The position numbers and the translations under genes were made by a program. Below the pieces are notes generated by a model. It saw only the letters and a program-made list of their open reading frames with translations, was not told where the DNA came from and did not search any database. Below, one piece after another: positions 1 through 64,000 of a DNA stretch of 64,000 bases (positions within the stretch are counted from its first letter, which is position 1; each line of letters starts with the position of its first letter). The stretch comes from an uncultured Flavobacteriaceae bacterium (GTDB lineage Bacteria; Bacteroidota; Bacteroidia; Flavobacteriales; Flavobacteriaceae): contig CALHGE010000002.1 of assembly GCA_938029725.1 (NCBI GenBank), forward strand, positions 1 through 64,000. Direction: 5' to 3'.

Positions 1-1136
1 GAAGTGGCTTGTTTTAAAATTTCTAATGGTGAATACCATTTGGCTCGTGAAGTAAATTCAGTTAAGGCATAAGATTCATAACCTAAATCACCATAAGCAT
101 CAGAACCAAAACCTACATTGATATTATACTTTTTGGCTAAGTTGAAAACGTTATCAGTACCTTCTAAAACAGGCTTTATTTTTTTACTTAAAGCATCAGG
201 AATCTTATCACTCCCTGGTACCCAAAAACTTGGCGGGGTATCATTCCAGAAAGCTTGAGGCACCAGCCAAGCATCTTTTTCTTTTATTAATTTTATAGTT
301 TCCTCGTTGATTAGATGTCCGTGGTCTAAACACTTTACACCTGCATTTAAAGACCGAATAGCTCCTTTTGATTCGTAAATATGAACAGCAACATAAGTAT
401 CCCAATCCGCAGCTGCTTGAACAGCAGCTTCTAATTCTTCAGTTGTGAATTGTACAGAATGAATTGGGTCAAAATCAGAAGCGATTCCTCCACCTGCCAT
501 GACTTTAAGTTGGGTTGCTCCCTTTCTTAGGTTTTCACGAGCAGCCTTTAATACTTCTGGTACCCCATCAACGACAAACGACCAACCTAGAACATCAGCA
601 GGATGCATTTGGCCACCTGATAATTGAATACTTGGTTCGTTGGCGCTGCGAAAATCACCATGGCCAGAAGTTTGGCTAATGTAGGCTCCTGAAGGATAAA
701 TACGAGGTCCTGGAACCAAGCCTTCATCCACAGCTCTTTTAATGCCAAAAACAGGACCTCCTAAATCACGAACTGTGGTAAAACCCAACATTAAAAAATT
801 CTCTGCTGCCTTAGCTGTTCGAATGGAGGTGTACATCCAATGGGCTTCATTTCTGGTTTCTCGATCGCTCATGGTTGCAGATAAATGAACGTGGGCATCT
901 GAAAGACCGGGTATAAGTGTTTTGCCACCACCATCAATTATAGTGGCTCCTGTAGGTTCGGAAATATTCTTTCCAACTGCTGTAATTAAGTTATCCTGAA
1001 TAAGAACACTATAATTTTCATTTAATTTAGCACTGGTACCATCCCAAATATTGACATTTTTAATTAGAATATTATTTTGAGCAAAGGAGATACTAGTAAT
1101 AACTAGAAATAGGAAAGTCAAAAAAAAAGTTTTCAT
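1..1136 (-). CDS. Secreted amidohydrolase (imidazolonepropionase-like), 3' end cut by window edge
   Basis: Partial gene of about 378 visible codons; its end lies outside the window. The product starts with a signal peptide (MKTFFLTFLFLVITSISFAQ), so it is probably periplasmic. The metal-dependent amidohydrolase pattern is visible in order: an N-terminal beta-sandwich with the segment LIPGLSDAHVHL carrying the HxH pair, a Lys in LKVMAGGG, a His in AVHIYES, a His in LDHGHLI, and the final Asp in GFGSDAYG. This set is typical of the imidazolonepropionase/Xaa-Pro dipeptidase-like branch; the substrate cannot be read from sequence. The ATG overlaps the TGA of the upstream Rieske gene in an ATGA junction, so the two are probably translationally coupled and act on related substrates. 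Family assignment is firm, function is not. Confidence 0.85.
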   Translation of the reverse strand, partial: MKTFFLTFLFLVITSISFAQNNILIKNVNIWDGTSAKLNENYSVLIQDNLITAVGKNISEPTGATIIDGGGKTLIPGLSDAHVHLSATMSDRETRNEAHWMYTSIRTAKAAENFLMLGFTTVRDLGGPVFGIKRAVDEGLVPGPRIYPSGAYISQTSGHGDFRSANEPSIQLSGGQMHPADVLGWSFVVDGVPEVLKAARENLRKGATQLKVMAGGGIASDFDPIHSVQFTTEELEAAVQAAADWDTYVAVHIYESKGAIRSLNAGVKCLDHGHLINEETIKLIKEKDAWLVPQAFWNDTPPSFWVPGSDKIPDALSKKIKPVLEGTDNVFNLAKKYNINVGFGSDAYGDLGYESYALTEFTSRAKWYSPLEILKQAT

Positions 1137-2194
1137 ATCCGTAAGGTTGAAATTAATGCAGAAGCATCTAAACCAGAAAGATAGCTTTTTCTGTCAAAAG
1201 CAAGTTTTTCTTTTTTCATTGCTCTTCGATAGTTCATGGCTACGGCATCAAATTTCAAATGGAGCTCTTCTGTAAAATCAAAAGGCACTTGTTCAGGGCG
1301 TTGTGATTCTACAATGCGTTTATCTTGGTCAAAAATCACTTGTTCAAACTCTTGTAAAATAGTATCAGGTTCATCATGGTTGTAATTGCGACCTATAATA
1401 CAAAAGCCACGGCATTTGTTATGTGATATCGGTTGTGAAGTAAAAAAGTAAACCATGCCTTTTTCTCCACCCCAACCAAGTCGTAATACTATAGTATATG
1501 GAAGATGTAGTTCATAAACACTTTTTCGTTCAGGTTTTACGATATCATCATTCGCAAAAATGGGAAAGTCATCACTATTAGTTGCTTCTGGTCTTACCAC
1601 GGAATAATGCAAAACTGAATCTTTAACAATCACTTTGCACTCCGGCACTTTCGGCCGCTCTGGGTCGCCTAATAAACCTGGGTGTACCCATGGAAAATGA
1701 CCGAAATCGGTAAAATTTTCTACTTGTCTTGAGCTGTCACTTTTCCAGTCAAAAGGACCTGTATTCACTAATTTCCAATCCTCATTTTCGTATTCAGGAA
1801 TATTGGGTAAGTCATATACGGGCTCTTCTAAAGCAACCCAAACTAAGCCGAATTTTTCTTGACAATGATAAGCTGGCGTCTTGGCCTTTGCTGGTATGTC
1901 AGCATCTGGGGCTTGCGGAATCTTAACACAATCTCCTTTTTTGTCAAATTGCCATGCATGATAAGGGCAAACAAGGCAGTCATCTTTTATCCATCCCAAA
2001 GACAAAGCTGTACCTCGGTGAATACAAACATCGCGCATCGCCTGAATACCTCCATCAGTAGTGCGCCAAATAACAATAGGCTCATCCAAAAGAAAAGTAC
2101 CAAATGGCTCATCAGGTTTAATTTCATAGCTATAGCCTACAGGGTGCCAGCAGGCAAATAATTTTTCTGGAAATGGTGTTTTTATGCGTGCCAT
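1133..2194 (-). CDS. Rieske non-heme iron oxygenase, alpha subunit-like
   Basis: 353 residues. An N-terminal Rieske [2Fe-2S] domain shows the ligands C57-x-H59 and C76-x2-H79 (VCIHRG and CPYHAW). The catalytic domain carries the mononuclear iron signature D163-x2-H166-x4-H171 in DFGHFPWVH. Proteins of this kind hydroxylate or demethylate aromatic or other cyclic substrates using electrons from a separate reductase, and no reductase gene is next to it. The start codon lies two bases from a 56-bp palindrome shared with the divergent TetR gene, which is probably its operator. No Shine-Dalgarno is seen and a TATAATTG box sits directly before the ATG, so the mRNA may be nearly leaderless. The amidohydrolase follows with a 4-bp overlap. 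The substrate is unknown; a catabolic pair is an inference. Confidence 0.88.
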   Translation of the reverse strand: MARIKTPFPEKLFACWHPVGYSYEIKPDEPFGTFLLDEPIVIWRTTDGGIQAMRDVCIHRGTALSLGWIKDDCLVCPYHAWQFDKKGDCVKIPQAPDADIPAKAKTPAYHCQEKFGLVWVALEEPVYDLPNIPEYENEDWKLVNTGPFDWKSDSSRQVENFTDFGHFPWVHPGLLGDPERPKVPECKVIVKDSVLHYSVVRPEATNSDDFPIFANDDIVKPERKSVYELHLPYTIVLRLGWGGEKGMVYFFTSQPISHNKCRGFCIIGRNYNHDEPDTILQEFEQVIFDQDKRIVESQRPEQVPFDFTEELHLKFDAVAMNYRRAMKKEKLAFDRKSYLSGLDASALISTLRI

Positions 2195-2195
2195 A

Positions 2196-2251
2196 GATCA
2201 ATTATATATATTTACATGAACAATTGTTCATGTAAATATATATAATTGATC
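2196..2251. promoter_or_regulatory. Perfect 56-bp palindrome, probable TetR operator and divergent promoter
   Basis: Bases 2196-2223 are the exact reverse complement of 2224-2251. The core is TTTACATGAACAATTG and its mirror, flanked by TATATATAATTGATC on each side. It occupies the intergenic space between the Rieske gene and the TetR gene. Because of the symmetry, each strand carries the same TATAATTG element, close to the Bacteroidota -7 box TAnnTTTG, pointing outward. TetR dimers bind such dyads, so autoregulation and repression of the Rieske operon are inferred. Confidence 0.75.
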
Positions 2252-2296
2252 ATAATCAACAAATTTTTCTTTCTTTTGTGGCGGTTCAAATAGACC

Positions 2297-2875
2297 ATGA
2301 AAAATAGCACCAAGAAAGAACGATTTTTGTTAGTAGTACTGAAGCTTATTCATAGAAAGGGCTTTAAGGCTACTACCATGCGTGATATTGCTCATGAGCT
2401 GAATTTCGAAGTAGCGAATGTTTATAATTATATTGATTCAAAGCAGTCTTTATTAGAGGGATACCTTTTTGATATACAAGACGAGTTTCACAAGGCTATT
2501 GATACTATTTTAGCGACTCCGCATAGCCCCAATGAAAAATTAAGATTACTGGTCGCTTCCTATATTGGCATTACAACTAGGCGACCTTATCATCAAGCTT
2601 TATTGGTAAATGAATGGCGTAATTTAAAAGAGCCCCAACTTCAAGAATTTGTTAGCCGAAGAAAAGATTATGAAAATAAGATGCGGGGTATTATTGCCGA
2701 AGGTATTGAAGAAGATCAGTTCAGAGCTAACGATGTTGAAATGATGGCACAAACGATTTTAGCAACATTACGTTGGTTGCACAACAAGTGTCTTGATTCA
2801 GAGACAATCATTAATCCCCTTGAAATTGAGAAACAGTTGTTGGATTTTATTTTCACTGGAATTTCAAAAAAATAA
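2297..2875 (+). CDS. TetR/AcrR family transcriptional regulator
   Basis: 192 residues. The N-terminal DNA-binding domain (about residues 8-55) has the TetR helix-turn-helix pattern GFKATTMRDIAHELNFEVAN followed by VYNYIDSKQSLL. The remainder is an all-helical ligand-binding domain of usual length with no recognisable ligand signature. It lies divergently from the Rieske/amidohydrolase pair with the 56-bp palindrome between them, the standard layout for a local repressor. It probably senses the substrate of that pathway or a product of it; this is inferred from position only. Confidence 0.9.
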   Translation: MKNSTKKERFLLVVLKLIHRKGFKATTMRDIAHELNFEVANVYNYIDSKQSLLEGYLFDIQDEFHKAIDTILATPHSPNEKLRLLVASYIGITTRRPYHQALLVNEWRNLKEPQLQEFVSRRKDYENKMRGIIAEGIEEDQFRANDVEMMAQTILATLRWLHNKCLDSETIINPLEIEKQLLDFIFTGISKK

Positions 2876-2937
2876 TATCTTATTTTCTCACATTACTGAA
2901 GCCCAAGCCCTGTATCTATTTTAACTATCTTAGCCTC

Positions 2938-3348
2938 ATGCTCTCTAAAAAGACCAAATACGGACTTAAAGCACTCGCTTTTCTAGCCTCCCAAAAGGGA
3001 AAAGGACCCGTGCAGATTGCCGAGATAGCGAAGCATGAAACGATATCACAAAAATTTCTAGAGAGTATTTTATTATCGCTTAGAAAAACGGGCTTCCTCG
3101 GATCGAAAAAAGGAAAGGGAGGGGGATACTATCTTATTAAAGAACCAAAAGAGGTTTTGATGACTGATATAATGCGAGTCTTGGAAGGGCCCATAGCCAT
3201 GGTGCCCTGCGTAAGTTTAAATTTCTACGAAAAATGTGACGATTGTCCTAGCGAAGATGACTGTTCGGTTCATATGTTAATGCTGAAAGTGCGAGATAGC
3301 GCTTTAGAGGTGTATCGAAATAATACCTTAGCCGATCTAGTGACCTAA
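2938..3348 (+). CDS. Rrf2 family transcriptional regulator, probable control of sulfate assimilation
   Basis: 136 residues. A winged helix domain opens the protein (MLSKKTKYGLKALAFLA, then IAEIAKHETISQKFLESIL), followed by the wing SKKGKGGGYYL. The C-terminal half has four cysteines, C91, C100, C103 and C109, in the region where IscR and relatives bind a Fe-S cluster or sense redox state. It is not a CymR-type protein, which lacks these cysteines. It directly precedes the sulfate reduction genes on the same strand, with two copies of a TCTATAGGGTAA motif in the gap, so it probably regulates them in response to cysteine, sulfide or Fe-S status. The family is clear; the signal is inferred. Confidence 0.88.
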   Translation: MLSKKTKYGLKALAFLASQKGKGPVQIAEIAKHETISQKFLESILLSLRKTGFLGSKKGKGGGYYLIKEPKEVLMTDIMRVLEGPIAMVPCVSLNFYEKCDDCPSEDDCSVHMLMLKVRDSALEVYRNNTLADLVT

Positions 3349-3411
3349 TTCTACAACTAAAAGTTCATTTTGTTTAAATATCTGCTAAAGAATCTGGGGT
3401 TATTTTAATAA

Positions 3412-3428
3412 TCTACTAAATCTATAGG
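3412..3428 (+). promoter_or_regulatory. Candidate Rrf2 operator, copy 1
   Basis: The 17-mer TCTACTAAATCTATAGG is followed by GTAA. It shares the stretch TCTATAGGGTAA with a second copy exactly 80 bp downstream. It is a weaker dyad than copy 2. Assignment to the upstream Rrf2 protein is inferred from position. Confidence 0.4.
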
Positions 3429-3491
3429 GTAAAATACAAATTGTATTTCTTTTAACCCTTTCTATCGGAAAATAAATCTATTTTTGATTAT

Positions 3492-3508
3492 CCTATTAAG
3501 TCTATAGG
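3492..3508 (+). promoter_or_regulatory. Candidate Rrf2 operator, copy 2
   Basis: CCTATTAAGTCTATAGG is a dyad with arms CCTAT and ATAGG separated by 7 bp, and it ends 23 bp before the start codon of the DUF2061 gene. A site of the same 17-bp geometry, CCATAGTAACCCTATGG, precedes the sulfite reductase gene. A role as operator is inferred. Confidence 0.45.
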
Positions 3509-3531
3509 GTAATAGAAATATAATAAAAAGA

Positions 3532-3795
3532 ATGATTTTAGATCAGATTTTACAGCAAAGAGCGGTAAATAAAAAGAAGTATTCCGAAGATAAAAGTTCT
3601 GAAAGACCCATGCGGAGTGTGGCTAAAGCGATTAGTTGGCGAGTCATTGGAACCTTTGACACCTTGATGATTTCGTACTTACTAACCGGTAAAATGGCCT
3701 TGGCGGCATCTATCGCTTCCATTGACTTTGTGACTAAAATGTTCTTGTATTTCTTTCACGAAAGACTTTGGAATAAAATTAACTGGGGTAAATAA
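3532..3795 (+). CDS. DUF2061 small membrane protein in sulfate assimilation operon
   Basis: 87 residues. After a charged N-terminal stretch, the DUF2061 core starts near residue 27: RSVAKAISWRVIGTFDTLMI, a hydrophobic segment ISYLLTGKMALAASIASI, then VTKMFLYFFHERLWNKI. Two short membrane helices are likely. The family has no established biochemical role but is often found beside sulfate assimilation genes, and here it lies 8 bp before cysH in the same operon. A role in sulfate or sulfite transport is possible but unproven. Confidence 0.8.
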   Translation: MILDQILQQRAVNKKKYSEDKSSERPMRSVAKAISWRVIGTFDTLMISYLLTGKMALAASIASIDFVTKMFLYFFHERLWNKINWGK

Positions 3796-3803
3796 AACGA
3801 AGT

Positions 3804-4427
3804 ATGGCATTTACACAACAACAAATTGCGCAATTAAATCATCAGTTCAAAGGCATAGCACCTGCAGAAATTATTTCTTGGGGGGTCAAAAATGCAAAGA
3901 AAGCTATTGTGACGACAAATTTTCGCCCCTATGAAGTTGCTATTTTACATGCAGTTTCTGTGGTTAAAAATTCCATTCCTGTAGTATGGTGTGATACGGG
4001 CTATAACACAGTAAACACCTATCAACACGCTGAAGAAATCATAGAAGCTTTGAGTTTGAATATTGATTTATATGTGCCTAGGCAGACTACAGCTCATAGA
4101 GATTTGGTCTTAGGAATTCCAAAAATTGATGACCCAAAACACGCGCTATTTACAGAGCAAGTAAAATTAGAGCCCTTTAAAAGAGCCATGAGAGCGCATC
4201 AACCTGATTTTTGGTTTACCAACTTGCGAAAAGGTCAAACCGCTCATCGTGATAGTCTTGATATTCTTAGTTTAAGTAAAGAGGGTGTGTTGAAAGTAAG
4301 CCCATTCTATCATTGGGATGATGCGCAGCTTGATGGGTATTTAAGGCATCTAAATTTACCCAATGAGCATAATTATTTTGACCCAACCAAGGTTTTAGAA
4401 AACAGGGAATGCGGTTTACACGCTTAA
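3804..4427 (+). CDS. cysH: Phosphoadenylyl- or adenylyl-sulfate reductase (thioredoxin-dependent)
   Basis: 207 residues, a PP-loop family reductase that converts activated sulfate to sulfite. The catalytic cysteine lies in the C-terminal motif ENRECGLHA (C203). The only other cysteine is C63 in VVWCDTG, so the paired cysteines that hold the [4Fe-4S] cluster of typical bacterial APS reductases are absent. That points to a PAPS reductase or to a cluster-free APS reductase. No APS kinase (cysC) is present in the window and CysN has no fused kinase domain, which leaves the substrate open. It stands between the DUF2061 gene and cysD in one transcription direction. Confidence 0.9.
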   Translation: MAFTQQQIAQLNHQFKGIAPAEIISWGVKNAKKAIVTTNFRPYEVAILHAVSVVKNSIPVVWCDTGYNTVNTYQHAEEIIEALSLNIDLYVPRQTTAHRDLVLGIPKIDDPKHALFTEQVKLEPFKRAMRAHQPDFWFTNLRKGQTAHRDSLDILSLSKEGVLKVSPFYHWDDAQLDGYLRHLNLPNEHNYFDPTKVLENRECGLHA

Positions 4428-4576
4428 TGCATAAGACCGCTGCGCTTTTAGAATCAATAAAAAAGACTACAGATTAAAATTTCTTAGTAGAGATTCTTGG
4501 CTCTTGATTCTGATTTTTTGTAAAATGATGAAGTAGACTAAAAAGTTTGACAAACAAATAAAGAAAAATTAATCCT

Positions 4577-5476
4577 ATGAAGGATACATCACATAGTAAT
4601 TCTTTAGAAAATGAAGCCATCTACATTTTTAGAGAAGTGGCTGCCCAATTTGAAAAGCCCGTGCTTTTATTTTCTGGAGGTAAAGATTCGATAACATTAG
4701 TGCGATTGGCACAAAAAGCATTTTGGCCAGCGAAAATTCCGTTTCCATTGCTGCATATTGACACAGGGCATAATTTTCCAGAAACCATAGCATTTCGTGA
4801 TGGATTGGTTAAAGAATTAGGATTGGAATTAATTGTTCGAAACGTACAAGATTCTATTGATGCAGGAAAGGTGAAAGAAGAATCTGGAAAATACTCCAGT
4901 AGAAACGCCCTTCAAACCACCACACTTTTAGATGCTATTGAAGAATTTAAATTCGATGCTTGTATTGGTGGTGCGCGTAGAGATGAAGAAAAAGCAAGAG
5001 CGAAAGAACGCATTTTTTCGGTGCGTGATGATTTCGGTCAATGGAATGAAAGAAACCAACGCCCTGAATTATTCGATATGCTAAACGGGCAAATTGAATT
5101 GGGGCAGAACGTAAGAGTCTTTCCAATTTCTAACTGGACGGAATTAGATGTTTGGTCTTATATAGAAAAAGAGGAAATGGAAATTCCATCGATCTACTTT
5201 GCACATAAAAGAAAAGTTTTTTTAAGAGACGGATTGATATGGTCTCATTCTGATTATGTATTTCAAGAAGACGATGAAGAAGTTCTAGAGCGTATGGTGC
5301 GATTTAGAACCGTAGGTGATATGAGTTGTACCGCAGCTGTGTTTTCAGAAGCAGCTGACATAGAAGCTGTGGTAGAAGAAATAAGAGATGCTACTATCTC
5401 AGAAAGAGGTGCGCGTATAGACGATAAGCGCTCAGAAGCAGCCATGGAAAAAAGAAAACAACAGGGTTATTTTTAA
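4577..5476 (+). CDS. cysD: Sulfate adenylyltransferase subunit 2
   Basis: 299 residues. The PP-loop SGGKDS is at residues 33-38 of VLLFSGGKDSIT, followed by the conserved HIDTGHNFPET, GGARRDEEKARAKER and SHSDYVFQEDDEE segments of CysD. With the CysN GTPase it makes adenylyl sulfate from ATP and sulfate. Length matches the family. It follows cysH after a 149-bp gap in which no promoter or terminator could be made out, and precedes cysN by 10 bp. Confidence 0.96.
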   Translation: MKDTSHSNSLENEAIYIFREVAAQFEKPVLLFSGGKDSITLVRLAQKAFWPAKIPFPLLHIDTGHNFPETIAFRDGLVKELGLELIVRNVQDSIDAGKVKEESGKYSSRNALQTTTLLDAIEEFKFDACIGGARRDEEKARAKERIFSVRDDFGQWNERNQRPELFDMLNGQIELGQNVRVFPISNWTELDVWSYIEKEEMEIPSIYFAHKRKVFLRDGLIWSHSDYVFQEDDEEVLERMVRFRTVGDMSCTAAVFSEAADIEAVVEEIRDATISERGARIDDKRSEAAMEKRKQQGYF

Positions 5477-5486
5477 TATAAAAAAT

Positions 5487-6734
5487 ATGGAAGTACTAAA
5501 AATAGCAACAGCAGGAAGCGTAGATGATGGTAAAAGTACCTTGATAGGTAGATTGCTGTATGATACAAAATCATTGACTACCGACAAATTGGAGGCCATT
5601 GAAAAGACCAGTAAGCAAAAGGGCTATGATTATTTAGATTTCTCGTTAGCAACCGACGGGTTAGTTGCAGAACGCGAACAAGGCATCACTATCGATGTCG
5701 CTCATATCTATTTTTCTACAGCTACTAAAAGTTATATCATAGCCGATACACCGGGTCATGTAGAGTATACTAGAAATATGGTAACAGGTGCGTCAACTTC
5801 GCAAGCAGCCATTATTTTAATTGATGCAAGAAAAGGAGTTATTGAACAAACCAATAGACATTTTTTTATTAATAATCTGTTACGTGTAAAAGAGGTCGTA
5901 GTTGCGATAAATAAAATGGATTTAGTCGACTTCTCTGAAGAAAAATACAATGCTATAAAAGCTGATTTTGAGCAATTGATGAGCAAACGCGATTATCATG
6001 AGCAGAAAATTACCTTTATTCCAGTTAGTGCTTTGAAGGGAGATAACGTGGTTAATGCATCAGAGAATACACCTTGGTACAAGGGCGAAACAGTATTAGA
6101 ACATTTAGAAGGTTTAGATATGGCGGCGATATCTAATGTGGGTACGCCTCGTTTTCCGGTGCAATATGTGGTTCGGCCAAAGACTGATGATTTTCATGAT
6201 TTTAGAGGTTTTGCAGGTAAGGTTTATGGAGGTGAATTGAGTGTTGGTGATGAAGTAGTTGCGCTTCCATCGCAAACTAGATCTAAAATAAAAGATATTT
6301 ATTTCTACGATAAGAAATATAAAACAGCCGCAAGACGCTCTTCAGTTACAATTACATTAGAAGATGAAATTAATGTGAGCAGAGGAGATATGTTGGTTAA
6401 GGCAGATGATTTACCCAAGATTGAAAAACAATTCAAGGCAACAATTTCTTGGATGGATTCACAGCAATTGACTGCCGGTAGCAAATATTTAGTACAACAC
6501 GGCGTGAATAAAGTCTTGGCTAAAGTTGAAACCATTCATCATAAAATTAATCCTGATTATTCAGGTATTGACACAGGTGCAACCGCCTTAGGTATGAATG
6601 ATATAGCCCAGGTCAGTTTTAAACTGAATAAGCCCATTTTTTATGATGCATTCAAAGATCATCGTACGAATGGTTCATTTATTCTAATTGATACACAATC
6701 AAATAGTACCGTAGGAGCAGGTTTTATCAACTAG
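5487..6734 (+). CDS. cysN: Sulfate adenylyltransferase subunit 1 (GTPase), without APS kinase domain
   Basis: 415 residues. A translation-factor-type GTPase: P-loop GSVDDGKST (10-18), DTPGHVEYTRNM (G3), NKMDLVD (G4), followed by the beta-barrel domains. It couples GTP hydrolysis to APS synthesis by CysD. The length is that of stand-alone CysN; the fused CysNC form has about 200 extra residues carrying the APS kinase, and these are absent. A 131-bp gap to the sulfite reductase gene contains a possible Rrf2 operator, so that gene may have its own promoter. Confidence 0.96.
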   Translation: MEVLKIATAGSVDDGKSTLIGRLLYDTKSLTTDKLEAIEKTSKQKGYDYLDFSLATDGLVAEREQGITIDVAHIYFSTATKSYIIADTPGHVEYTRNMVTGASTSQAAIILIDARKGVIEQTNRHFFINNLLRVKEVVVAINKMDLVDFSEEKYNAIKADFEQLMSKRDYHEQKITFIPVSALKGDNVVNASENTPWYKGETVLEHLEGLDMAAISNVGTPRFPVQYVVRPKTDDFHDFRGFAGKVYGGELSVGDEVVALPSQTRSKIKDIYFYDKKYKTAARRSSVTITLEDEINVSRGDMLVKADDLPKIEKQFKATISWMDSQQLTAGSKYLVQHGVNKVLAKVETIHHKINPDYSGIDTGATALGMNDIAQVSFKLNKPIFYDAFKDHRTNGSFILIDTQSNSTVGAGFIN

Positions 6735-6795
6735 CTAATTTGTAATGGTTTTCGTGAAGGCGAAAGTTCTTCGAATGAATAAGTGTTTTAGTTTA

Positions 6796-6812
6796 CCATA
6801 GTAACCCTATGG
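6796..6812 (+). promoter_or_regulatory. Candidate Rrf2 operator before sulfite reductase
   Basis: CCATAGTAACCCTATGG has 6-bp inverted arms CCATAG and CTATGG with a 5-bp centre. It has the same 17-bp CC...GG layout as the two sites before the DUF2061 gene. It is followed by an AT-rich stretch (GTATATAATAATA) that could hold a promoter. Regulation by the upstream Rrf2 protein is inferred. Confidence 0.4.
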
Positions 6813-6827
6813 GTTGTATATAATAAT

Positions 6828-6851
6828 ATTCTAGGAGCTTATGTCTAGAAT
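6828..6851 (+). promoter_or_regulatory. Small hairpin before sulfite reductase start
   Basis: ATTCTAG and CTAGAAT form a 7-bp stem around a 10-nt loop, ending 14 bp before the ATG. It is too AU-rich and lacks a T-run, so it is not a terminator. It may be an operator dyad or a 5'-UTR hairpin; the function is unknown. Confidence 0.25.
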
Positions 6852-6865
6852 CCAAATCCAATTTG

Positions 6866-8956
6866 ATGCAAAGTTTTAGAACAGAAATAGAAAATCCGGT
6901 AGTTGAAAAAGACATCCTTGAGTTGGAGCAAAAAATACGCCAATTCAAAGAAGGTAATTTAGATGAAGAAAAATTCCGAAGTCTGAGACTTGCGCGTGGT
7001 GTTTATGGTCAACGTCAGCAGGGTGTGCAAATGATTCGTATCAAATTACCATACGGTAAACTGACCTCGAAGCAACTGCATCGAATTAGCGATGTGTCTG
7101 ATGAGTATTCTACGGGGCGATTACACATCACAACACGTCAAGATGTACAAATTCACTATGTTGATTTAGACCGCACTCCCGAGCTTTGGGCAGCGCTAGA
7201 AAAGGATGCAGTAACTCTTCGTGAAGCTTGTGGAAATGCAGTTCGAAACGTAACTGCTAGTGAAACAGCAGGTATTGATGTTGATGAGCCTTTTGATGTT
7301 TCTCCCTATGCTGAAGCTTTATTTAAGTATTTTTTGAGAAACCCAATCAGTCAAGAAATGGGTAGAAAGTTTAAAGTGTCATTTTCTGCAAGTGCTGCTG
7401 ATACCGGACTTTCTTACATGCATGATTTGGGTTTTATAGCTAAAATTCAAAATGGCACAAAAGGTTTTAAAGTAATGATTGGTGGTGGCTTAGGTTCTCA
7501 ACCTAGACATGCTGATGTGCTATTTGAATTTTTAGCCTCCGATAAAATTATTCCGCTCATGGATGGAGTGATTCGCGTTTTCGATCGCTACGGCGAACGC
7601 AAAAGTAGAGCAAAAGCGAGAATGAAATTTTTGCTAAAGGACTTAGGGCTAGAGGGATTTAAAAAACTTTTAGCAGAGGAGCAACACGCGGTTCCGTATA
7701 AAAGCATATTTATTGATGCGTTAGCGTATCCTAAAATAAAAATAGCTTCCAAGCCTGTACCAAAAGTTGAAATTAAAGATGTTCATGCCTTTGAAAAATG
7801 GAAATACACCAATCTAATTGAACAAAAACAAGTGGGTTATGTAGCTATAGGCATCAAAGTATTGTTAGGTGATTTTTATACAGATAAAGCAAGGTTACTT
7901 GCCGATTTAGTTGAAAAATACGCGGCTGGAGAGATTCGATTATCCTTAAGACAAAACATTTTGATTCCCTATGTACGTGAAGAATTGATTCCGTTTTTCT
8001 ATACGGAGCTTAAAAAGTTAGGCTTTGGAGAAGCGGGTTATAATACTGCTTTAGATATTACGGCCTGCCCGGGTACTGACACCTGTAATTTAGGCATATC
8101 AAGTAGTACTGGAATTGCAAAGGAGTTAGAGCGTGTTATAAAGGCAGAATATCCGCAGTATATCAGTAACTCAGATGTAGTTATTAAAATTAGTGGCTGC
8201 ATGAATGCCTGTGGGCAACATAATATGGCGAATATCGGGTTTCAGGGCATGAGTATCAGAACCAAAGATAAATTGGTTGCACCCGCACTTCAGGTATTAT
8301 TAGGCGGCGGAAATATTGGAAATGGAGAAGGTCGTTTTGCAGACAAAGTGGTGAAAGTGCCTAGCAAAAGAGGTCCAGAAGCATTGCGATTGATTTTAGA
8401 TGATTTTGACGCGAATGGAAAAGGCAGCACCTATGCTGATTATTATGTAGAAAAGGGAGAACATTACTTCTATGATTTTCTAAAGCCGCTAACCGATATT
8501 GAAAATCTAACACAAGATGATTTTATCGATTGGGGAACGGAAGCACGCTATGAAAAAGCGATAGGAATTGGCGAATGCGCTGGCGTAGTCATAGACTTAA
8601 TAGCAACTTTATTATTAGAAAGCCAAGAAAAGATCAAAAATGCTAAAGAGGCTTTGGAGTCTGATAAATATTCAGCAAGTATTTATCATTCCTATTCTTC
8701 AATGGTAAATACGGCAAAAGCAATGTTGACTTCTGAGAAAGTGAAAGTGAATACGCATCGAAGTATCATTAAAGACTTTGATGAAAAATTCGTGAAATCA
8801 GGACGCGTTCTTATTGATGGAGGATTTGATGATTTGGCACTACAAATAAACCAAAATGAACCCACGAAGGAGTTTGCAGAAGAATATTTGAATAGCGCCT
8901 TAGTGTTTTTAGAGAAGGTAGAATTGTTTAGGAAAAAAGAATTGGAACATGTGTAA
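6866..8956 (+). CDS. Sulfite reductase (siroheme, ferredoxin-type) with C-terminal HEPN-like domain
   Basis: 696 residues from the ATG; an in-frame TTG directly before it is less likely as start. Two nitrite/sulfite reductase repeats are visible (NIR/SIR ferredoxin-like half domains at about 40-110 and 315-385, siroheme domains after each). The [4Fe-4S]-siroheme ligands are C401, C407, C445 and C449 in ACPGTDTCNLG and GCMNACGQHN. It reduces sulfite to sulfide with six electrons. From about residue 560 the protein continues beyond the usual end into an all-helical HEPN-like segment (about 570-690). The downstream ferredoxin-NADP reductase gene suggests ferredoxin as donor, and the siroheme genes follow at once. 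Nitrite reduction is the alternative, but the cys neighbours argue for sulfite. Confidence 0.9.
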   Translation: MQSFRTEIENPVVEKDILELEQKIRQFKEGNLDEEKFRSLRLARGVYGQRQQGVQMIRIKLPYGKLTSKQLHRISDVSDEYSTGRLHITTRQDVQIHYVDLDRTPELWAALEKDAVTLREACGNAVRNVTASETAGIDVDEPFDVSPYAEALFKYFLRNPISQEMGRKFKVSFSASAADTGLSYMHDLGFIAKIQNGTKGFKVMIGGGLGSQPRHADVLFEFLASDKIIPLMDGVIRVFDRYGERKSRAKARMKFLLKDLGLEGFKKLLAEEQHAVPYKSIFIDALAYPKIKIASKPVPKVEIKDVHAFEKWKYTNLIEQKQVGYVAIGIKVLLGDFYTDKARLLADLVEKYAAGEIRLSLRQNILIPYVREELIPFFYTELKKLGFGEAGYNTALDITACPGTDTCNLGISSSTGIAKELERVIKAEYPQYISNSDVVIKISGCMNACGQHNMANIGFQGMSIRTKDKLVAPALQVLLGGGNIGNGEGRFADKVVKVPSKRGPEALRLILDDFDANGKGSTYADYYVEKGEHYFYDFLKPLTDIENLTQDDFIDWGTEARYEKAIGIGECAGVVIDLIATLLLESQEKIKNAKEALESDKYSASIYHSYSSMVNTAKAMLTSEKVKVNTHRSIIKDFDEKFVKSGRVLIDGGFDDLALQINQNEPTKEFAEEYLNSALVFLEKVELFRKKELEHV

Positions 8957-9716
8957 AGAAGCAAGACTTACTGTAGTTGGTGCAGGCCCCGGCGATGTAG
9001 AACTTATCACCATCAAAGCAATCAAAGCTTTAAAGCAGGCAGATGTAGTTTTATATGATGCTTTGGTCGACACTGAATTATTAACATACGCACCTCAAGC
9101 TGAACAGATTTTTGTTGGCAAGAGAAGAGGCTGCTATTCGTACCAGCAAGAACAAATCAATGATTTGATCGTAAGTAGAGCAAAAAGTTACGGACATGTT
9201 GTTCGCCTAAAAGGAGGAGATCCTTTTGTTTTTGGTAGAGGTTCAGAAGAAATGGAATATGCAGCAAGGCAAGGATTAGAAGTTGCGATAGTACCCGGAA
9301 TTTCATCATGTCTTTCCGTACCAGCAGCCCAAAACATTCCGGTTACAAAAAGAGGTTCTGCCGAGAGTTTTTGGGTGATTACAGGAACTACGAAAGAGCA
9401 TAAGCTATCAAATGATATTCGACTAGCTGCCAAATCAAGTGCTACTGTTGTGATTTTAATGGGAATGTCGAAACTCTCACAAATAGTAGAGGTCTTCAAA
9501 AATGAAGGAAAATTAGAAATGCCAATTGCGATCATTCAAAATGGTACAAGAGAAGAGGAAAGAATTGCAATAGCAACTATCACCTCTATAGAAGATGAGG
9601 TTAAAAAAAGACAACTGTCCAATCCGGCAATAATAATAATCGGCGAAGTGGTTAAGTCCAGAACTAATTTAGTTAAAATTAGAAATACCAATTATCAAGA
9701 AAAAAAAGTCTTATAA
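8949..9716 (+). CDS. cobA: Uroporphyrinogen-III C-methyltransferase
   Basis: 255 residues, an SAM-dependent tetrapyrrole methylase that makes precorrin-2 for siroheme. The signatures VGAGPGDVELITIKA at the N-terminus, VRLKGGDPFVFGRG and the PGISS segment are all present. It is the single-domain form (SUMT/CobA), not fused to a CysG N-terminal half; that half is supplied by the two following genes. It overlaps the end of the sulfite reductase gene by 8 bp, which suggests translational coupling of the enzyme with its cofactor supply. Confidence 0.95.
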   Translation: MCKEARLTVVGAGPGDVELITIKAIKALKQADVVLYDALVDTELLTYAPQAEQIFVGKRRGCYSYQQEQINDLIVSRAKSYGHVVRLKGGDPFVFGRGSEEMEYAARQGLEVAIVPGISSCLSVPAAQNIPVTKRGSAESFWVITGTTKEHKLSNDIRLAAKSSATVVILMGMSKLSQIVEVFKNEGKLEMPIAIIQNGTREEERIAIATITSIEDEVKKRQLSNPAIIIIGEVVKSRTNLVKIRNTNYQEKKVL

Positions 9717-9717
9717 A

Positions 9718-10191
9718 ATGAATCATAATACCTTGCATCCTATATTTCTAAATACGATTAATATACATTTCTTAGTTGTCGGTGGGGGTCATCTAGCTCA
9801 AGAGCAATTAACATGTTTGCTGTATTCCAGCGATGAATTCAAGGTGACGATTGTCTCGCCCTTCTTTCGAAAAGAACTAAAATCCTTAGCTAGTAATTTA
9901 AAGATCGATTTGATTACAGATGTCTACCACTCAAAATATCTAAAGGGTAAGCATATTGTTCTGGCGACAACCGATAACCCTGAGGTGAACATGCAAGTTT
10001 ATACCGATTGTAGGGCTGTTGATAAACTAGTAAATGTTCCTCATGAGCCTTCCTATTTTGACTTCTATTCAGGAAAAACAGTAACAAAGGGAGACGTGAA
10101 GATTGCGATATCGACAAAAGGAAAACATCCAGAAATATCAGAACGTCTATGTAAATTTTTTAAAGATGTAATTCCGGAAGATATCGACTGA
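9718..10191 (+). CDS. Met8/CysG-N-like protein with altered active site (copy 1)
   Basis: 157 residues, close paralogue of the next gene. The Rossmann start HFLVVGGGHLAQEQL resembles the NAD-binding motif of precorrin-2 dehydrogenase. However the residue matching E. coli CysG Asp104, needed for catalysis, is His (NVPHEP, against NVADNP in copy 2), and the SP of the conserved GGTSP loop is HP (KGKHPE). The protein also stops about 35 residues before copy 2, losing the C-terminal helices. It may be a partner subunit, a chelatase variant, a regulator or a decaying duplicate. It lies one base after cobA, and the frame is intact and in the operon, so it is probably expressed. Confidence 0.75.
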   Translation: MNHNTLHPIFLNTINIHFLVVGGGHLAQEQLTCLLYSSDEFKVTIVSPFFRKELKSLASNLKIDLITDVYHSKYLKGKHIVLATTDNPEVNMQVYTDCRAVDKLVNVPHEPSYFDFYSGKTVTKGDVKIAISTKGKHPEISERLCKFFKDVIPEDID

Positions 10192-10234
10192 GAGTTTATA
10201 ACATATGCAGGAGTTGAAATAAAATCAATCATTT

Positions 10235-10813
10235 ATGGAACGCAATAATCTTTATCCCATATTTCTCAAAACGGCAAAGCTACATATCCTTATTGTTGGT
10301 GGCGGAAATGTTGCAGAAGAAAAGTTGACTTTTTTGACAAAGTCGAGTCCTGATGCAAAAGTAGCTATGGTTTCACCCATGTTTCGAGAAACTACCAAAG
10401 AATTGGCGTCAAAGTTTGATGTTAAGTTGATTATTGATACGTATCATATTCAGTATTTGAAAGGGAAGCATATGGTAGTTGCGACAACTGATGTTCCTGA
10501 AGTAAACGTGCAAGTCTACAATGATTGTAGAGCACTTGATAAGTTAGTAAATGTTGCAGATAATCCACCTTACTGTGATTTTTATATGGGTGGAATTGTT
10601 ACGAAAGGAAATGTAAAGATTGCCATTTCCACCAATGGAAAATCTCCAACAACAGCAAAAAGATTACGTCAGTTTTTTGAAGATGTAATTCCTGAAGATA
10701 TTACCAAAATGGTTCAAAATTTGAATGATTACAGAAAAACAATAAAAGGTGATTTTGAACATAAAGTTGAAAAAATGAACGAAATCACGCAAAAATTGAT
10801 CGAAAAAGCATAA
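10235..10813 (+). CDS. Precorrin-2 dehydrogenase / sirohydrochlorin ferrochelatase (copy 2)
   Basis: 192 residues, the Met8p/CysG-N type enzyme that oxidises precorrin-2 and inserts iron to finish siroheme. It starts with LYPIFLKTAKLHILIVGGGNVAEEKL and retains the Asp in NVADNPPYCDFY (Asp104 of E. coli CysG) and the NGKSP loop. The phosphorylated Ser128 of CysG corresponds to Thr here. It lies 43 bp after the altered copy 1 and 12 bp before the ferredoxin-NADP reductase. It is most likely the working enzyme for the sulfite reductase cofactor. Confidence 0.9.
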   Translation: MERNNLYPIFLKTAKLHILIVGGGNVAEEKLTFLTKSSPDAKVAMVSPMFRETTKELASKFDVKLIIDTYHIQYLKGKHMVVATTDVPEVNVQVYNDCRALDKLVNVADNPPYCDFYMGGIVTKGNVKIAISTNGKSPTTAKRLRQFFEDVIPEDITKMVQNLNDYRKTIKGDFEHKVEKMNEITQKLIEKA

Positions 10814-10825
10814 AACGAAACAAAA

Positions 10826-11887
10826 ATGATAAATACAGATATAGTAATTATAGGTGCAGGTCCAACAGGGCTCTTCACAGTTTTCGAAGCCGGACTACTG
10901 AAATTAAAGTGTCATTTGATAGATGCCTTGCCGCAACCCGGAGGTCAATGTTCTGAAATTTATCCGAAGAAACCTATTTATGATATTCCTGCTTTTACAG
11001 AAATATTAGCAGGTGATTTGGTTGGTAATCTAATGGATCAAATAAAACCCTTCGAACCAGGATTCACACTAGGTGAAAGAGCTGAAACTTTAGACAAGCA
11101 AGAAGATGGTTCATACATTGTAACTACGAATAAAGGAACAAAGCATAGGGCTCCTGTTGTTGTTATTGCAGGTGGTCTTGGTTCATTCGAACCTCGTAAA
11201 CCACCAATTGAAAACATACAAGAATTCGAAGATAAAGGTGTTACTTACATCATTAAAGACCCTGAGGTTTATCGAGATAAAAAAGTTGTCATTGCCGGCG
11301 GTGGAGATTCGGCGCTAGACTGGGCTATTTACTTGACTGATGTGGCTTCAGAAGTATCTCTTGTACATAGAAGAAATGAATTTCGAGGAGCATTAGATTC
11401 GGTAGAAAAAGCATCTGAATTAGCAAAACAAGGAAAAATAAAATTGTTTACTGAAGCTCAAGTAAAGAAGCTTTATGGTGATGAGCAGTTAGAGGCAGTT
11501 GTAATTAAACACAATGACGAAGAGAAAGGAGAAACTTATTTGGAAGTAGAGAGTTTCATTCCATTATTCGGGTTATCTCCAAAGCTAGGGCCAATAGGTA
11601 ATTGGGGCCTAGACATCCATAAAAATGCCATAAAAGTTAACAATGCGAAAGATTACCAGACTAATATGCCTGGGGTGTTCGCTATTGGTGATGTAAATAC
11701 TTATGAAGGTAAATTGAAATTGATTTTATCAGGTTTTCATGAAGCTGCGGTAATGTGTCAATACGCCTATCAAATCATAAACCCAGGTAAACGCTATGTA
11801 ATGAAATATACCACTGTAGGTGGTGTTGAAGGCTTTGATGGTACTAAAAAAGAAGCTAAAAAAGAGGTTGTGCAAAGTATTCTATAG
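10826..11887 (+). CDS. Ferredoxin--NADP reductase, thioredoxin reductase-like type
   Basis: 353 residues, an FAD/NAD(P)H flavoprotein of the TrxR-like ferredoxin reductase group. The FAD site is IVIIGAGPTGLFTVFEAG, followed by PQPGGQCSEIYP and IYDIPAF; the NAD(P)H site is KVVIAGGGDSALDWA; the second FAD contact is FAIGDVNTYEG. The redox-active CxxC of thioredoxin reductases is absent, as expected. As last gene of the sulfur operon, before a strong terminator, it probably regenerates reduced ferredoxin for the sulfite reductase. Confidence 0.92.
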   Translation: MINTDIVIIGAGPTGLFTVFEAGLLKLKCHLIDALPQPGGQCSEIYPKKPIYDIPAFTEILAGDLVGNLMDQIKPFEPGFTLGERAETLDKQEDGSYIVTTNKGTKHRAPVVVIAGGLGSFEPRKPPIENIQEFEDKGVTYIIKDPEVYRDKKVVIAGGGDSALDWAIYLTDVASEVSLVHRRNEFRGALDSVEKASELAKQGKIKLFTEAQVKKLYGDEQLEAVVIKHNDEEKGETYLEVESFIPLFGLSPKLGPIGNWGLDIHKNAIKVNNAKDYQTNMPGVFAIGDVNTYEGKLKLILSGFHEAAVMCQYAYQIINPGKRYVMKYTTVGGVEGFDGTKKEAKKEVVQSIL

Positions 11888-11910
11888 AACGTTCCATTTT
11901 AAATTAGCTT

Positions 11911-11949
11911 AACCCCTTTCTTTTACAGTAATTCAAGGGGTTTTTTTTT
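11911..11949 (+). terminator. Rho-independent terminator of the sulfate assimilation operon
   Basis: Stem AACCCCTT / AAGGGGTT around a 16-nt loop, followed by a run of nine T. It ends 3' of the ferredoxin reductase gene and separates the sulfur operon from the methionine operon. Confidence 0.85.
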
Positions 11950-11980
11950 GTTTTGACATCGTCAAAAAAAGAATCTATAA

Positions 11981-12012
11981 TTTGGTTTTCATTACGCTGT
12001 GGCTTTACTTTG
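11981..12012 (+). promoter_or_regulatory. Probable promoter of the SAM riboswitch-methionine operon
   Basis: TTTG at the -33 position and TTACTTTG at the -7 position are 20 bp apart, close to the Bacteroidota consensus TTTG / TAnnTTTG. Transcription would start about 20 nt before helix P1 of the riboswitch. A TTGACA at about 11953 with TATAATTTG is an alternative. Confidence 0.45.
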
Positions 12013-12039
12013 TCATCAGTTCATACAAACATTGAAATT

Positions 12040-12141
12040 GTTATCAAGAAAGGTGGAGGGATTAGACCCTATGAAGCCTTAGCAACCCTTTATTCTTAAA
12101 GAAGGTGCTACGTTCTATCCGCCACCATGCAGAGAGATAAC
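12040..12141 (+). ncRNA. SAM-I riboswitch (S-box) aptamer
   Basis: P1 pairs GTTATC with GATAAC. Between them stand the SAM-I conserved blocks in the right order: ATCAAGAAAGGTGGAGGGA, GACCCTATGAAGCC, TTAGCAACC, then AAGGTGCTA and AGAGAGATAAC. Binding of S-adenosylmethionine is expected to turn down the split metH/metF operon that follows. The region between P4 and P1 (TTCTATCCGCCACCATGC) is a little longer than in the textbook form and could pair with GGTGG. Confidence 0.92.
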
Positions 12142-12172
12142 CAAAGACAAGGCATTTTGCCTATTCCTTTAC

Positions 12173-12288
12173 CTTACTTGATAGTATTATTTTGAGCGTT
12201 CCCTTTGTAAAAAAAACAATGGACGGGCTATTGGCTATATTTTTTTGAATCAAAAAAAGATGTCGCTACTATCCCTAACGCAAGTAAG
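12173..12288 (+). promoter_or_regulatory. Long-range stem between riboswitch and metH start, possible expression platform
   Basis: CTTACTTGATAGTA (12173-12186) can pair with TACTAT (12267-12272) plus CAAGTAAG (12281-12288), with the 8-nt bulge CCCTAACG. The right arm ends 9 nt before the metH ATG, so pairing would hide the ribosome entry region. An A/T-rich inner part contains another weak hairpin and a run of seven T at about 12240-12246. Whether control is translational or by termination cannot be decided by eye. Confidence 0.4.
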
Positions 12289-12297
12289 ATTTGAGAA

Positions 12298-13302
12298 ATG
12301 AAAAAGATAAAAGACCTTTTAAAAGAACGTATTTTAGTGTTGGATGGTGCCATGGGTACCATGTTGCAGCGTTATAAATTTCAAGAAGAAGATTTTCGAG
12401 GCGAGCGATTCAAAGACTGGGAGCATCCTCTTCAAGGTAACAATGACTTGTTGTCGCTAACGCAGCCAGAAGCTATTGCTGAAGTGCATCGCAAGTATTT
12501 TGAAGCTGGTGCTGATATCGTAGAAACCAATACATTTTCAGGTACTACGATCGCCATGGCCGATTACCATATGGAAGATTTGGTTTATGAGCTCAATTAT
12601 GAATCTGCTAGAATTGCTAAAAAAGTAGCAGATGAGTTCACGGCTAGAGAACCTCATAAGCCAAGATTTGTCGCAGGCAGTATTGGTCCGACGAATAAAA
12701 CGGCTAGTATGTCACCTGATGTAAATGACCCTGGGTTTCGAGCGGTGTCATTTGATGAATTACGAATCGCATATAAACAGCAAGTTGAGGCGCTACTAGA
12801 TGGCGGTTCAGATATTCTTCTTGTGGAAACTATCTTTGATACCTTAAATGCGAAAGCCGCTTTATTCGCAATTGAAGAAGTAAAAGAAGAGCGAAATATT
12901 GAAGTTCCAATCATGGTAAGTGGTACTATTACCGATGCTTCCGGAAGAACCTTATCAGGGCAAACTGCAGAAGCCTTTTTGATTTCTATTTCTCATATTC
13001 CGATTTTGACCGTAGGATTTAATTGCGCCTTAGGAGCAAGTCAACTTGTACCCCACTTAGAAGTATTAGCTAATAAAACTAATTTTGGGGTGTCAGCACA
13101 TCCAAACGCAGGCTTGCCTAATGCCTTTGGAGAATATGATGAAACTCCAGAACAAATGGCTGCCCAGATCAAAGAATATGTGGAAAAAGGTTTGATAAAT
13201 ATCGTTGGTGGTTGCTGTGGAACCACTCCCGAGCACATTACTGCAATCGCTGATTTAGTAAAAGAATACGATCCTAGAAATTTGATCTCAGAAACCTTTT
13301 AG
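12298..13302 (+). CDS. metH: Methionine synthase, homocysteine-binding half (split MetH)
   Basis: 334 residues corresponding to the N-terminal homocysteine S-methyltransferase domain of MetH. It starts with [15 protein letters not shown], and the three zinc-binding cysteines are C243 (GFNCALGAS), C306 and C307 ([10 protein letters not shown]). In a full-length MetH the pterin domain would follow without break; here the chain stops and that part is encoded 285 bp downstream. The split form is common in Bacteroidota. It is the first gene after the SAM-I riboswitch. Confidence 0.94.
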
Positions 13303-13305
13303 AAG

Positions 13306-13587
13306 ATGATATTAGAAGTAGCTACATTAAATATAAAGGCAGGAATGAAGCTAGAGTTTGAATATAATTTCACTGAAGCTTCTTCCATTCTTGAAGCAAT
13401 GAGCGGATATATTTCACATGAGCTGAAAAAGTGTATTGAAAAAGAGAATCAATACATCCTATTGGTGAATTGGAAAACTTTGGAAGATCATGAAATAGGC
13501 TTTAGAAAATCGAGCGAATATGAAAATTGGAAGAAGTTATTACATCATTTTTATGAACCTTTTCCAGAAGTATTGCATTATAACTAA
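13306..13587 (+). CDS. Small ABM-domain protein inside the split metH operon
   Basis: 93 residues. The sequence [22 protein letters not shown], then [34 protein letters not shown] and [14 protein letters not shown] matches the antibiotic biosynthesis monooxygenase (ABM) ferredoxin-like fold, which includes quinol monooxygenases and heme-degrading enzymes. It lies 3 bp after the first half of metH, and its TAA overlaps the ATG of the second half (TAATG), so it is translated with them under SAM control. Its role in methionine synthesis is unknown; protection or repair of cobalamin or a folate derivative is only speculation. Confidence 0.8.
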
Positions 13588-16316
13588 TGATTGAAAAAAA
13601 ACCAAAATACTTGAAGTTAAGCGGGCTTGAACCACTTGTGGTTACTCCTGAAACGAATTTTATAAACGTTGGTGAGCGTACAAACGTTGCGGGGTCAAAA
13701 AAGTTTCTGAGACTTATTAAAGAAGAAAAATTTGAAGAAGCACTTAGCGTTGCTCGTGATCAGGTAGAAGGCGGAGCTCAAATTATTGATATTAATATGG
13801 ATGACGGACTCATCGATGGCAAAGAAGCTATGGTGAAGTTTTTAAACCTAGTAATTGCAGAGCCTGATATTTGTCGAGTACCCATTATGATTGATAGTTC
13901 AAAATGGGAGATTATTGAGGCTGGTTTGCAAGTAGTACAAGGAAAATGCGTAGTCAACTCGATTAGTTTAAAAGAAGGAGAAGATGAATTCATTCATCAT
14001 GCTAAGTTGATTAAAAGATATGGTGCTGCTGTAATCGTAATGGCTTTTGATGAGGCTGGTCAGGCTGATAATTACGATAGACGCATTGAAATATCAAAAC
14101 GCTCTTATGATGTTTTGGTCAACAAAGTTGAATTCGCTCCTGAGGATATTATTTTTGATTTAAATATTTTTCCTGTTGCCACAGGAATGGATGAACACAA
14201 ATCGAATGCAATTGATTTTATTAACGCTACGAAATGGGTAAAGGAAAATCTTCCACATTGCAGTGTAAGTGGGGGTGTGAGTAATGTTTCTTTTTCTTTT
14301 AGAGGAAATAACCCGGTGCGAGAAGCGATGCATTCAGTGTTTTTATACCATGCGATTAAGGCGGGTATGAATATGGGAATCGTGAACCCGACGATGTTAG
14401 AGATTTATGATGATATTCCAAAAGACTTACTTGAAAGGGTTGAAGATGTGATGCTGAATCGTCGTGATGATGCTACTGAAAGGTTGCTTGACTTTGCAGA
14501 ATCTGTTGTAGGTACCGCTAAAGAAAGTAAAGTGGATCTAACTTGGCGAGAAGAGTCGGTTCAAAATAGAATTACACGAGCATTGGTGAAAGGAATAGAC
14601 CAATATATTGTTGAAGATGTAGAAGAGGCACGGCTGGCCGCAGACAAACCTATTGAAGTCATCGAAGTGAATTTAATGACCGGAATGAACGTCGTTGGTG
14701 ATCTTTTTGGAAGCGGAAAAATGTTCTTGCCACAAGTTGTAAAGTCAGCCAGAGTAATGAAAAAAGCCGTCGCTTATCTACTTCCTTACATAGAAGAAGA
14801 AAAGCGGCTAAACCCGCAAGAAGGAGATTCGCGTGGTGCTGGAAAAATTCTGATGGCTACAGTTAAAGGTGATGTTCACGATATTGGAAAGAATATTGTT
14901 AGCGTCGTTTTAGCATGTAATAATTACGAAATAGTTGATTTAGGTGTTATGGTACCGCCAGAAAAGATCATTGCTGCGGCCATTGAACACAATGTAGATG
15001 TGATTGGTTTAAGTGGTTTGATAACCCCGTCACTCGACGAAATGGTGCACTTGGCAAAAGAAATGCAACGCAAGAACTTTACTGTGCCTTTATTGATTGG
15101 CGGGGCGACTACAAGTAAGGCGCATACTGCGGTAAAGATTGACCCGCAATACAGTCAGGCTGTGGTTCATGTAAATGATGCCTCGCGAGCAGTAACTGTT
15201 GTTGGTGATTTACTTAAAAAAGAAACTTCCGTTAGCTACAAAAAATCTATCAAGCAAGATTATGATGTCTTTCGCGATAAATTTTTGAAGAGGTCGGTTA
15301 AAAAGGAATACAAATCCATAGAAAAAGCACGAGTCAATAAATTCAAAATTGACTGGAGTACCTCCGAAATTGTGAGGCCAAATAAACTTGGAATCCAAAT
15401 CATTGAAGATATGGATATGGACAAATTAATTCCCTTCATTGACTGGACACCCTTTTTTAGAAGCTGGGAGCTGCATGGTAAATACCCTGATATCTTAAGC
15501 GACAATGTGGTGGGCACCCAGGCAACTGATGTATTTGCTGATGCCCAAAAGATGTTGAAAGAGGTCTTGGTAGAGAAAAAATTAAAAGGAAAAGCTATTT
15601 TCGGATTATTTCCTGCGAACACTATAAATGATGATGATATTCAGGTGAACGGTCACCCCGATCAAAGTAGAGGACGTACAGATTCGGAGGGTGAATCTGA
15701 AACTTTTGTTTTCCGAACCCTACGACAGCAGCTCCAAAGACGAAAAGGCGTTGCCGATTATGCATTAGCAGATTTTATTGCTCCGAAAGAAAGTGGTCTA
15801 CAAGATTATATAGGTTGTTTCTGTGTCTCTGCAGGATTTGGAACCGCTGAATTAGCAGCGGCCTACGAAAAAGATTTAGATGATTATAGTTCCATAATGA
15901 TCAAAGCATTAGCCGATCGTTTGGCGGAAGCTTTTGCAGAGTATTTACATAAAGAAGTTCGAACAAAACATTGGGGCTATGCTGCCGCGGAAGGTTTGAC
16001 TAATGAAGACTTAATTAATGAATCGTACAAAGGCATTCGTCCAGCACCGGGATACCCTGCATGTCCTGATCATTTAGAAAAATCAACTATTTGGGAGCTG
16101 CTTCAAATAGAAGAAAAAATAAATGTAAAATTGACGGAGAGCTTAGCTATGTGGCCCGCAGCTTCTGTTTCAGGGTACTATTTCGGCAACCAAGAAGCAC
16201 GTTATTTTGGATTGGGAAAAATAAAAGAAGATCAAGTGGTAGATTTTGCAACTCGTAAATCAATACCGCTAAAAGATGCAAAAAAATGGTTAGCGCCAAA
16301 TATTGCTGAAGATTAA
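13587..16316 (+). CDS. metH: Methionine synthase, methyltetrahydrofolate/cobalamin/activation half (split MetH)
   Basis: 909 residues. Pterin-binding domain first ([31 protein letters not shown]), then the cobalamin cap and binding domain with the DxHxxG motif at 429-434 ([10 protein letters not shown]) and the [11 protein letters not shown] and [11 protein letters not shown] segments. The C-terminal activation domain contains the SAM-binding [12 protein letters not shown]. It transfers a methyl group from methyltetrahydrofolate through cobalamin to homocysteine held by the first half. The presence of the activation domain implies reductive reactivation by a flavodoxin or similar donor. The metF gene follows 11 bp later. 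Confidence 0.95.
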
Positions 16317-16327
16317 AAAAAATAGAA

Positions 16328-17281
16328 ATGAAAGTTACAGATCATATCAAAAATACAAAAGGGAAAACATTATTTTCCTTTGAAATTATTCCTCCAGTAA
16401 AAGGGCATAAAATTCAGGAATTATACGATAATATTAATCCTTTAATGGAGTTTGAGCCCCCCTTTATTGATGTGACAACGTCACGCGAAGAATACGTTTA
16501 TTTGGATCGATCTGGGCTTTTAGATAAAAAATTGACGCGCATGAGACCGGGTACTCTGGGTATTTGTGCTTCTATTAAACATAAATATGATGTCGATACC
16601 GTGCCTCATGTGCTTTGCGGGGGGTTTACAAAAGAAGAAACCGAATATTTATTAGTTGATTGTCACTATTTAGGTATTGATAATGTTATGGCTCTTCGTG
16701 GAGACGCTATGCGCGAACAAACTTATTTTGAACCAACAAAAGGGGGGCACTCTTTTGCCATAGATTTGGTTTCTCAAATTCAGAATTTAAATTGCGGAAA
16801 GTATTTGCATGAAGTTATCGAAACAGATGACTGTTCTAATTTTTGTATTGGTGTAGCTGGCTATCCTGAAAAACATTTAGAAGCACCTTCTTTACAGTCA
16901 GATTTAAAACGATTGAAAGAAAAAGTAGATGCGGGTGCTGATTATGTAGTTACTCAAATGTTTTTTGACAACAATAAATATTTTGAATTTGTAGCAGCAG
17001 CGAAAGAAATGGGCATAACTGTACCAATAATCCCAGGTATAAAACCAATAGCAGTAAAGAGACATTTACAGCTCTTGCCGCAGGTTTTTAAAATTGATTT
17101 ACCACAAGATTTGATTGAAGCGGTAGACAATTGCGAGAATAATAAAGCGGTGCGTCAAGTAGGCATAGAATGGGCAATTCAACAATCTAAAGAATTGAAA
17201 GAAGCTGGTGTGCCTGTGCTTCACTATTATTCTATGGGCAAGTCAGATAATATTAAGGCAATTGCCAAAGCGGTTTTTTAG
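16328..17281 (+). CDS. metF: 5,10-methylenetetrahydrofolate reductase
   Basis: 317 residues, TIM-barrel flavoenzyme that makes the methyltetrahydrofolate used by MetH. The N-terminal FSFEIIPPVKG carries the conserved Glu; VMALRGDAM, GVAGYPEKH and the ADYVVTQMFFDNNKYFEF segment are characteristic. It is the last gene of the SAM riboswitch operon, followed by a terminator hairpin. Confidence 0.95.
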   Translation: MKVTDHIKNTKGKTLFSFEIIPPVKGHKIQELYDNINPLMEFEPPFIDVTTSREEYVYLDRSGLLDKKLTRMRPGTLGICASIKHKYDVDTVPHVLCGGFTKEETEYLLVDCHYLGIDNVMALRGDAMREQTYFEPTKGGHSFAIDLVSQIQNLNCGKYLHEVIETDDCSNFCIGVAGYPEKHLEAPSLQSDLKRLKEKVDAGADYVVTQMFFDNNKYFEFVAAAKEMGITVPIIPGIKPIAVKRHLQLLPQVFKIDLPQDLIEAVDNCENNKAVRQVGIEWAIQQSKELKEAGVPVLHYYSMGKSDNIKAIAKAVF

Positions 17282-17307
17282 GAGAGAGTTAACGGTATAT
17301 AAAAAAT

Positions 17308-17343
17308 AAACCCCGCTTTAGTTGAAGACTATCGGCGGGGTTT
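17308..17343. terminator. Hairpin terminator between convergent metF and lipoprotein gene
   Basis: AAACCCCGC pairs with GCGGGGTTT around a 17-nt loop. The T-run is short, but the position between two convergent genes supports bidirectional termination. Confidence 0.7.
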
Positions 17344-17348
17344 GTGAT

Positions 17349-18713
17349 TTATTGAGAAACGGTAATACTATAATTGTAGTTTTGAGCTGTTTTAAATTGT
17401 TCGGGAACTGAAGCTATAATTATATAGGATTCTTCCACAGCATTTTCAAGAGTTAGGTTTAAGTTTCCTTCTGATGCTGTATTCATAGCAAACGATCGTA
17501 CTTCTGATTGTCCTTTGATAACAAACCTTCCCTCAAAATGACTTGCTGCTCCTTCAGAACCTTCTTTTTCTCCATTTAGTGAAATTGTATAATTCCCCTT
17601 CGGAATATTTTCTAACTTTATTACATTGTAGGCCCAACTTCTAGGCTTTACAGCTGCTGGGGGATTATGAGTGCCGATTAAACTTGTTCCGTTAAGACGA
17701 AGCGCATAAGGTTTACGATTAGTAAGGTCGGCAACATTATTGAGTTCTACCTTAGCTCTTTCTACTTGTGCTCTAGTAAGATAGTCAAAATCTAAAGTGT
17801 TTCTGGCTGCCCAGTTCGCAAAAATTTCTCGCAATTTTTCGGCACCTATATTTTGATAATGATACTCTTGAGGACTCAAATTGGTTCCAGAATAGAAGCC
17901 GTCTGTTATCAAATTTTCTGCAACACCTTCTTGGCTTGTCATATAGTACAACCATGCTTGTATGGCATATTGCCTCACTTGGTATAGCCAATCAGTAGGG
18001 TCTCCAGGCGCTTCATTATCAAAGCTATGCCAAAGTGCCAAGTGTGGGTTTGAGGTCAATGTTTCAATTTCAACAAAAATATCGATAGCATCAGGATTTC
18101 TACTTACGGCATACCATTGAGCTGTAGATTCAGTATACCATGCGGTATCGCCAGTATATTCAAATCCAGGACTATAACTGGAATATTGAAATACATGAAA
18201 ACCTTCATGAAGTAGATTATTAAAGTCTAGGTGTGCGCCTTCAGGTAAAGTCATGTAGGGTACTCCAAATGTATTGGTGCCTACTCCATTGGCCCAATCA
18301 TTTGGCAAGTTATCTTGTTCTCCATGATGAATGTAGATGTTAAAGAGCACACCTGCAGCTACATTTGGGGGGTCTTTCATTCCTAAGTTGTTCAAACAAT
18401 CTTGCCGAAGTTTTTTGAATGTATCTAGCATAAAAGGAATATCATTTTCATGATCAAATCTCGGGTCCCACCAAATTGCAAAAATATCATCTGTAACCAC
18501 TTTATAATCTTGCTCGTTGGCAAATTCTGATTGTAGTTTTAATCCTAAAGGATTGTTCTCAATTGCTTCTTCCCCAACAGGATTAGTTTCGGTAATAGGC
18601 GCTATTCCAGTATTGTCGTCCGTACTGCAGGAACTACAGATGAGAATAAAAATAAAACATAGTAGCAATAGGTTTTTTTTCAGAACCTTAATATTCATTG
18701 TTGATGTATTCAT
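17349..18713 (-). CDS. Putative secreted lipoprotein with HExxH metalloprotease-like motif
   Basis: 454 residues. A hydrophobic N-terminus (LLLLCFIFILICSSCS) ends in a probable lipobox with C29, so the protein is probably an outer membrane or periplasmic lipoprotein. A zinc-protease-like motif HEGFH lies at 169-173 (NNLLHEGFHVFQY), with a possible third ligand E195 in WYTESTAQW. The C-terminal part (from about 340) is probably a beta-rich domain. I do not recognise the family with certainty; it resembles DUF6055-type proteins of Bacteroidota. The second Met (residue 6) is also a possible start. Peptidase activity is inferred from the motif. Confidence 0.7.
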   Translation of the reverse strand: MNTSTMNIKVLKKNLLLLCFIFILICSSCSTDDNTGIAPITETNPVGEEAIENNPLGLKLQSEFANEQDYKVVTDDIFAIWWDPRFDHENDIPFMLDTFKKLRQDCLNNLGMKDPPNVAAGVLFNIYIHHGEQDNLPNDWANGVGTNTFGVPYMTLPEGAHLDFNNLLHEGFHVFQYSSYSPGFEYTGDTAWYTESTAQWYAVSRNPDAIDIFVEIETLTSNPHLALWHSFDNEAPGDPTDWLYQVRQYAIQAWLYYMTSQEGVAENLITDGFYSGTNLSPQEYHYQNIGAEKLREIFANWAARNTLDFDYLTRAQVERAKVELNNVADLTNRKPYALRLNGTSLIGTHNPPAAVKPRSWAYNVIKLENIPKGNYTISLNGEKEGSEGAASHFEGRFVIKGQSEVRSFAMNTASEGNLNLTLENAVEESYIIIASVPEQFKTAQNYNYSITVSQ

Positions 18714-18822
18714 AGTAAACGGGTTTATTATACAACAAGGGAAAAGTAATTTACCCTAGTTTATTTATTAATTTAAAATTTCCACAAAATTTAGCCATGT
18801 TTATGAATTACCTTTGTATCCC

Positions 18823-19917
18823 ATGAGGCAGCTATTTGTTTGCATACTATTTTCTTCTGTCTTCTGTTTTTCTCAAGATGATGGTGCCGAAGTAAATAAC
18901 TACACTTTTGATGCGAATGCATTTTATGGTGCTATTATGCTTCATAATCCTGATATCAGTCATTTGATTACGAAACATCCCGAGGGTTTGATTCTAGGAT
19001 ACAATCGAAAAACCTATGGTTCGGAAGATTGGGAACAAGGGTATAATTACCCCGACTTAGGAGCTTCATTTATTTATCAAAATTCTAATAATTCAACCTT
19101 AGGAGATAATTTTGGACTGTATGCGCATTTCAATTTCTACTTTTTAAAACGGAAGCTGCAATTTCGAATAGGGCAAGGTCTGTCTTACGCTACCAATCCG
19201 TATGATAAGATTGAAAATTTTCGAAATAACGCTTATGGTTCAAGATTTTTAAGTTCAACTTTTTTGATGTTGAATTATCATAAAGAAAATATTTTTGAAG
19301 GGCTAGGGTTTAAAGCAGGTCTAAGTATTATCCATTATTCTAATGCAAACGTAAAAGCGCCAAACACCTCTACAAATACCCTCGCGTTCAATGCAGGATT
19401 GACCTACACTTTGAAAAAAGATGAACCCGAATATATCAAAAGAGAAAAAGTAAAAATCACAGAACCTTTAAAATATAATGTAGTGTTTCGTTCAGGAATA
19501 AATGAAAGTGATGTGCTTGGTTCTGGGCAGTTTCCATTTTACATAGCCTCCGCTTATATCGATAAGCGTATCGGAAGAAAAAGCGCGATTCAGGTAGGAG
19601 GTGATATGTTTTTTAGCAATTTTTTAAAGGATTTAATTCGGTATCAGTCCGTGTCATTCCCAGAAAATAATATTGCTGCTGATACTGATTTCAGGAGGGT
19701 TGGGGTCTTTGTGGGACATGAACTCTTTATTAATAAGCTGTCTATTGAAACACAAATTGGGTACTATCTCTATTATCCTTTTGATTTCGAAGGAAGGCTA
19801 TACAATCGCTTTGGCTTGAAACGCTATTTTGGAGATAAGGTCTTTGGGCTTGTTAGTTTAAAATCTCATGGGGCGGCCGCTGAAGCGGTTGAATTTGGAG
19901 TCGGTATGCGATTTTGA
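18823..19917 (+). CDS. Acyloxyacyl hydrolase / PagL-like lipid A 3-O-deacylase
   Basis: 364 residues from the ATG; a TTG nine bases upstream is less likely. A signal peptide (MRQLFVCILFSSVFCFSQ) is followed by a chain rich in aromatic beta strands, as expected for an outer membrane barrel. The PagL active-site pair appears as H171-x-S173 in IIHYSNANVKAPN. PagL removes the 3-O acyl chain of lipid A. The chain is longer than the short proteobacterial PagL, as is usual for the Bacteroidota homologues. It has no clear operon partner; the gap to the following GIN-domain gene is about 106 bp. Confidence 0.75.
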   Translation: MRQLFVCILFSSVFCFSQDDGAEVNNYTFDANAFYGAIMLHNPDISHLITKHPEGLILGYNRKTYGSEDWEQGYNYPDLGASFIYQNSNNSTLGDNFGLYAHFNFYFLKRKLQFRIGQGLSYATNPYDKIENFRNNAYGSRFLSSTFLMLNYHKENIFEGLGFKAGLSIIHYSNANVKAPNTSTNTLAFNAGLTYTLKKDEPEYIKREKVKITEPLKYNVVFRSGINESDVLGSGQFPFYIASAYIDKRIGRKSAIQVGGDMFFSNFLKDLIRYQSVSFPENNIAADTDFRRVGVFVGHELFINKLSIETQIGYYLYYPFDFEGRLYNRFGLKRYFGDKVFGLVSLKSHGAAAEAVEFGVGMRF

Positions 19918-20023
19918 GACATCAGTTGAATCAAAAATTTTGATTTATTTTTTAACGAAGGTATGGCGAGAGTTGTGGTTACGTTTTAAATAGCAAGGCG
20001 AAGCGCTAACTTTATAAACACGA

Positions 20024-20785
20024 ATGATAAAAATAAAACACATAACGCTCTTAGGAATACTGCTGCTTATCAATGCGTGTTCCTCTGATTCCGCCCCTGA
20101 TTGTTTTCAAAAGGCAGGCGATCTCATGCGTGACGAAGTCTTTGTTGCTAGTTTTACAAAAATCACAGTTTTTGAAAATGTAAGCCTTGTCTTAAAACAA
20201 GGAACAGAAATAAAAGTAGAAGTAGAAACTGGTAAAAACTTGCGGAATGAAGTTGAGGTTACTGTAAAAGATAATCGTTTGCTACTTCGTGACACCAATG
20301 ATTGTAATTATGTTCGTAAGTATGGTTTGACCAAAGTCTATGTTACGGCGCCCAATATAGACGAAATTAGAGGCAGTACGGGCTTAAAAATTGAAAGTGA
20401 CGGTATTCTTACTTACCCTGTTTTGAAGCTGATATCAGAGAGTTTTAATAATTCTGAAAGTGAAACCACAGACGGTGAGTTTGACCTCGACCTAGATGCT
20501 GATGCTATTACTGTTTTGGTAAATGGCATAGCCTATTTTAAACTTCGTGGAAAAACAGATTTTCTTGAGGTCACGATTGCCGCTGGAGATTCTCGAATTG
20601 AAGCGCAAGATTTAATGGCTAATACGGTGGAAGTGGATCATCGTGGATCAAATGATATACTCATAAACCCACTGCAAGAAATCAAAGGAAAAATAAGAGG
20701 CACAGGAGATGTGCTTAGTTTCAATGAGCCCTTACTTGTGCAAGTAGCGGAGCTTTTTAAAGGCAAGTTGATTTTCAAGAACTAA
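20024..20785 (+). CDS. GIN domain (DUF2807) lipoprotein
   Basis: 253 residues. Lipoprotein signal ITLLGILLLINACSSDS with the lipobox Cys. The repeated short beta strands (FTKITVFENVSLVLKQG, VYVTAPNIDEIRGS, AAGDSRIEAQDL) match the putative auto-transporter adhesin head GIN domain common in Bacteroidota. It was probably exported to the outer membrane or periplasm. The function is not known. The serine hydrolase gene starts 6 bp later, so the two are probably co-transcribed. Confidence 0.82.
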   Translation: MIKIKHITLLGILLLINACSSDSAPDCFQKAGDLMRDEVFVASFTKITVFENVSLVLKQGTEIKVEVETGKNLRNEVEVTVKDNRLLLRDTNDCNYVRKYGLTKVYVTAPNIDEIRGSTGLKIESDGILTYPVLKLISESFNNSESETTDGEFDLDLDADAITVLVNGIAYFKLRGKTDFLEVTIAAGDSRIEAQDLMANTVEVDHRGSNDILINPLQEIKGKIRGTGDVLSFNEPLLVQVAELFKGKLIFKN

Positions 20786-20791
20786 TTCTTG

Positions 20792-21940
20792 ATGAACCAA
20801 AAACGCTTCTCTATAGTGAACCCCATAACCAAATACATCAAAAACCTTTTTGCTAAAAAACGAATCATCGGGGCTCATAGTAAGCTCCGGGGTTTGGTGA
20901 AAGCAGAAGCGATACTGAACGATTTGGTGAATGAAAAGAAAGTACCAGGTTTGGCTATTACGGTTATAAAAAATGGTGAAACCCTGCTCCAGAAAGGATA
21001 TGGCTATACTGATTTGGAGAATAAACTTTCAGTAGACCCGCGAAAAACAATCTTCCGAATTGCCAGCGTTTCTAAACCGATTGCTGCTACAGCTTTAGCT
21101 CATATGGTAGATGATGGTTTTATACATTTAGATAGTTCTTTTTATGAATATGTACCTTACTATCCAAAAAAGAAATGGGACTTTAGCATACGTCAACTGG
21201 CAAGTCACACGGCTGGTATCAGAGCCTATAGAGGCGCCGAATACGGTCTCAATAAGCCCTATTCGATAAAAGAGAGCATTGAAATATTTAAAGATGATGA
21301 CCTCTTATTCGAGCCGGGTACCGATTACCTATATAACAGTTTTGATTGGGTTTTGATTTCGCTGGCAATGCAGGAGGTTAGTGGTGTACCTTTTGAAGAA
21401 TATGTTCAAGAAAAGGTTTTGAAGCCATTGGGAATGTCTACTACTTTTGCCCCAACTAAAACTGTCAATTCGAGCACAGTCAAGATTGGGTTAGGCGATA
21501 TTGATAGGTTCTCGACTCCGCTAGAGCTAACGGAGAGAATAACTAGCTTTTACTCCAAAAATCGTCTAGGCTTTCGAAAAGCAATCCAGGTCAATAATTT
21601 CTATAAGATTGCAGGCGGCGGTTATCTATCGACAACAGTAGATATAGCTAATTTTGGTCAAGCCTATCTAGAAGGAAAAATTTTAAACAAAGAAGTACTA
21701 TCCCCTTTTTTGACCTCAGAAACGGTAAACGAGAATAAGACCTATTATGGCCTTGGTTGGCAAGTTAGTGAAGATAAAAAAGGTAGGAAATATTATGGGC
21801 ATATTGGAAATGGAGTAGGTGGATACTCGAATTTGTATATCTATCCTAAGGAGAAACTGGTGTTCGCGGTATTGATCAACTGTACCAATCCTGGCATTCA
21901 AGAAGAACTAGATGAAATGTTAGGTATTTTTTTGAAATAA
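20792..21940 (+). CDS. Serine hydrolase, beta-lactamase family (class C-like)
   Basis: 382 residues from the ATG; the TTG just before it is less likely. The active-site SxxK motif is S92-V-S-K95 in FRIASVSKPIAA, and a YNS segment (DYLYNSFDW) and HIGNG near the C-terminus match the second and third motifs. Proteins of this family include D-alanyl peptidases, esterases and penicillin-binding-like hydrolases. No cleavable signal peptide is clear at the N-terminus. The substrate is unknown. Confidence 0.85.
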   Translation: MNQKRFSIVNPITKYIKNLFAKKRIIGAHSKLRGLVKAEAILNDLVNEKKVPGLAITVIKNGETLLQKGYGYTDLENKLSVDPRKTIFRIASVSKPIAATALAHMVDDGFIHLDSSFYEYVPYYPKKKWDFSIRQLASHTAGIRAYRGAEYGLNKPYSIKESIEIFKDDDLLFEPGTDYLYNSFDWVLISLAMQEVSGVPFEEYVQEKVLKPLGMSTTFAPTKTVNSSTVKIGLGDIDRFSTPLELTERITSFYSKNRLGFRKAIQVNNFYKIAGGGYLSTTVDIANFGQAYLEGKILNKEVLSPFLTSETVNENKTYYGLGWQVSEDKKGRKYYGHIGNGVGGYSNLYIYPKEKLVFAVLINCTNPGIQEELDEMLGIFLK

Positions 21941-22037
21941 AAACCCAAAGGTTGACTTGATACAAAGTCAAATACTAATTTAGGGTATTTACATCTGCTA
22001 CAGAAGAATAGGTTAGTTTGAAAATTTTAATTCAAGA

Positions 22038-22682
22038 CTATTCAATATACAGGTCCAAATCACCTGGCATGATATTAGTTCGATCTAAATTATAAATCAA
22101 AGGTTGATTCATAGAATCAAAATATAAGCCCCAAAATTGTGAATAAGGTGACTTAAAGTCGATCGGTTTCACTGAGTTGTTTTTATTTAAAAGCACTTTG
22201 GCAGCATCATCTTCTATTACTGGAATATGAATTTCATTGGGTATTTGACCCATTAGTGTAGCATAGTATTTGTAGTGATCAATGATCGACTTGACAATAT
22301 ATTCAAGCTCTGTTAGAATGCTATTTCTGCTGACTGCATGTATGGTGATAGATGTGTTTTTGAAGTATATCGAAATTTCTTCAATATCAAACCTTGTTTC
22401 TAGTGACTGGTTTAAGTTATATGCAGCATTCTGAAACAGGAGTATTGTTTTATTCAAATTTGCCGAGCGAAATTTATGGTCGAAAGGCATCTTCAACAAA
22501 GAAATAACTTCTGACAGACTAAAATCTGAATCTATTTCTATGGCTAAGGATACGAAGTCCTCCTCCGAAGGGCAAATAGCAACTTTAGTTTCGGTTGAAA
22601 AGATGTTTTCTAGATTTTTTTCAAATTCTAGAATAATATCGAGCTCGTTTTGGTCAAGTAAAATGTTTGAGTGGTTTGTCAT
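22038..22682 (-). CDS. Hypothetical protein, divergent from XRE regulator
   Basis: 214 residues, acidic, no signal peptide or membrane segment. I do not recognise it. It reads as a soluble mixed alpha/beta protein with a helical N-terminal half. It is divergent from an XRE regulator over a 146-bp gap that contains a 12-bp inverted repeat, so it may be a target of that regulator. Together with the next two genes it forms an accessory module between core genes. Confidence 0.6.
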   Translation of the reverse strand: MTNHSNILLDQNELDIILEFEKNLENIFSTETKVAICPSEEDFVSLAIEIDSDFSLSEVISLLKMPFDHKFRSANLNKTILLFQNAAYNLNQSLETRFDIEEISIYFKNTSITIHAVSRNSILTELEYIVKSIIDHYKYYATLMGQIPNEIHIPVIEDDAAKVLLNKNNSVKPIDFKSPYSQFWGLYFDSMNQPLIYNLDRTNIMPGDLDLYIE

Positions 22683-22727
22683 TTGGAACTAATTAGGTTT
22701 TATAGAAATACGTGTTTCAATTTGAGC

Positions 22728-22759
22728 CTTACAATTATTCTGGTTTAAATAATTGTAAG
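22728..22759. promoter_or_regulatory. 12-bp inverted repeat in divergent intergenic region
   Basis: CTTACAATTATT and AATAATTGTAAG are exact inverted copies separated by 8 bp. The repeat lies between the hypothetical gene (46 bp from its start) and the XRE gene (69 bp from its start). It is a good candidate operator for the XRE protein; binding is inferred. Confidence 0.55.
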
Positions 22760-22828
22760 ATATAATCGTATATTAGTGCCAGTGTTAAAGTGAAGTTATA
22801 GATTTTTTTTTATACAAAGTAATTTTAA

Positions 22829-23341
22829 ATGATTTTAATTAGGTTACGCGATTATCTTTTACATCGAAACTTGAGTTTCAATAAGTTTGAAATTTCTTTA
22901 GGCGTCAGCCATGGTAGTATTTCTAATGCGTGGAAACGTGAGAAAAACATTGGGTCTAACGTGATTGAGAAAATAGTAATGAGCTATCCAGATATCAGTA
23001 CAGAATGGCTGCTTCGAGGTGAAGGTGATATGTTGAACATTAAAAATGCCTCTGAATCGAATCAGATCAACTCAACTGAGAAAGATTTGAATGAAGAATT
23101 AATTTCACAAACACTACTTTTTTTTAATTTAAAGAACCGTGGTGAGCTACAATCCTATTTGAAAAACGCATCGAATTCTGGAGCGATATTTCCTTTGGAA
23201 CAGATGATTTTGAAAACTTGGGAAAACAAATATGGTCAAGAGCTTAAAACAATTAAGCTTCAACTCATGACCTTATTTACTTCTCAATTAGATTATGAAA
23301 TGAAATCTGACAAAAGAAATGCTGATTCTAAAATAGTTTAA
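22829..23341 (+). CDS. XRE-type helix-turn-helix regulator
   Basis: 170 residues. The N-terminal 70 residues are a phage-repressor-like HTH of a form common in Bacteroidota: LLHRNLSFNKFEISLGVSHG, SISNAWKREKN, then SYPDISTEWLLRGEGDML. The C-terminal half is helical, charged and without a peptidase motif, so it is not a LexA/CI self-cleaving type. It overlaps the convergent next gene by 4 bp. It probably regulates the divergent gene and itself. Confidence 0.78.
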   Translation: MILIRLRDYLLHRNLSFNKFEISLGVSHGSISNAWKREKNIGSNVIEKIVMSYPDISTEWLLRGEGDMLNIKNASESNQINSTEKDLNEELISQTLLFFNLKNRGELQSYLKNASNSGAIFPLEQMILKTWENKYGQELKTIKLQLMTLFTSQLDYEMKSDKRNADSKIV

Positions 23342-23655
23342 GAAATACGTTTTACCCCAGCAACATATTCTAATTTAAAGTTAATTAAATCAACAAGAAA
23401 TTTAATTGTAGGTTCATTTCGCGATGTGTTGAACTTTTCAAGAAATTGAATGGTATCAACTGAATTCTGGCGATAAGATACTGCATGCTCTTCAACATTA
23501 ACGATTTGATTATAAAGTCCATTGAAATATATAATCATATTATTGAAATATTTTTTTTCATCGGTAAAAGAGCGTAACCTTTCCATTTCTTGAGTAAGTT
23601 TCTCAATGCCGCTAAACTCATCGATTTTCTGAGTCATTAATTGTTGTAATGTCAT
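23338..23655 (-). CDS. Hypothetical small helical protein
   Basis: 105 residues, predicted mostly helical and soluble (MTLQQLMTQKIDEFSGIEKL, then LRSFTDEKKYFNNMI). I do not recognise it. It is convergent with the XRE gene, sharing 4 bp at the ends. The start ATG is the first in frame. Function unknown; coding status rests on frame length and context only. Confidence 0.5.
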   Translation of the reverse strand: MTLQQLMTQKIDEFSGIEKLTQEMERLRSFTDEKKYFNNMIIYFNGLYNQIVNVEEHAVSYRQNSVDTIQFLEKFNTSRNEPTIKFLVDLINFKLEYVAGVKRIS

Positions 23656-24332
23656 TTTCCTAGTTTGAGTTAGTGCGGTTAGCGAAAAGAAAGATAGCTG
23701 ATGTAAAATGAAATTGCAAACTTAAAAAATGAATCAAAATGGATCTTGGTTTTTTATTATACCAGCGTTGTAATTCTGTAAATTCAACAGGTTGATACTT
23801 AAAGGGTCATGAGGGTTTTGAAAAAAAATAGTTCTGCTACGCGTTTTAATTCCGTTGTTTATTTTAAAATATTAGCATTGATGCTTGTTATATTGCGTTT
23901 TGCCTATTCTTTTCACAACAATAACTAGTAGAATTACAGATTTAGAATTGGTTTAGCAACGCTTAGGTGCTTTCGCTATCATCGCTTAGTACGGCATTCA
24001 ATGTAAGTAAAGGGCTTATGTGCAAATTACTTGGCTTTATGTTTGGTGAGGCTAATTCCCAATTGAACATTTGAATTATAAGCAGTGTGGAAAAAACGAC
24101 CGCCGTAGTGTCCTAGTCATTGCAGTTAAATTAATAGGCTTGAGTGAAGTACTGTTTTTTATGATTCTTTGAAAAATAACAAAACCACATAAGGCTTGGT
24201 TCTTTAAGTAAGCAAAAGAGTTTAGAGGGGTGGCAATAGATTTTTAACAAAACAGAGTCGAAATGAAAATAATTCACTCTAAAAGGTGATTTTTAAATTT
24301 AATTCATACATTCGCTTAAGTAAAAGTGTATA
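23656..24332. other. Gene-poor stretch of about 0.68 kb before the Phe/Tyr operon
   Basis: No long reading frame and no tRNA or rRNA signature seen. A small ORF of 39 codons at 23809-23928 (+) has a hydrophobic middle (VVYFKILALMLVILRFAY) and could be a small membrane peptide or chance. The sequence around 23940-24250 is closer in base composition to coding sequence than to spacers, so it may be a decayed gene. The last part must contain the promoter of the leader peptide. Confidence 0.4.
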
Positions 24333-24404
24333 ATGACAAACAGATATTTTTATAACAGATTCTTTTTTTACTTCTTTTTTAAGAGAAGCGCGGGACTGTT
24401 GTAG
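24333..24404 (+). CDS. Phe/Tyr-rich leader peptide of the aromatic amino acid operon (pheL-like)
   Basis: 23 codons, starting MTNRYFYNRFFFYFFF and ending KRSAGLL, then TAG. Seven Phe (residues 6, 10-12, 14-16) and three Tyr (5, 7, 13) make ten of 23 residues aromatic, which is far from chance. It is followed by mutually exclusive hairpins and then pheA. In the known attenuation mechanism, shortage of charged tRNA-Phe or tRNA-Tyr stalls the ribosome on these codons. The C-terminal codons encode the first arm of the antiterminator. The start ATG has no Shine-Dalgarno, which is normal in this phylum. Confidence 0.88.
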   Translation: MTNRYFYNRFFFYFFFKRSAGLL

Positions 24405-24457
24405 TATATTAAAGTTAAATATAATATATGAGTCCCGCGAAAAGCGGGACTTTTTTT
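24389..24457 (+). terminator. Phe/Tyr attenuator: antiterminator and Rho-independent terminator
   Basis: Three segments: CGCGGGACT (24389-24397), AGTCCCGCG (24431-24439) and GCGGGACT (24444-24451). Segment 2 can pair with 3 (8 bp, GAAAA loop, then a run of T) to make a terminator, or with 1 (9 bp, plus an inner TATATT/AATATA stem) to make an antiterminator. Segment 1 lies inside the last codons of the leader peptide, so a ribosome that reaches the stop codon covers it and lets the terminator form. A ribosome stalled on the Phe codons leaves it free. Confidence 0.85.
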
Positions 24458-24475
24458 GTGATAACAATTTTAGAA

Positions 24476-25303
24476 ATGGAGTTAAAAATAGCCATACAAG
24501 GAATACAGGGTTCGAACCACCATCAGGTGGCTAAAGACTATTTTGGAGATGCGATTGAACTAGTGGAATGTCTGTCATTTGATTTTTTAGTAGACCAACT
24601 TTTGAACGGTACCGCTGACAAAGGTGTTATGGCTATTGAAAACTCTATCGCGGGCTCTATCATTCCGAATTATAATTTGATTTATCATAAGGGGCTTCAC
24701 GTTATTGGTGAGCATTATTTAAATATTCATCACCATCTAATGGTGCTGAAAGGGCAGAAGATTCAGGATATAAAAGAAGTACGTTCTCACCCGATGGCCT
24801 TATTGCAGTGTAAAGACTTTTTTCGTCAATATCCAAATATAAAATTGATGGAAGATGTCGATACAGCCGAGACTGCAAAACGTATTCAAGAAGGGCAATT
24901 GAAGCATGTTGCCGCTGTAGCTCCGTTTGTAGCAGCTGAATTATACGGGTTGGACATCGTAGCGAAGGACATACAAACGATTAAGAATAATTCCACTCGA
25001 TTTATCATTGTAAAAACAGAAAACAAGGAGCTTCCAAAAGAGGATATAAATAAGGCATCTGTGCGCTTCGTAACAGATCACAAACGTGGTAGTTTAGCGG
25101 CTATGCTTAATGTAATGAGTGATTGTAATTTGAATTTGACAAAAATTCAAAGCCTTCCCATTATTGAATCACCTTGGAAATATGCCTTCTTTGTTGATGT
25201 AACTTTTGATGGTTATACCAATTTTGAAAAAGCAAAAGCATTGTTGAACATCATGTCAGAGGACTTTAAAGTGTTGGGTGAATATAAAAATGGTAGAGCA
25301 TGA
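24476..25303 (+). CDS. pheA: Prephenate dehydratase
   Basis: 275 residues. Start chosen at the ATG of MELKIAIQG; a longer in-frame ATG at 24428 would place the terminator hairpin inside the coding sequence and is rejected. The catalytic domain shows AIENSIAGSI and the STRF motif (NNSTRFII), and the C-terminal ACT domain (HKRGSLAAMLNVMSDCNLNLTKIQSLPI) binds Phe for feedback inhibition. It is a monofunctional form: the chorismate mutase is fused to the DAHP synthase at the end of the operon. Its stop overlaps the next start (ATGA). Confidence 0.95.
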   Translation: MELKIAIQGIQGSNHHQVAKDYFGDAIELVECLSFDFLVDQLLNGTADKGVMAIENSIAGSIIPNYNLIYHKGLHVIGEHYLNIHHHLMVLKGQKIQDIKEVRSHPMALLQCKDFFRQYPNIKLMEDVDTAETAKRIQEGQLKHVAAVAPFVAAELYGLDIVAKDIQTIKNNSTRFIIVKTENKELPKEDINKASVRFVTDHKRGSLAAMLNVMSDCNLNLTKIQSLPIIESPWKYAFFVDVTFDGYTNFEKAKALLNIMSEDFKVLGEYKNGRA

Positions 25304-26445
25304 TACAAACGGCTGATAGACTTGAAACGGTTCAAGAATACTACTTCTCTAAAAAGTTACGAGAAGTACGCGGACTTATGGCGAAAGGGCGCCCTATTAT
25401 TAATATGGGTATCGGTAGCCCCGATTTGGCTCCTTCGAAAAACGTTATCAATGCAATTAAAAATGCGGTAACCGATATCGGAGCACATCAATACCAAAGC
25501 TATCAAGGATTGCCAGAGTTGCGTGATGCTATTGCAGAGTTCTATCTTTCAAAATTTGGCGTTAAAGCTGATGCTGCGACTGAAATTTTACCTTTGATGG
25601 GGTCAAAGGAAGGTATCATGCATATCAGTATGGCCTTTTTAAATGAGGGTGATGAGGTGTTGATTCCCAATCCGGGATATCCAACATATACTTCGGTAAG
25701 TAAATTAGTTGGTGCAGTACCGCAGTATTATGATTTGGTAGAAGACAAGGGCTGGTTTCCTGATTTGGAGGAATTGGAAAAAGAAGATTTATCTAAAGTG
25801 AAGCTGATGTGGGTGAGTTATCCACACATGCCAACAGGTGCCGCAGCGACTACAATGCAGTTTGAAAAATTGATTGCATTTGCACTACGAAATAACATTC
25901 TTTTAGTTAATGACAATCCGTATAGTTTTGTTTTGAACGAGAATCCGACGAGTATTCTTAGTATTGATGGGGCAAAAAATATTGCTCTGGAATTGAATTC
26001 ACTCAGTAAAACTTTTAACATGGCTGGTTGGCGTGTGGGTATGGTTTTAGGAAACGATGAAAACTTAAAATCAATTTTAAAGGTAAAAAGTAATATGGAC
26101 TCGGGCATGTTCTACGGTATTCAAAAAGGGGCGATTGCTGCTTTAGGAAGTTCTCAAGAATGGTTTGATGACCTGAACAAGGTATATAATGCTCGCAAAG
26201 AATTAATGTTGCAATTGGTGAAGAAATTAGGGTGTACCTATGACTCTTCTTCCGTAGGAATGTTCGTTTGGGCAAAGTTACCATATGGCGTGCCATCGTC
26301 AGAAAAATTCATTGATGACATTCTGTACGATAAAGATATTTTTATCACTCCTGGTACCATTTTCGGAAGTAATGGAGAAGGCTATATTCGGTTTTCGCTT
26401 TGTGTGACGGAAGAGAAGATACAGGAAGCTATTGATAGGTTTTAA
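25300..26445 (+). CDS. PLP-dependent aminotransferase (class I/II), probable aromatic aminotransferase
   Basis: 381 residues. Fold type I aminotransferase with the PLP lysine in SLSKTFNMAGWRVGMVLG and the segments NMGIGSPDLAPSK and LIPNPGYPTYTS. In the Phe/Tyr operon it probably acts on prephenate or on phenylpyruvate and hydroxyphenylpyruvate. Exact specificity (aspartate, aromatic or prephenate aminotransferase) cannot be read. It overlaps pheA by 4 bp, which couples the two. Confidence 0.9.
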   Translation: MIQTADRLETVQEYYFSKKLREVRGLMAKGRPIINMGIGSPDLAPSKNVINAIKNAVTDIGAHQYQSYQGLPELRDAIAEFYLSKFGVKADAATEILPLMGSKEGIMHISMAFLNEGDEVLIPNPGYPTYTSVSKLVGAVPQYYDLVEDKGWFPDLEELEKEDLSKVKLMWVSYPHMPTGAAATTMQFEKLIAFALRNNILLVNDNPYSFVLNENPTSILSIDGAKNIALELNSLSKTFNMAGWRVGMVLGNDENLKSILKVKSNMDSGMFYGIQKGAIAALGSSQEWFDDLNKVYNARKELMLQLVKKLGCTYDSSSVGMFVWAKLPYGVPSSEKFIDDILYDKDIFITPGTIFGSNGEGYIRFSLCVTEEKIQEAIDRF

Positions 26446-26613
26446 AGGTAAGAGGCGTAAAATAAGTAGTTTGAAGTAAATATAAAGGAAAGGAAAAAAG
26501 CTAAAAAGTTACCATCGAAATGGCTTTCTTGAAGAAATTTTAGAGGTGTTTTTCGAAATGTTGAATAAATGAATACAGCGTATCTAAAGTCAAACGGCTA
26601 GCGCCTAAACAGC

Positions 26614-27474
26614 ATGAATATATTTATAATAGGTATTGGATTAATTGGAGGCTCAATGGCCAAGGATATCAAACGCATTATGCCGTATGCTAAAATTTAT
26701 GGTATTGATGCAAGTGAATCACATTTAGAAGAAGCCTTTGCCTTGAATTTGATTGATATAAAGTCTAGTTATGATGACTTAGGTATTGCTGATATGGTCA
26801 TTGTTAGTATTCCTGTAGATGTTCTGGTAACGGAGCTTCCTAAAATATTAGATGCTGTAAATGATGCGTGTGTAGTTTTTGATGGAGGTTCTACAAAGAA
26901 CCTAATCTGTAAGCAATTAGAAGACCATCCGAAGCGAAGAAATTATTTAGCCTGCCACCCCATTGCAGGAACAGAATTTTCTGGTCCCTCCGCGGCGATA
27001 GAAGGTTTGTATAACGGAAAGACTAATATTATCTGTGAGGTAGAAAAGACAGCGTTCAAATTGCAGGAAAGAGCATTGGAGTTGTTTCAAAGTATGGGAA
27101 TGCGTATTCGTTATATGAACCCCGAAGCGCATGATAAACACATTGCATATGTTTCTCATTTGTCGCACATCAGTGCTTTTATGTTAGGAAAAACCGTTAT
27201 TGAGAAAGAGCAAAATGAGCGCGATATTTTTGATATGGCAGGATCGGGTTTTGAAAGTACAGTGCGTTTGGCAAAAAGTTCACCCGCCATGTGGACCCCT
27301 ATTTTTGAGCAGAATAAAGATAATGTTGTAGAAACACTTGAAGAATATATTCAAAATCTGGAAGAATTTAAGCAAATGCTTTTGGAAGATAATTTTGAAG
27401 GAATTTATAATGTGATGAATAATACAAATAAGATTAAATCAATATTGAATGGAATTCCTTTAAATAAGAAATAG
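26614..27474 (+). CDS. tyrA: Prephenate dehydrogenase
   Basis: 286 residues. NAD(P)-binding start IFIIGIGLIGGSMAKDI and the prephenate dehydrogenase segments ACHPIAGTEFSGPSAA, HDKHIAYVSHLSHISA and DMAGSGFESTVRLAKSSP. It makes hydroxyphenylpyruvate for tyrosine. There is no ACT domain at the C-terminus. The 168-bp gap before it contains no terminator that I can see, so it is probably in the attenuated operon. Confidence 0.93.
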   Translation: MNIFIIGIGLIGGSMAKDIKRIMPYAKIYGIDASESHLEEAFALNLIDIKSSYDDLGIADMVIVSIPVDVLVTELPKILDAVNDACVVFDGGSTKNLICKQLEDHPKRRNYLACHPIAGTEFSGPSAAIEGLYNGKTNIICEVEKTAFKLQERALELFQSMGMRIRYMNPEAHDKHIAYVSHLSHISAFMLGKTVIEKEQNERDIFDMAGSGFESTVRLAKSSPAMWTPIFEQNKDNVVETLEEYIQNLEEFKQMLLEDNFEGIYNVMNNTNKIKSILNGIPLNKK

Positions 27475-27583
27475 GTTTTTAATGGAAAATAGAACAAAGA
27501 GTCAAGGCTAAGGAGCATAGAATAAAGAGCTCAGAGAGAAAACTAAAAATAATTTAAAAAAAGTCAGAACTAAACATAAAGTA

Positions 27584-28666
27584 ATGGAGAATACAAAAGA
27601 AATGAGAACATGGTTGGATGATATGGGTTTAGACCATCCACTAGTAATAGCAGGGCCATGTAGTGCAGAAACCGAAGAGCAAGTATTAAAGATAGCGCAT
27701 AGCTTGAAAGATACCGATGTTAACTACTACCGTGCAGGTATTTGGAAGCCAAGAACACGTCCTGGAAATTTTGAAGGCGTAGGTGCCTTAGGCCTAAAGT
27801 GGCTTCAAAAAGTGAAAGCTGAAACAGGTTTGAAAACAGCTACTGAAGTTGCGAATCGTGCTCATGTAGAGTTAGCCTTGGAGCATGATGTTGATTTACT
27901 TTGGATTGGCGCTCGCTCAACTGTGAGTCCGTTTATAATGCAAGAATTGGCTGATGCCTTAAAGGGAACAGATAAAATTGTTTTGGTTAAAAATCCGGTA
28001 AATCCTGATTTGGCTTTGTGGTTAGGAGGAATAGAACGTTTGCATACTGCAGGTATCAAGAAACTAGGAGCGATTCATAGAGGTTTTTCAACCTATGAGA
28101 AAACCAAATATAGAAATATTCCAGAATGGCAATTGGCGATTGAGTTTCAAAATAGATTTCCTGATTTACCATTGATTAATGACCCGTCTCATATTACTGG
28201 AAAGCGTGATATGATCTTTGATGTTTCGCAAACAGCACTCGATTTAAATTTTGATGGATTGATGATTGAAACACATCATGATCCTGATAATGCATGGAGT
28301 GATGCTGCACAGCAAGTGACCCCTGAGCGTTTGGTGCAAATTATGGATGATCTAAAAATTAGAAAAGAATCTGACCCTGAAGCCGCATATAATAGTAAGT
28401 TAAGCAACTTAAGAGCTCAAATAGATGTAATTGATAATACATTACTTGAAACTTTAGGAAAGCGAATGAAAATTTCAGACGGAATTGGAAGCTTGAAAAA
28501 GGAAAAAAACGTAGCCGTTTTACAATCCAACCGTTGGAATGAGATTTTAGGTAAGATGATTCTAGAAGGAGAGACAAAAGGTCTTAGTGAGGAGTTTGTT
28601 TTGAGAATGTTCAAAGCGATTCACCAAGAATCTATTAATCACCAAGAGAAAATAGTAAAAGCTTAA
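27584..28666 (+). CDS. Bifunctional DAHP synthase / chorismate mutase
   Basis: 360 residues. The N-terminal part (about 1-265) is a DAHP synthase of the type Ib class, with VIAGPCSAET, GIWKPRTRPGNFEG and LINDPSHITGKRD. The C-terminal part (about 270-350) is an AroQ-type chorismate mutase (LRAQIDVIDNTLLETLGKRM and the GLSEEFVLRMFKAIHQESI helix). It thus covers the first step of the shikimate pathway and the branch to prephenate, and completes the set with pheA, tyrA and the aminotransferase. A strong terminator follows. Confidence 0.93.
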   Translation: MENTKEMRTWLDDMGLDHPLVIAGPCSAETEEQVLKIAHSLKDTDVNYYRAGIWKPRTRPGNFEGVGALGLKWLQKVKAETGLKTATEVANRAHVELALEHDVDLLWIGARSTVSPFIMQELADALKGTDKIVLVKNPVNPDLALWLGGIERLHTAGIKKLGAIHRGFSTYEKTKYRNIPEWQLAIEFQNRFPDLPLINDPSHITGKRDMIFDVSQTALDLNFDGLMIETHHDPDNAWSDAAQQVTPERLVQIMDDLKIRKESDPEAAYNSKLSNLRAQIDVIDNTLLETLGKRMKISDGIGSLKKEKNVAVLQSNRWNEILGKMILEGETKGLSEEFVLRMFKAIHQESINHQEKIVKA

Positions 28667-28672
28667 ATAAAT

Positions 28673-28700
28673 AAAAACCCCAGCGAAAGCTGGGGTTTTT
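28673..28700. terminator. Bidirectional Rho-independent terminator
   Basis: AAAAACCCCAGC GAAA GCTGGGGTTTTT: a perfect 12-bp stem with a GAAA tetraloop and T-runs on both strands. It lies between the DAHP synthase gene and the convergent secreted-protein gene. Confidence 0.93.
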
Positions 28701-28707
28701 ATTTATG

Positions 28708-29148
28708 TTATTTTTTGAAAATATATCTTGTAATAAAAATACCAGACTTATCTCCTTTACCACCATCACTTTCAACGGCACTGGTTACGAAAGCAAGCTC
28801 CCAACCATCGGCTACCATGGCATTTATTTTTGAAGATATTAGTGCGTCGTTAGCAGCAATATTTTGAAAACGGATACCAGCGATATTAAAAAAGTTTAGC
28901 AACTTGGTTTCATCAAAGTTTTTAACTCTAATTTCATCTCTCTTAGATTTGTTACGCGTGTTATCTTCATCTGTCTGAGTTGTTGTGAACTCAGTGTGAT
29001 CTTTCTCTTCGTTAACATCTATGATTCTTGAGCGGCCAAGACCACTTGACACAATAGATTCTACACTCGTAATTACCTTAAATTGTTGAGCGCTCATACT
29101 TAGGGCTCCAAAAATAATCATTGTAATGCTAAAAATTGTTTTTTTCAT
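28708..29148 (-). CDS. Hypothetical small secreted protein
   Basis: 146 residues with a clear signal peptide (MKKTIFSITMIIFGALSMSAQ). The rest is acidic and contains a segment, KINAMVADGWELAFVTSAVE, that resembles DUF4177-like small proteins. I do not recognise the family. It ends 8 bp from the shared terminator and is convergent with the aromatic operon. Confidence 0.68.
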   Translation of the reverse strand: MKKTIFSITMIIFGALSMSAQQFKVITSVESIVSSGLGRSRIIDVNEEKDHTEFTTTQTDEDNTRNKSKRDEIRVKNFDETKLLNFFNIAGIRFQNIAANDALISSKINAMVADGWELAFVTSAVESDGGKGDKSGIFITRYIFKK

Positions 29149-29309
29149 AATACTTGAAATTTAGGTTTAATGGGTTTGATGTGTGTACAACGGAACTAAA
29201 TGAAATTAATTGTTAGTTTTTTTTAAGACAGGTACTATGATAATATTATCATATTTATTTGCTAAGAAAACAGTTACTTTGTAGTTATGGAATATTCTTT
29301 AGTTTTAGT

Positions 29310-30263
29310 ATGGTAGGAATTGTTTATAAATCTACCGGAAGCTGGTACACCGTAAAAACTGAGGAGGGTACTTTTTATGAATGTAGAATCAAGGGTAAAT
29401 TTCGTATTCAAGGCATCAAAAGCACGAATCCGATTGCGGTAGGTGATGTTGTTCAGTTTAAGATTGAAGAATTGGGCGATGCTACCGTAGGAACCATTTC
29501 TAAAATTGAAGATCGCAGGAATTACATTATTCGAAAATCGGTCAACCTTTCGAAACAAACTCATATAATTGCATCTAATCTAGATCAGGTTTTCTTATTA
29601 GTTACGCTAAATAACCCGAAGACCTATCCTGTATTTATTGATCGATTTTTAGCTTCAGCTGAGGCTTATGATATTCCTGTGGTGTTGCTTTTTAATAAAG
29701 TCGACACCTATACTGATGACGAGTTACTTGAGATAAAATATTTGGCTGCGCTCTATAGAAATATTGGTTATGAATGTATCGGTATTTCAGCAGAAACAGG
29801 AAAAAATGTAGAAAAGGTCAAAGAACTTATGATTGGAAAAACCAGCATGTTCGCAGGTCATTCAGGAGCTGGGAAATCTACTTTGGTCAATGCAATAGAA
29901 AAGAGCCTTGACCTAAAAACAAAGAAAATTTCAGAACAACACTTACAAGGGCAGCATACTACGACTTTCGCAGAAATGTATGATCTGAGTTTTGGTGCAA
30001 GAATTATAGATACTCCCGGAATTAAAGGCTTCGGAATTGTCGATATGGAGAAAGAAGAAATTGGAGATTACTTTCGAGAATTCTTTAAATTAAAAATCAA
30101 TTGCAAATTCAATAATTGCCTACATTTAGATGAACCCCTATGCGCTGTTAAAGAAGCTTTAGATAATGATACCGTGGCATGGACGCGTTACAAAAGTTAT
30201 GTTCAAATGATAACGGGTGAAGATGAAAACTATAGAATAGATATTCATACAAGTAAAAAGTAA
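29310..30263 (+). CDS. rsgA: Ribosome small-subunit-dependent GTPase A
   Basis: 317 residues from the ATG of MVGIVYKSTGSWYTV; a longer frame from an upstream TTG adds 17 residues without family similarity. Order of parts is the circular permutation of RsgA: OB-fold first, G4 (LFNKVDTYT), then the P-loop GHSGAGKSTLVN, G3 DTPG, and a C-terminal zinc knuckle (C-x4-C-x-H-x5-C in NCKFNNCLHLDEPLCA). It releases factors in late 30S assembly. A possible TTACTTTG -7 box lies about 29 bp upstream. Confidence 0.94.
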   Translation: MVGIVYKSTGSWYTVKTEEGTFYECRIKGKFRIQGIKSTNPIAVGDVVQFKIEELGDATVGTISKIEDRRNYIIRKSVNLSKQTHIIASNLDQVFLLVTLNNPKTYPVFIDRFLASAEAYDIPVVLLFNKVDTYTDDELLEIKYLAALYRNIGYECIGISAETGKNVEKVKELMIGKTSMFAGHSGAGKSTLVNAIEKSLDLKTKKISEQHLQGQHTTTFAEMYDLSFGARIIDTPGIKGFGIVDMEKEEIGDYFREFFKLKINCKFNNCLHLDEPLCAVKEALDNDTVAWTRYKSYVQMITGEDENYRIDIHTSKK

Positions 30264-30302
30264 AACACCTTCTCTCAAAGAAGGGTATTCTGAAGGAAAG
30301 TC

Positions 30303-30755
30303 ATGAGAGCAGTAATTCAAAGAGTATCAAGAGCAAGTGTTACCGTTGAAGGACAACTAATTTCCGAAATCAAAGCAGGACTTCTCATTCTTCTTGGTAT
30401 TGAAAGTGAAGATTCGCAAGAAGATATAGAGTGGCTTTCTAGAAAAATCACAAATCTCCGTGTTTTTAATGATCAGAATGGTGTGATGAATGCATCGCTT
30501 CTTGATACTAAAGGAGATGCTATTGTAGTAAGTCAGTTTACATTACACGCATCTACAAAAAAAGGAAATCGACCTTCTTACCTAAAAGCGGCAAAACCAG
30601 ATATTTCGATTCCTTTGTATGATAAATTTATTCTTCAGCTAGAAATTGATCTTGGTAAAAATGTTGGAACAGGTATTTTTGGAGCTGATATGAAAGTTGA
30701 GCTGTTAAATGATGGCCCTGTTACCATTATCATAGATTCAAAGAACAAAGAATAG
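30303..30755 (+). CDS. dtd: D-aminoacyl-tRNA deacylase
   Basis: 150 residues. It opens with MRAVIQRVSRASVTVEG and has the DTD signatures SQFTLHAST and NDGPVTIIID (Gly-cis-Pro). It removes D-amino acids from mischarged tRNAs. It follows rsgA by 39 bp across a small hairpin (CTTCT/AGAAG). Confidence 0.96.
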   Translation: MRAVIQRVSRASVTVEGQLISEIKAGLLILLGIESEDSQEDIEWLSRKITNLRVFNDQNGVMNASLLDTKGDAIVVSQFTLHASTKKGNRPSYLKAAKPDISIPLYDKFILQLEIDLGKNVGTGIFGADMKVELLNDGPVTIIIDSKNKE

Positions 30756-30836
30756 CTCTATTTTGTCGATTTTCTAACGAAATATGTAAGAAAATTAGTA
30801 ATATAGCTTTTGTTTTTAAACCACCAAATTTAACCA

Positions 30837-32744
30837 ATGCGCTTATTTGCAATACTAAGTACCCTAGTGCTGTGTTTTACCAGTCTAGCACAAGAAACTT
30901 CATATCAATCTCTTTTATTAGACAAAAGTCTGACTGACAATTCAAATGCTATTGTTCGCTTAGATGAGATGAAAATAAACCTGTTGGCAACCAATAAGAT
31001 GACCTACGTTGTAAAACAGGTTACCACTGTTCTCAATAAAGATGGAAATAGCTTTGCTACAAATCGCTTAGCGTATGATAAAGAACAAAAAATAAAAAGC
31101 CTCGATGTATTCGTTTATGATAAATTAGGCAAAGAGTTGGACCATATCAAGAAGAAAGACTTTAAAGATATAAGTGCTGTAGATGGGTTTTCACTTTATA
31201 CCGATGATCGTTTGCTTGTAAATAATTATATACCAACTAGTTACCCCTATACCATTTCATTCAATTATACGATCGAGACTTCTGATACCGGTTTTTTTCC
31301 GCCTTGGTACTTCCTTTCCAACTATAAGGTTAGCGTTGAAAAAAGCTATTATAGCATCACCTTTGCTAATGAAGAGCTTAAACCAGAAATAAAAGAATTC
31401 AACCTCGAGTCTATTACCGTTTCTAAAAAAGAAGAGAGAAGAAAAATAGTTTATGAGGCTTCAAATATTCAAGCTATAAAATCGGAAAGTCTTGGGCCTG
31501 CATTTAGAGATGTTGTTCCGCGTTTAAAAGTGAGGTTGAATACCTTCAATTTGAAAGGAGAGGAAGCACAAGTAAAGGATTGGAAAGATATGGGGGCTTG
31601 GATGAACAATGCCCTATTAAAAGACAGGGCGGTTTTGGATGTTGCTACCATTGCAAAGGCGAAAGATCTGGTTGCGGGTGTTGATGATGCGCTTGAAAAA
31701 GCAAAAATCATCTATAAATATGTTCAAGACAATACAAGATATATTAGTGTGCAAATCGGTATCGGTGGCTGGAAGCCTATACGCGCTATAGATGTTGATC
31801 GCGTAAAATATGGAGATTGTAAAGGCTTGTCGAATTATACATATGCCTTGTTAAAAGCAGTTGATGTACCCTCATATTATACCGTAATACATGCTGGAAA
31901 TAGACAGGTTGATTTCGATGCGGACTTTGCGGCTTTGCAGGGTAATCATGCCATTTTAGCAATTCCTTATAATGATAAATATTATTGGATAGACTGTACC
32001 TCGCAGGTTCATCCTTTTGGTTTTGTGGGTGATTTTACTGATGACAGAAAGGCGTTGGTTGTAAAACCTGAAGGGGGCGAAATTGTAAATACCGTTGCGT
32101 ATATCAACGAGGATAATTATCAATTTATAAAAGCAGAATACACGTTAAACTCCTCGGGAGATATTTCTGGAAATGCTACCATTTCTACAAAAGGTATTCA
32201 ATATGATAATCGCTTTAAACTAGAGCGAGCGTCTGAGGATGATGTTTTAAAGCATTACAAAAGCTATTGGAGTGCGATTAATAATCTCAAGGTCGATAAG
32301 TATAGTTTTGAAAATGATAGAGATAAGGTTATTTTTAAAGAGAAGGTTGATTTGCAAGCGACCAACTATGCTTCGATGAGCGGCAACCGAATTCTTTTTG
32401 CCGTAAATGCCTTCAATAATAATGGCTATGTGCCCGATAGATATCGAAACAGAAAGCTTTCGTTTGAGATTCAACGCGGGTATTTAGATGAAGACGAGTT
32501 TGTTATTCAACTTCCTGAAGGCTTTACGATTGAAGCCATTCCAACTGAAAAATCTATCGATACTGATTTCGGAACGTATCAAGTATTCATTGAAGAAGAT
32601 AAGGAAGCCAATTCGATTAGCTACAAAAGAAAATTGCTGCTAAAGAAGGGGGTTTACCCGAAAGAAAAATACGCTGACTATCGTAATTTCAGGAAGCAAA
32701 CAGCTAGGGCAGATAATGCACAAATTGTTCTTGTAAAAAAATAA
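30837..32744 (+). CDS. DUF3857 / transglutaminase-like secreted protein with intact triad
   Basis: 635 residues with a signal peptide (MRLFAILSTLVLCFTSLAQ). The N-terminal DUF3857 domain spans about 45-240; the transglutaminase-like core spans about 285-390 with all three catalytic residues: C328 (YGDCKGLS), H371 (GNHAILAI) and D386 (YWIDCTS). The remaining part is a C-terminal beta domain. It is probably a periplasmic or outer membrane enzyme of unknown substrate. A second DUF3857 protein follows 30 bp later but has lost the triad. Confidence 0.87.
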   Translation: MRLFAILSTLVLCFTSLAQETSYQSLLLDKSLTDNSNAIVRLDEMKINLLATNKMTYVVKQVTTVLNKDGNSFATNRLAYDKEQKIKSLDVFVYDKLGKELDHIKKKDFKDISAVDGFSLYTDDRLLVNNYIPTSYPYTISFNYTIETSDTGFFPPWYFLSNYKVSVEKSYYSITFANEELKPEIKEFNLESITVSKKEERRKIVYEASNIQAIKSESLGPAFRDVVPRLKVRLNTFNLKGEEAQVKDWKDMGAWMNNALLKDRAVLDVATIAKAKDLVAGVDDALEKAKIIYKYVQDNTRYISVQIGIGGWKPIRAIDVDRVKYGDCKGLSNYTYALLKAVDVPSYYTVIHAGNRQVDFDADFAALQGNHAILAIPYNDKYYWIDCTSQVHPFGFVGDFTDDRKALVVKPEGGEIVNTVAYINEDNYQFIKAEYTLNSSGDISGNATISTKGIQYDNRFKLERASEDDVLKHYKSYWSAINNLKVDKYSFENDRDKVIFKEKVDLQATNYASMSGNRILFAVNAFNNNGYVPDRYRNRKLSFEIQRGYLDEDEFVIQLPEGFTIEAIPTEKSIDTDFGTYQVFIEEDKEANSISYKRKLLLKKGVYPKEKYADYRNFRKQTARADNAQIVLVKK

Positions 32745-32774
32745 ACTACTACCATACCAACAAACACAAATATC

Positions 32775-34805
32775 ATGATTAAATTTCAAAATCACCTCTT
32801 AGTTAGTATACTGCTAACAGCTTCAATACTAAACGCCCAAGATTATAAATTCGGAGAGGTTTCTAAAGAAGAACTGGAAGAAAAATTTAGCCGAATTGAT
32901 AGCTCGGCTGCTGCAGAGTACCTCTATAAATACAGAAAAACCAATTTTGAATATAATGCTGGTGTAGGTTTTAAATTAGTGACTAGGGTTCATGAGAGGA
33001 TCAAAATATACAATAAAGATGGTTTTGACTATGCAACTAAAAAAGTTGTGCTATTTAAAAATAGTAGCAGCAAAGAGGAGCTAAGTAAATTAAAAGCGAA
33101 GACCTATAATTTACAAGGTGGTGAAATTGTAGAAGTTTCATTAAAAAAGGAGGGCGAGTTTAAAGTTGAACTTTCAGATTACCGAAGTCAAGAATCTTTC
33201 ACTATGCCCAATATTAAAGAGGGCTCGGTTATAGAATACAAATACGAAGTGATTTCGCCTTTTATTTCAAATGTTGATGAGTTTGTCTTTCAACATGGTA
33301 TACCTATACGAAAATTAGAAGCGACACTAGATTCACCAGAATATTTTGTTTTCAGGGTGAATACAAAAGGATTTTTTAACGTTGTGCCAAAAACTGAACG
33401 AGTAAATAGAACCTTGAATTATCAGCAAAGAGTAGCTGATGGCGGTGGAAATGGCCCGCTAAAAGGGCTTGGAAGCACAAAAGTACAAAGAGGGTCTCAG
33501 CAGTATTTTAGCAATATCTCCAAGTATGAAATGCAGAACGTTCCCGCATTAAAAGATGAGCCCTATGTGAATGAATTAAACAATTATCGAGCGGGAGTTA
33601 AATATGAATTGTCGTATACTCAATTTCCTGACACACCTAGAGAATCATATGCCACCTCTTGGGAGGCCGTGGTGAAAGCCATTTACGATAGCTCTAGATT
33701 TGGTAACGAATTAAAGCGGACTTCGTATTTCGAAGATGATGTAGATGCAATAATCTCTGGAGTTAATGAGCCTCAAGAAAAGATGTTGAAAATTTTTGAC
33801 CTAGTGAAGTCAAAAGTAAAATGGAATGAATTTTATGGTAAATACACCAGAGATGGGGTTAGAAAAGCCTACAAAGAAGGAGTGGGTAATGTTGCTGAAA
33901 TTAATTTAATGCTAACAGCAATGTTAAGTTATGCCGGATTGAATTCAAATCCTGTTCTGGTAAGCACCCGATCAAATGGTATTCCGCTTTTTCCAACTCG
34001 TGAAGGTTATAATTATGTTGTTAGCAGTGTGGAATTTCCTGAAGGAACTGTTCTTTTAGATGCCACTAGCGCATACAGCTCACCGAGTGTATTACCTTTC
34101 AGAACTTTAAACTGGAACGGTAGAATAATTAAAAATGATGGCACGTCGAAAACTATTGGTCTTTATCCCGAAAATAAAAGCACGACTCGTATTTTTTTAA
34201 ATGCCAACTTATCCCCGACGGGTTCCATTCAAGGCAAGTTGCGTAAATCACTCTCAAACCACAAAGCGATGTCTTTTCGTAATTCTTTTAATACAGCTAG
34301 CGAAGATGAATTTATTAGGAATTTAGAAGAGGAGAATGGAAAAATTGAAATTAGTAACCTCGATGTAAAAAACAACAATGATATAAGTAAATCAGCAGTT
34401 CTATCTTATGAATATCGTATGGATAATGATATCGATGTTATTTCAGATAGAATATATTTTTCACCACTTTTATTTTTAACCACAACAGAAAATCCTTTCA
34501 GGCTAGAACAACGTGATTTTCCAGTAGATTTTGGTTATCCTTCAGGAATGAGTATTGCCTCCAGCATAACCATACCAGATGGTTATCAGGTTGAGAATTT
34601 ACCTAAATCATTATCTATCGCATTGCCAGAAGAGATGGGTAGTTTTAAATTTATGTTGATAAACAAAGGCAGTTTACTTCAACTAAAGGTTAGTACGGAG
34701 ATGAATCTAGCCATTGTTCCTGTTCAACATTACCTCAATCTGAAAGAATTTTATAAAAAAATGATTGAAAAAATGAATGAAAAGGTAGTTTTGTCTAAAA
34801 TCTAA
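32775..34805 (+). CDS. DUF3857 / transglutaminase-like secreted protein, probably inactive
   Basis: 676 residues with a signal peptide ending near ASILNAQ. Same architecture as its upstream neighbour. The position of the catalytic Cys is Val (GVGNVAEINL, V373) and the expected His is missing (EGYNYVVSS); only the Asp (LLDATS, D429) is kept. It probably works as a binding partner or scaffold rather than a transglutaminase. The pair is probably one transcription unit. Confidence 0.85.
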   Translation: MIKFQNHLLVSILLTASILNAQDYKFGEVSKEELEEKFSRIDSSAAAEYLYKYRKTNFEYNAGVGFKLVTRVHERIKIYNKDGFDYATKKVVLFKNSSSKEELSKLKAKTYNLQGGEIVEVSLKKEGEFKVELSDYRSQESFTMPNIKEGSVIEYKYEVISPFISNVDEFVFQHGIPIRKLEATLDSPEYFVFRVNTKGFFNVVPKTERVNRTLNYQQRVADGGGNGPLKGLGSTKVQRGSQQYFSNISKYEMQNVPALKDEPYVNELNNYRAGVKYELSYTQFPDTPRESYATSWEAVVKAIYDSSRFGNELKRTSYFEDDVDAIISGVNEPQEKMLKIFDLVKSKVKWNEFYGKYTRDGVRKAYKEGVGNVAEINLMLTAMLSYAGLNSNPVLVSTRSNGIPLFPTREGYNYVVSSVEFPEGTVLLDATSAYSSPSVLPFRTLNWNGRIIKNDGTSKTIGLYPENKSTTRIFLNANLSPTGSIQGKLRKSLSNHKAMSFRNSFNTASEDEFIRNLEEENGKIEISNLDVKNNNDISKSAVLSYEYRMDNDIDVISDRIYFSPLLFLTTTENPFRLEQRDFPVDFGYPSGMSIASSITIPDGYQVENLPKSLSIALPEEMGSFKFMLINKGSLLQLKVSTEMNLAIVPVQHYLNLKEFYKKMIEKMNEKVVLSKI

Positions 34806-34809
34806 TTGG

Positions 34810-35136
34810 ATGAAAATTGAAGATTCTCAGAAAGCGGTTGATAATTGGATAAAAGAGCATGGGGTTCGTTATTTTAACGAGCTTACGAACATGGCACAAC
34901 TCACTGAAGAAGTAGGCGAGGTAGCTCGAATTATTTCTCGTCGGTACGGCGAGCAAAGCGAAAAAGAGTCAGATAAAGACAAAGATTTAGGTGAAGAACT
35001 TGCTGATGTGATGTTTGTTGTACTTTGCTTAGCAAATCAAACTGGCGTAAATCTTCAAGAAGCTTTCGATAAGAAACTAGATCTAAAAACGAAGCGTGAT
35101 CACGACCGGCACCACAATAACAAAAAGTTGAAATAG
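34810..35136 (+). CDS. MazG-like nucleotide pyrophosphohydrolase
   Basis: 108 residues. The all-alpha NTP pyrophosphohydrolase motifs are LTEEVGEVARII and DLGEELADVMFVVLC, which hold Mg by Glu and Asp residues. This family hydrolyses nucleoside triphosphates or modified forms to the monophosphate (house-cleaning). The gene starts 4 bp after the DUF3857 stop and precedes aroA. The exact substrate is unknown. Confidence 0.9.
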   Translation: MKIEDSQKAVDNWIKEHGVRYFNELTNMAQLTEEVGEVARIISRRYGEQSEKESDKDKDLGEELADVMFVVLCLANQTGVNLQEAFDKKLDLKTKRDHDRHHNNKKLK

Positions 35137-35228
35137 TGTTATCTTTAGCTCCTGATTTTGGGTTGTACTAAGTATTGTTTTTATTTGTACACTTCGAAAT
35201 ATAGAAACCATCAAAAGAGCACACTACG

Positions 35229-36458
35229 TTGAAATTACATCTATCAGGTCCGTTGAACAATCTTTTACAAGCAACGCTGCAAATAACAGGCTCTAAAAGT
35301 GAGTCAAATCGGTCGTTGTTACTGCAGGCATTGTATGCTAATTTGACCATTAGCAATCTCTCTAACTCAGATGATGCTGAGGTGATGCAAAAGGGTTTGC
35401 AAATTTCAAATGGTAGTGTAGATATTCACCATGCAGGTACTGCCATGCGTTTCTTAACAGGTTATTTTGCATCTCAAGAAGGTAAGGAAGTTACTTTAAC
35501 AGGTTCACAGCGAATGACCGAACGGCCTATTAAGGTTTTAGTAGACGCTTTGAGAAGTTTAGGCGCAGACATTGTTTATGAAAAGAATGATGGATACCCG
35601 CCAATTCGTATCAAAGGAAAAAAGCTTATTAAAAGCGTGGTAAGTCTACCGGCCGACATTAGTAGTCAATATATTTCTTCATTGTTATTGATTGCTCCAA
35701 GTTTAGAAAACGGACTCGAATTAAAATTAGTCGGAAAAATTACTTCAGTACCTTATATTAAAATGACCCTTTCGTTATTAAATGAGATAGGAGTAGAAAG
35801 CTCTTTTGAAGAAAATACGATTAGGATATCACCAAAACATGAGGTTGCTAAAACAAACTTAGTAGTAGAATCAGATTGGAGTTCTGCTTCTTATTTTTAT
35901 AGTATAGTTGCGCTTTCAGAGCTGGGAACAGAAATTAAATTATCGGCCTACAAAAAGAATAGTCTTCAGGGTGATAGTGTTCTTGCAAAGATTTATTCAG
36001 ATTTCGGAGTTGAAACTGTTTTTGAAGAAAATAGTATCACATTAAAGAAAACGACGAACTGTCAACTCTCAGGTGTTCAATATGATCTTGTAAACGCTCC
36101 AGATATAGCACAAACGATAGTAGTAACTTGTTTTGGTTTAGGAATTAGTTGTATTCTTACGGGGCTCCATACATTGAAAATTAAGGAGACCGATCGTTTA
36201 GAAGCCTTACATGCCGAACTTTCAAAATTAGGCGCGGTTATCTTCGTTTCTGATGAAGATTTGACTCTAGCACCTTCGACTGACATCAAAGCAGACATTG
36301 TTATTGAAACCTATAACGATCATAGAATGGCCATGGCTTTTGCCCCTTTGGCTATGAAAACGTCAGTTGTTATTAATGATGCTGAAGTAGTTTCAAAATC
36401 ATATCCTGATTACTGGAAAGATCTGAAACAACTACAATTTTTGGTAAAAGAATTATAA
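35229..36458 (+). CDS. aroA: 3-phosphoshikimate 1-carboxyvinyltransferase (EPSP synthase)
   Basis: 409 residues, start codon TTG: an in-frame TAG lies 27 bp upstream and no ATG lies before the conserved GSKSESNRSLLLQAL. Other landmarks are the GTAMRFLTGYF segment, KETDRLEAL and YNDHRMAMAFAPLA. It catalyses the sixth step of the shikimate pathway and supplies the chorismate used by the Phe/Tyr operon. It is not in that operon, being about 6.5 kb downstream. Confidence 0.94.
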   Translation: MKLHLSGPLNNLLQATLQITGSKSESNRSLLLQALYANLTISNLSNSDDAEVMQKGLQISNGSVDIHHAGTAMRFLTGYFASQEGKEVTLTGSQRMTERPIKVLVDALRSLGADIVYEKNDGYPPIRIKGKKLIKSVVSLPADISSQYISSLLLIAPSLENGLELKLVGKITSVPYIKMTLSLLNEIGVESSFEENTIRISPKHEVAKTNLVVESDWSSASYFYSIVALSELGTEIKLSAYKKNSLQGDSVLAKIYSDFGVETVFEENSITLKKTTNCQLSGVQYDLVNAPDIAQTIVVTCFGLGISCILTGLHTLKIKETDRLEALHAELSKLGAVIFVSDEDLTLAPSTDIKADIVIETYNDHRMAMAFAPLAMKTSVVINDAEVVSKSYPDYWKDLKQLQFLVKEL

Positions 36459-36481
36459 TCTGCATTTAATCATCGTTTTAC

Positions 36482-36513
36482 TTGACAACCCCTATCTCGG
36501 GGTCGTATATTTG
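36482..36513 (+). promoter_or_regulatory. Consensus Bacteroidota promoter of queA
   Basis: TTGACA at the -33 position and a perfect TATATTTG -7 box, with 21 bp between TTG and TATATTTG. A small inverted repeat CCCC...GGGG lies between the two boxes. Start of transcription would be about 30 bp before the queA ATG. Confidence 0.75.
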
Positions 36514-36546
36514 CAGCCGAAAAAAATTCGAACTAAACCACTGTAA

Positions 36547-37596
36547 ATGAAATTATCACACTTCAGTTTTGAGCTTCCTGATGACTTACTAGCAGAGCAT
36601 CCTTCAGAAAATAGAGATGAATCTAAGTTGATGGTAATCCACAAGGATACCGGCAAAATTGAGCACAAAATGTTCAAAGACATGATTGATTATTTTGACG
36701 AAGATGATATCATGGTAATGAACAATACCAAAGTATTTCCTGCGAGATTATACGGAAATAAAGAAAAAACTGGTGCGCGTATCGAAGTGTTTTTACTTCG
36801 CGAGCTCAATGAAGAGCAACGCCTTTGGGATGTACTTGTAGACCCTGCAAGAAAAATACGGATTGGCAACAAATTGTATTTTGGAGATGATGAGACTTTA
36901 GTTGCAGAGGTTATTGATAATACTACCTCTAGAGGTAGAACCTTGCGTTTTCTTTACGATGGATCATACAATGATTTTAGAAGAAAATTAAAAGAATTGG
37001 GTCAAACACCTTTGCCGAAATATATCAAAAGAGATGTAGAGCCAGAAGATGAAGATCGTTACCAAACGATTTATGCAAAGCATGAAGGTGCCGTTGCTGC
37101 CCCTACTGCCGGTTTACACTTCTCAAGACATCTTTTAAAACGTTTAGAGATCAAAGGAATTAAATTTGCAGAATTAACTTTACATGTTGGTTTGGGTACT
37201 TTCAATCCTGTTGAGGTTGAAGATCTTTCAAAACACAAAATGGATAGTGAAGAGTTGATTATTGATGAAAAGACAACAGAGATCGTAAACAACGCTAAGG
37301 CAAACAAACGTAGAATTTGCGCAATAGGTACTACTGCTATGCGTGGTTTAGAGAGTGCTGTGTCTTCTCAGCATACCTTGAATACACATGATGGGTGGAC
37401 GAATAAATTTATTTTCCCTCCATATGAGTTTAGTCTAGCTACTGCAATGATTACCAACTTTCACCTACCAAAATCTACATTGTTGATGATGGTTTCTGCT
37501 TTTATGGGTCATGATTTAATGAAAAAATCATACAAAGAGGCAATCCTAGAGGGGTACAAGTTTTACTCGTACGGTGATGCAATGTTAATTATATAA
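36547..37596 (+). CDS. queA: S-adenosylmethionine:tRNA ribosyltransferase-isomerase
   Basis: 349 residues, full length. Landmarks are [60 protein letters not shown] and [11 protein letters not shown]. It makes epoxyqueuosine in tRNA from SAM. It has its own promoter and is followed by a terminator. Confidence 0.96.
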
Positions 37597-37606
37597 GTAC
37601 CTGCTA

Positions 37607-37624
37607 ACTAAGGTATACCTTAGT
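37607..37624. repeat. 18-bp perfect palindrome after queA
   Basis: ACTAAGGTATACCTTAGT reads the same on both strands. It lies between the queA stop codon and the terminator. The function is unknown; without a loop it is more likely a protein-binding dyad than an RNA hairpin. Confidence 0.4.
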
Positions 37625-37654
37625 GGAGCTAAACAACCATCATAAATAAATACT

Positions 37655-37696
37655 AATCCCTCTTTCGTACAATTTACTAAAAGAGGGATTTTTTTA
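37655..37696 (+). terminator. Rho-independent terminator of queA
   Basis: AATCCCTCTTT pairs exactly with AAAGAGGGATT (11 bp) around a 14-nt loop and is followed by a T-run. Confidence 0.9.
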
Positions 37697-37708
37697 TCTA
37701 CCCTATAC

Positions 37709-38749
37709 GTGGAAATAAAAAAGAAAGACATACGTGCTTTAACGCGTGAGCAATTGCGAGAGTTCTTCGTTAAAAATGGCGATAAGGCTTTTCGCGGCAA
37801 TCAAGTTTATGAATGGCTTTGGCAGAAATCTGCGCATTCTTTTGAGCTAATGACGAACCTCTCAAAAGAAACACGCGAAATGATGGAAGCTAATTTTGTT
37901 ATCAACCATATTAAGGTTGATTTGATGCAGCGTAGTACTGATGGTACTATAAAAAATGCAGTCCGCTTACATGATGATTTGATCGTTGAATCTGTATTGA
38001 TACCTACCAAAACCAGAACAACTGCCTGTGTGTCAAGTCAGGTTGGATGCAGTTTGGATTGTAAATTTTGTGCTACATCAAGATTGAAGCGTATGCGGAA
38101 TTTGAATCCTGATGAGATATACGATCAAGTGGTTGTGATAGATAATGAAAGTCGACTCTATTTTGATAGACCCTTAAGTAATATCGTATTTATGGGCATG
38201 GGCGAACCACTCATGAACTATAACAACGTGTTGAAAGCAATTGATAAGATCACATCTACAGAGGGCTTAGGGATGTCTCCAAAGCGAATTACCGTTTCGA
38301 CTTCAGGGGTTCCTAAGATGATTAAAAAGATGGCAGATGAAGAAGTGAAATTCAATTTAGCAGTCTCGCTCCATTCCGCCATTGACGAGATACGAACGTC
38401 AATTATGCCATTTAACGCAACATTTACTTTAACGGACCTTCGAGAAGCTTTGGTGTATTGGTATAGTAAGACTAAAAATAGAATCACCTATGAATATGTG
38501 GTTTGGAATGGTATAAACGATGCTCAAAAAGATGTTGATGCTTTGGTGGAATTTTGCCGATTTGCACCATCTAAGGTAAATCTAATTGAATATAACCCCA
38601 TTGACGATGGTGAGTTTCAACAAGCGGAGAATACAGCTATAGATATGTATGTAAAAACGCTTGAACGAAATGGAATTACCGTAACGGTTCGCCGTTCTAG
38701 AGGTAAGGATATTGACGCTGCTTGCGGACAACTGGCCAATAAGCAGTAG
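37709..38749 (+). CDS. rlmN: 23S rRNA (adenine2503-C2)-methyltransferase
   Basis: 346 residues, start codon GTG, the first possible start before EIKKKDIRALTREQLREFF. Radical SAM enzyme with C-x3-C-x2-C in GCSLDCKFCATS, the methyl-carrying Cys pair (TTACVSSQ and DAACGQL), and the MGMGEPLMNY segment. It methylates A2503 of 23S rRNA and A37 of some tRNAs. It starts 12 bp after the queA terminator T-run, so its promoter probably overlaps that region. Confidence 0.96.
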   Translation: MEIKKKDIRALTREQLREFFVKNGDKAFRGNQVYEWLWQKSAHSFELMTNLSKETREMMEANFVINHIKVDLMQRSTDGTIKNAVRLHDDLIVESVLIPTKTRTTACVSSQVGCSLDCKFCATSRLKRMRNLNPDEIYDQVVVIDNESRLYFDRPLSNIVFMGMGEPLMNYNNVLKAIDKITSTEGLGMSPKRITVSTSGVPKMIKKMADEEVKFNLAVSLHSAIDEIRTSIMPFNATFTLTDLREALVYWYSKTKNRITYEYVVWNGINDAQKDVDALVEFCRFAPSKVNLIEYNPIDDGEFQQAENTAIDMYVKTLERNGITVTVRRSRGKDIDAACGQLANKQ

Positions 38750-38809
38750 AAGTAAGGTAATAGTAGTAAGCCGGTTTTAAGCAAAAAGCTAGATTTTTCG
38801 TAAGCATAA

Positions 38810-38851
38810 AACTGAACGCTGCGAACTGAATACTGCGAACAGAAGACTGTT
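38810..38851. repeat. Three tandem 14-bp units between rlmN and polyprenyl synthase
   Basis: Units AACTGAACGCTGCG, AACTGAATACTGCG and AACAGAAGACTGTT. A related run (AACTGACTACTGAA, then AACTGAACACT) is near 49169. Probably a dispersed flavobacterial intergenic repeat. Confidence 0.45.
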
Positions 38852-38914
38852 TCCTGCTTCCTTTTGCCTAATTTTATACTTCCGAGCAAACGTATTGGTA
38901 AAATAGATTATACT

Positions 38915-39892
38915 TTGAAGATAGTATCACAAATAAAAGATCCGATTCGCCCAGAAATGGAACTCTTTGAATCAAAGTTTCGGGAGTCCATGTCCTCAAA
39001 TGTTGCGCTGTTAAATCGCATAACCCATTACATTGTAAATCGGAAAGGAAAGCAAATGCGACCTATGTTCGTCTTTCTTACCGCAAAGATGCTCAATGAC
39101 GGAGAGATAAACGAGCGCACGTATCGCGGGGCTTCTGTAATTGAATTGATACATACCGCCACTTTAGTACATGATGATGTTGTTGATGAAAGTAATAAGC
39201 GTCGTGGATTCTTTTCGATTAATGCTTTGTGGAAAAACAAAATCGCTGTTCTAGTAGGCGATTACTTGTTGTCGAAAGGATTGTTACTTTCTATTGATCA
39301 TGGAGATTTTGATTTGCTACGAATAATATCTGTTGCAGTTCGCGAAATGAGCGAGGGCGAATTACTGCAAATCGAAAAAGCAAGACGTCTAGACATAACA
39401 GAAGAAGTTTATTACGATATCATCCGTCAGAAAACAGCAACTTTAATAGCGGCATGTTGCGGACTAGGGGCCTGTTCTGTGAAGCCAGATTCGCCTGATG
39501 TAGAAAATTTTCGAAAATTTGGTGAGCTTTGCGGTATGGCGTTTCAAATTAAAGATGACCTTTTTGATTATGGTAATACTGCAATTGGAAAACCTACTGG
39601 TATTGATATCAAAGAGCAGAAAATGACACTTCCTTTAATTCATGTTTTGAATATTTGTTCTAAGGATGAAAAAAAATGGCTGATCAATTCCGTCAAAAAT
39701 TATAATAAAGACAAGCAAAGAGTCAAAAAAGTTATCGCCTTTGTAAAAGAAAAAGGGGGGCTAGACTACGCAGTAGAAAAGATGTTGACCTATAAAAATG
39801 AAGCACTTCTCTTGTTAAAAGACTACCCTAAATCAGATTACAAAGATGCTTTAGAACTTATGGTTAACTATGTTGTAGACCGTAAAAAGTAG
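38915..39892 (+). CDS. Polyprenyl diphosphate synthase
   Basis: 325 residues from the TTG of KIVSQIKDPIRPEMELFE; a longer frame from an upstream TTG adds 17 residues that do not resemble the family. Aspartate-rich motifs are DDVVD (LVHDDVVDES) and DDLFD (QIKDDLFDYG), and KGKQMRPMFVF near residue 45 is characteristic. It condenses isopentenyl units to a long all-trans chain, probably the side chain of menaquinone. The short form of the gene has a TTG start, so the start is only moderately sure. Confidence 0.9.
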   Translation: MKIVSQIKDPIRPEMELFESKFRESMSSNVALLNRITHYIVNRKGKQMRPMFVFLTAKMLNDGEINERTYRGASVIELIHTATLVHDDVVDESNKRRGFFSINALWKNKIAVLVGDYLLSKGLLLSIDHGDFDLLRIISVAVREMSEGELLQIEKARRLDITEEVYYDIIRQKTATLIAACCGLGACSVKPDSPDVENFRKFGELCGMAFQIKDDLFDYGNTAIGKPTGIDIKEQKMTLPLIHVLNICSKDEKKWLINSVKNYNKDKQRVKKVIAFVKEKGGLDYAVEKMLTYKNEALLLLKDYPKSDYKDALELMVNYVVDRKK

Positions 39893-40087
39893 GATTGTTG
39901 TTGCGCACACAGGCCCACATAAGGGTGCATTCCTAAGTAGGAGTAGTGTATAAAGTATCTTTTCAAGGAACCAAGTCAAGTGGTGAAGTAGACTTTTACT
40001 TTTTAAAACAAAACCTGTAGATTAGGTAATCATAAAAAATTTCTTAAAAAGATAGAGAAACTTTTTTTAAATAAAATCAAACTTCAG

Positions 40088-40116
40088 GCAACGTTTCCAA
40101 AACATCGCACGTCTAT
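40088..40116 (+). promoter_or_regulatory. Candidate ECF-type promoter of the sigma factor operon
   Basis: GCAACGTTT and CGTCTAT, with 17 bp between AAC and CGTC, resemble the AAC / CGTC elements of ECF sigma factor promoters. Position about 27 bp before the sigma factor start codon fits autoregulation. This is inferred from pattern only. Confidence 0.45.
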
Positions 40117-40142
40117 ACTAATAGAAGATAACCAAAACTGTT

Positions 40143-40706
40143 TTGAAGATTATTCCATTCTATAAAAATGAGAGGCAGCTGATAAAAAAATCAGCATTAG
40201 GCAACCGAGAGGCGCAAAAGCACCTTTACGAAAAATATGCTCCAAAAATGCTCGGCGTTTGTAGGCAGTATATTAAGGATATTCATTTCGCTGAAGATGT
40301 AATGGTAAATGGTTTTGTAAAGGTTTTTAAACACCTAGATAGTTTTAGATTCGACGGAAGTTTTGAAGGATGGGTACGCCGAATCATGGTGCGCGAAAGT
40401 ATTACGCACCTGCGCAAACTACAATTTGTAGTATACGATGACAGTATCTATGACAGAACTACCTTAGAAAGTACGCCTGCATCTTCAGAACTAGACGTAG
40501 CGCATATTCAAAATTTGATTGATGCTCTGCCAGAAGGATATAGAGCGGTATTTGTCCTCTTTGCAATCGAAGGCTACTCGCATATTGAAATAGCAGAGAT
40601 GTTGAATATTTCAGAGGGTACATCAAGATCACAATTGTTCAAGGCAAGAAAAATGCTCAAAGAAAAATTAAAGCAACAAAATATTATAGGGTATGGCACC
40701 AAATAA
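40143..40706 (+). CDS. ECF-type RNA polymerase sigma factor
   Basis: 187 residues with a TTG start; the family usually begins with MKIIP-like residues followed by ALGNREAQKHLYEKYAPKML. Region 2 is AEDVMVNGFVKVFKHLDSFRFDGSFEGWVRRIM; region 4 is LPEGYRAVFVLFAIEGYSHIEIAEMLNISEGTSRSQLFKARKML. It overlaps the next gene by 14 bp, which is typical of a sigma factor and its partner. The signal that activates it is unknown. Confidence 0.9.
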   Translation: MKIIPFYKNERQLIKKSALGNREAQKHLYEKYAPKMLGVCRQYIKDIHFAEDVMVNGFVKVFKHLDSFRFDGSFEGWVRRIMVRESITHLRKLQFVVYDDSIYDRTTLESTPASSELDVAHIQNLIDALPEGYRAVFVLFAIEGYSHIEIAEMLNISEGTSRSQLFKARKMLKEKLKQQNIIGYGTK

Positions 40707-41445
40707 ATTTGAAAAACATATTAAAAATCAACTTGAGGAGCGTGAAATAAGGCCTTCTGCTACTGCATGGGAAAGCTTATCTGAAAGGCTTGATGCCGAA
40801 ACACCGCGAGCAAAGAAACGCGATTATTTCTTGTACGGTATAGCAGCAACTGTGATAGGGTTTTTGATTATTTCTATATTGTATTTCAATACTAGCGACA
40901 CGGTAAATGCTACTGATGTTCAAATTGTTGATACTAATGAGGAAGCCATTGAGAATAAAATAAGTTCTGAAATAGAAATTAGGGATGCTCAAGAAGCAGT
41001 TGTTCAATCTCAACCAAGTAAAGAGCAATCTTCAAGCGCTATTAAATCGAGAAATGAACATTCGATTTCAATGGTAAAGAATCAGGTGGCTTCAGTAGAA
41101 AAAATGGATGTGAGAATTGAATCAGTTCTTGAAAAAGTGGCAACAGTTGAGATATCCAAAGAGGAGGTAATTCACACCAAGATATTGGAAATTGTTGCGG
41201 CTGTAGATTCTCTTGAACAGAATAATGGTGCATTAACCAATGTAGAAGTAGATAATTTATTGCGAAATGCACAAGAAGAAATACTTCGAGACAAACTTTT
41301 TAATGAAAATGGTTCCGTCGATGCCATGGCCCTGTTGACAGAAGTTGAAGACGAATTGGATCAGTCTTTTAGAGATCAAATTTTTGAATCTTTAAAAACA
41401 GGGTTTTTAAAAGTACGTACCGCCGTTGCAGATCGCAACAAATAA
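40693..41445 (+). CDS. Probable anti-sigma membrane protein
   Basis: 250 residues. A cytoplasmic N-terminal part (MAPNKFEKHIKNQLEEREIRPSATAWESL) precedes one transmembrane helix at about 56-75 (IAATVIGFLIISILYF) and an extended, acidic, coiled-coil-like exterior. This layout and the 14-bp overlap with the ECF sigma gene are the usual signs of an anti-sigma factor in Bacteroidota. No zinc-binding anti-sigma motif is present. Confidence 0.72.
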   Translation: MAPNKFEKHIKNQLEEREIRPSATAWESLSERLDAETPRAKKRDYFLYGIAATVIGFLIISILYFNTSDTVNATDVQIVDTNEEAIENKISSEIEIRDAQEAVVQSQPSKEQSSSAIKSRNEHSISMVKNQVASVEKMDVRIESVLEKVATVEISKEEVIHTKILEIVAAVDSLEQNNGALTNVEVDNLLRNAQEEILRDKLFNENGSVDAMALLTEVEDELDQSFRDQIFESLKTGFLKVRTAVADRNK

Positions 41446-41477
41446 ATATTCATCAATCACTAATTAGGTCTCGGTCT

Positions 41478-41500
41478 GCCCCTCTGAATAAGAGGGGGGC
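41478..41500. repeat. Hairpin in the gap before the outer-membrane-like gene
   Basis: GCCCCTCT and AGAGGGGGGC pair around a GAATA loop with one bulge, followed by GGTGAGAGG. It has no T-run. It looks like a dispersed flavobacterial hairpin of the CCTCTC/GAGAGG kind. Confidence 0.4.
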
Positions 41501-41528
41501 GGTGAGAGGCATTTAAATCAAAACTATT

Positions 41529-42614
41529 ATGAGGACAATTACACTTTATGTTTTACTAGTACTTATTCAGTTTGTCTCTCAGGAGGTGAGCGCCCAAGAG
41601 GATAAGTTAAAAAGCAAAATCGAAATTTTAGAGAATCTAAAAGTTCAAGTAACAGAACAAGAAAAAGAAGCGCTAAAACTAGAAGTTGAAAAAATCAACG
41701 CACAACAAAAAAGTAAGTCAATAACAATTGAACAGGCTAAAACGCTCAAGGAAGATGTAGCGAAGAAACGTGCTCAAAATATTGAAGATAGAGTGGCTAT
41801 TTTAACGAGTAAAATTGAGTTATTGAAAAGAAATGACGGCCAGGTATTGGAGCTTGATACCTTAAATTACGTCAGAGCTATTGAGCTTGATTGGGGAAAT
41901 AAAAGAGAAGACGGAGAGCGGCTTTTCGGAATTAGATTATTAAAAAATGAGACTGATTTTGTTGAGAAATATGACCGACGAACCTATTCAGATGTAGTTG
42001 TGGCTGTTGGTCTTAATAACACATTGATTAAGGGTGAGTCTCTCGAAGATTCTCCATACAAACTTGGAGGAAGCCGATTTGTTGAATTGGGTTGGGCATG
42101 GCGAACAAGGGTTTTTAAAAATTCGAATGCTTTGCGCTTACACTACGGTGTGTCGTTTCAGTTTAATGGACTTAAGCCCAAAAATAACCAGTACTTTATT
42201 GTGGATAATGGGCAAGCAGAACTTCAAGAGTTTGAATCTGAATTGAAAAAATCTAAATTTAGAATGGATAATCTAGTTTTTCCAATACATTTTGAGTTTG
42301 GACCATCAAAATTTAGTGAAACGAAAGAAAAAATACGGTATTCGATCCGTGACCAGTTTCGATTTGGTATAGGAGGGTATGGAGGATTCAATATTGGAAC
42401 AAGGCAAAAATTAAAGTATACACGAGAGGGTAGAAATGTTAAGGATAAATTAAAAGGAGGCTATAATACATCTAGTTTTATTTATGGGTTAAGTGCCTAT
42501 GTTGGTTTTGACGGAATACAGCTGTATGCTAAGTATGATTTAAACCCTGTTTTTAAAAATGCAATTGTTGAGCAACGAAACATTTCTTTAGGATTGAGAT
42601 TTGATTTGGATTAA
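41529..42614 (+). CDS. Outer-membrane-like protein with coiled-coil N-terminus
   Basis: 361 residues. A signal peptide (VLLVLIQFVSQEVSAQ) precedes a coiled coil (about 25-105: KLKSKIEILENLKVQVTEQE onward), then a stretch of beta strands ending in ISLGLRFDLD, a typical outer membrane barrel end. It may cross the periplasm by its coiled coil. The gene follows the ECF sigma/anti-sigma pair after 83 bp and is probably part of that stress unit. The specific function is unknown. Confidence 0.72.
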   Translation: MRTITLYVLLVLIQFVSQEVSAQEDKLKSKIEILENLKVQVTEQEKEALKLEVEKINAQQKSKSITIEQAKTLKEDVAKKRAQNIEDRVAILTSKIELLKRNDGQVLELDTLNYVRAIELDWGNKREDGERLFGIRLLKNETDFVEKYDRRTYSDVVVAVGLNNTLIKGESLEDSPYKLGGSRFVELGWAWRTRVFKNSNALRLHYGVSFQFNGLKPKNNQYFIVDNGQAELQEFESELKKSKFRMDNLVFPIHFEFGPSKFSETKEKIRYSIRDQFRFGIGGYGGFNIGTRQKLKYTREGRNVKDKLKGGYNTSSFIYGLSAYVGFDGIQLYAKYDLNPVFKNAIVEQRNISLGLRFDLD

Positions 42615-42635
42615 TTCTAAATTTATTTTAAACCA

Positions 42636-42688
42636 GATTTCTTGAATTTCTAGTTTGACTGCGAATCGAACTAGAAATTTTAGAAATC
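42636..42688. repeat. Large hairpin after the outer-membrane-like gene
   Basis: Arms of 23 nt, GATTTCTTGAATTTCTAGTT... and ...AACTAGAAATTTTAGAAATC, pair around a 7-nt loop (CTGCGAA) with few mismatches. There is no T-run directly after the second arm. It may end the transcript or be a palindromic element. Confidence 0.55.
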
Positions 42689-43012
42689 TAACACCAGCCG
42701 ATTAAGCCCCTATCTACCAATTTTTTTGGTGTTTTAATTTTCTGTTTATTTTTTGAGAAGAGCAAAGATAGACCTCAGCTGCTACTCAATTTTATCCACG
42801 TAATTCTCTAGATTATAGCTTCTTTTTTTGAAGCTTAGTACAGCGTTTGTTAGTCGATAATACAAAGCGGGAACAATCTGCATGCTAATGCAAGGCATTT
42901 GCTAAGGAAAAAGGAGGCTGTGAAAATGGAGTTTGGGTTTTATAGAGATTGATTTTACCTTATATTTACCGATACGGATAACGATATCTCGTGAATAGAA
43001 TAGCAAGCTGAA
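42689..43012. other. Spacer of about 0.32 kb before dnaG
   Basis: No gene seen. It contains T-rich stretches near 42722 and 42751 and a small AGCTTC/GAAGCT hairpin with a T-rich loop near 42828-42846. Promoter of dnaG must be here; no sure -33/-7 pair was found. Confidence 0.4.
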
Positions 43013-44992
43013 TTGATCTCAAAATCTACCATAGACCAAGTATATGAAACTGCTCGCTTAGAGGAGGTTATTGGTGATTTTGTGCAATTGAAAAAATCAG
43101 GCACCAACTTTAAGGGTTTGAGTCCGTTTACTGATGAACGCTCCCCCAGTTTTATGGTGTCGCCGGTAAAGCAAATCTGGAAAGACTTTAGTAGTGGAAA
43201 AGGCGGTAATGTGGTTGCCTTTTTGATGGAACATGAGCATTTTACCTATCCTGAAGCCATAAAATACCTGGCGAAAAAATATAATATTGAAATAGAGGAA
43301 ACGGAGCGTACAGATGAACAAAAAGAGGAAGCCAACGAGCGTGAAAGCATGTATTTGGTTTCTGAATATGCTCAAAAGTACTTTTCAGAAATTTTATTGA
43401 AAAGCGAACTAGGTAAAGCTATCGGACTGAGCTACTTCAAAGAAAGAGGATTTACAGATGAGACCATTAAAAAGTTTCATTTAGGATATTGTTTAGACCA
43501 ATGGGATGGTTTTACCATGGCGGCTTTAGAAAATGCTTATCAGTTGAACTACCTTGAGAAAACAGGCTTGACTATTGTTAAGAGTGATGCTACTGATCCA
43601 AGTAAATCAAAAAAGTTTGACCGGTTTAAGGCGCGAGTTATGTTTCCTATTCACTCTATGAGTGGGAGGGTTTTGGGTTTCGGTGGCCGAATTTTAACTA
43701 ATGACAAGAAAGCGGCTAAATATCTGAATTCTCCAGAAAGTGATATTTACCATAAGAGCAAAGTGCTTTATGGAATCTATTATGCAAAACAGGCTATTGC
43801 CAAGGAGGATAATTGTTATTTAGTTGAAGGCTATACCGATGTTATCCAATTTCATCAAAGAGGAATTGAGAATGTGGTTGCTTCAAGTGGTACCGCCTTA
43901 ACTTCTGATCAAATTCGACTTGTCAATCGCTTGACCAAAAATATCACAGTCCTCTTTGATGGTGATGCCGCAGGGTTGCGTGCTTCTTTACGTGGAATCG
44001 ATTTGATTTTGGAGCAAGGCATGAATGTGAAGATTTGCACTTTCCCAGAAGGAGAAGATCCTGATAGTTTTTCAAAGAATAATGATTTAGAGGAAGTTCT
44101 TGAATATTTAAATACAAATTCTAAAGACTTTATTCAATTCAAGGCTAATCTGTTAGCTGAAGAAGCAGCCGACGACCCAATTAAGCGAGCGGATACAGTT
44201 CGAGATATTGTGAATAGTATTGCAAAAATTCCTGACGCAATCAAACGAGAAATTTATATTCAGGAATGTGCGAGTATTATGAATGTTTCTGAGGGTGTTC
44301 TTTTTAGCACGCTTGCTCAGATAGGAAAAAAAGATGTAGCTGACGCTTCAAAAAAAGTACAACAAGAACAAAAAGCGTTTGCTGTTGTCAAGAATGAAGT
44401 TGCTGTTGAAAAGGTAGATGTGCAGTATGAGCTAGAGCGCAAGATTATAGAAATTCTATTACTCTACGGTAAAGAGCAGCAAGAGTTTGAAGATTTAGTT
44501 TTAAAAGAAAATGAAGAAGGTGATTTGATTTTAGAACCAGAGTCTTCAGAAATAAAGGTTTATGAGAAAATCTATTTGGATTTACAGGATGATGAGATTG
44601 AGTTGACCAATGAAAAATTTCGAAATATTTATCTGAAGCTTATCGCCGAACTAAATGAGAAAGAAGATTTTGCCGTAAATACCTTCTTGGTAAATTTAGA
44701 TCAAGAGATGATTTCAGAAGTGTCCTCTATTTTGATGGAAGAAGAAAAGTACGCTTTGCATGATTGGGCTCGAAAAGAAATTTACCCAAAGAGGAAGGAA
44801 ACGGTTGTCTCACAATTGGTGAGTGAGACAATATTGACATTGCGTTGTTTTTTGATTAAAAAAAGAATGGCAGCGCTTCAAAATAACACAAAAGATAATC
44901 AAGAAGATAACCGCGAGACACTCGAAGAGATTATGAATTACTTGCAGTTAAATACGCTTCTCAATAGAAAGTTGAATAGGGTTCTTTCGTAA
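43013..44992 (+). CDS. dnaG: DNA primase lacking zinc-binding residues
   Basis: 659 residues, TTG start (the only good start before ISKSTIDQVYETARLEEVIGDF). The Toprim core shows LVEGYTDVIQFHQRG and LFDGDAAGLRASLRG. The N-terminal zinc-binding domain is retained in outline, but its four ligands are replaced: GLCPFH and CFGC of other primases read GLSPFT and DFSS here (S37, T40, D58, S61). The C-terminal DnaB-binding helical domain is present. It makes RNA primers at the replication fork. A strong bidirectional terminator follows. Confidence 0.95.
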   Translation: MISKSTIDQVYETARLEEVIGDFVQLKKSGTNFKGLSPFTDERSPSFMVSPVKQIWKDFSSGKGGNVVAFLMEHEHFTYPEAIKYLAKKYNIEIEETERTDEQKEEANERESMYLVSEYAQKYFSEILLKSELGKAIGLSYFKERGFTDETIKKFHLGYCLDQWDGFTMAALENAYQLNYLEKTGLTIVKSDATDPSKSKKFDRFKARVMFPIHSMSGRVLGFGGRILTNDKKAAKYLNSPESDIYHKSKVLYGIYYAKQAIAKEDNCYLVEGYTDVIQFHQRGIENVVASSGTALTSDQIRLVNRLTKNITVLFDGDAAGLRASLRGIDLILEQGMNVKICTFPEGEDPDSFSKNNDLEEVLEYLNTNSKDFIQFKANLLAEEAADDPIKRADTVRDIVNSIAKIPDAIKREIYIQECASIMNVSEGVLFSTLAQIGKKDVADASKKVQQEQKAFAVVKNEVAVEKVDVQYELERKIIEILLLYGKEQQEFEDLVLKENEEGDLILEPESSEIKVYEKIYLDLQDDEIELTNEKFRNIYLKLIAELNEKEDFAVNTFLVNLDQEMISEVSSILMEEEKYALHDWARKEIYPKRKETVVSQLVSETILTLRCFLIKKRMAALQNNTKDNQEDNRETLEEIMNYLQLNTLLNRKLNRVLS

Positions 44993-45024
44993 TACAGAAA
45001 CTAGTTTTAAGAGTTTTAGAAAAT

Positions 45025-45057
45025 AAAAAAAGCCTGACAAAGGTCAGGCTTTTTTTA
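45025..45057. terminator. Bidirectional Rho-independent terminator after dnaG
   Basis: AAAAAAAGCCTGAC, loop AAAG, GTCAGGCTTTTTTT. The T-runs on both strands serve dnaG and the convergent response regulator gene. Confidence 0.93.
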
Positions 45058-45079
45058 TGAACTGTTAATACATGCGTTG

Positions 45080-45709
45080 CTAGTATAGCTCTAATGCTTT
45101 AGCTTGCTGTAAGAGATCGACCATATTGTCAACGTTTAATTTTTTCATTAAACGCGCTTTATAAGTACTGACCGTCTTTTCGTTTAAATTAAGACCCTGA
45201 GCAACGTCTTTGTTTCGCTTTCCACTGGCCAATAATTTTAATACTTCAACTTCTCTCGTAGAGAGTTTTCTAAAGAAACGACGTGGCTTCTGTGTGCCTT
45301 CGTCGAAAGCTAGTCGTTGTGCAAGTTCGTTTGTGATGAACATGTTACCTTCACTAACTTTTCTTACTGCTGAGATGATATAATCAATATCAGAAGCTTT
45401 AGATAAATATCCAAAAGCACCGGCTCTGATGGTACTTAGGGCGTAAACGTCTTCCGACTGACCACTGTACATCAAAACTTTAATGTCTGGGTATTCTTTT
45501 TTAATTTTTCGTAGCGTAGCTATTCCATTAATTTCAGGAATATCCATTTCTAGCATTATAACGTCTGGAGTCACTTTTTCTAGGCGTTCAAACAATTCGG
45601 CTGTGGTGGACACAGTGTCTACAACTTGAAAGCCAGTTGCGGAATCCAATACGTGCTTTACTCCCATCCGTATGATTGGATGATTGTCTGCAATTAGTAC
45701 TTTAATCAT
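45080..45709 (-). CDS. LuxR/NarL-type response regulator with Glu at the phospho-acceptor position
   Basis: 209 residues from the ATG of MIKVLIADNHPII; a longer frame from an upstream TTG adds seven residues. Receiver domain at about 1-120 and a LuxR-type HTH at about 140-205 (LSTREVEVLKLLASGKRNKDVAQGLNLNEKTVSTYKARLMKKL). The phospho-acceptor Asp is replaced: DVIMLEMDIPEING has Glu (E54) where the family has LLDLxMP. The second acidic pocket residue is Asn (ADNHP). The conserved Lys in GYLSKAS remains. It may be active without phosphorylation. No histidine kinase is adjacent. A CTGTC...GACAG dyad is 40 bp upstream. Confidence 0.9.
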   Translation of the reverse strand: MIKVLIADNHPIIRMGVKHVLDSATGFQVVDTVSTTAELFERLEKVTPDVIMLEMDIPEINGIATLRKIKKEYPDIKVLMYSGQSEDVYALSTIRAGAFGYLSKASDIDYIISAVRKVSEGNMFITNELAQRLAFDEGTQKPRRFFRKLSTREVEVLKLLASGKRNKDVAQGLNLNEKTVSTYKARLMKKLNVDNMVDLLQQAKALELY

Positions 45710-45880
45710 TTTACTATGTTTTGGGGACAAAAAACCGTTGGTTGTCGGTCTGTCTATAATTACTGACAGGCAATGTAAGGTTTAATTATCTAATTCGTTA
45801 ACAAATGTTGTATTTTTTTCGCAGACGAAGCATTTTTTGTGATTTTATTCGACTTAAACACAACTAATTAGGTCAAAGGG

Positions 45881-46669
45881 TTAGATCAGTGTACTTGGAA
45901 TCTTACAAATTGGTATCGGAATCATCTTATGTTGATTGGCGTAATTAAATCTTTTGAAAATCTCAAAAACTTCTTTTTCTCTATTTTTAAAATCTGTACT
46001 GCTTTTACCCTGATCGTTCATTTTCATTGCCCATTCTAATTCGGGGTAGGAAGCACCAATTTGATCTTCATCAGTTCGGTCGTCACCCCAAAGCCCATCA
46101 GTTGGTTCAGCTTGTTGTATTTCAGTGTTGATGCCTAAATATTTTGCTATCTCATAAACTTCCGATTTATATAAGTCTGCAATGGGGCTCAAATCTACCC
46201 CTCCATCACCATATTTTGTGTAAAATCCTACTCCAAAATCCTCAACTTTATTCCCCGTGCCGGCCACTAAATACCCTTCTAGTGCGGCAAAATAGTAAAG
46301 AGAGGTCATTCGCAAGCGTGCACGAGTGTTCGCTAAAGCCATAAATCGATCTGCCTCATGCGCTACTGTAGGAATTGCCTTTACCAAACTATCGAAAACC
46401 GGTGTGAGGTTAACCATTTGGCGTGAGACTTTTGAGAAATTTGCTTGTAACCATTCAATATGTGATGAGGCACGAGTCACTTGGTTTTCCGCTTGATGAA
46501 TAGGCATTTCTAAACACAACAGATCAAGGCCAGTTTTGGCGCATAGCGTTGAGGTTACAGCAGAATCTATTCCGCCAGAAATTCCAATCGTAAAACCTTT
46601 TATGTTAGCACTTGTGGCATAATCTTTAAGCCAATTGACAATATGATCTACTACTTTTTCCGTTTGCAT
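45881..46669 (-). CDS. nadE: NAD(+) synthase, ammonia-dependent type
   Basis: 262 residues. The PP-loop ATPase motif GISGGIDSAVTS and the segments ALANTRARLRMTSLYYFA, GTGNKVEDFGVGFYTKYGDGGVDLSPIADL are typical. There is no N-terminal glutaminase (nitrilase) domain, so it uses ammonia directly. It makes NAD from deamido-NAD. It is divergent from gldB. Confidence 0.95.
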   Translation of the reverse strand: MQTEKVVDHIVNWLKDYATSANIKGFTIGISGGIDSAVTSTLCAKTGLDLLCLEMPIHQAENQVTRASSHIEWLQANFSKVSRQMVNLTPVFDSLVKAIPTVAHEADRFMALANTRARLRMTSLYYFAALEGYLVAGTGNKVEDFGVGFYTKYGDGGVDLSPIADLYKSEVYEIAKYLGINTEIQQAEPTDGLWGDDRTDEDQIGASYPELEWAMKMNDQGKSSTDFKNREKEVFEIFKRFNYANQHKMIPIPICKIPSTLI

Positions 46670-46735
46670 GTATCACTTGTTTATTTAAACTATTAACTTT
46701 AGCCCGAAAATAAACTGAACCAGTCTAATATTAAA

Positions 46736-47719
46736 ATGTTAGGGAAATTACTTTCTATGAAAAGACTAATTTTTATTGTTTTACTACTATTCGTTGTTTT
46801 ATTTGGATGTAATGACAAGGATGCAGTAGCTGAAGAAATCGCAAAAATTCAGGTGGAGATAAATGTTTCAAGGTTTGACAGGGAATTTGCTGAGGCGAAA
46901 CCAGCTGACCTTCTGAAGTTGAAAAGTAGGTATCCTTATTTATTTCCAGTGCAATTCGCGGATAGTACTTGGGAGGCTAAGCTAAAGGACACGATTCAAA
47001 TAGAACTATTTGAAGAGGTGGGTAAAACCTTTCCTGATTTTGAAAATGAATCTGAAGAGTTAAGCTCGCTTTTTCAGCATATCAAATACTATTTTCCGGA
47101 GTTTAAAGTGCCGAAGGTGATTACTTTGACCAATGACGTTGAGTATACATACCGTGTGATTTTAGCGGATACTTTGTTATTAATTGGTTTGGATAATTAC
47201 TTGGGTCCACAACATCGTTTTTATGTAGATATTCAAAAATATATTTCTGCAGGATTGGATAAAAAATACGTGGTAGGTGATGTTGCTGCCAATTTCGCTA
47301 GCAAGGTAGTTCCGCCTTTACGAGATCGTACTTTCTTAGCAGATATGATTTATTACGGTAAAATGTTATACTTGAAAGACAAGTTTATGCCCGCTGCTGA
47401 CGATGCCATAAAGATGGGGTACTCACAAGATCAGTTGGATTGGACGCTGGCAAACGAAGAGCCGATTTGGAGAAATTTTATTGAACAAGAACACTTATAT
47501 AGCACTGATGGGCAATTGAGTTTGCGTTTTTTAGAACCTGCTCCTTTTTCGAAATTTGGATTGGAATTAGATAATGAATCACCTGGCAGATTAGGCCAGT
47601 ATATAGGATGGCAAATTGTTCGAGCTTTTATGAATAAAAATGAGATAAGCGTTCAGCAATTAGTACATATACCAGCAGAAGAAATTTTCAAAAAGGCAAA
47701 CTACAAACCTCGAAATTAA
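46736..47719 (+). CDS. gldB: Gliding motility lipoprotein GldB
   Basis: 327 residues. N-terminal hydrophobic stretch with lipobox (FIVLLLFVVLFGCND). The region RFDREFAEAKPADLLKLKSR, the FYVDIQKYIS segment and GQYIGWQIVRAFM match GldB of flavobacteria, an essential part of the gliding machinery and the type IX secretion system-associated apparatus. The first of two Met codons (residues 1 and 8) is used here; M8 is also possible. gldC follows by 1 bp. Confidence 0.92.
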   Translation: MLGKLLSMKRLIFIVLLLFVVLFGCNDKDAVAEEIAKIQVEINVSRFDREFAEAKPADLLKLKSRYPYLFPVQFADSTWEAKLKDTIQIELFEEVGKTFPDFENESEELSSLFQHIKYYFPEFKVPKVITLTNDVEYTYRVILADTLLLIGLDNYLGPQHRFYVDIQKYISAGLDKKYVVGDVAANFASKVVPPLRDRTFLADMIYYGKMLYLKDKFMPAADDAIKMGYSQDQLDWTLANEEPIWRNFIEQEHLYSTDGQLSLRFLEPAPFSKFGLELDNESPGRLGQYIGWQIVRAFMNKNEISVQQLVHIPAEEIFKKANYKPRN

Positions 47720-47720
47720 T

Positions 47721-48053
47721 ATGGCAGCTATACATAGTTCAGAAATTACTTTAACCGTCGGCTTAGATGATAATCGCGTACCCGAAACCCTAAAATGGTC
47801 TGCTCAAGATGGGGGAGTAGACAATGAAGAAGCAAAAGCTATGCTTTTATCAGTTTGGGACAGTAAGAAGAAAGAGTCTCTAAAAATTGATTTATGGACG
47901 AAAGACATGCCCGTAGATGAAATGAAAATTTTCTTTCATCAGACGCTGGTTTCCCTTTCAGATACTTTTATGAAAGCTACGCAAGATGAAAAGATGACCG
48001 CGCAGATGAAGGAGTTTTGCGACTATTTTGCGGAGAAATTGGAATTGAAGTAA
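47721..48053 (+). CDS. gldC: Gliding motility protein GldC
   Basis: 110 residues, soluble. HSSEITLTVGLDDNRVPE, then LKWSAQDGG and KKKESLKIDLWTKDMPVDEM are characteristic of GldC. In flavobacteria it is encoded next to gldB, as here (1-bp gap). Its biochemical role is not known. Confidence 0.93.
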   Translation: MAAIHSSEITLTVGLDDNRVPETLKWSAQDGGVDNEEAKAMLLSVWDSKKKESLKIDLWTKDMPVDEMKIFFHQTLVSLSDTFMKATQDEKMTAQMKEFCDYFAEKLELK

Positions 48054-48136
48054 ACGGGGGTTTTCTTAAACTGAATACAGCATTTGTAAGTGTGAGTCAT
48101 TTTTACAGACCTAAGAGAATGTGATCGTAAAGGCAT

Positions 48137-48514
48137 ATGAATAGTAAAATTCCTCACAAACTAATTTTCATCTACAATGCCGATTCGGGTATTCGAAATG
48201 TGATTGTGGATAGCGCCCATAAAATATTTAGTCCAGATACCTACGGTTGTAGTCTTTGTGATATTACTTACGGTGCTTTTACGGAGCGTTCAACCTGGAG
48301 AAAATTCAGAAAGGAAACCGATTTGCAAATGGTGTTTTTGCACAAAAATGAATTTGCAAAAGTCTATGCCTCAAAATTTGGTTACAAGTTTGATTTTCCA
48401 ATAGTGCTTGTAGAAACAAATAATGGCTTAGAAGTTTTTGTAAATACAGGGGAATTGAATGGAATTGAAAATGCAGAACTATTGATAGATTTGATTAAAG
48501 AGCGTTCTCTTTAA
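48137..48514 (+). CDS. Conserved hypothetical protein with CxxC motif
   Basis: 125 residues. IYNADSGIRNVIVDSAHKIF and the redox-like motif YGCSLCDITYG suggest a small thioredoxin-like or metal-binding protein. Similar proteins are sometimes annotated as GTPase, but I see no GTPase motifs. It overlaps the convergent engB gene by 20 bp at the ends. Confidence 0.7.
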   Translation: MNSKIPHKLIFIYNADSGIRNVIVDSAHKIFSPDTYGCSLCDITYGAFTERSTWRKFRKETDLQMVFLHKNEFAKVYASKFGYKFDFPIVLVETNNGLEVFVNTGELNGIENAELLIDLIKERSL

Positions 48515-49112
48515 AGTATCCCTCGTTAATTGAGCTTATAAAGTTTAACACTTCATCACGCCCAGTATTATTCGAAGAGGAAGTAACAAAGTGCTGCGGA
48601 GCTTCCTCCCAAATGCCGTTAATTAATTCTTGCAAATACTCACCTACTTGTCGTTCAATTGCCTTTGGCTTTAATTTGTCAGCCTTGGTGAAAATAATAC
48701 AGAAGGGAATTTCGTTTTCACCCATCCATTGCATAAATTCTAGGTCTACTTTTTGGGGCTCATGTCGAATGTCAACTAAAACAAAAGAGCATACCAGTTG
48801 TTTGCGCTGCTCAAAATAATTAGTGATGTACTTCTGGAAAGTGTTTTTGTTTTTTTTAGAAACTCGAGCATAGCCGTAGCCTGGTAAATCAACTAAGAAC
48901 CAGTTTTCGTTAACTTTGAAGTGATTAATAAGTTGTGTTTTTCCTGGTCTGCCAGATGTTTTTGCTAGGTGCTTGCGATCCATCAACATATTGATTAATG
49001 ATGATTTTCCAACATTAGATCTGCCTATAAAAGCATATTCCGGTAGCGGTTCAGAAGGGCATTTAGACACATCTGAGTTACTGATCACAAAGTGGGCAGA
49101 TTTAATTTTCAC
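48495..49112 (-). CDS. engB: Ribosome biogenesis GTP-binding protein YsxC/EngB
   Basis: 205 residues. G1 FIGRSNVGKSSLINML, G2/G3 SGRPGKTQLINHF and VDLPGYGYARVSK, and G4 FTKADKLKPK are intact. It acts in late assembly of the 50S subunit. The gene is convergent with the CxxC protein gene and is followed upstream by the alpha/beta hydrolase gene on the same strand. Confidence 0.96.
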   Translation of the reverse strand: MKIKSAHFVISNSDVSKCPSEPLPEYAFIGRSNVGKSSLINMLMDRKHLAKTSGRPGKTQLINHFKVNENWFLVDLPGYGYARVSKKNKNTFQKYITNYFEQRKQLVCSFVLVDIRHEPQKVDLEFMQWMGENEIPFCIIFTKADKLKPKAIERQVGEYLQELINGIWEEAPQHFVTSSSNNTGRDEVLNFISSINEGYFKENAL

Positions 49113-49207
49113 AACTAAATAATTAGAATTTTAATAAGAAGTCAGCCTTAGGTATTTGGCAAAGATAAAAACTGACTACTGAAACAACGAACTGAACACT
49201 ATTTTGT

Positions 49208-49975
49208 TTAGTTATATCCCCGTTTTTGAAGCCAAGCATCAAGAATTTGATTAAACTCTTCAGGGTGCTCCATCATAGGCGCATGTCCGCATTTTTTTAT
49301 CCAAAATAAATCAGAATCGGGTAGTAATTCATTAAATAAGTCAGCAACATCTGGTGGAGTAACTTCGTCATTTTCTCCCCAAATGATACAGGTAGGTGTC
49401 TTCATCTGAGGCAAATCTTGCGCCATATTGTGACGTATGGCACTTTTAGCTATTGAAAGCGTCTTTACCAACTTCACCCTGTCATTTACAGTAGCGAAAA
49501 CGTCGTCGACAATTTCTTTTGTAGCAACTTCAGGGTCGTAAAAAACATCTTGTGCTTTTTTCTTGATAAACTCATAGTCACCACGTTTTGGATAGCCGTC
49601 ACCCATAGCACTCTCATATAGGCCTGAACTACCTGTGATAACAAGAGCTTTTACCATTTCTGGGTACATTTTAGAGTGTAATAGTCCAATATGCCCACCT
49701 AAAGAATTTCCTAAAAGAATAACGTCTTTCAGTTCTTTGAATTCTATAAATTTTTGAACATACTTAGCAAACTGCTTCACGTTGGTTTTCAACATGGGCA
49801 TGTCGTAAATGGGTAGTTCTGGAATGATAATTTTATATCCTTTATCTGGAAAGTATTCTCTAACTCCCTGAAAATTACTCAGGCCTCCCATGAGGCCATG
49901 TAAAATGACAATAGGGGTGCCTTCCCCTATCTCAATATACTTAAATTTTCCTGCAGTAATTAGTTTTTCTTCCAT
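49208..49975 (-). CDS. Alpha/beta hydrolase
   Basis: 255 residues from the ATG; an upstream in-frame TTG lies inside a TATATTTG promoter box and is rejected. The oxyanion segment is VILHGLMGGLSNF, the nucleophile elbow LLGNSLGGHIGL, the acid D in IIWGENDEVTPP, and the His in KKCGHAPMMEHP. It is a soluble esterase-like or C-C hydrolase-like enzyme of unknown substrate. It is next to engB on the same strand, a conserved arrangement in flavobacteria. Confidence 0.88.
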   Translation of the reverse strand: MEEKLITAGKFKYIEIGEGTPIVILHGLMGGLSNFQGVREYFPDKGYKIIIPELPIYDMPMLKTNVKQFAKYVQKFIEFKELKDVILLGNSLGGHIGLLHSKMYPEMVKALVITGSSGLYESAMGDGYPKRGDYEFIKKKAQDVFYDPEVATKEIVDDVFATVNDRVKLVKTLSIAKSAIRHNMAQDLPQMKTPTCIIWGENDEVTPPDVADLFNELLPDSDLFWIKKCGHAPMMEHPEEFNQILDAWLQKRGYN

Positions 49976-50002
49976 TGAGGGGGTGCTTCTGTCTTTACCT
50001 GG

Positions 50003-50010
50003 CAAATATA
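50003..50010 (-). promoter_or_regulatory. -7 box of the hydrolase promoter
   Basis: TATATTTG on the minus strand matches the Bacteroidota consensus TAnnTTTG exactly and lies about 28 bp before the ATG. A clear TTG -33 box was not found. It decides the start of the hydrolase gene. Confidence 0.6.
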
Positions 50011-50169
50011 CAATTTACCGTTTTATAAGAACGGTTCATTAAATCTGGCAAAAGATAGCTGTTTTCTTTCTAAATACAACTAAGGCGCCTAAAAATCAAT
50101 TTTTTGAACGATCGTTTTAGCCTCCAAATAGATGTAGTTCATCTAAAAAAAGGTTTTTTTATTAACAAA

Positions 50170-50199
50170 GTGGTAATAAGTGGTAAAATGTGGTAATAA
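50170..50199 (+). promoter_or_regulatory. mraZ: Probable MraZ operator, three 10-bp direct repeats
   Basis: GTGGTAATAA, GTGGTAAAAT and GTGGTAATAA follow one another with exact 10-bp spacing. MraZ is known to bind direct repeats of TGGG-type pentamers at this spacing before the dcw cluster; here the core is TGGTA. The repeats lie just before the TATATTTG box, so repression is expected. Confidence 0.75.
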
Positions 50200-50205
50200 T
50201 ATATA

Positions 50206-50213
50206 TATATTTG
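50206..50213 (+). promoter_or_regulatory. -7 box of the dcw operon promoter
   Basis: Perfect TATATTTG on the plus strand, just after the three GTGGTAA repeats and 29 bp before the mraZ GTG start. No clear -33 TTG is found; the repeats occupy that place. Confidence 0.65.
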
Positions 50214-50241
50214 AGTTATAAAATGAAAACCAAGCTTTTAA

Positions 50242-50715
50242 GTGATCAATTTCATAGGAACATACGACTGTAAGGCCGATACCAAAGGTAGAGTAATGCT
50301 ACCTGTTGCCCTAAAAAATCAGATGGCTCCTGTTCTGAAAGAGGGTTTTGTGATAAAAAGGTCTGTTTTTCAGCCTTGTTTGGAGCTATATCCGATGGCG
50401 GAGTGGAACCTTCTTATGCAGAAGATGAACAAAAAGAATCGCTTTAAAAAGAAAAACAATGATTTCATAAGACGTTTTTCGGCAGGCGTGAAAATGATAG
50501 AGATTGATGCTACAGGAAGAATGTTGATTCCTAAGAACTTAGTAGCAGTGGCAGGAATAGCAAAAGAGGTAGTTTTAAGTTCAACAATAAATATTATTGA
50601 AATCTGGGATAAAAATAGTTACGAGAAAGTGTTAGATGAAACGGCGGAGAACTTTGCAAGTTTGGCAGAGGAAGTAATGGGAGATGATGATGACGACTTT
50701 GAATATGTATCATAA
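50242..50715 (+). CDS. mraZ: Transcriptional regulator MraZ
   Basis: 157 residues, GTG start (INFIGTYDCKADTKGRVMLP follows). Two SpoVT/AbrB-like half domains, each with the DxxGR motif: DTKGRVMLPVAL and DATGRMLIPKNL. It is a DNA-binding ring protein that represses the division and cell wall operon. The direct repeats just upstream are its probable operator. The C-terminus is acidic (GDDDDDFEYVS). Confidence 0.95.
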   Translation: MINFIGTYDCKADTKGRVMLPVALKNQMAPVLKEGFVIKRSVFQPCLELYPMAEWNLLMQKMNKKNRFKKKNNDFIRRFSAGVKMIEIDATGRMLIPKNLVAVAGIAKEVVLSSTINIIEIWDKNSYEKVLDETAENFASLAEEVMGDDDDDFEYVS

Positions 50716-51598
50716 CCCAGTTTTATTGAAGGAGTCTGTAGATGGACTAGGAATTAAGGAAGACGGAATATATGTCGATGTAACCTTTGGGGGTGGTGGT
50801 CATTCTAAAGAGATTCTGAAAAGGTTAGGAGATAAGGGTAGGTTAATTGCCTTCGATCAAGATGAAGATGCTTTGGCAAATGGGCTTGGAGATGATCGAT
50901 TTACGCTAATCAACGAAAATTTCAGGTACATCAAGCAGTTTTTAAAGTTCTATGGCATTCGGAAAGTTGACGGAATTTTAGCAGATTTTGGCGTTTCATC
51001 ACATCAATTTGATAAAGCAGAGCGCGGTTTTTCTACGCGTTTTGATGCGGATTTAGATATGCGTATGAGCAAGAAGAATAATGTTTCTGCATTTCAGGTG
51101 GTTAATTATTATGCCTTTGAAGAGTTGAAAAACGTATTGTTTAAATATGGTGATCTAAGAAGTGGTGGCGCAATGGCCAAAGCGATAATTGCGAAAAGAG
51201 AAGAAAGTCCGATTAAAACCACAGAACAATTGAAGGATGCATTGCGACAATTTTTACCCAAGTCAAAGGAGCATAAAATTTTAGCACAGATTTATCAAGC
51301 TGTTCGTATTGAAGTGAATCAGGAAATTGCTGTCATTGAAGAGTTTCTAATGCAAGCCCCTGATCTGCTAAGTAAAGGAGGAAGATTAAGCGCGATTAGT
51401 TACCATTCTTTAGAAGATCGATTAGTGAAACGATTTATAAGGGCTGGCCAGTTTGAAGGAGAGCCTGAAAAGGATTTCTATGGAAATATTGATGTTCCTT
51501 TTAAAAAGGTGGGGGGCTTAATGGTTCCTTCAAGAGAAGAAATACAAATGAACAATAGAGCAAGAAGCGCCAAGTTGCGCATTGCTGAAAGAATATAA
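50684..51598 (+). CDS. rsmH: 16S rRNA (cytosine1402-N4)-methyltransferase
   Basis: 304 residues from the first of three adjacent ATG codons; the Met at residue 8 (MYHNPVLLKESV, codon at 50705) is just as likely. SAM site YVDVTFGGGGHSKEIL, then DFGVSSHQFDKAERGFS, DLDMRMSKKN and SYHSLEDRLVKRFIR. It methylates C1402 in the 16S rRNA. It overlaps the end of mraZ by 32 bp (or 11 bp with the later start). Confidence 0.95.
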   Translation: MMMTTLNMYHNPVLLKESVDGLGIKEDGIYVDVTFGGGGHSKEILKRLGDKGRLIAFDQDEDALANGLGDDRFTLINENFRYIKQFLKFYGIRKVDGILADFGVSSHQFDKAERGFSTRFDADLDMRMSKKNNVSAFQVVNYYAFEELKNVLFKYGDLRSGGAMAKAIIAKREESPIKTTEQLKDALRQFLPKSKEHKILAQIYQAVRIEVNQEIAVIEEFLMQAPDLLSKGGRLSAISYHSLEDRLVKRFIRAGQFEGEPEKDFYGNIDVPFKKVGGLMVPSREEIQMNNRARSAKLRIAERI

Positions 51599-51601
51599 TT
51601 C

Positions 51602-51928
51602 ATGATGAAAAAAGGAATTTTAGACATTTTAAAAGGAAAGTTTTTGGTTAGCGGTGACGCTCCTAAAAACTGGCTGTTTATCATATTTGTTTCCTTTTTA
51701 GCCGCCGTAATGATTGGTAGTTCGCATAGCGCAGATAAAAAAGTTCATCAAATTGCTGCCTTAAATGAACAAGTTAAAGAATTGAATAGTGAGTTTGTTG
51801 ATGTTCGGTCTGATGTTCAGAAGTTGAAGTTGGAGTCAAAGATTTCTGAGGTGCTTCAAGAGAAAGAATTATACCCATCAGAAACACCGCCAAAAAAGAT
51901 TAAAGTAAAAGCGAAAAGTATAAAGTAG
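51602..51928 (+). CDS. FtsL-like division protein
   Basis: 108 residues. One membrane helix (about 24-41: WLFIIFVSFLAAVMIGSS) then a coiled coil with heptads (KKVHQIAALNEQVKELNSEF), basic C-terminus. Place between rsmH and ftsI and size are those of FtsL, which is poorly conserved in sequence. The TAG stop overlaps the GTG start of ftsI (TAGTG). Confidence 0.8.
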   Translation: MMKKGILDILKGKFLVSGDAPKNWLFIIFVSFLAAVMIGSSHSADKKVHQIAALNEQVKELNSEFVDVRSDVQKLKLESKISEVLQEKELYPSETPPKKIKVKAKSIK

Positions 51929-53934
51929 TGGCAGTAAGCGATAAGAAAATATTGACCCGTTTGTATGTAGTGGCCGGAGGCCTCTTCCTTTTTGCCTGCG
52001 CAGTAGTTTTTAAGCTGGTGAGCATTCAGATGGTTACGGGTGATAAGTATCGCGATCTAGCTAAAAAGCGTACTACTAAAATGTTTACAATTGCTCCGAA
52101 TCGCGGTAATCTTATTTCTGACGATGGCAGTCTATTGGCAACGTCGGTCTCAAGGTACACCATAAGATTTGACGCTGTAACGGTAAAAAAGGAAACTTTT
52201 CAAGAGCATGTAAAACCCCTTTCAGAGGAGCTGTCAAAATTACTAGGGAAGCCTGCTTCTCATTACCAACAAATTTTGCGAAAAGCTAAAGCAAACAAAA
52301 ACCGCTATACTTTAATCGCTAGAAACTTAGATTACTCCGAGTATATAGAGGTTAAAAAATTTCCTCTTTTTAATAAAGGGCCCTATAAAGGGGGGCTAAT
52401 TGTTGAGCAAAAAACAGTTCGTGAGCATCCTTTAGGAAAGATTGCGGAGCGAAGCGTTGGTTACGAAAACGTAGATGAAAACGGCTATTATAGTGGTGTA
52501 GGCTTGGAACGTGCTTTTGGAGAATATTTACGAGGAATAGAAGGAAAGCGCTTAAAGCAAAAAATAGCGAAAGGCCAATGGAAACCCATCGGTTTTGATA
52601 ATATTATCGAGCCCAAAGACGGCTATGACTTGATTTCTACAATTGATATCAATATTCAAGATATAGCGCATCACACTTTATTAGCGCAATTGGAAAAATA
52701 CAAAGCCGATCACGGTTGTGTAATTGTTATGGAAAGGGAAACCGGAGAAGTAAAGGCGATAGCTAATCTCGGAATCACCAAAGAAGGGAAATATTATGAG
52801 CGCTTAAACTATGCAATAGGCGAGTCACATGAGCCTGGGTCGACCTTTAAGTTGATGAATATAGTTGCAGCCTTGGAGGATAAGATAATAGATTCAAGTA
52901 CTATAAAAGACACCGGAAAAGGATATTGGAAAATATACAACCACAGAGTAAAGGATTCTAAACAGGGTGGTTACGGTAAAATTTCAATGGCTAAAGCATT
53001 TGAGGTGTCTTCAAATACTGCTTTTGCTCAAATGATTCATGACGGGTACAAGGAGAAGCCTTCAAGGTATGTCAATCGTTTGATGAGTATGAACCTAGGT
53101 AAAGAAATCGGACTTCCTATCAAAGGAGAAGGTAAGCCGCTTATTCGTTACCCTGGTGATAAAGGTTGGTCAGGTCTTTCTTTGGCGCAAATGGCCTATG
53201 GTTACGAGGTGTCAATGACCCCATTACAGGTACTAACATTTTACAACGCTATCGCTAATGATGGTGTTATGGTAAAGCCAAGAATGATTAAAGAAGTGAA
53301 AGAGTGGAATAAGACCATTCGTAAGTTTGATAAAGAAATCATCAACCCTGCGGTTTGTTCTAGGGAAACTGCAAAACAAGTGCAGCAGATGTTGAAGAAT
53401 GTTGTAGAGAAGAAGCATGGAACAGGTCATCGGATGTATTCTCCTAATTTTTCTATGGCAGGAAAAACGGGTACCGCTCAGAAAAATTATCAAGATAAGA
53501 CTAGCGATAAGTTTGGGTATATCTCCACGTTCGCCGGGTACTTTCCTGCAGATAATCCGAAGTACTCTTGTATCGTAGTAATTCATGAGCCAGATAAAAG
53601 TGTAGGATATTATGGAGCAGATGTTTCTGGTCCGGTTTTCAAATCAATAGCTCAGAAAGTATATGCCACATCTCCCTTGGTTGACGAGGTTGATATGTAT
53701 CAGGCGAAATATGCAAGTCTAGATAATGCGTATCAAAAGTATTATGCAGAAGCACAGAAGAATTATAGTAAAGTGCCTAATGTAAAAGGAATGAGCGGAA
53801 TGGACGCTATTTCTATACTAGAAAACCTAGGCCTGCAAGTAGAAATTAAAGGAAACGGTAAAGTTAAAAAGCAATCAGTCTCTCACGGAACTGATATTAG
53901 AAAATCACAAAAAATAGTACTCGAACTTTCATGA
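51928..53934 (+). CDS. ftsI: Division-specific penicillin-binding protein with PASTA domain
   Basis: 668 residues, GTG start overlapping the stop of the FtsL-like gene. One N-terminal membrane helix (VVAGGLFLFACAVVFKLV), a dimerisation domain and a transpeptidase domain with STFK (HEPGSTFKLMNI), SSNTAF and GKTGTAQKN. A PASTA domain closes the chain (SKVPNVKGMSGMDAISILE). It crosslinks septal peptidoglycan. Confidence 0.95.
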   Translation: MAVSDKKILTRLYVVAGGLFLFACAVVFKLVSIQMVTGDKYRDLAKKRTTKMFTIAPNRGNLISDDGSLLATSVSRYTIRFDAVTVKKETFQEHVKPLSEELSKLLGKPASHYQQILRKAKANKNRYTLIARNLDYSEYIEVKKFPLFNKGPYKGGLIVEQKTVREHPLGKIAERSVGYENVDENGYYSGVGLERAFGEYLRGIEGKRLKQKIAKGQWKPIGFDNIIEPKDGYDLISTIDINIQDIAHHTLLAQLEKYKADHGCVIVMERETGEVKAIANLGITKEGKYYERLNYAIGESHEPGSTFKLMNIVAALEDKIIDSSTIKDTGKGYWKIYNHRVKDSKQGGYGKISMAKAFEVSSNTAFAQMIHDGYKEKPSRYVNRLMSMNLGKEIGLPIKGEGKPLIRYPGDKGWSGLSLAQMAYGYEVSMTPLQVLTFYNAIANDGVMVKPRMIKEVKEWNKTIRKFDKEIINPAVCSRETAKQVQQMLKNVVEKKHGTGHRMYSPNFSMAGKTGTAQKNYQDKTSDKFGYISTFAGYFPADNPKYSCIVVIHEPDKSVGYYGADVSGPVFKSIAQKVYATSPLVDEVDMYQAKYASLDNAYQKYYAEAQKNYSKVPNVKGMSGMDAISILENLGLQVEIKGNGKVKKQSVSHGTDIRKSQKIVLELS

Positions 53935-55394
53935 AGCTACTGAAAGACATATTATATGGAGTTGGCCTAAGAGCCGTTAGTGGCATTACGAATGTAATGG
54001 TCAACGAAATTCACTTTGACTCTAGAAATGTCAAGATGGACGATGTCTTTATTGCTGTTCGGGGTATCATTACTGATGGGCATAACTATATTGAAACTGC
54101 AATTAATTCAGGAGCAAAAGCGATTGTTTGTGAAGCGCTTCCTGAACAGTTGGTGAACGAAATCACCTATGTTGAGGTGTATGATTCAAACCAAGCCTTG
54201 GCTATTATGGCCTCCAATTTCTATGGTAACCCGTCTAGAAACTTAAGGTTAGTTGGAACAACAGGTACCAATGGAAAAACAACCGTGAGCAGTCTTTTGT
54301 ATCAGTTGTTTAAAAAAGCTGGTTACAAAGTAGGCTTGCTCTCGACTATAAAAATTATGGTCGATGATACTGAATATAGTACACGTCATACAACGCCAGA
54401 CCCTTTGGTGATAAATCAGCATTTGAATTTGATGAATGAAGCGGGAGTAGAGTTTTGCTTTATGGAAGTTAGCTCGCATGGCATTCATCAAAAAAGAACA
54501 GAAGGCTTGGTTTTTGAAGGAGCGATTTTTACTAATCTTTCGCACGATCATTTGGATTACCATAAGACCTTTGCAGAATATAGAGATACTAAAAAAATGT
54601 TGTTTGATGGTTTGCCGAAAAATGCTTTCGCCTTGACCAATATTGATGACAAAAATGGCCTGGTCATGTTGCAAAATACCGCAGCGAGAAAGAAAACATA
54701 CGCATTAAAGAGCTATGCTGATTACCGAGCTCAAATTTTAGAGAACCAGTTCGATGGCCAGTTATTGAAAATTGACAACAATGAATTTTGGTCTAAACTC
54801 ATTGGCCATTTCAATGCCTATAATATGTTAGCGATTTACGCTACTGCAGATTTGTTAGGATTAGAAAAATTAGAAATTTTAAGATTACTAAGTGAATTGG
54901 AAAACGTAGACGGACGGTTCCAGTATTTTATTTCTAAAGAAAAAATTACGGCAATAGTCGATTATGCCCATACGCCGGACGCGCTAAAAAATGTGCTTGA
55001 AACTATCAACACATTGAGAACTGGAAATGAAAACGTCATCACCGTTGTGGGGTGTGGTGGCGATAGAGACAGATCTAAGCGGCCGGTTATGGGTCATATC
55101 GCTTCAGCAATGAGCAATAAAGCCATTTTTACCTCCGATAATCCGCGAACGGAATCTCCAACAACAATAATTGAAGAGATGGAAGGCGGTGTAGAGCCTC
55201 AAAATGTAAAAAAAATAGTATCGATAGAAAATAGAAAACAAGCCATTAAGACAGCTTGTCAATTGGCTTCGGCTAATGATATTATTTTGGTAGCCGGTAA
55301 AGGTCATGAGACCTATCAAGAAACCAATGGAGAGCGAATTGATTTTGATGATTTTAAAATGGTTAAAGACTTTTTAAATAGTCTCGACAAGTAG
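53931..55394 (+). CDS. murE: UDP-MurNAc-tripeptide synthetase
   Basis: 487 residues. ATP-binding GTTGTNGKTTVSSLLYQL and the DNPR motif (FTSDNPRTESP), which is associated with addition of meso-diaminopimelate. It overlaps ftsI by 4 bp (ATGA). The normal next gene murF is not in the cluster, as is usual in Bacteroidota. Confidence 0.96.
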   Translation: MKLLKDILYGVGLRAVSGITNVMVNEIHFDSRNVKMDDVFIAVRGIITDGHNYIETAINSGAKAIVCEALPEQLVNEITYVEVYDSNQALAIMASNFYGNPSRNLRLVGTTGTNGKTTVSSLLYQLFKKAGYKVGLLSTIKIMVDDTEYSTRHTTPDPLVINQHLNLMNEAGVEFCFMEVSSHGIHQKRTEGLVFEGAIFTNLSHDHLDYHKTFAEYRDTKKMLFDGLPKNAFALTNIDDKNGLVMLQNTAARKKTYALKSYADYRAQILENQFDGQLLKIDNNEFWSKLIGHFNAYNMLAIYATADLLGLEKLEILRLLSELENVDGRFQYFISKEKITAIVDYAHTPDALKNVLETINTLRTGNENVITVVGCGGDRDRSKRPVMGHIASAMSNKAIFTSDNPRTESPTTIIEEMEGGVEPQNVKKIVSIENRKQAIKTACQLASANDIILVAGKGHETYQETNGERIDFDDFKMVKDFLNSLDK

Positions 55395-55452
55395 AGAAGA
55401 GTCAAGACAGAAGACAGAAAAAATAAGAGTTTAAAGAGAGTAAAAAATAATA

Positions 55453-56673
55453 ATGCTATACTATTTATTTGAATATTTAGAAAAACAGTATCAGGTGCCT
55501 GGCGCTAGTTTGTTTCAGTTCACGACTTTTCGTGCAGCTATGGCAATCTTGTTTTCTCTAATTATTGCAACGGTTTATGGTAAGCGAATAATTCTCTTTT
55601 TGCAGAAAAAACAAATCGGGGAGACGGTTCGTGATTTAGGACTGGATGGTCAAAAACAAAAAGCAGGTACGCCAACCATGGGCGGTTTGATTATTATTCT
55701 TGCGACATTGATTCCAGTGCTGCTTTTTGCAAAATTGGAGAATATTTACATCATTCTGCTAATTGGGGCAACGATTTGGATGGGGGTCATCGGATTTGTT
55801 GATGATTATATAAAAGTGTTTCGAAAGAATAAGGACGGACTCAAAGGAAGGTTTAAAATTTTAGGCCAAATTGGCCTCGGACTCATAGTAGGAGCCACGC
55901 TTTATTTTAACCCTGAGGTAACCATGCGCGAGCATAGTAAAACGATAATAACAGAACAATTTACAGTAGAAGAGGTTAGAGGGCAGCAAATAAAATCTAC
56001 CATGACTACCGTTCCTTTTTTTAAAAATAACGAGTTTGATTATAGTGATTTAATTGGATGGGCAGGAGATGGCGCTAAGCAGTATGCTTGGTTGATATTT
56101 ATTCCAATAATTATTCTCATTGTAGCTGGAGTTTCGAATGGGGCTAACCTAACAGATGGTATTGATGGTCTAGCTGCAGGAAGTTCAGCAATAATTGTAT
56201 TCACCTTGGGGGTTTTTGCTCTGGTTTCAGGTAATATTTTCTTGTCAGAATATCTAGATATCATGTACATCTCAGGCTCTGGTGAGCTGTTGGTTTTTAT
56301 ATCTGCATTTGTTGGGGCATTAGTAGGGTTTTTGTGGTACAACACCTTTCCTGCTCAGGTTTTTATGGGTGATACTGGAAGTTTGACTATTGGAGGAATA
56401 ATAGCAGTCTTGGCTATCATCTTAAGGAAGGAATTATTGATTCCATTATTATGTGGAATCTTCTTCGCAGAATCACTATCTGTGATGATACAAGTGGCTT
56501 ATTTTAAATATTCTAGAAAGAAGTTTGGTGAAGGAAGGCGTGTTTTTTTAATGGCGCCATTACATCACCATTATCAGAAAATGGGATATCATGAAAGCAA
56601 GATTGTGACGCGCTTTTGGATTGTTGGTATCACCTTGGCGATAATTACTATAGTGACCTTAAAAATACGCTAG
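55453..56673 (+). CDS. mraY: Phospho-MurNAc-pentapeptide translocase
   Basis: 406 residues, about ten membrane helices. Motifs [38 protein letters not shown] and [15 protein letters not shown] are complete. It makes lipid I in the inner membrane. The long insert between helices 4 and 5 ([15 protein letters not shown] to TVPFFKNN) is usual in Bacteroidota. A short purine-rich gap (GAAGAGTCAAGACAGAAGAC) precedes it. Confidence 0.96.
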
Positions 56674-56674
56674 T

Positions 56675-58009
56675 ATGCAGCGACTGGTAGTACTTGGTGG
56701 TGGAGAAAGTGGGGTAGGCACGGCTGTTTTAGGCAAGAATAAGGGATATGAAGTTTTTGTGTCTGACAAAGGAAAAATTAAAGACAAGTATAAAAAAGTT
56801 CTTGAACATTTTGAGATTGATTGGGAGGATGAAATCCATACAGAAAGCAAGATTCTAAACGCCAATTTGGTGATGAAGAGTCCGGGTATTCCTGATACGG
56901 TTCCTTTAGTGGTTCAGCTAAAGGCGAATGACATTCCTGTTATTTCAGAGATTGAGTTTGCATCTAAATATACTGATGCTACCATTATTGGAATCACGGG
57001 AAGTAATGGAAAAACCACGACGACAATGTTGGTAAATCACATTTTCACACAAGGTGGTTTGCAGGTTGGTATGGCTGGTAATATTGGAGATAGTTATGCG
57101 AAAATGGTCGCTGAAAATACATTTGATTTCTATGTATTGGAAATCAGTAGTTTTCAATTAGATGGTATTGTGGATTTTAAACCACACATCGCCATACTAA
57201 CGAATATTACACCAGATCACTTAGATCGATATGACTATCAATTTGAAAAATATATCGCATCTAAGTTTCGGATTGCTATGAATCAGACCAGTGAAGATTA
57301 TCTGATTTACGATGCGGATGATGAAGTGATAGTGAATTGGTTAAAAGAGCATCCTGTACAATCTAAATTAATACCCTTTTCTATAGAAAGAGAAGTTGAA
57401 CAAGGGGCATATCTCAAGAATAGTAAGATTATTATAACAACTGAAAACAATAGAATTGAAATGACGACAGACAATTTAGCGCTAGAAGGAAAACACAACC
57501 TTAAGAATACTATGGCAGCCTCTGCAGCTGCGAAGCTGGTAAGTATTCGAAAAGAAACCATACGACAGAGCATCATGAATTTTCAAGGGGCTCCACATCG
57601 ATTGGAAAAAGTGCTAAAAATTGGTCACGTTCAATATATAAATGATTCAAAGGCAACCAACGTAAACGCTACATATTATGCTTTGGATAGCATGAGTGCA
57701 CCAACGGTTTGGATTGTTGGTGGTGTTGATAAAGGAAATGACTATAAGGAATTGATGCCTTTGGTTCGTGAAAAGGTAAAGGCGATCATCTGTTTAGGAA
57801 TGGATAATTCAAAAATAAAAGATGCTTTTGGTAATGTAGTGGATCTTATGGTCGAAACATTTGCGATGGATGAAGCAATTAAAGTTGCTTATAAAATTGC
57901 GGAACGCGGAGATACGGTTTTGTTATCCCCCGCCTGTGCCAGTTTTGACCTTTTTGATAATTACGAAGATCGTGGAAACCAATTTAAGAACGCAATTAAA
58001 AATCTATAG
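56675..58009 (+). CDS. murD: UDP-N-acetylmuramoyl-L-alanine--D-glutamate ligase
   Basis: 444 residues. N-terminal Rossmann part (VVLGGGESGVGTAVLG), ATP site GITGSNGKTTTTMLVNH, and HNLKNTMAASAAA, INDSKATNVNAT segments. It adds D-Glu to the UDP-MurNAc-L-Ala precursor. It starts 1 bp after mraY. Confidence 0.96.
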   Translation: MQRLVVLGGGESGVGTAVLGKNKGYEVFVSDKGKIKDKYKKVLEHFEIDWEDEIHTESKILNANLVMKSPGIPDTVPLVVQLKANDIPVISEIEFASKYTDATIIGITGSNGKTTTTMLVNHIFTQGGLQVGMAGNIGDSYAKMVAENTFDFYVLEISSFQLDGIVDFKPHIAILTNITPDHLDRYDYQFEKYIASKFRIAMNQTSEDYLIYDADDEVIVNWLKEHPVQSKLIPFSIEREVEQGAYLKNSKIIITTENNRIEMTTDNLALEGKHNLKNTMAASAAAKLVSIRKETIRQSIMNFQGAPHRLEKVLKIGHVQYINDSKATNVNATYYALDSMSAPTVWIVGGVDKGNDYKELMPLVREKVKAIICLGMDNSKIKDAFGNVVDLMVETFAMDEAIKVAYKIAERGDTVLLSPACASFDLFDNYEDRGNQFKNAIKNL

Positions 58010-58012
58010 TAG

Positions 58013-59206
58013 GTGTTAGCATTATTTAAAAATATAAATGGAGATAAAGCACTTTGGGCCGTTGTGGCACTATTGGGCTTACTCTCGTTTTTACCCGTTT
58101 ATAGTGCTAGTAGCAACTTGGTCTATGTAGTAGGTAGTGGCACTCCTATTGGGCACTTAGTGAAACATGCCGTCTTTTTGATTTTTGGTTTCGGAATAAT
58201 ATTTGGTATCCATAGAATACCAACACATTTTTTTAAAGGCTTGTCTTTAATTGCAATGCCAATTGTGATTGTATTGCTTGTAATCACCTTGTTTCAGGGG
58301 AGTTCGGTGGATGGAACTAACGCCAGTCGATGGATACGCTTGCCTTTTGTTAAATTTCAGACTTCTACTTTAGCTGCGGTAGTTTTGATGATTTATGTAG
58401 CACGTTACCTGACAAAAATCAAGGATGAAGCAATTAGCTTCAAGGATAGTATTGTACCATTGTGGCTTCCTGTTTTTGCTGTAGTTGGTTTGATTTTACC
58501 GGCTAATTTTTCAACAGCAGGAATCATATTTACCATGGTTTTAGTCCTTTGTTTTATAGGAGGATATCCCACAAAATATCTCTTAGGAATTATAGGTTCT
58601 GGTCTTTTGGCTCTGGTGTTCTTTGTTTTAGTGGCAAAGGCTTTTCCAGATGCATTTGCTAATCGTGTTGACACCTGGGAAGGAAGAATTGAAAACTTTT
58701 TGAACGGTGAAGATACGGAAGCCGATTACCAAATTGAGAGAGCCAAAATTGCGATAGCAACCGGCGGTATTGTGGGCCGTGGAGCAGGTAAAAGTGTACA
58801 AAAAAACTTTCTACCACAAAGCTCATCTGATTTTATATATGCCATCATTGTTGAGGAATATGGATTGGTTGGAGGAGTGGTGCTAATGCTATTTTTCTTG
58901 TTTTTGCTATTTAGAATAGTGGTTATAGCAAATGGAAGCAGTACAACCTTTGGTATGTTATTAGCGCTTGGTGCAGGTTTGCCAATCATATTTCAAGCAT
59001 TAATTAATATGGCAGTTACTGTGGAATTGTTTCCGGTTACAGGGCAGAATTTGCCCTTAATAAGTAGCGGCGGTACTTCTGCTTGGATGACTTGCTTGGC
59101 TATTGGAATCGTATTAAGTGTGAGTAATAAGGAGCATAAAACAAGTGTCTCTAATTTGAGTATTGATGAAACTAACCCTTTAGAAATTTTAAGTGGACAA
59201 CTATAA
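58013..59206 (+). CDS. ftsW: Septal peptidoglycan polymerase FtsW (SEDS family)
   Basis: 397 residues, GTG start, about ten membrane helices. SEDS segments [22 protein letters not shown] and [18 protein letters not shown] are present. It polymerises glycan strands together with the FtsI-type protein. It starts 3 bp after murD and overlaps murG by 14 bp. Confidence 0.95.
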
Positions 59207-60281
59207 GTTTATTCTTTCTGGAGGTGGTACAGGTGGCCATATTTATCCTGCTATAGCGATAGCAAATGAGTTAAAAAAAAGATATCCGGAGGCGGAGTTT
59301 CTTTTTGTTGGAGCTGAGGATAGAATGGAAATGGAGAAAGTGCCCTTGGCAGGTTATAAAATTATAGGATTGCAAATTTCAGGTTTTCAGAGAAAGTTGA
59401 CTTTAAAGAATTTGTCATTCCCTTTTAAAGTGATAAAAAGTTTGAGAAAAGCTGGTAAAATTGTTTCTGAGTTCAAACCTGACGTCGTCATTGGTACAGG
59501 CGGGTTTGCGAGTGGTCCAGTTTTACGTGTGGCTTCGAGTAGAGGTATTCCTTGTGTTTTGCAAGAACAGAACTCATATGCAGGAATGACCAACAAGCTT
59601 TTAAAAGATAAGGTTGCCAAAATATGTGTGGCATATGATGGAATGGAAAAGTTTTTCCCTTTGAGTAAAATAATAAAGACTGGAAACCCAGTTAGAAGTA
59701 ACCTAGCTCATTTAGCCACCGATAAACACCAAGCTCTAGGGTTCTTTAGGTTGAATCTTAGAATGCCAACGGTATTGATTTTAGGAGGTAGTTTGGGTGC
59801 AAGAAGGATAAATGAACTGGTAGAAGAAAAGCTTCCATTTTTTAAGAAGTATGATATTCAAGTCATATGGCAATGTGGTAAGTTGTATTACGATGAATAC
59901 AAAAAATACATGTCCGATACCGTAAAGGTTGAGGATTTTGTGCATCGAATGGATTTCGCTTATACTGCTGCAGATTTTATAATATCAAGAGCTGGTGCTG
60001 GTTCTGTGTCTGAGTTGAGTATTGTAGGTAAGTCTACTATTTTTATTCCATCGCCAAATGTTGCTGAAGATCACCAAACTAAAAATGCACAGGCATTGGT
60101 TGATGAAAACGCTGCATTGATGATACGAGAAAAAGATTTAGATGTGCAATTTGATACAGTTTTTGCGGATTTATTCGATTCAAAAGACAAGCAGAAAGAG
60201 CTCGGGGCAAATTTTAAAAAAATGGCCTTGCCCAAAGCCACAGAACACATAGTCGACGAAATAGAAAAGTTATTGAATTAG
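59193..60281 (+). CDS. murG: UDP-GlcNAc:lipid I N-acetylglucosaminyltransferase
   Basis: 362 residues, GTG start overlapping ftsW by 14 bp. [15 protein letters not shown] at the N-terminus, [15 protein letters not shown] and [11 protein letters not shown] and the donor site [13 protein letters not shown]. It makes lipid II on the inner face of the membrane. Confidence 0.96.
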
Positions 60282-60358
60282 CCTAGAGTTAGCGGCTCCT
60301 CTCTTTCCCTAAAGGGAGGTTGCTTCTAGCGTATTAAAAGTAAAGCGAACACTTTAAA

Positions 60359-61711
60359 ATGAATTTGAAAAACATACATAAGGTTTACTTCATAGGTATC
60401 GGAGGTATCGGTATGTCTGCTTTGGCCCGTTATTTCAAGTTCATCAATACGCGTGTTGCAGGATACGATAAAACAGAAACGCCATTAACTAAAGAGCTAA
60501 GTAAACTAGGAATTGATATTCATTATGAAGATAATATAGATTTAATTTCTTCAGAATATTTCGATTTGGATGACACCTTGGTCGTGTATACTCCGGCTGT
60601 TCCGAATACCCATGCGGAATACCAATACTTTTTGGAAAAAGGATTTGCTGTTAAAAAGCGATCAGAAGTCTTAGGATTGATTACAAAAGACAGCTTTTGT
60701 TTTGCTGTTGCAGGTACACATGGTAAGACAACGACCTCAAGTATCTTGGCGCATCTGCTCAAGGAAACTGGTGCGCCTTTGACTGCATTTTTAGGTGGCA
60801 TTTCAGAAGATTTTAATAGTAACTTTTTACTAGAGGGAACTGATTTTTCGGTTGTAGAGGCTGATGAATTTGATCGTTCTTTTTTAAAGTTAACACCAAA
60901 TATAGCTTGTATTACATCAATGGACGCTGATCATTTAGATGTGTATGGAAGTGGCGACGAATTGCATAAATCCTTTAGAGATTTTGTCAATCGCCTAAAG
61001 CCAGGTGGAAAATTATTAATCCGTAATGGATTGCCAATAGAAGGAATAACTTACGGTATCGAAGATGACGCTGATTACTGTATCAAAAACATAAAGATTG
61101 AACATGGCACCTACGTATTTGATTTGAACACTCCTGAAGCTACCCTATCAGGAGTTAAGTTCAATAAGCCTGGAAGGCACAATTTACTGAATGGTCTAGT
61201 GGCTTTTGCAATGGCGGCGGAATCAAATTTTCCCATAAGACGTCTAGCTAAAGCTCTTGAAACGTTCAAAGGAGTTCAACGTAGGTTTTCATATAAAATC
61301 AAAAAGGAGGAATTTATTTTTATTGATGATTATGCACATCATCCCACAGAAATTAATGCCGTACATGATGCGATTTCCGAAATGCATCCCAATAAAAATG
61401 TATTAGCTGTTTTTCAGCCGCATTTGTTTTCAAGAACAAAAGATTTTATTGATGATTTTGCAGCGAGCTTGTCCAAATTTGATGCCGTGATTTTGTTAGA
61501 TATCTACCCGGCGAGAGAATTACCGATTGCTGGGGTTACATCTGAATGGCTGTTGGAAAAGATTAAAAATCCGAAGAAGAAAATAATTAAAAAAGCAGAA
61601 TTAGTAGAAGAAATTAAAAGGCAAGCCCCAGAAGTTCTAGTAACTATGGGTGCGGGTGATATTGGATTGGAAGTTTCGAAAATAAAAAGAGAATTAGATT
61701 ATGCAAATTAA
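60359..61711 (+). CDS. murC: UDP-N-acetylmuramate--L-alanine ligase
   Basis: 450 residues. VYFIGIGGIGMSALARYF at the N-terminus, AGTHGKTTTSSILAHLL ATP loop and FIDDYAHHPTEI. It starts the peptide stem. It overlaps ftsQ by 11 bp. The 77-bp gap before it holds a CCCT/AGGG-type hairpin repeat at about 60296-60324. Confidence 0.96.
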   Translation: MNLKNIHKVYFIGIGGIGMSALARYFKFINTRVAGYDKTETPLTKELSKLGIDIHYEDNIDLISSEYFDLDDTLVVYTPAVPNTHAEYQYFLEKGFAVKKRSEVLGLITKDSFCFAVAGTHGKTTTSSILAHLLKETGAPLTAFLGGISEDFNSNFLLEGTDFSVVEADEFDRSFLKLTPNIACITSMDADHLDVYGSGDELHKSFRDFVNRLKPGGKLLIRNGLPIEGITYGIEDDADYCIKNIKIEHGTYVFDLNTPEATLSGVKFNKPGRHNLLNGLVAFAMAAESNFPIRRLAKALETFKGVQRRFSYKIKKEEFIFIDDYAHHPTEINAVHDAISEMHPNKNVLAVFQPHLFSRTKDFIDDFAASLSKFDAVILLDIYPARELPIAGVTSEWLLEKIKNPKKKIIKKAELVEEIKRQAPEVLVTMGAGDIGLEVSKIKRELDYAN

Positions 61712-62420
61712 TTGGAATTATATAAAGATAATTGCCTTGCTGATAGCAGTTACAGGGCTTTATGCATTTTCGAATCATAGAAGTAATGTTAAGAAAATTG
61801 ACGAAATGAATATCGAATTCGTTGGGGATCAGAGTCTTTACATAACTGAAGCAATGGTTAATAAATTGTTAATACAAAATTACGGAAGCCTTAAAAATGT
61901 GACCAAAGAAAAATTAGTTTTGAATAAGATTGAAAAAATCATTGAGACCAATGAAATGGTTAAAAAAGCGCAAGTCTTTGTAACAGTAGACGGAGAACTT
62001 GAAGCAAGAATTGTGCAGCGTAAACCTATTGGACGAATAGAAGGAGAAAGTAAATTTTATTTGGACGAAGACGGTAAGCGTATGCCTTTATCTATGAATC
62101 ATTCGGCAAGAGTGCCCATTATTACGGGTAATGTTACTGGCGAAAGTTTAGAAGATGTCTATGAAATTTTGAAGTATGTCAATGAAGATCAATTTCTGAG
62201 AAAAAATGTAATCGCTATTCATGTAGAAGAGGTGAATAAGTACCAATTGCGTTTTCGAATGGAGCAGTTTACAGTTCACTTAGGTGGAATTGATGGTTTG
62301 GAAGAAAAGTTTAACAATTTTAAAGCTTTTTATACCAAAGCGAACAGAGACAAAACTTTAGGAAATTATAATAGCGTCAGTTTAGAATTCAATAACCAAG
62401 TAGTGTGCACTAAAATATAA
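61701..62420 (+). CDS. ftsQ: Cell division protein FtsQ/DivIB-like
   Basis: 239 residues. One N-terminal membrane helix (IIALLIAVTGLYAFSNH), a POTRA-like domain (MNIEFVGDQSLYITEAMVNKLL), then a beta domain (PIGRIEGESKFYLDEDGKRMPL) and MEQFTVHLGGIDGLEEKFNNFKAFY. Place and order identify it; overall sequence conservation is low, as is usual for FtsQ. Confidence 0.92.
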   Translation: MQINWNYIKIIALLIAVTGLYAFSNHRSNVKKIDEMNIEFVGDQSLYITEAMVNKLLIQNYGSLKNVTKEKLVLNKIEKIIETNEMVKKAQVFVTVDGELEARIVQRKPIGRIEGESKFYLDEDGKRMPLSMNHSARVPIITGNVTGESLEDVYEILKYVNEDQFLRKNVIAIHVEEVNKYQLRFRMEQFTVHLGGIDGLEEKFNNFKAFYTKANRDKTLGNYNSVSLEFNNQVVCTKI

Positions 62421-62429
62421 ATCAATCAA

Positions 62430-63761
62430 ATGGAACAAGGAAAATATTCTGTCGGTCTTGACATAGGAACAACCAAAATCGTTGCCATTATAGGTAAAGA
62501 AAATGAGTACGGTAAAATCGAGGTTTTGGGTATTGGTAAATCTAAAAGCTTGGGAGTTCACAGAGGTGTAGTGAATAATATCACCCAGACGATTAAATCT
62601 ATTCAGCAAGCTGTTGAAGAGGCTGAAGTGAATTCTGGATTAAAGATTGGTTCAGTTGTGGTTGGTATTGCAGGGCAGCATATACGAAGTTTGCACCATA
62701 GTGATTATATCACACGAGCTGATTCTGAAGAGGTGATTAATGAGGATGATTTAGATAAGCTGTGCAATCAAGTGTATAAGTTGGTTATGCTTCCAGGAGA
62801 AGAAATAATTCATGTTTTACCACAAGAATATAAAGTTGATGGACAGGCTGAAATCAAACAACCTATAGGAATGTATGGCGGTCGTTTGGAAGCTAATTTT
62901 CACGTGGTAGTTGGTCAAGTTTCATCTATCAAGAATGTGGCGAGATGTATTAAAAGTGCTGGACTAGATTTAGGAAATATTACCCTAGAGCCTTTGGCAT
63001 CTTCTGAAGCTGTTTTAAGTCAGGAAGAGAAAGAGGCAGGGGTTGCATTAATTGATATAGGAGGCGGTACTACCGATCTTGCGATTTTCAAAGACGGAAT
63101 TATTAGACATACCGCTGTTATTCCATTTGGTGGGGGTGTTATCACGGAAGACATAAAAGAAGGGTGCTCAATTATTGAAAAGCAAGCGGAGCTTTTGAAA
63201 ATGAAGTTTGGATCTGCATGGCCAGGAGAGAATAAAGACAACGAAATTGTTTCTATTCCGGGCTTACGAGGTAGAGAGCCAAAGGAGATTACCTTAAAAA
63301 ACCTTTCTAAAATTATACATGCGAGAGTTGTAGAGATTATTGAGCAAGTATATGTGGAGATAAAAAATTACGGTCACGAAGAGCAAAAGAAAAAATTGAT
63401 AGCTGGTATTGTGTTAACTGGCGGAGGAAGTCAATTAAAGCACCTAAAGCAATTGGTGGAGTATATCACAGGAATGGATACTCGCATCGGTTATCCAAAT
63501 GAGCATTTGGCGGGTGATTCTGATGAAGATATCGCTAGTCCTTTATACGCAACAGCAGTTGGCCTTTTGATGAATGCAATAAGGAATGAAGGTAAGGGGC
63601 AGGCAGCCGAAGAGGAGGAAATGACTTTAGCTGATGGAGAAGCGGTTTTGGCAGGTCAAGAAGGAGAAGCACAAACGGCTTCTAAAGTTAGAAAAGAACG
63701 TAAATCAGTATTTGATAAATGGTCTGAAAAGTTGAAAGATTTTTTAGATAACGCAGAGTAA
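62430..63761 (+). CDS. ftsA: Cell division protein FtsA
   Basis: 443 residues. Actin-like ATPase: VGLDIGTTKIVAIIG, the SHS2-type 1C domain (IRSLHHSDYITR), ALIDIGGGTTDLAIF and GIVLTGGGSQLKHL. The end (RKSVFDKWSEKLKDFLDNAE) is the amphipathic membrane anchor. The acidic insert before it (AEEEEMTLADGEAVLAGQEG) is a linker. It tethers FtsZ to the membrane. Confidence 0.96.
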   Translation: MEQGKYSVGLDIGTTKIVAIIGKENEYGKIEVLGIGKSKSLGVHRGVVNNITQTIKSIQQAVEEAEVNSGLKIGSVVVGIAGQHIRSLHHSDYITRADSEEVINEDDLDKLCNQVYKLVMLPGEEIIHVLPQEYKVDGQAEIKQPIGMYGGRLEANFHVVVGQVSSIKNVARCIKSAGLDLGNITLEPLASSEAVLSQEEKEAGVALIDIGGGTTDLAIFKDGIIRHTAVIPFGGGVITEDIKEGCSIIEKQAELLKMKFGSAWPGENKDNEIVSIPGLRGREPKEITLKNLSKIIHARVVEIIEQVYVEIKNYGHEEQKKKLIAGIVLTGGGSQLKHLKQLVEYITGMDTRIGYPNEHLAGDSDEDIASPLYATAVGLLMNAIRNEGKGQAAEEEEMTLADGEAVLAGQEGEAQTASKVRKERKSVFDKWSEKLKDFLDNAE

Positions 63762-63812
63762 AGCCCCCATAGTAGTAAAAGAATTCATCCATAAACCAGT
63801 AATAAAAACAGT

Positions 63813-64000
63813 ATGAGCAACAACACGGAATTTGAGGGAATAGCTTTTGATTTGCCCAAAAATCAAAGCAATGTAATAAAGGTCATTGGAGTCGGTGGTG
63901 GTGGTAGTAATGCCATCAATCACATGTTCCAGGCGGGAATCAACGGTGTTGATTTTGTGATTTTGAATACTGATTCACAAGCACTGAACAATAGTTCTGT
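63813..64000 (+). CDS. ftsZ: Cell division protein FtsZ, 5' end only
   Basis: First 62 codons, cut by the window edge. [19 protein letters not shown] and [13 protein letters not shown] are the N-terminal GTP-binding part of the tubulin-like FtsZ. It follows ftsA after 51 bp, as in most bacteria. It forms the cytokinetic ring. Confidence 0.97.

Follow-up and report, generated by a model that had tools for sequence, protein, structure and literature searches.

A classical transcription attenuator operated by a translating ribosome very probably controls the pheA, aminotransferase, tyrA and DAHP synthase-chorismate mutase genes of an uncultured Flavobacteriaceae bacterium, whose assembly (3.8 Mb in 81 contigs, approximately 92% complete) includes the window, the whole 64,000-nucleotide stretch of DNA analysed here. 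A leader ORF with conservation of its codons, two alternative stems that both covary and the spacing between codons and stems were observed at this locus. Together with the near-universal presence of the leader in the pheA loci sampled from the family, this coding signature, the covarying stems and the constant spacing strongly support leader-peptide attenuation that would read Phe and Tyr codons.

Layout of the pheA leader and operon

The ORF upstream of pheA (Table 1) is short and rich in codons of the pathway, with Phe and Tyr accounting for 10 of its 23 codons in the window and no Trp codon. Arm 1 sits inside the last leader codons, and an intrinsic terminator (24431-24457) lies between the leader ORF and pheA, ahead of the first structural gene. 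Because both use 24431-24439, the terminator and the antiterminator exclude each other, and the antiterminator also overlaps the end of the ORF. Two mutually exclusive hairpins and a T-run before pheA had been predicted from the sequence of the window, and these are present at the predicted segments, with covariation in both stems. In local folds, the antiterminator (24388-24440) reached -23.4 kcal/mol and the terminator (24428-24452) -16.7 kcal/mol, and the region 24320-24480 folded better than 200 of 200 dinucleotide shuffles (z -3.6). The stem is unlikely to serve as the terminator of an upstream gene, the nearest upstream ORF of at least 100 aa (23338-23655) being on the other strand and the nearest plus-strand ORF ending at 23341.

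Table 1. Observed and predicted features of the pheA attenuator and operon (window coordinates), and of a second candidate leader in the same genome.
Feature	Position	Strand	Remarks
Candidate -7 promoter box TACATTCG	24307..24314	+	26 nt before leader ATG
Leader peptide ORF MTNRYFYNRFFFYFFFKRSAGLL	24333..24404	+	23 codons, 7 Phe and 3 Tyr
Segment 1 (probable), 5' half of leader	24350..24363	+	predicted to pair with 24392-24404
Inner hairpin over last Phe codons (predicted)	24371..24388	+	24371-24377 with 24382-24388
Segment 2, arm 1 CGCGGGACT (24389-24397) and stop region	24389..24404	+	predicted to pair with segment 1 or segment 3
Segment 3 AGTCCCGCG	24431..24439	+	common to antiterminator and terminator
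Segment 4 GCGGGACT (24444-24451) and T-run (24451-24457)	24444..24457	+	intrinsic terminator with segment 3
pheA, prephenate dehydratase	24476..25303	+	PF00800, E 1.8e-56; probable start ATG 24476, ORF list 24428
Class I/II aminotransferase	25300..26445	+	PF00155; overlaps pheA stop
tyrA, prephenate dehydrogenase	26614..27474	+	PF02153, PF20463
DAHP synthase-chorismate mutase fusion	27584..28666	+	PF00793, PF01817
Operon-end terminator	28667..28706	+	18-pair stem, then T-rich tail
trpE-like leader ORF MKTRNTNTWWWNNSRQSS and GGCCTGTC...GACAGGCC hairpin	L248 2053-2109, contig C57	minus	

The second and third genes, and the third and fourth, are separated by 168 and 109 nt, respectively. No terminator-like stem was found in these two gaps among the four genes, a strong stem lies after the fourth gene, and the order pheA, aminotransferase, tyrA, DAHPS was kept in 15 of 20 stretches (in L266, L271, L273, L274 and L275 it differs or is incomplete in the stretch). 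This layout suggests co-transcription and agrees with the original prediction that the four genes would be governed together. Downstream of the operon lies rsgA (29301-30263 of the window), a place where it also appears in 11 of the 20 stretches; some of the 20 are too short to reach that position.

The only pheA ORF listed for the window takes as its start an ATG that falls within the attenuator (24428), and the Pfam PDT match spans residues 5-183 of the shorter form of PheA starting at 24476; the earlier warning that gene finders may call pheA from an ATG upstream of the hairpin is therefore reasonable.

Of 172 distinct stretches, 152 carry the pattern TAnnTT[TCA]G between 45 and 12 nt ahead of the leader ATG, most often at -26, compared with 16 of 174 for a control stretch further upstream. 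This enrichment is no more than suggestive, because the pattern was relaxed after looking. The strict TAnnTTTG box was not enriched in the same comparison (9/172 versus 12/174), and a pattern that includes a -33 element occurred in 29 of 176 stretches versus 14 of 178. The relaxed -7 box is possibly a promoter variant of the pheA operon.

Conservation of leader codons, stems and spacing

Among the matches listed, the closest named PheA proteins were from an uncultured Flavobacteriaceae bacterium and Maribacter. Of 59 relatives, 43 gave a PheA match, as did 186 of the 199 family genomes and 41 of the 149 class genomes; in the scan of named genomes, the best 80 of the listed matches were retained. 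A subset of the family matches provided 213 pheA upstream stretches (29 from relatives, 104 from the named and family scans and 80 from more family genomes), 202 of them distinct; two repeats of the window's own locus (L001, L118) and two truncated loci (L029, L066) were left out. As these sequences are related, the counts given below are not independent.

Upstream of pheA, 209 of the 213 stretches hold an ORF that starts with ATG, has 10-40 codons and includes seven or more F, Y or W codons forming at least 30% of the total, compared with 104 of 4260 dinucleotide shuffles. By the same measure, the stretches upstream of 50 window ORFs of at least 150 aa gave three passes, pheA itself being one of these. 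When re-cut, L121 also has a leader (210 of 213). L028 has a weaker ORF of 17 codons, and no aromatic leader was found upstream of pheA in L022 and L216, both from Flavobacteriaceae. The latter two, as family members without a detected leader, are possible attenuator losses.

The Phe and Tyr codons of the leaders vary mainly at the silent third base: the seven-codon aromatic runs of the 170 distinct leaders comprise 1190 codons, and in these C occurred 426 times at the third base, 3 times at the first and 23 times at the second, a pattern that marks them as Phe and Tyr codons conserved at the coding level. Both amino acids were present in 170/170 distinct leaders, and Trp codons in 101/170. 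The Phe/Tyr-rich leader of 23 codons (seven Phe, three Tyr) first predicted before pheA is thus real and conserved, and the alignment of Flavobacteriaceae pheA upstream regions proposed along with it revealed conserved aromatic codons as well as covarying terminator and antiterminator stems.

Arms 1, 2 and 3 lie in segments 2, 3 and 4, and their statistics cover 181 of the 202 distinct loci, the remainder being three loci without a detected leader and 18 leader loci missed by the strict terminator finder, in each of which a G+C-rich hairpin and T-run are visible by eye (the T-run is short in L124). Subsets were chosen by hand, comprising 64 of 149 references, of which 38 were used for terminator covariation and the covariance model. 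RNAalifold analysis of these 38 relatives, a set from which the row of the window and the G000-G013 loci were removed, showed changes on both sides in 7 of 10 terminator pairs, with at least one compensated sequence each. Statistics for arm 2 with arm 3 (the terminator stem) are partly circular, since pairing served to locate the terminators. Arm 1 was picked by consensus similarity, blind to pairing, and over 119 distinct triples its pairing with the arm 2 of the same locus exceeded that with shuffled partners (z 10.6). In 77 triples, for the most part from a single genome per genus, Watson-Crick pairs made up 390 of the 462 inner antiterminator pairs, versus a shuffle mean of 349.9 (sd 5.0), and 0 of 5000 shuffles reached this number. 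At one stem position, G-C is replaced by A-U, on all three arms in some loci and with G-U in arm 3 in others, and in Flavobacterium arm 2 changes from AGTCCC to AATCCT, and the other two arms change to match.

Among the results that count against the attenuator, the consensus-chosen arm 1 was not the best-pairing arm in 31 of 181 loci, the minimum-energy fold from leader to arm 2 contained 0 of 8 arm 1:arm 2 pairs in 74 of 175 loci, and in 63 of 175 the terminator equalled or exceeded the antiterminator in stability. The outer pairs of the antiterminator frequently fail to form: of the 119 triples, 79 lack pair 1, 30 lack pair 2 and 42 lack pair 8.

In toeprint data, a ribosome covers approximately 10 nt beyond its A-site codon. 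The 8-base core of the window's arm 1 begins 9 nt past the last Phe codon, and a ribosome stalled on that codon would therefore just free arm 1. This spacing is kept across the 181 loci, where the last codon of the aromatic cluster and the start of arm 1 are a median of 9 nt apart (8 at the first decile, 13 at the ninth); in 168 of these loci the ORF contains arm 1. Arm 2 starts a median of 26 nt past the stop codon, and a ribosome that has reached this codon would mask arm 1 and leave arm 2 exposed.

A probable fourth segment and competing readings

The original prediction described a design of three segments, whose arms and attenuation logic stand but which missed a probable fourth segment, the 5' half of the leader pairing with arm 1 and the stop codon. 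When folded alone, the leader forms a long hairpin (24350-24363/24392-24404) around the inner Phe-codon hairpin. In 58 gap-free leaders, the window's included, 93.2% of cells in the 1:2 helix and 97.0% of those in the inner hairpin are paired, and the whole protector hairpin has 94.6% of its cells paired, a figure that drops to 59.7% or 59.3% after a shift of one column; these 58 were drawn from 61 distinct 23-codon leaders (L059, L199 and L204 were left out) and counts with all 61 were similar. The cells of the 1:2 hairpin with two-sided changes exceed all 500 shuffles, and the pairs with two-sided changes number four, a value that 86 of 500 shuffles reach.

Shuffling the codon order of the leader's 5' half gave worse folds on average in 59/59 loci of the window's length class, in 42/47 and 20/20 loci of two other classes and, weakly, in 26/38 loci of the mixed 'other' class, 17 of the 181 loci not entering this test. 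A long 1:2 hairpin built from different letters is also predicted in 27-codon and, in part, 26-codon LYV-type leaders and in the Flavobacterium class; within these other classes, which are small, shuffles give no clear pairing excess. For 25-codon LYV leaders, in which no gap-free test was possible, the consensus fold contained the inner hairpin alone. An inner hairpin of at least 5 bp was found in 168 of 175 loci (6 of 181 were skipped as too short), and in 123 of 135 segments it had a lower energy than synonymous Phe/Tyr recodings had on average. Synonymous recoding made a small difference to the pairing of arm 1 with upstream codons (0.512 versus 0.467), which was higher in 112 of 170 leaders.

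A default-on attenuator of three segments, with no functional 1:2 protector, would let polymerase read through an untranslated leader. We consider this unlikely, although the antiterminator alone is more stable than the terminator (-23.4 versus -16.7), the fold from leader to arm 2 consists of the inner hairpin and the antiterminator with the long 1:2 hairpin absent, and the compensatory evidence for 1:2 is modest. Against it stand the prediction of the long 1:2 hairpin, in different letters, across the 23-codon, LYV-type and Flavobacterium classes, and the worse folding of codon-order shuffles in the three classes named above. A four-segment layout (1:2, 2:3, 3:4) is therefore probably correct and is favoured here, short of proof, with the 1:2 hairpin supported less firmly than the ORF, the alternative stems and the spacing.

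With four segments, transcription would begin just upstream of the leader ORF and the leader RNA would form the 1:2 hairpin. When charging of Phe-tRNA or Tyr-tRNA falls short, a ribosome would stall in the aromatic run and open this hairpin and, because its 3' edge would end about where arm 1 begins, segment 2 would be left free; pairing of segment 2 with segment 3 would then block the terminator and the operon would be read. When the amino acids are plentiful, a ribosome at the stop codon would cover segment 2, allowing 3:4 pairing and termination at the T-run; in an untranslated leader, the 1:2 hairpin would tip the balance towards termination as well. We infer this transcription start, the termination, the stalling and the response to Phe and Tyr from the sequence.

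Such a leader might sense mainly something other than the charging of Phe- and Tyr-tRNA, for example translation speed or a stall on nascent poly-Phe. The aromatic run is long and hydrophobic, and Phe and Tyr, the two signals originally predicted, hold in that every distinct leader has both, whereas the Trp codons in 101 of the 170 suggest that the signal may be broader. The match of the codons to the pathway, the occurrence of F and Y in all leaders, and the presence in the same genome of a W leader upstream of an anthranilate-synthase-like gene and an H leader upstream of hisG nevertheless make a different principal signal very unlikely. It is extremely unlikely that the terminated leader RNA doubles as a trans-acting small RNA: its likeness to the Bacteroidetes FopS sRNA family is sub-threshold (25.5 bits versus a gathering threshold of 56), the FopS match spans the terminator hairpin and may resemble any terminator, and conservation tracks the codons and alternative stems. 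A plain terminator accompanied by a chance aromatic ORF has a negligible probability and was rejected on the shuffles, control stretches and covariation, for although TTT is common in AT-rich DNA, eight ORFs in the whole window pass a loose aromatic criterion and a terminator scan of 23650-28800 gave 4 hits versus 3.1 expected in shuffles, the leader is conserved in 209/213 stretches and bears the third-base signature, the spacing and the covariation of arm 1.

Known attenuators, distribution and significance

All seven Rfam matches (E up to 10, 24000-25000) were rejected as known elements, these being Phe_leader, FopS and Trp_leader, each sub-threshold, and four others; no T-box or riboswitch family was among the seven. 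The enterobacterial pheA attenuator combines a Phe-rich leader peptide with an alternative antiterminator and terminator and has pheA as its target. The corresponding family, Phe_leader (RF01859), is functionally of the same kind as the Flavobacteriaceae element, which scores 25.7 bits in the window (E 0.084), below the gathering threshold of 55, and which differs from the enterobacterial attenuator in having Tyr in 170/170 and Trp in 101/170 leaders and in an operon that adds an aminotransferase, tyrA and DAHP synthase. The trp attenuator has four segments, with the regulatory codons in segment 1 and segment 2 masked by a ribosome at the stop codon. Trp_leader (RF00513) is similar in this four-segment layout, but the window scores 23.8 versus a gathering threshold of 41, and the amino acids and genes are others.

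The uORF of the ilvB-II motif in Corynebacterium (PMC10272879) is likewise conserved and rich in the amino acids of its pathway, overlaps an alternative structure and precedes a terminator; it differs in belonging to Actinobacteria and to branched-chain amino acids. According to a 2010 paper (PMC2965389), no such attenuator had been demonstrated beyond Proteobacteria and Actinobacteria, the atypical ermC leader excepted, until its own Firmicutes example, and short ORFs resembling leader peptides have been described in long 5' UTRs of Bacteroides (PMC7366714). The 2021 transcriptome of F. psychrophilum (PMC9723704) reports structured 5' elements upstream of pheA and hisG that are conserved in other genera, the pheA element also in Flavobacteriaceae and without an Rfam hit. 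In the same paper, amino acid operons of F. psychrophilum are reported to show strong clues to attenuation by leader peptides, and flavobacterial mRNAs are stated to lack Shine-Dalgarno sequences.

The belief that this type of locus was undescribed consequently does not hold, as a conserved 5' element of pheA and clues to attenuation had already been reported (PMC9723704). Because F. psychrophilum was not named among the fetched loci, we infer the identity of the two elements from the shared gene and family and from the agreement in location and conservation. The relevant section of that paper describes neither a peptide nor segments, and reports neither covariation nor any occurrence beyond the family; exact segments may be in its supplement. 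Taken together, the sequence evidence describes a well-supported classical attenuator of which there was partial prior notice.

Further candidates occur in the same genome. A gene resembling anthranilate synthase component I, taken as trpE, is preceded by the short ORF MKTRNTNTWWWNNSRQSS, containing WWW, and a terminator-like hairpin (Table 1); GACAG in the last codons of this ORF could pair with CTGTC. The hisG gene is preceded by the short ORF MRNKNTHHHLLTGCQAR, containing HHH, and a strong terminator hairpin (L247:1198-1308, contig C81), and a simple arm inside this ORF was not seen by eye. No ATG-started leader next to a terminator was found for ilvD and two homoserine dehydrogenase genes. 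A 15-pair terminator-like stem lies upstream of ilvD (L255:977-1011, contig C31), and the 150 nt before it contain no ATG-started ORF of 8-45 codons.

The covariance model built from 38 relatives gave a single match in the assembly, at 24366-24460 (E 3e-8), in a search with E up to 0.1 that scored 150 of 4838 first-look candidates. Within the window (E up to 1) there were six matches, led by the element itself (5e-10); the next two, at E 0.016 (minus strand, operon-end terminator) and 0.048 (44976-45060), both lacked other support. Outside the family, a slightly looser criterion identified an aromatic leader at 15 of 26 Bacteroidia pheA loci, two of which (L231 and L246) are doubtful by eye, compared with 22 of 1040 shuffles of the same stretches, and no leader was found at the other 11 of these 26 loci. 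Phage records contained no match to the attenuator element. The chances are about even that a single multi-aromatic attenuator (Phe, Tyr, in many lineages also Trp) was present early in the class Bacteroidia and was kept before pheA while its peptide, stems and gene content drifted.

The switch is of a textbook kind that has been little described so far in this bacterial group, and it would explain the joint tuning of the aromatic branch by Phe, Tyr and sometimes Trp. Its practical yield is a seed for a covariance model and a warning on pheA starts called inside the attenuator. If the reading of one early attenuator kept across Bacteroidia is true, the N- and C-terminal codons of the leader peptides would be shaped by RNA pairing and not by the peptide, and the coupling of polymerase and ribosome would be tight enough for classical attenuation in a group without Shine-Dalgarno sequences. 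The wide distribution of the leader offers a natural test of transcription-translation coupling in Bacteroidota.
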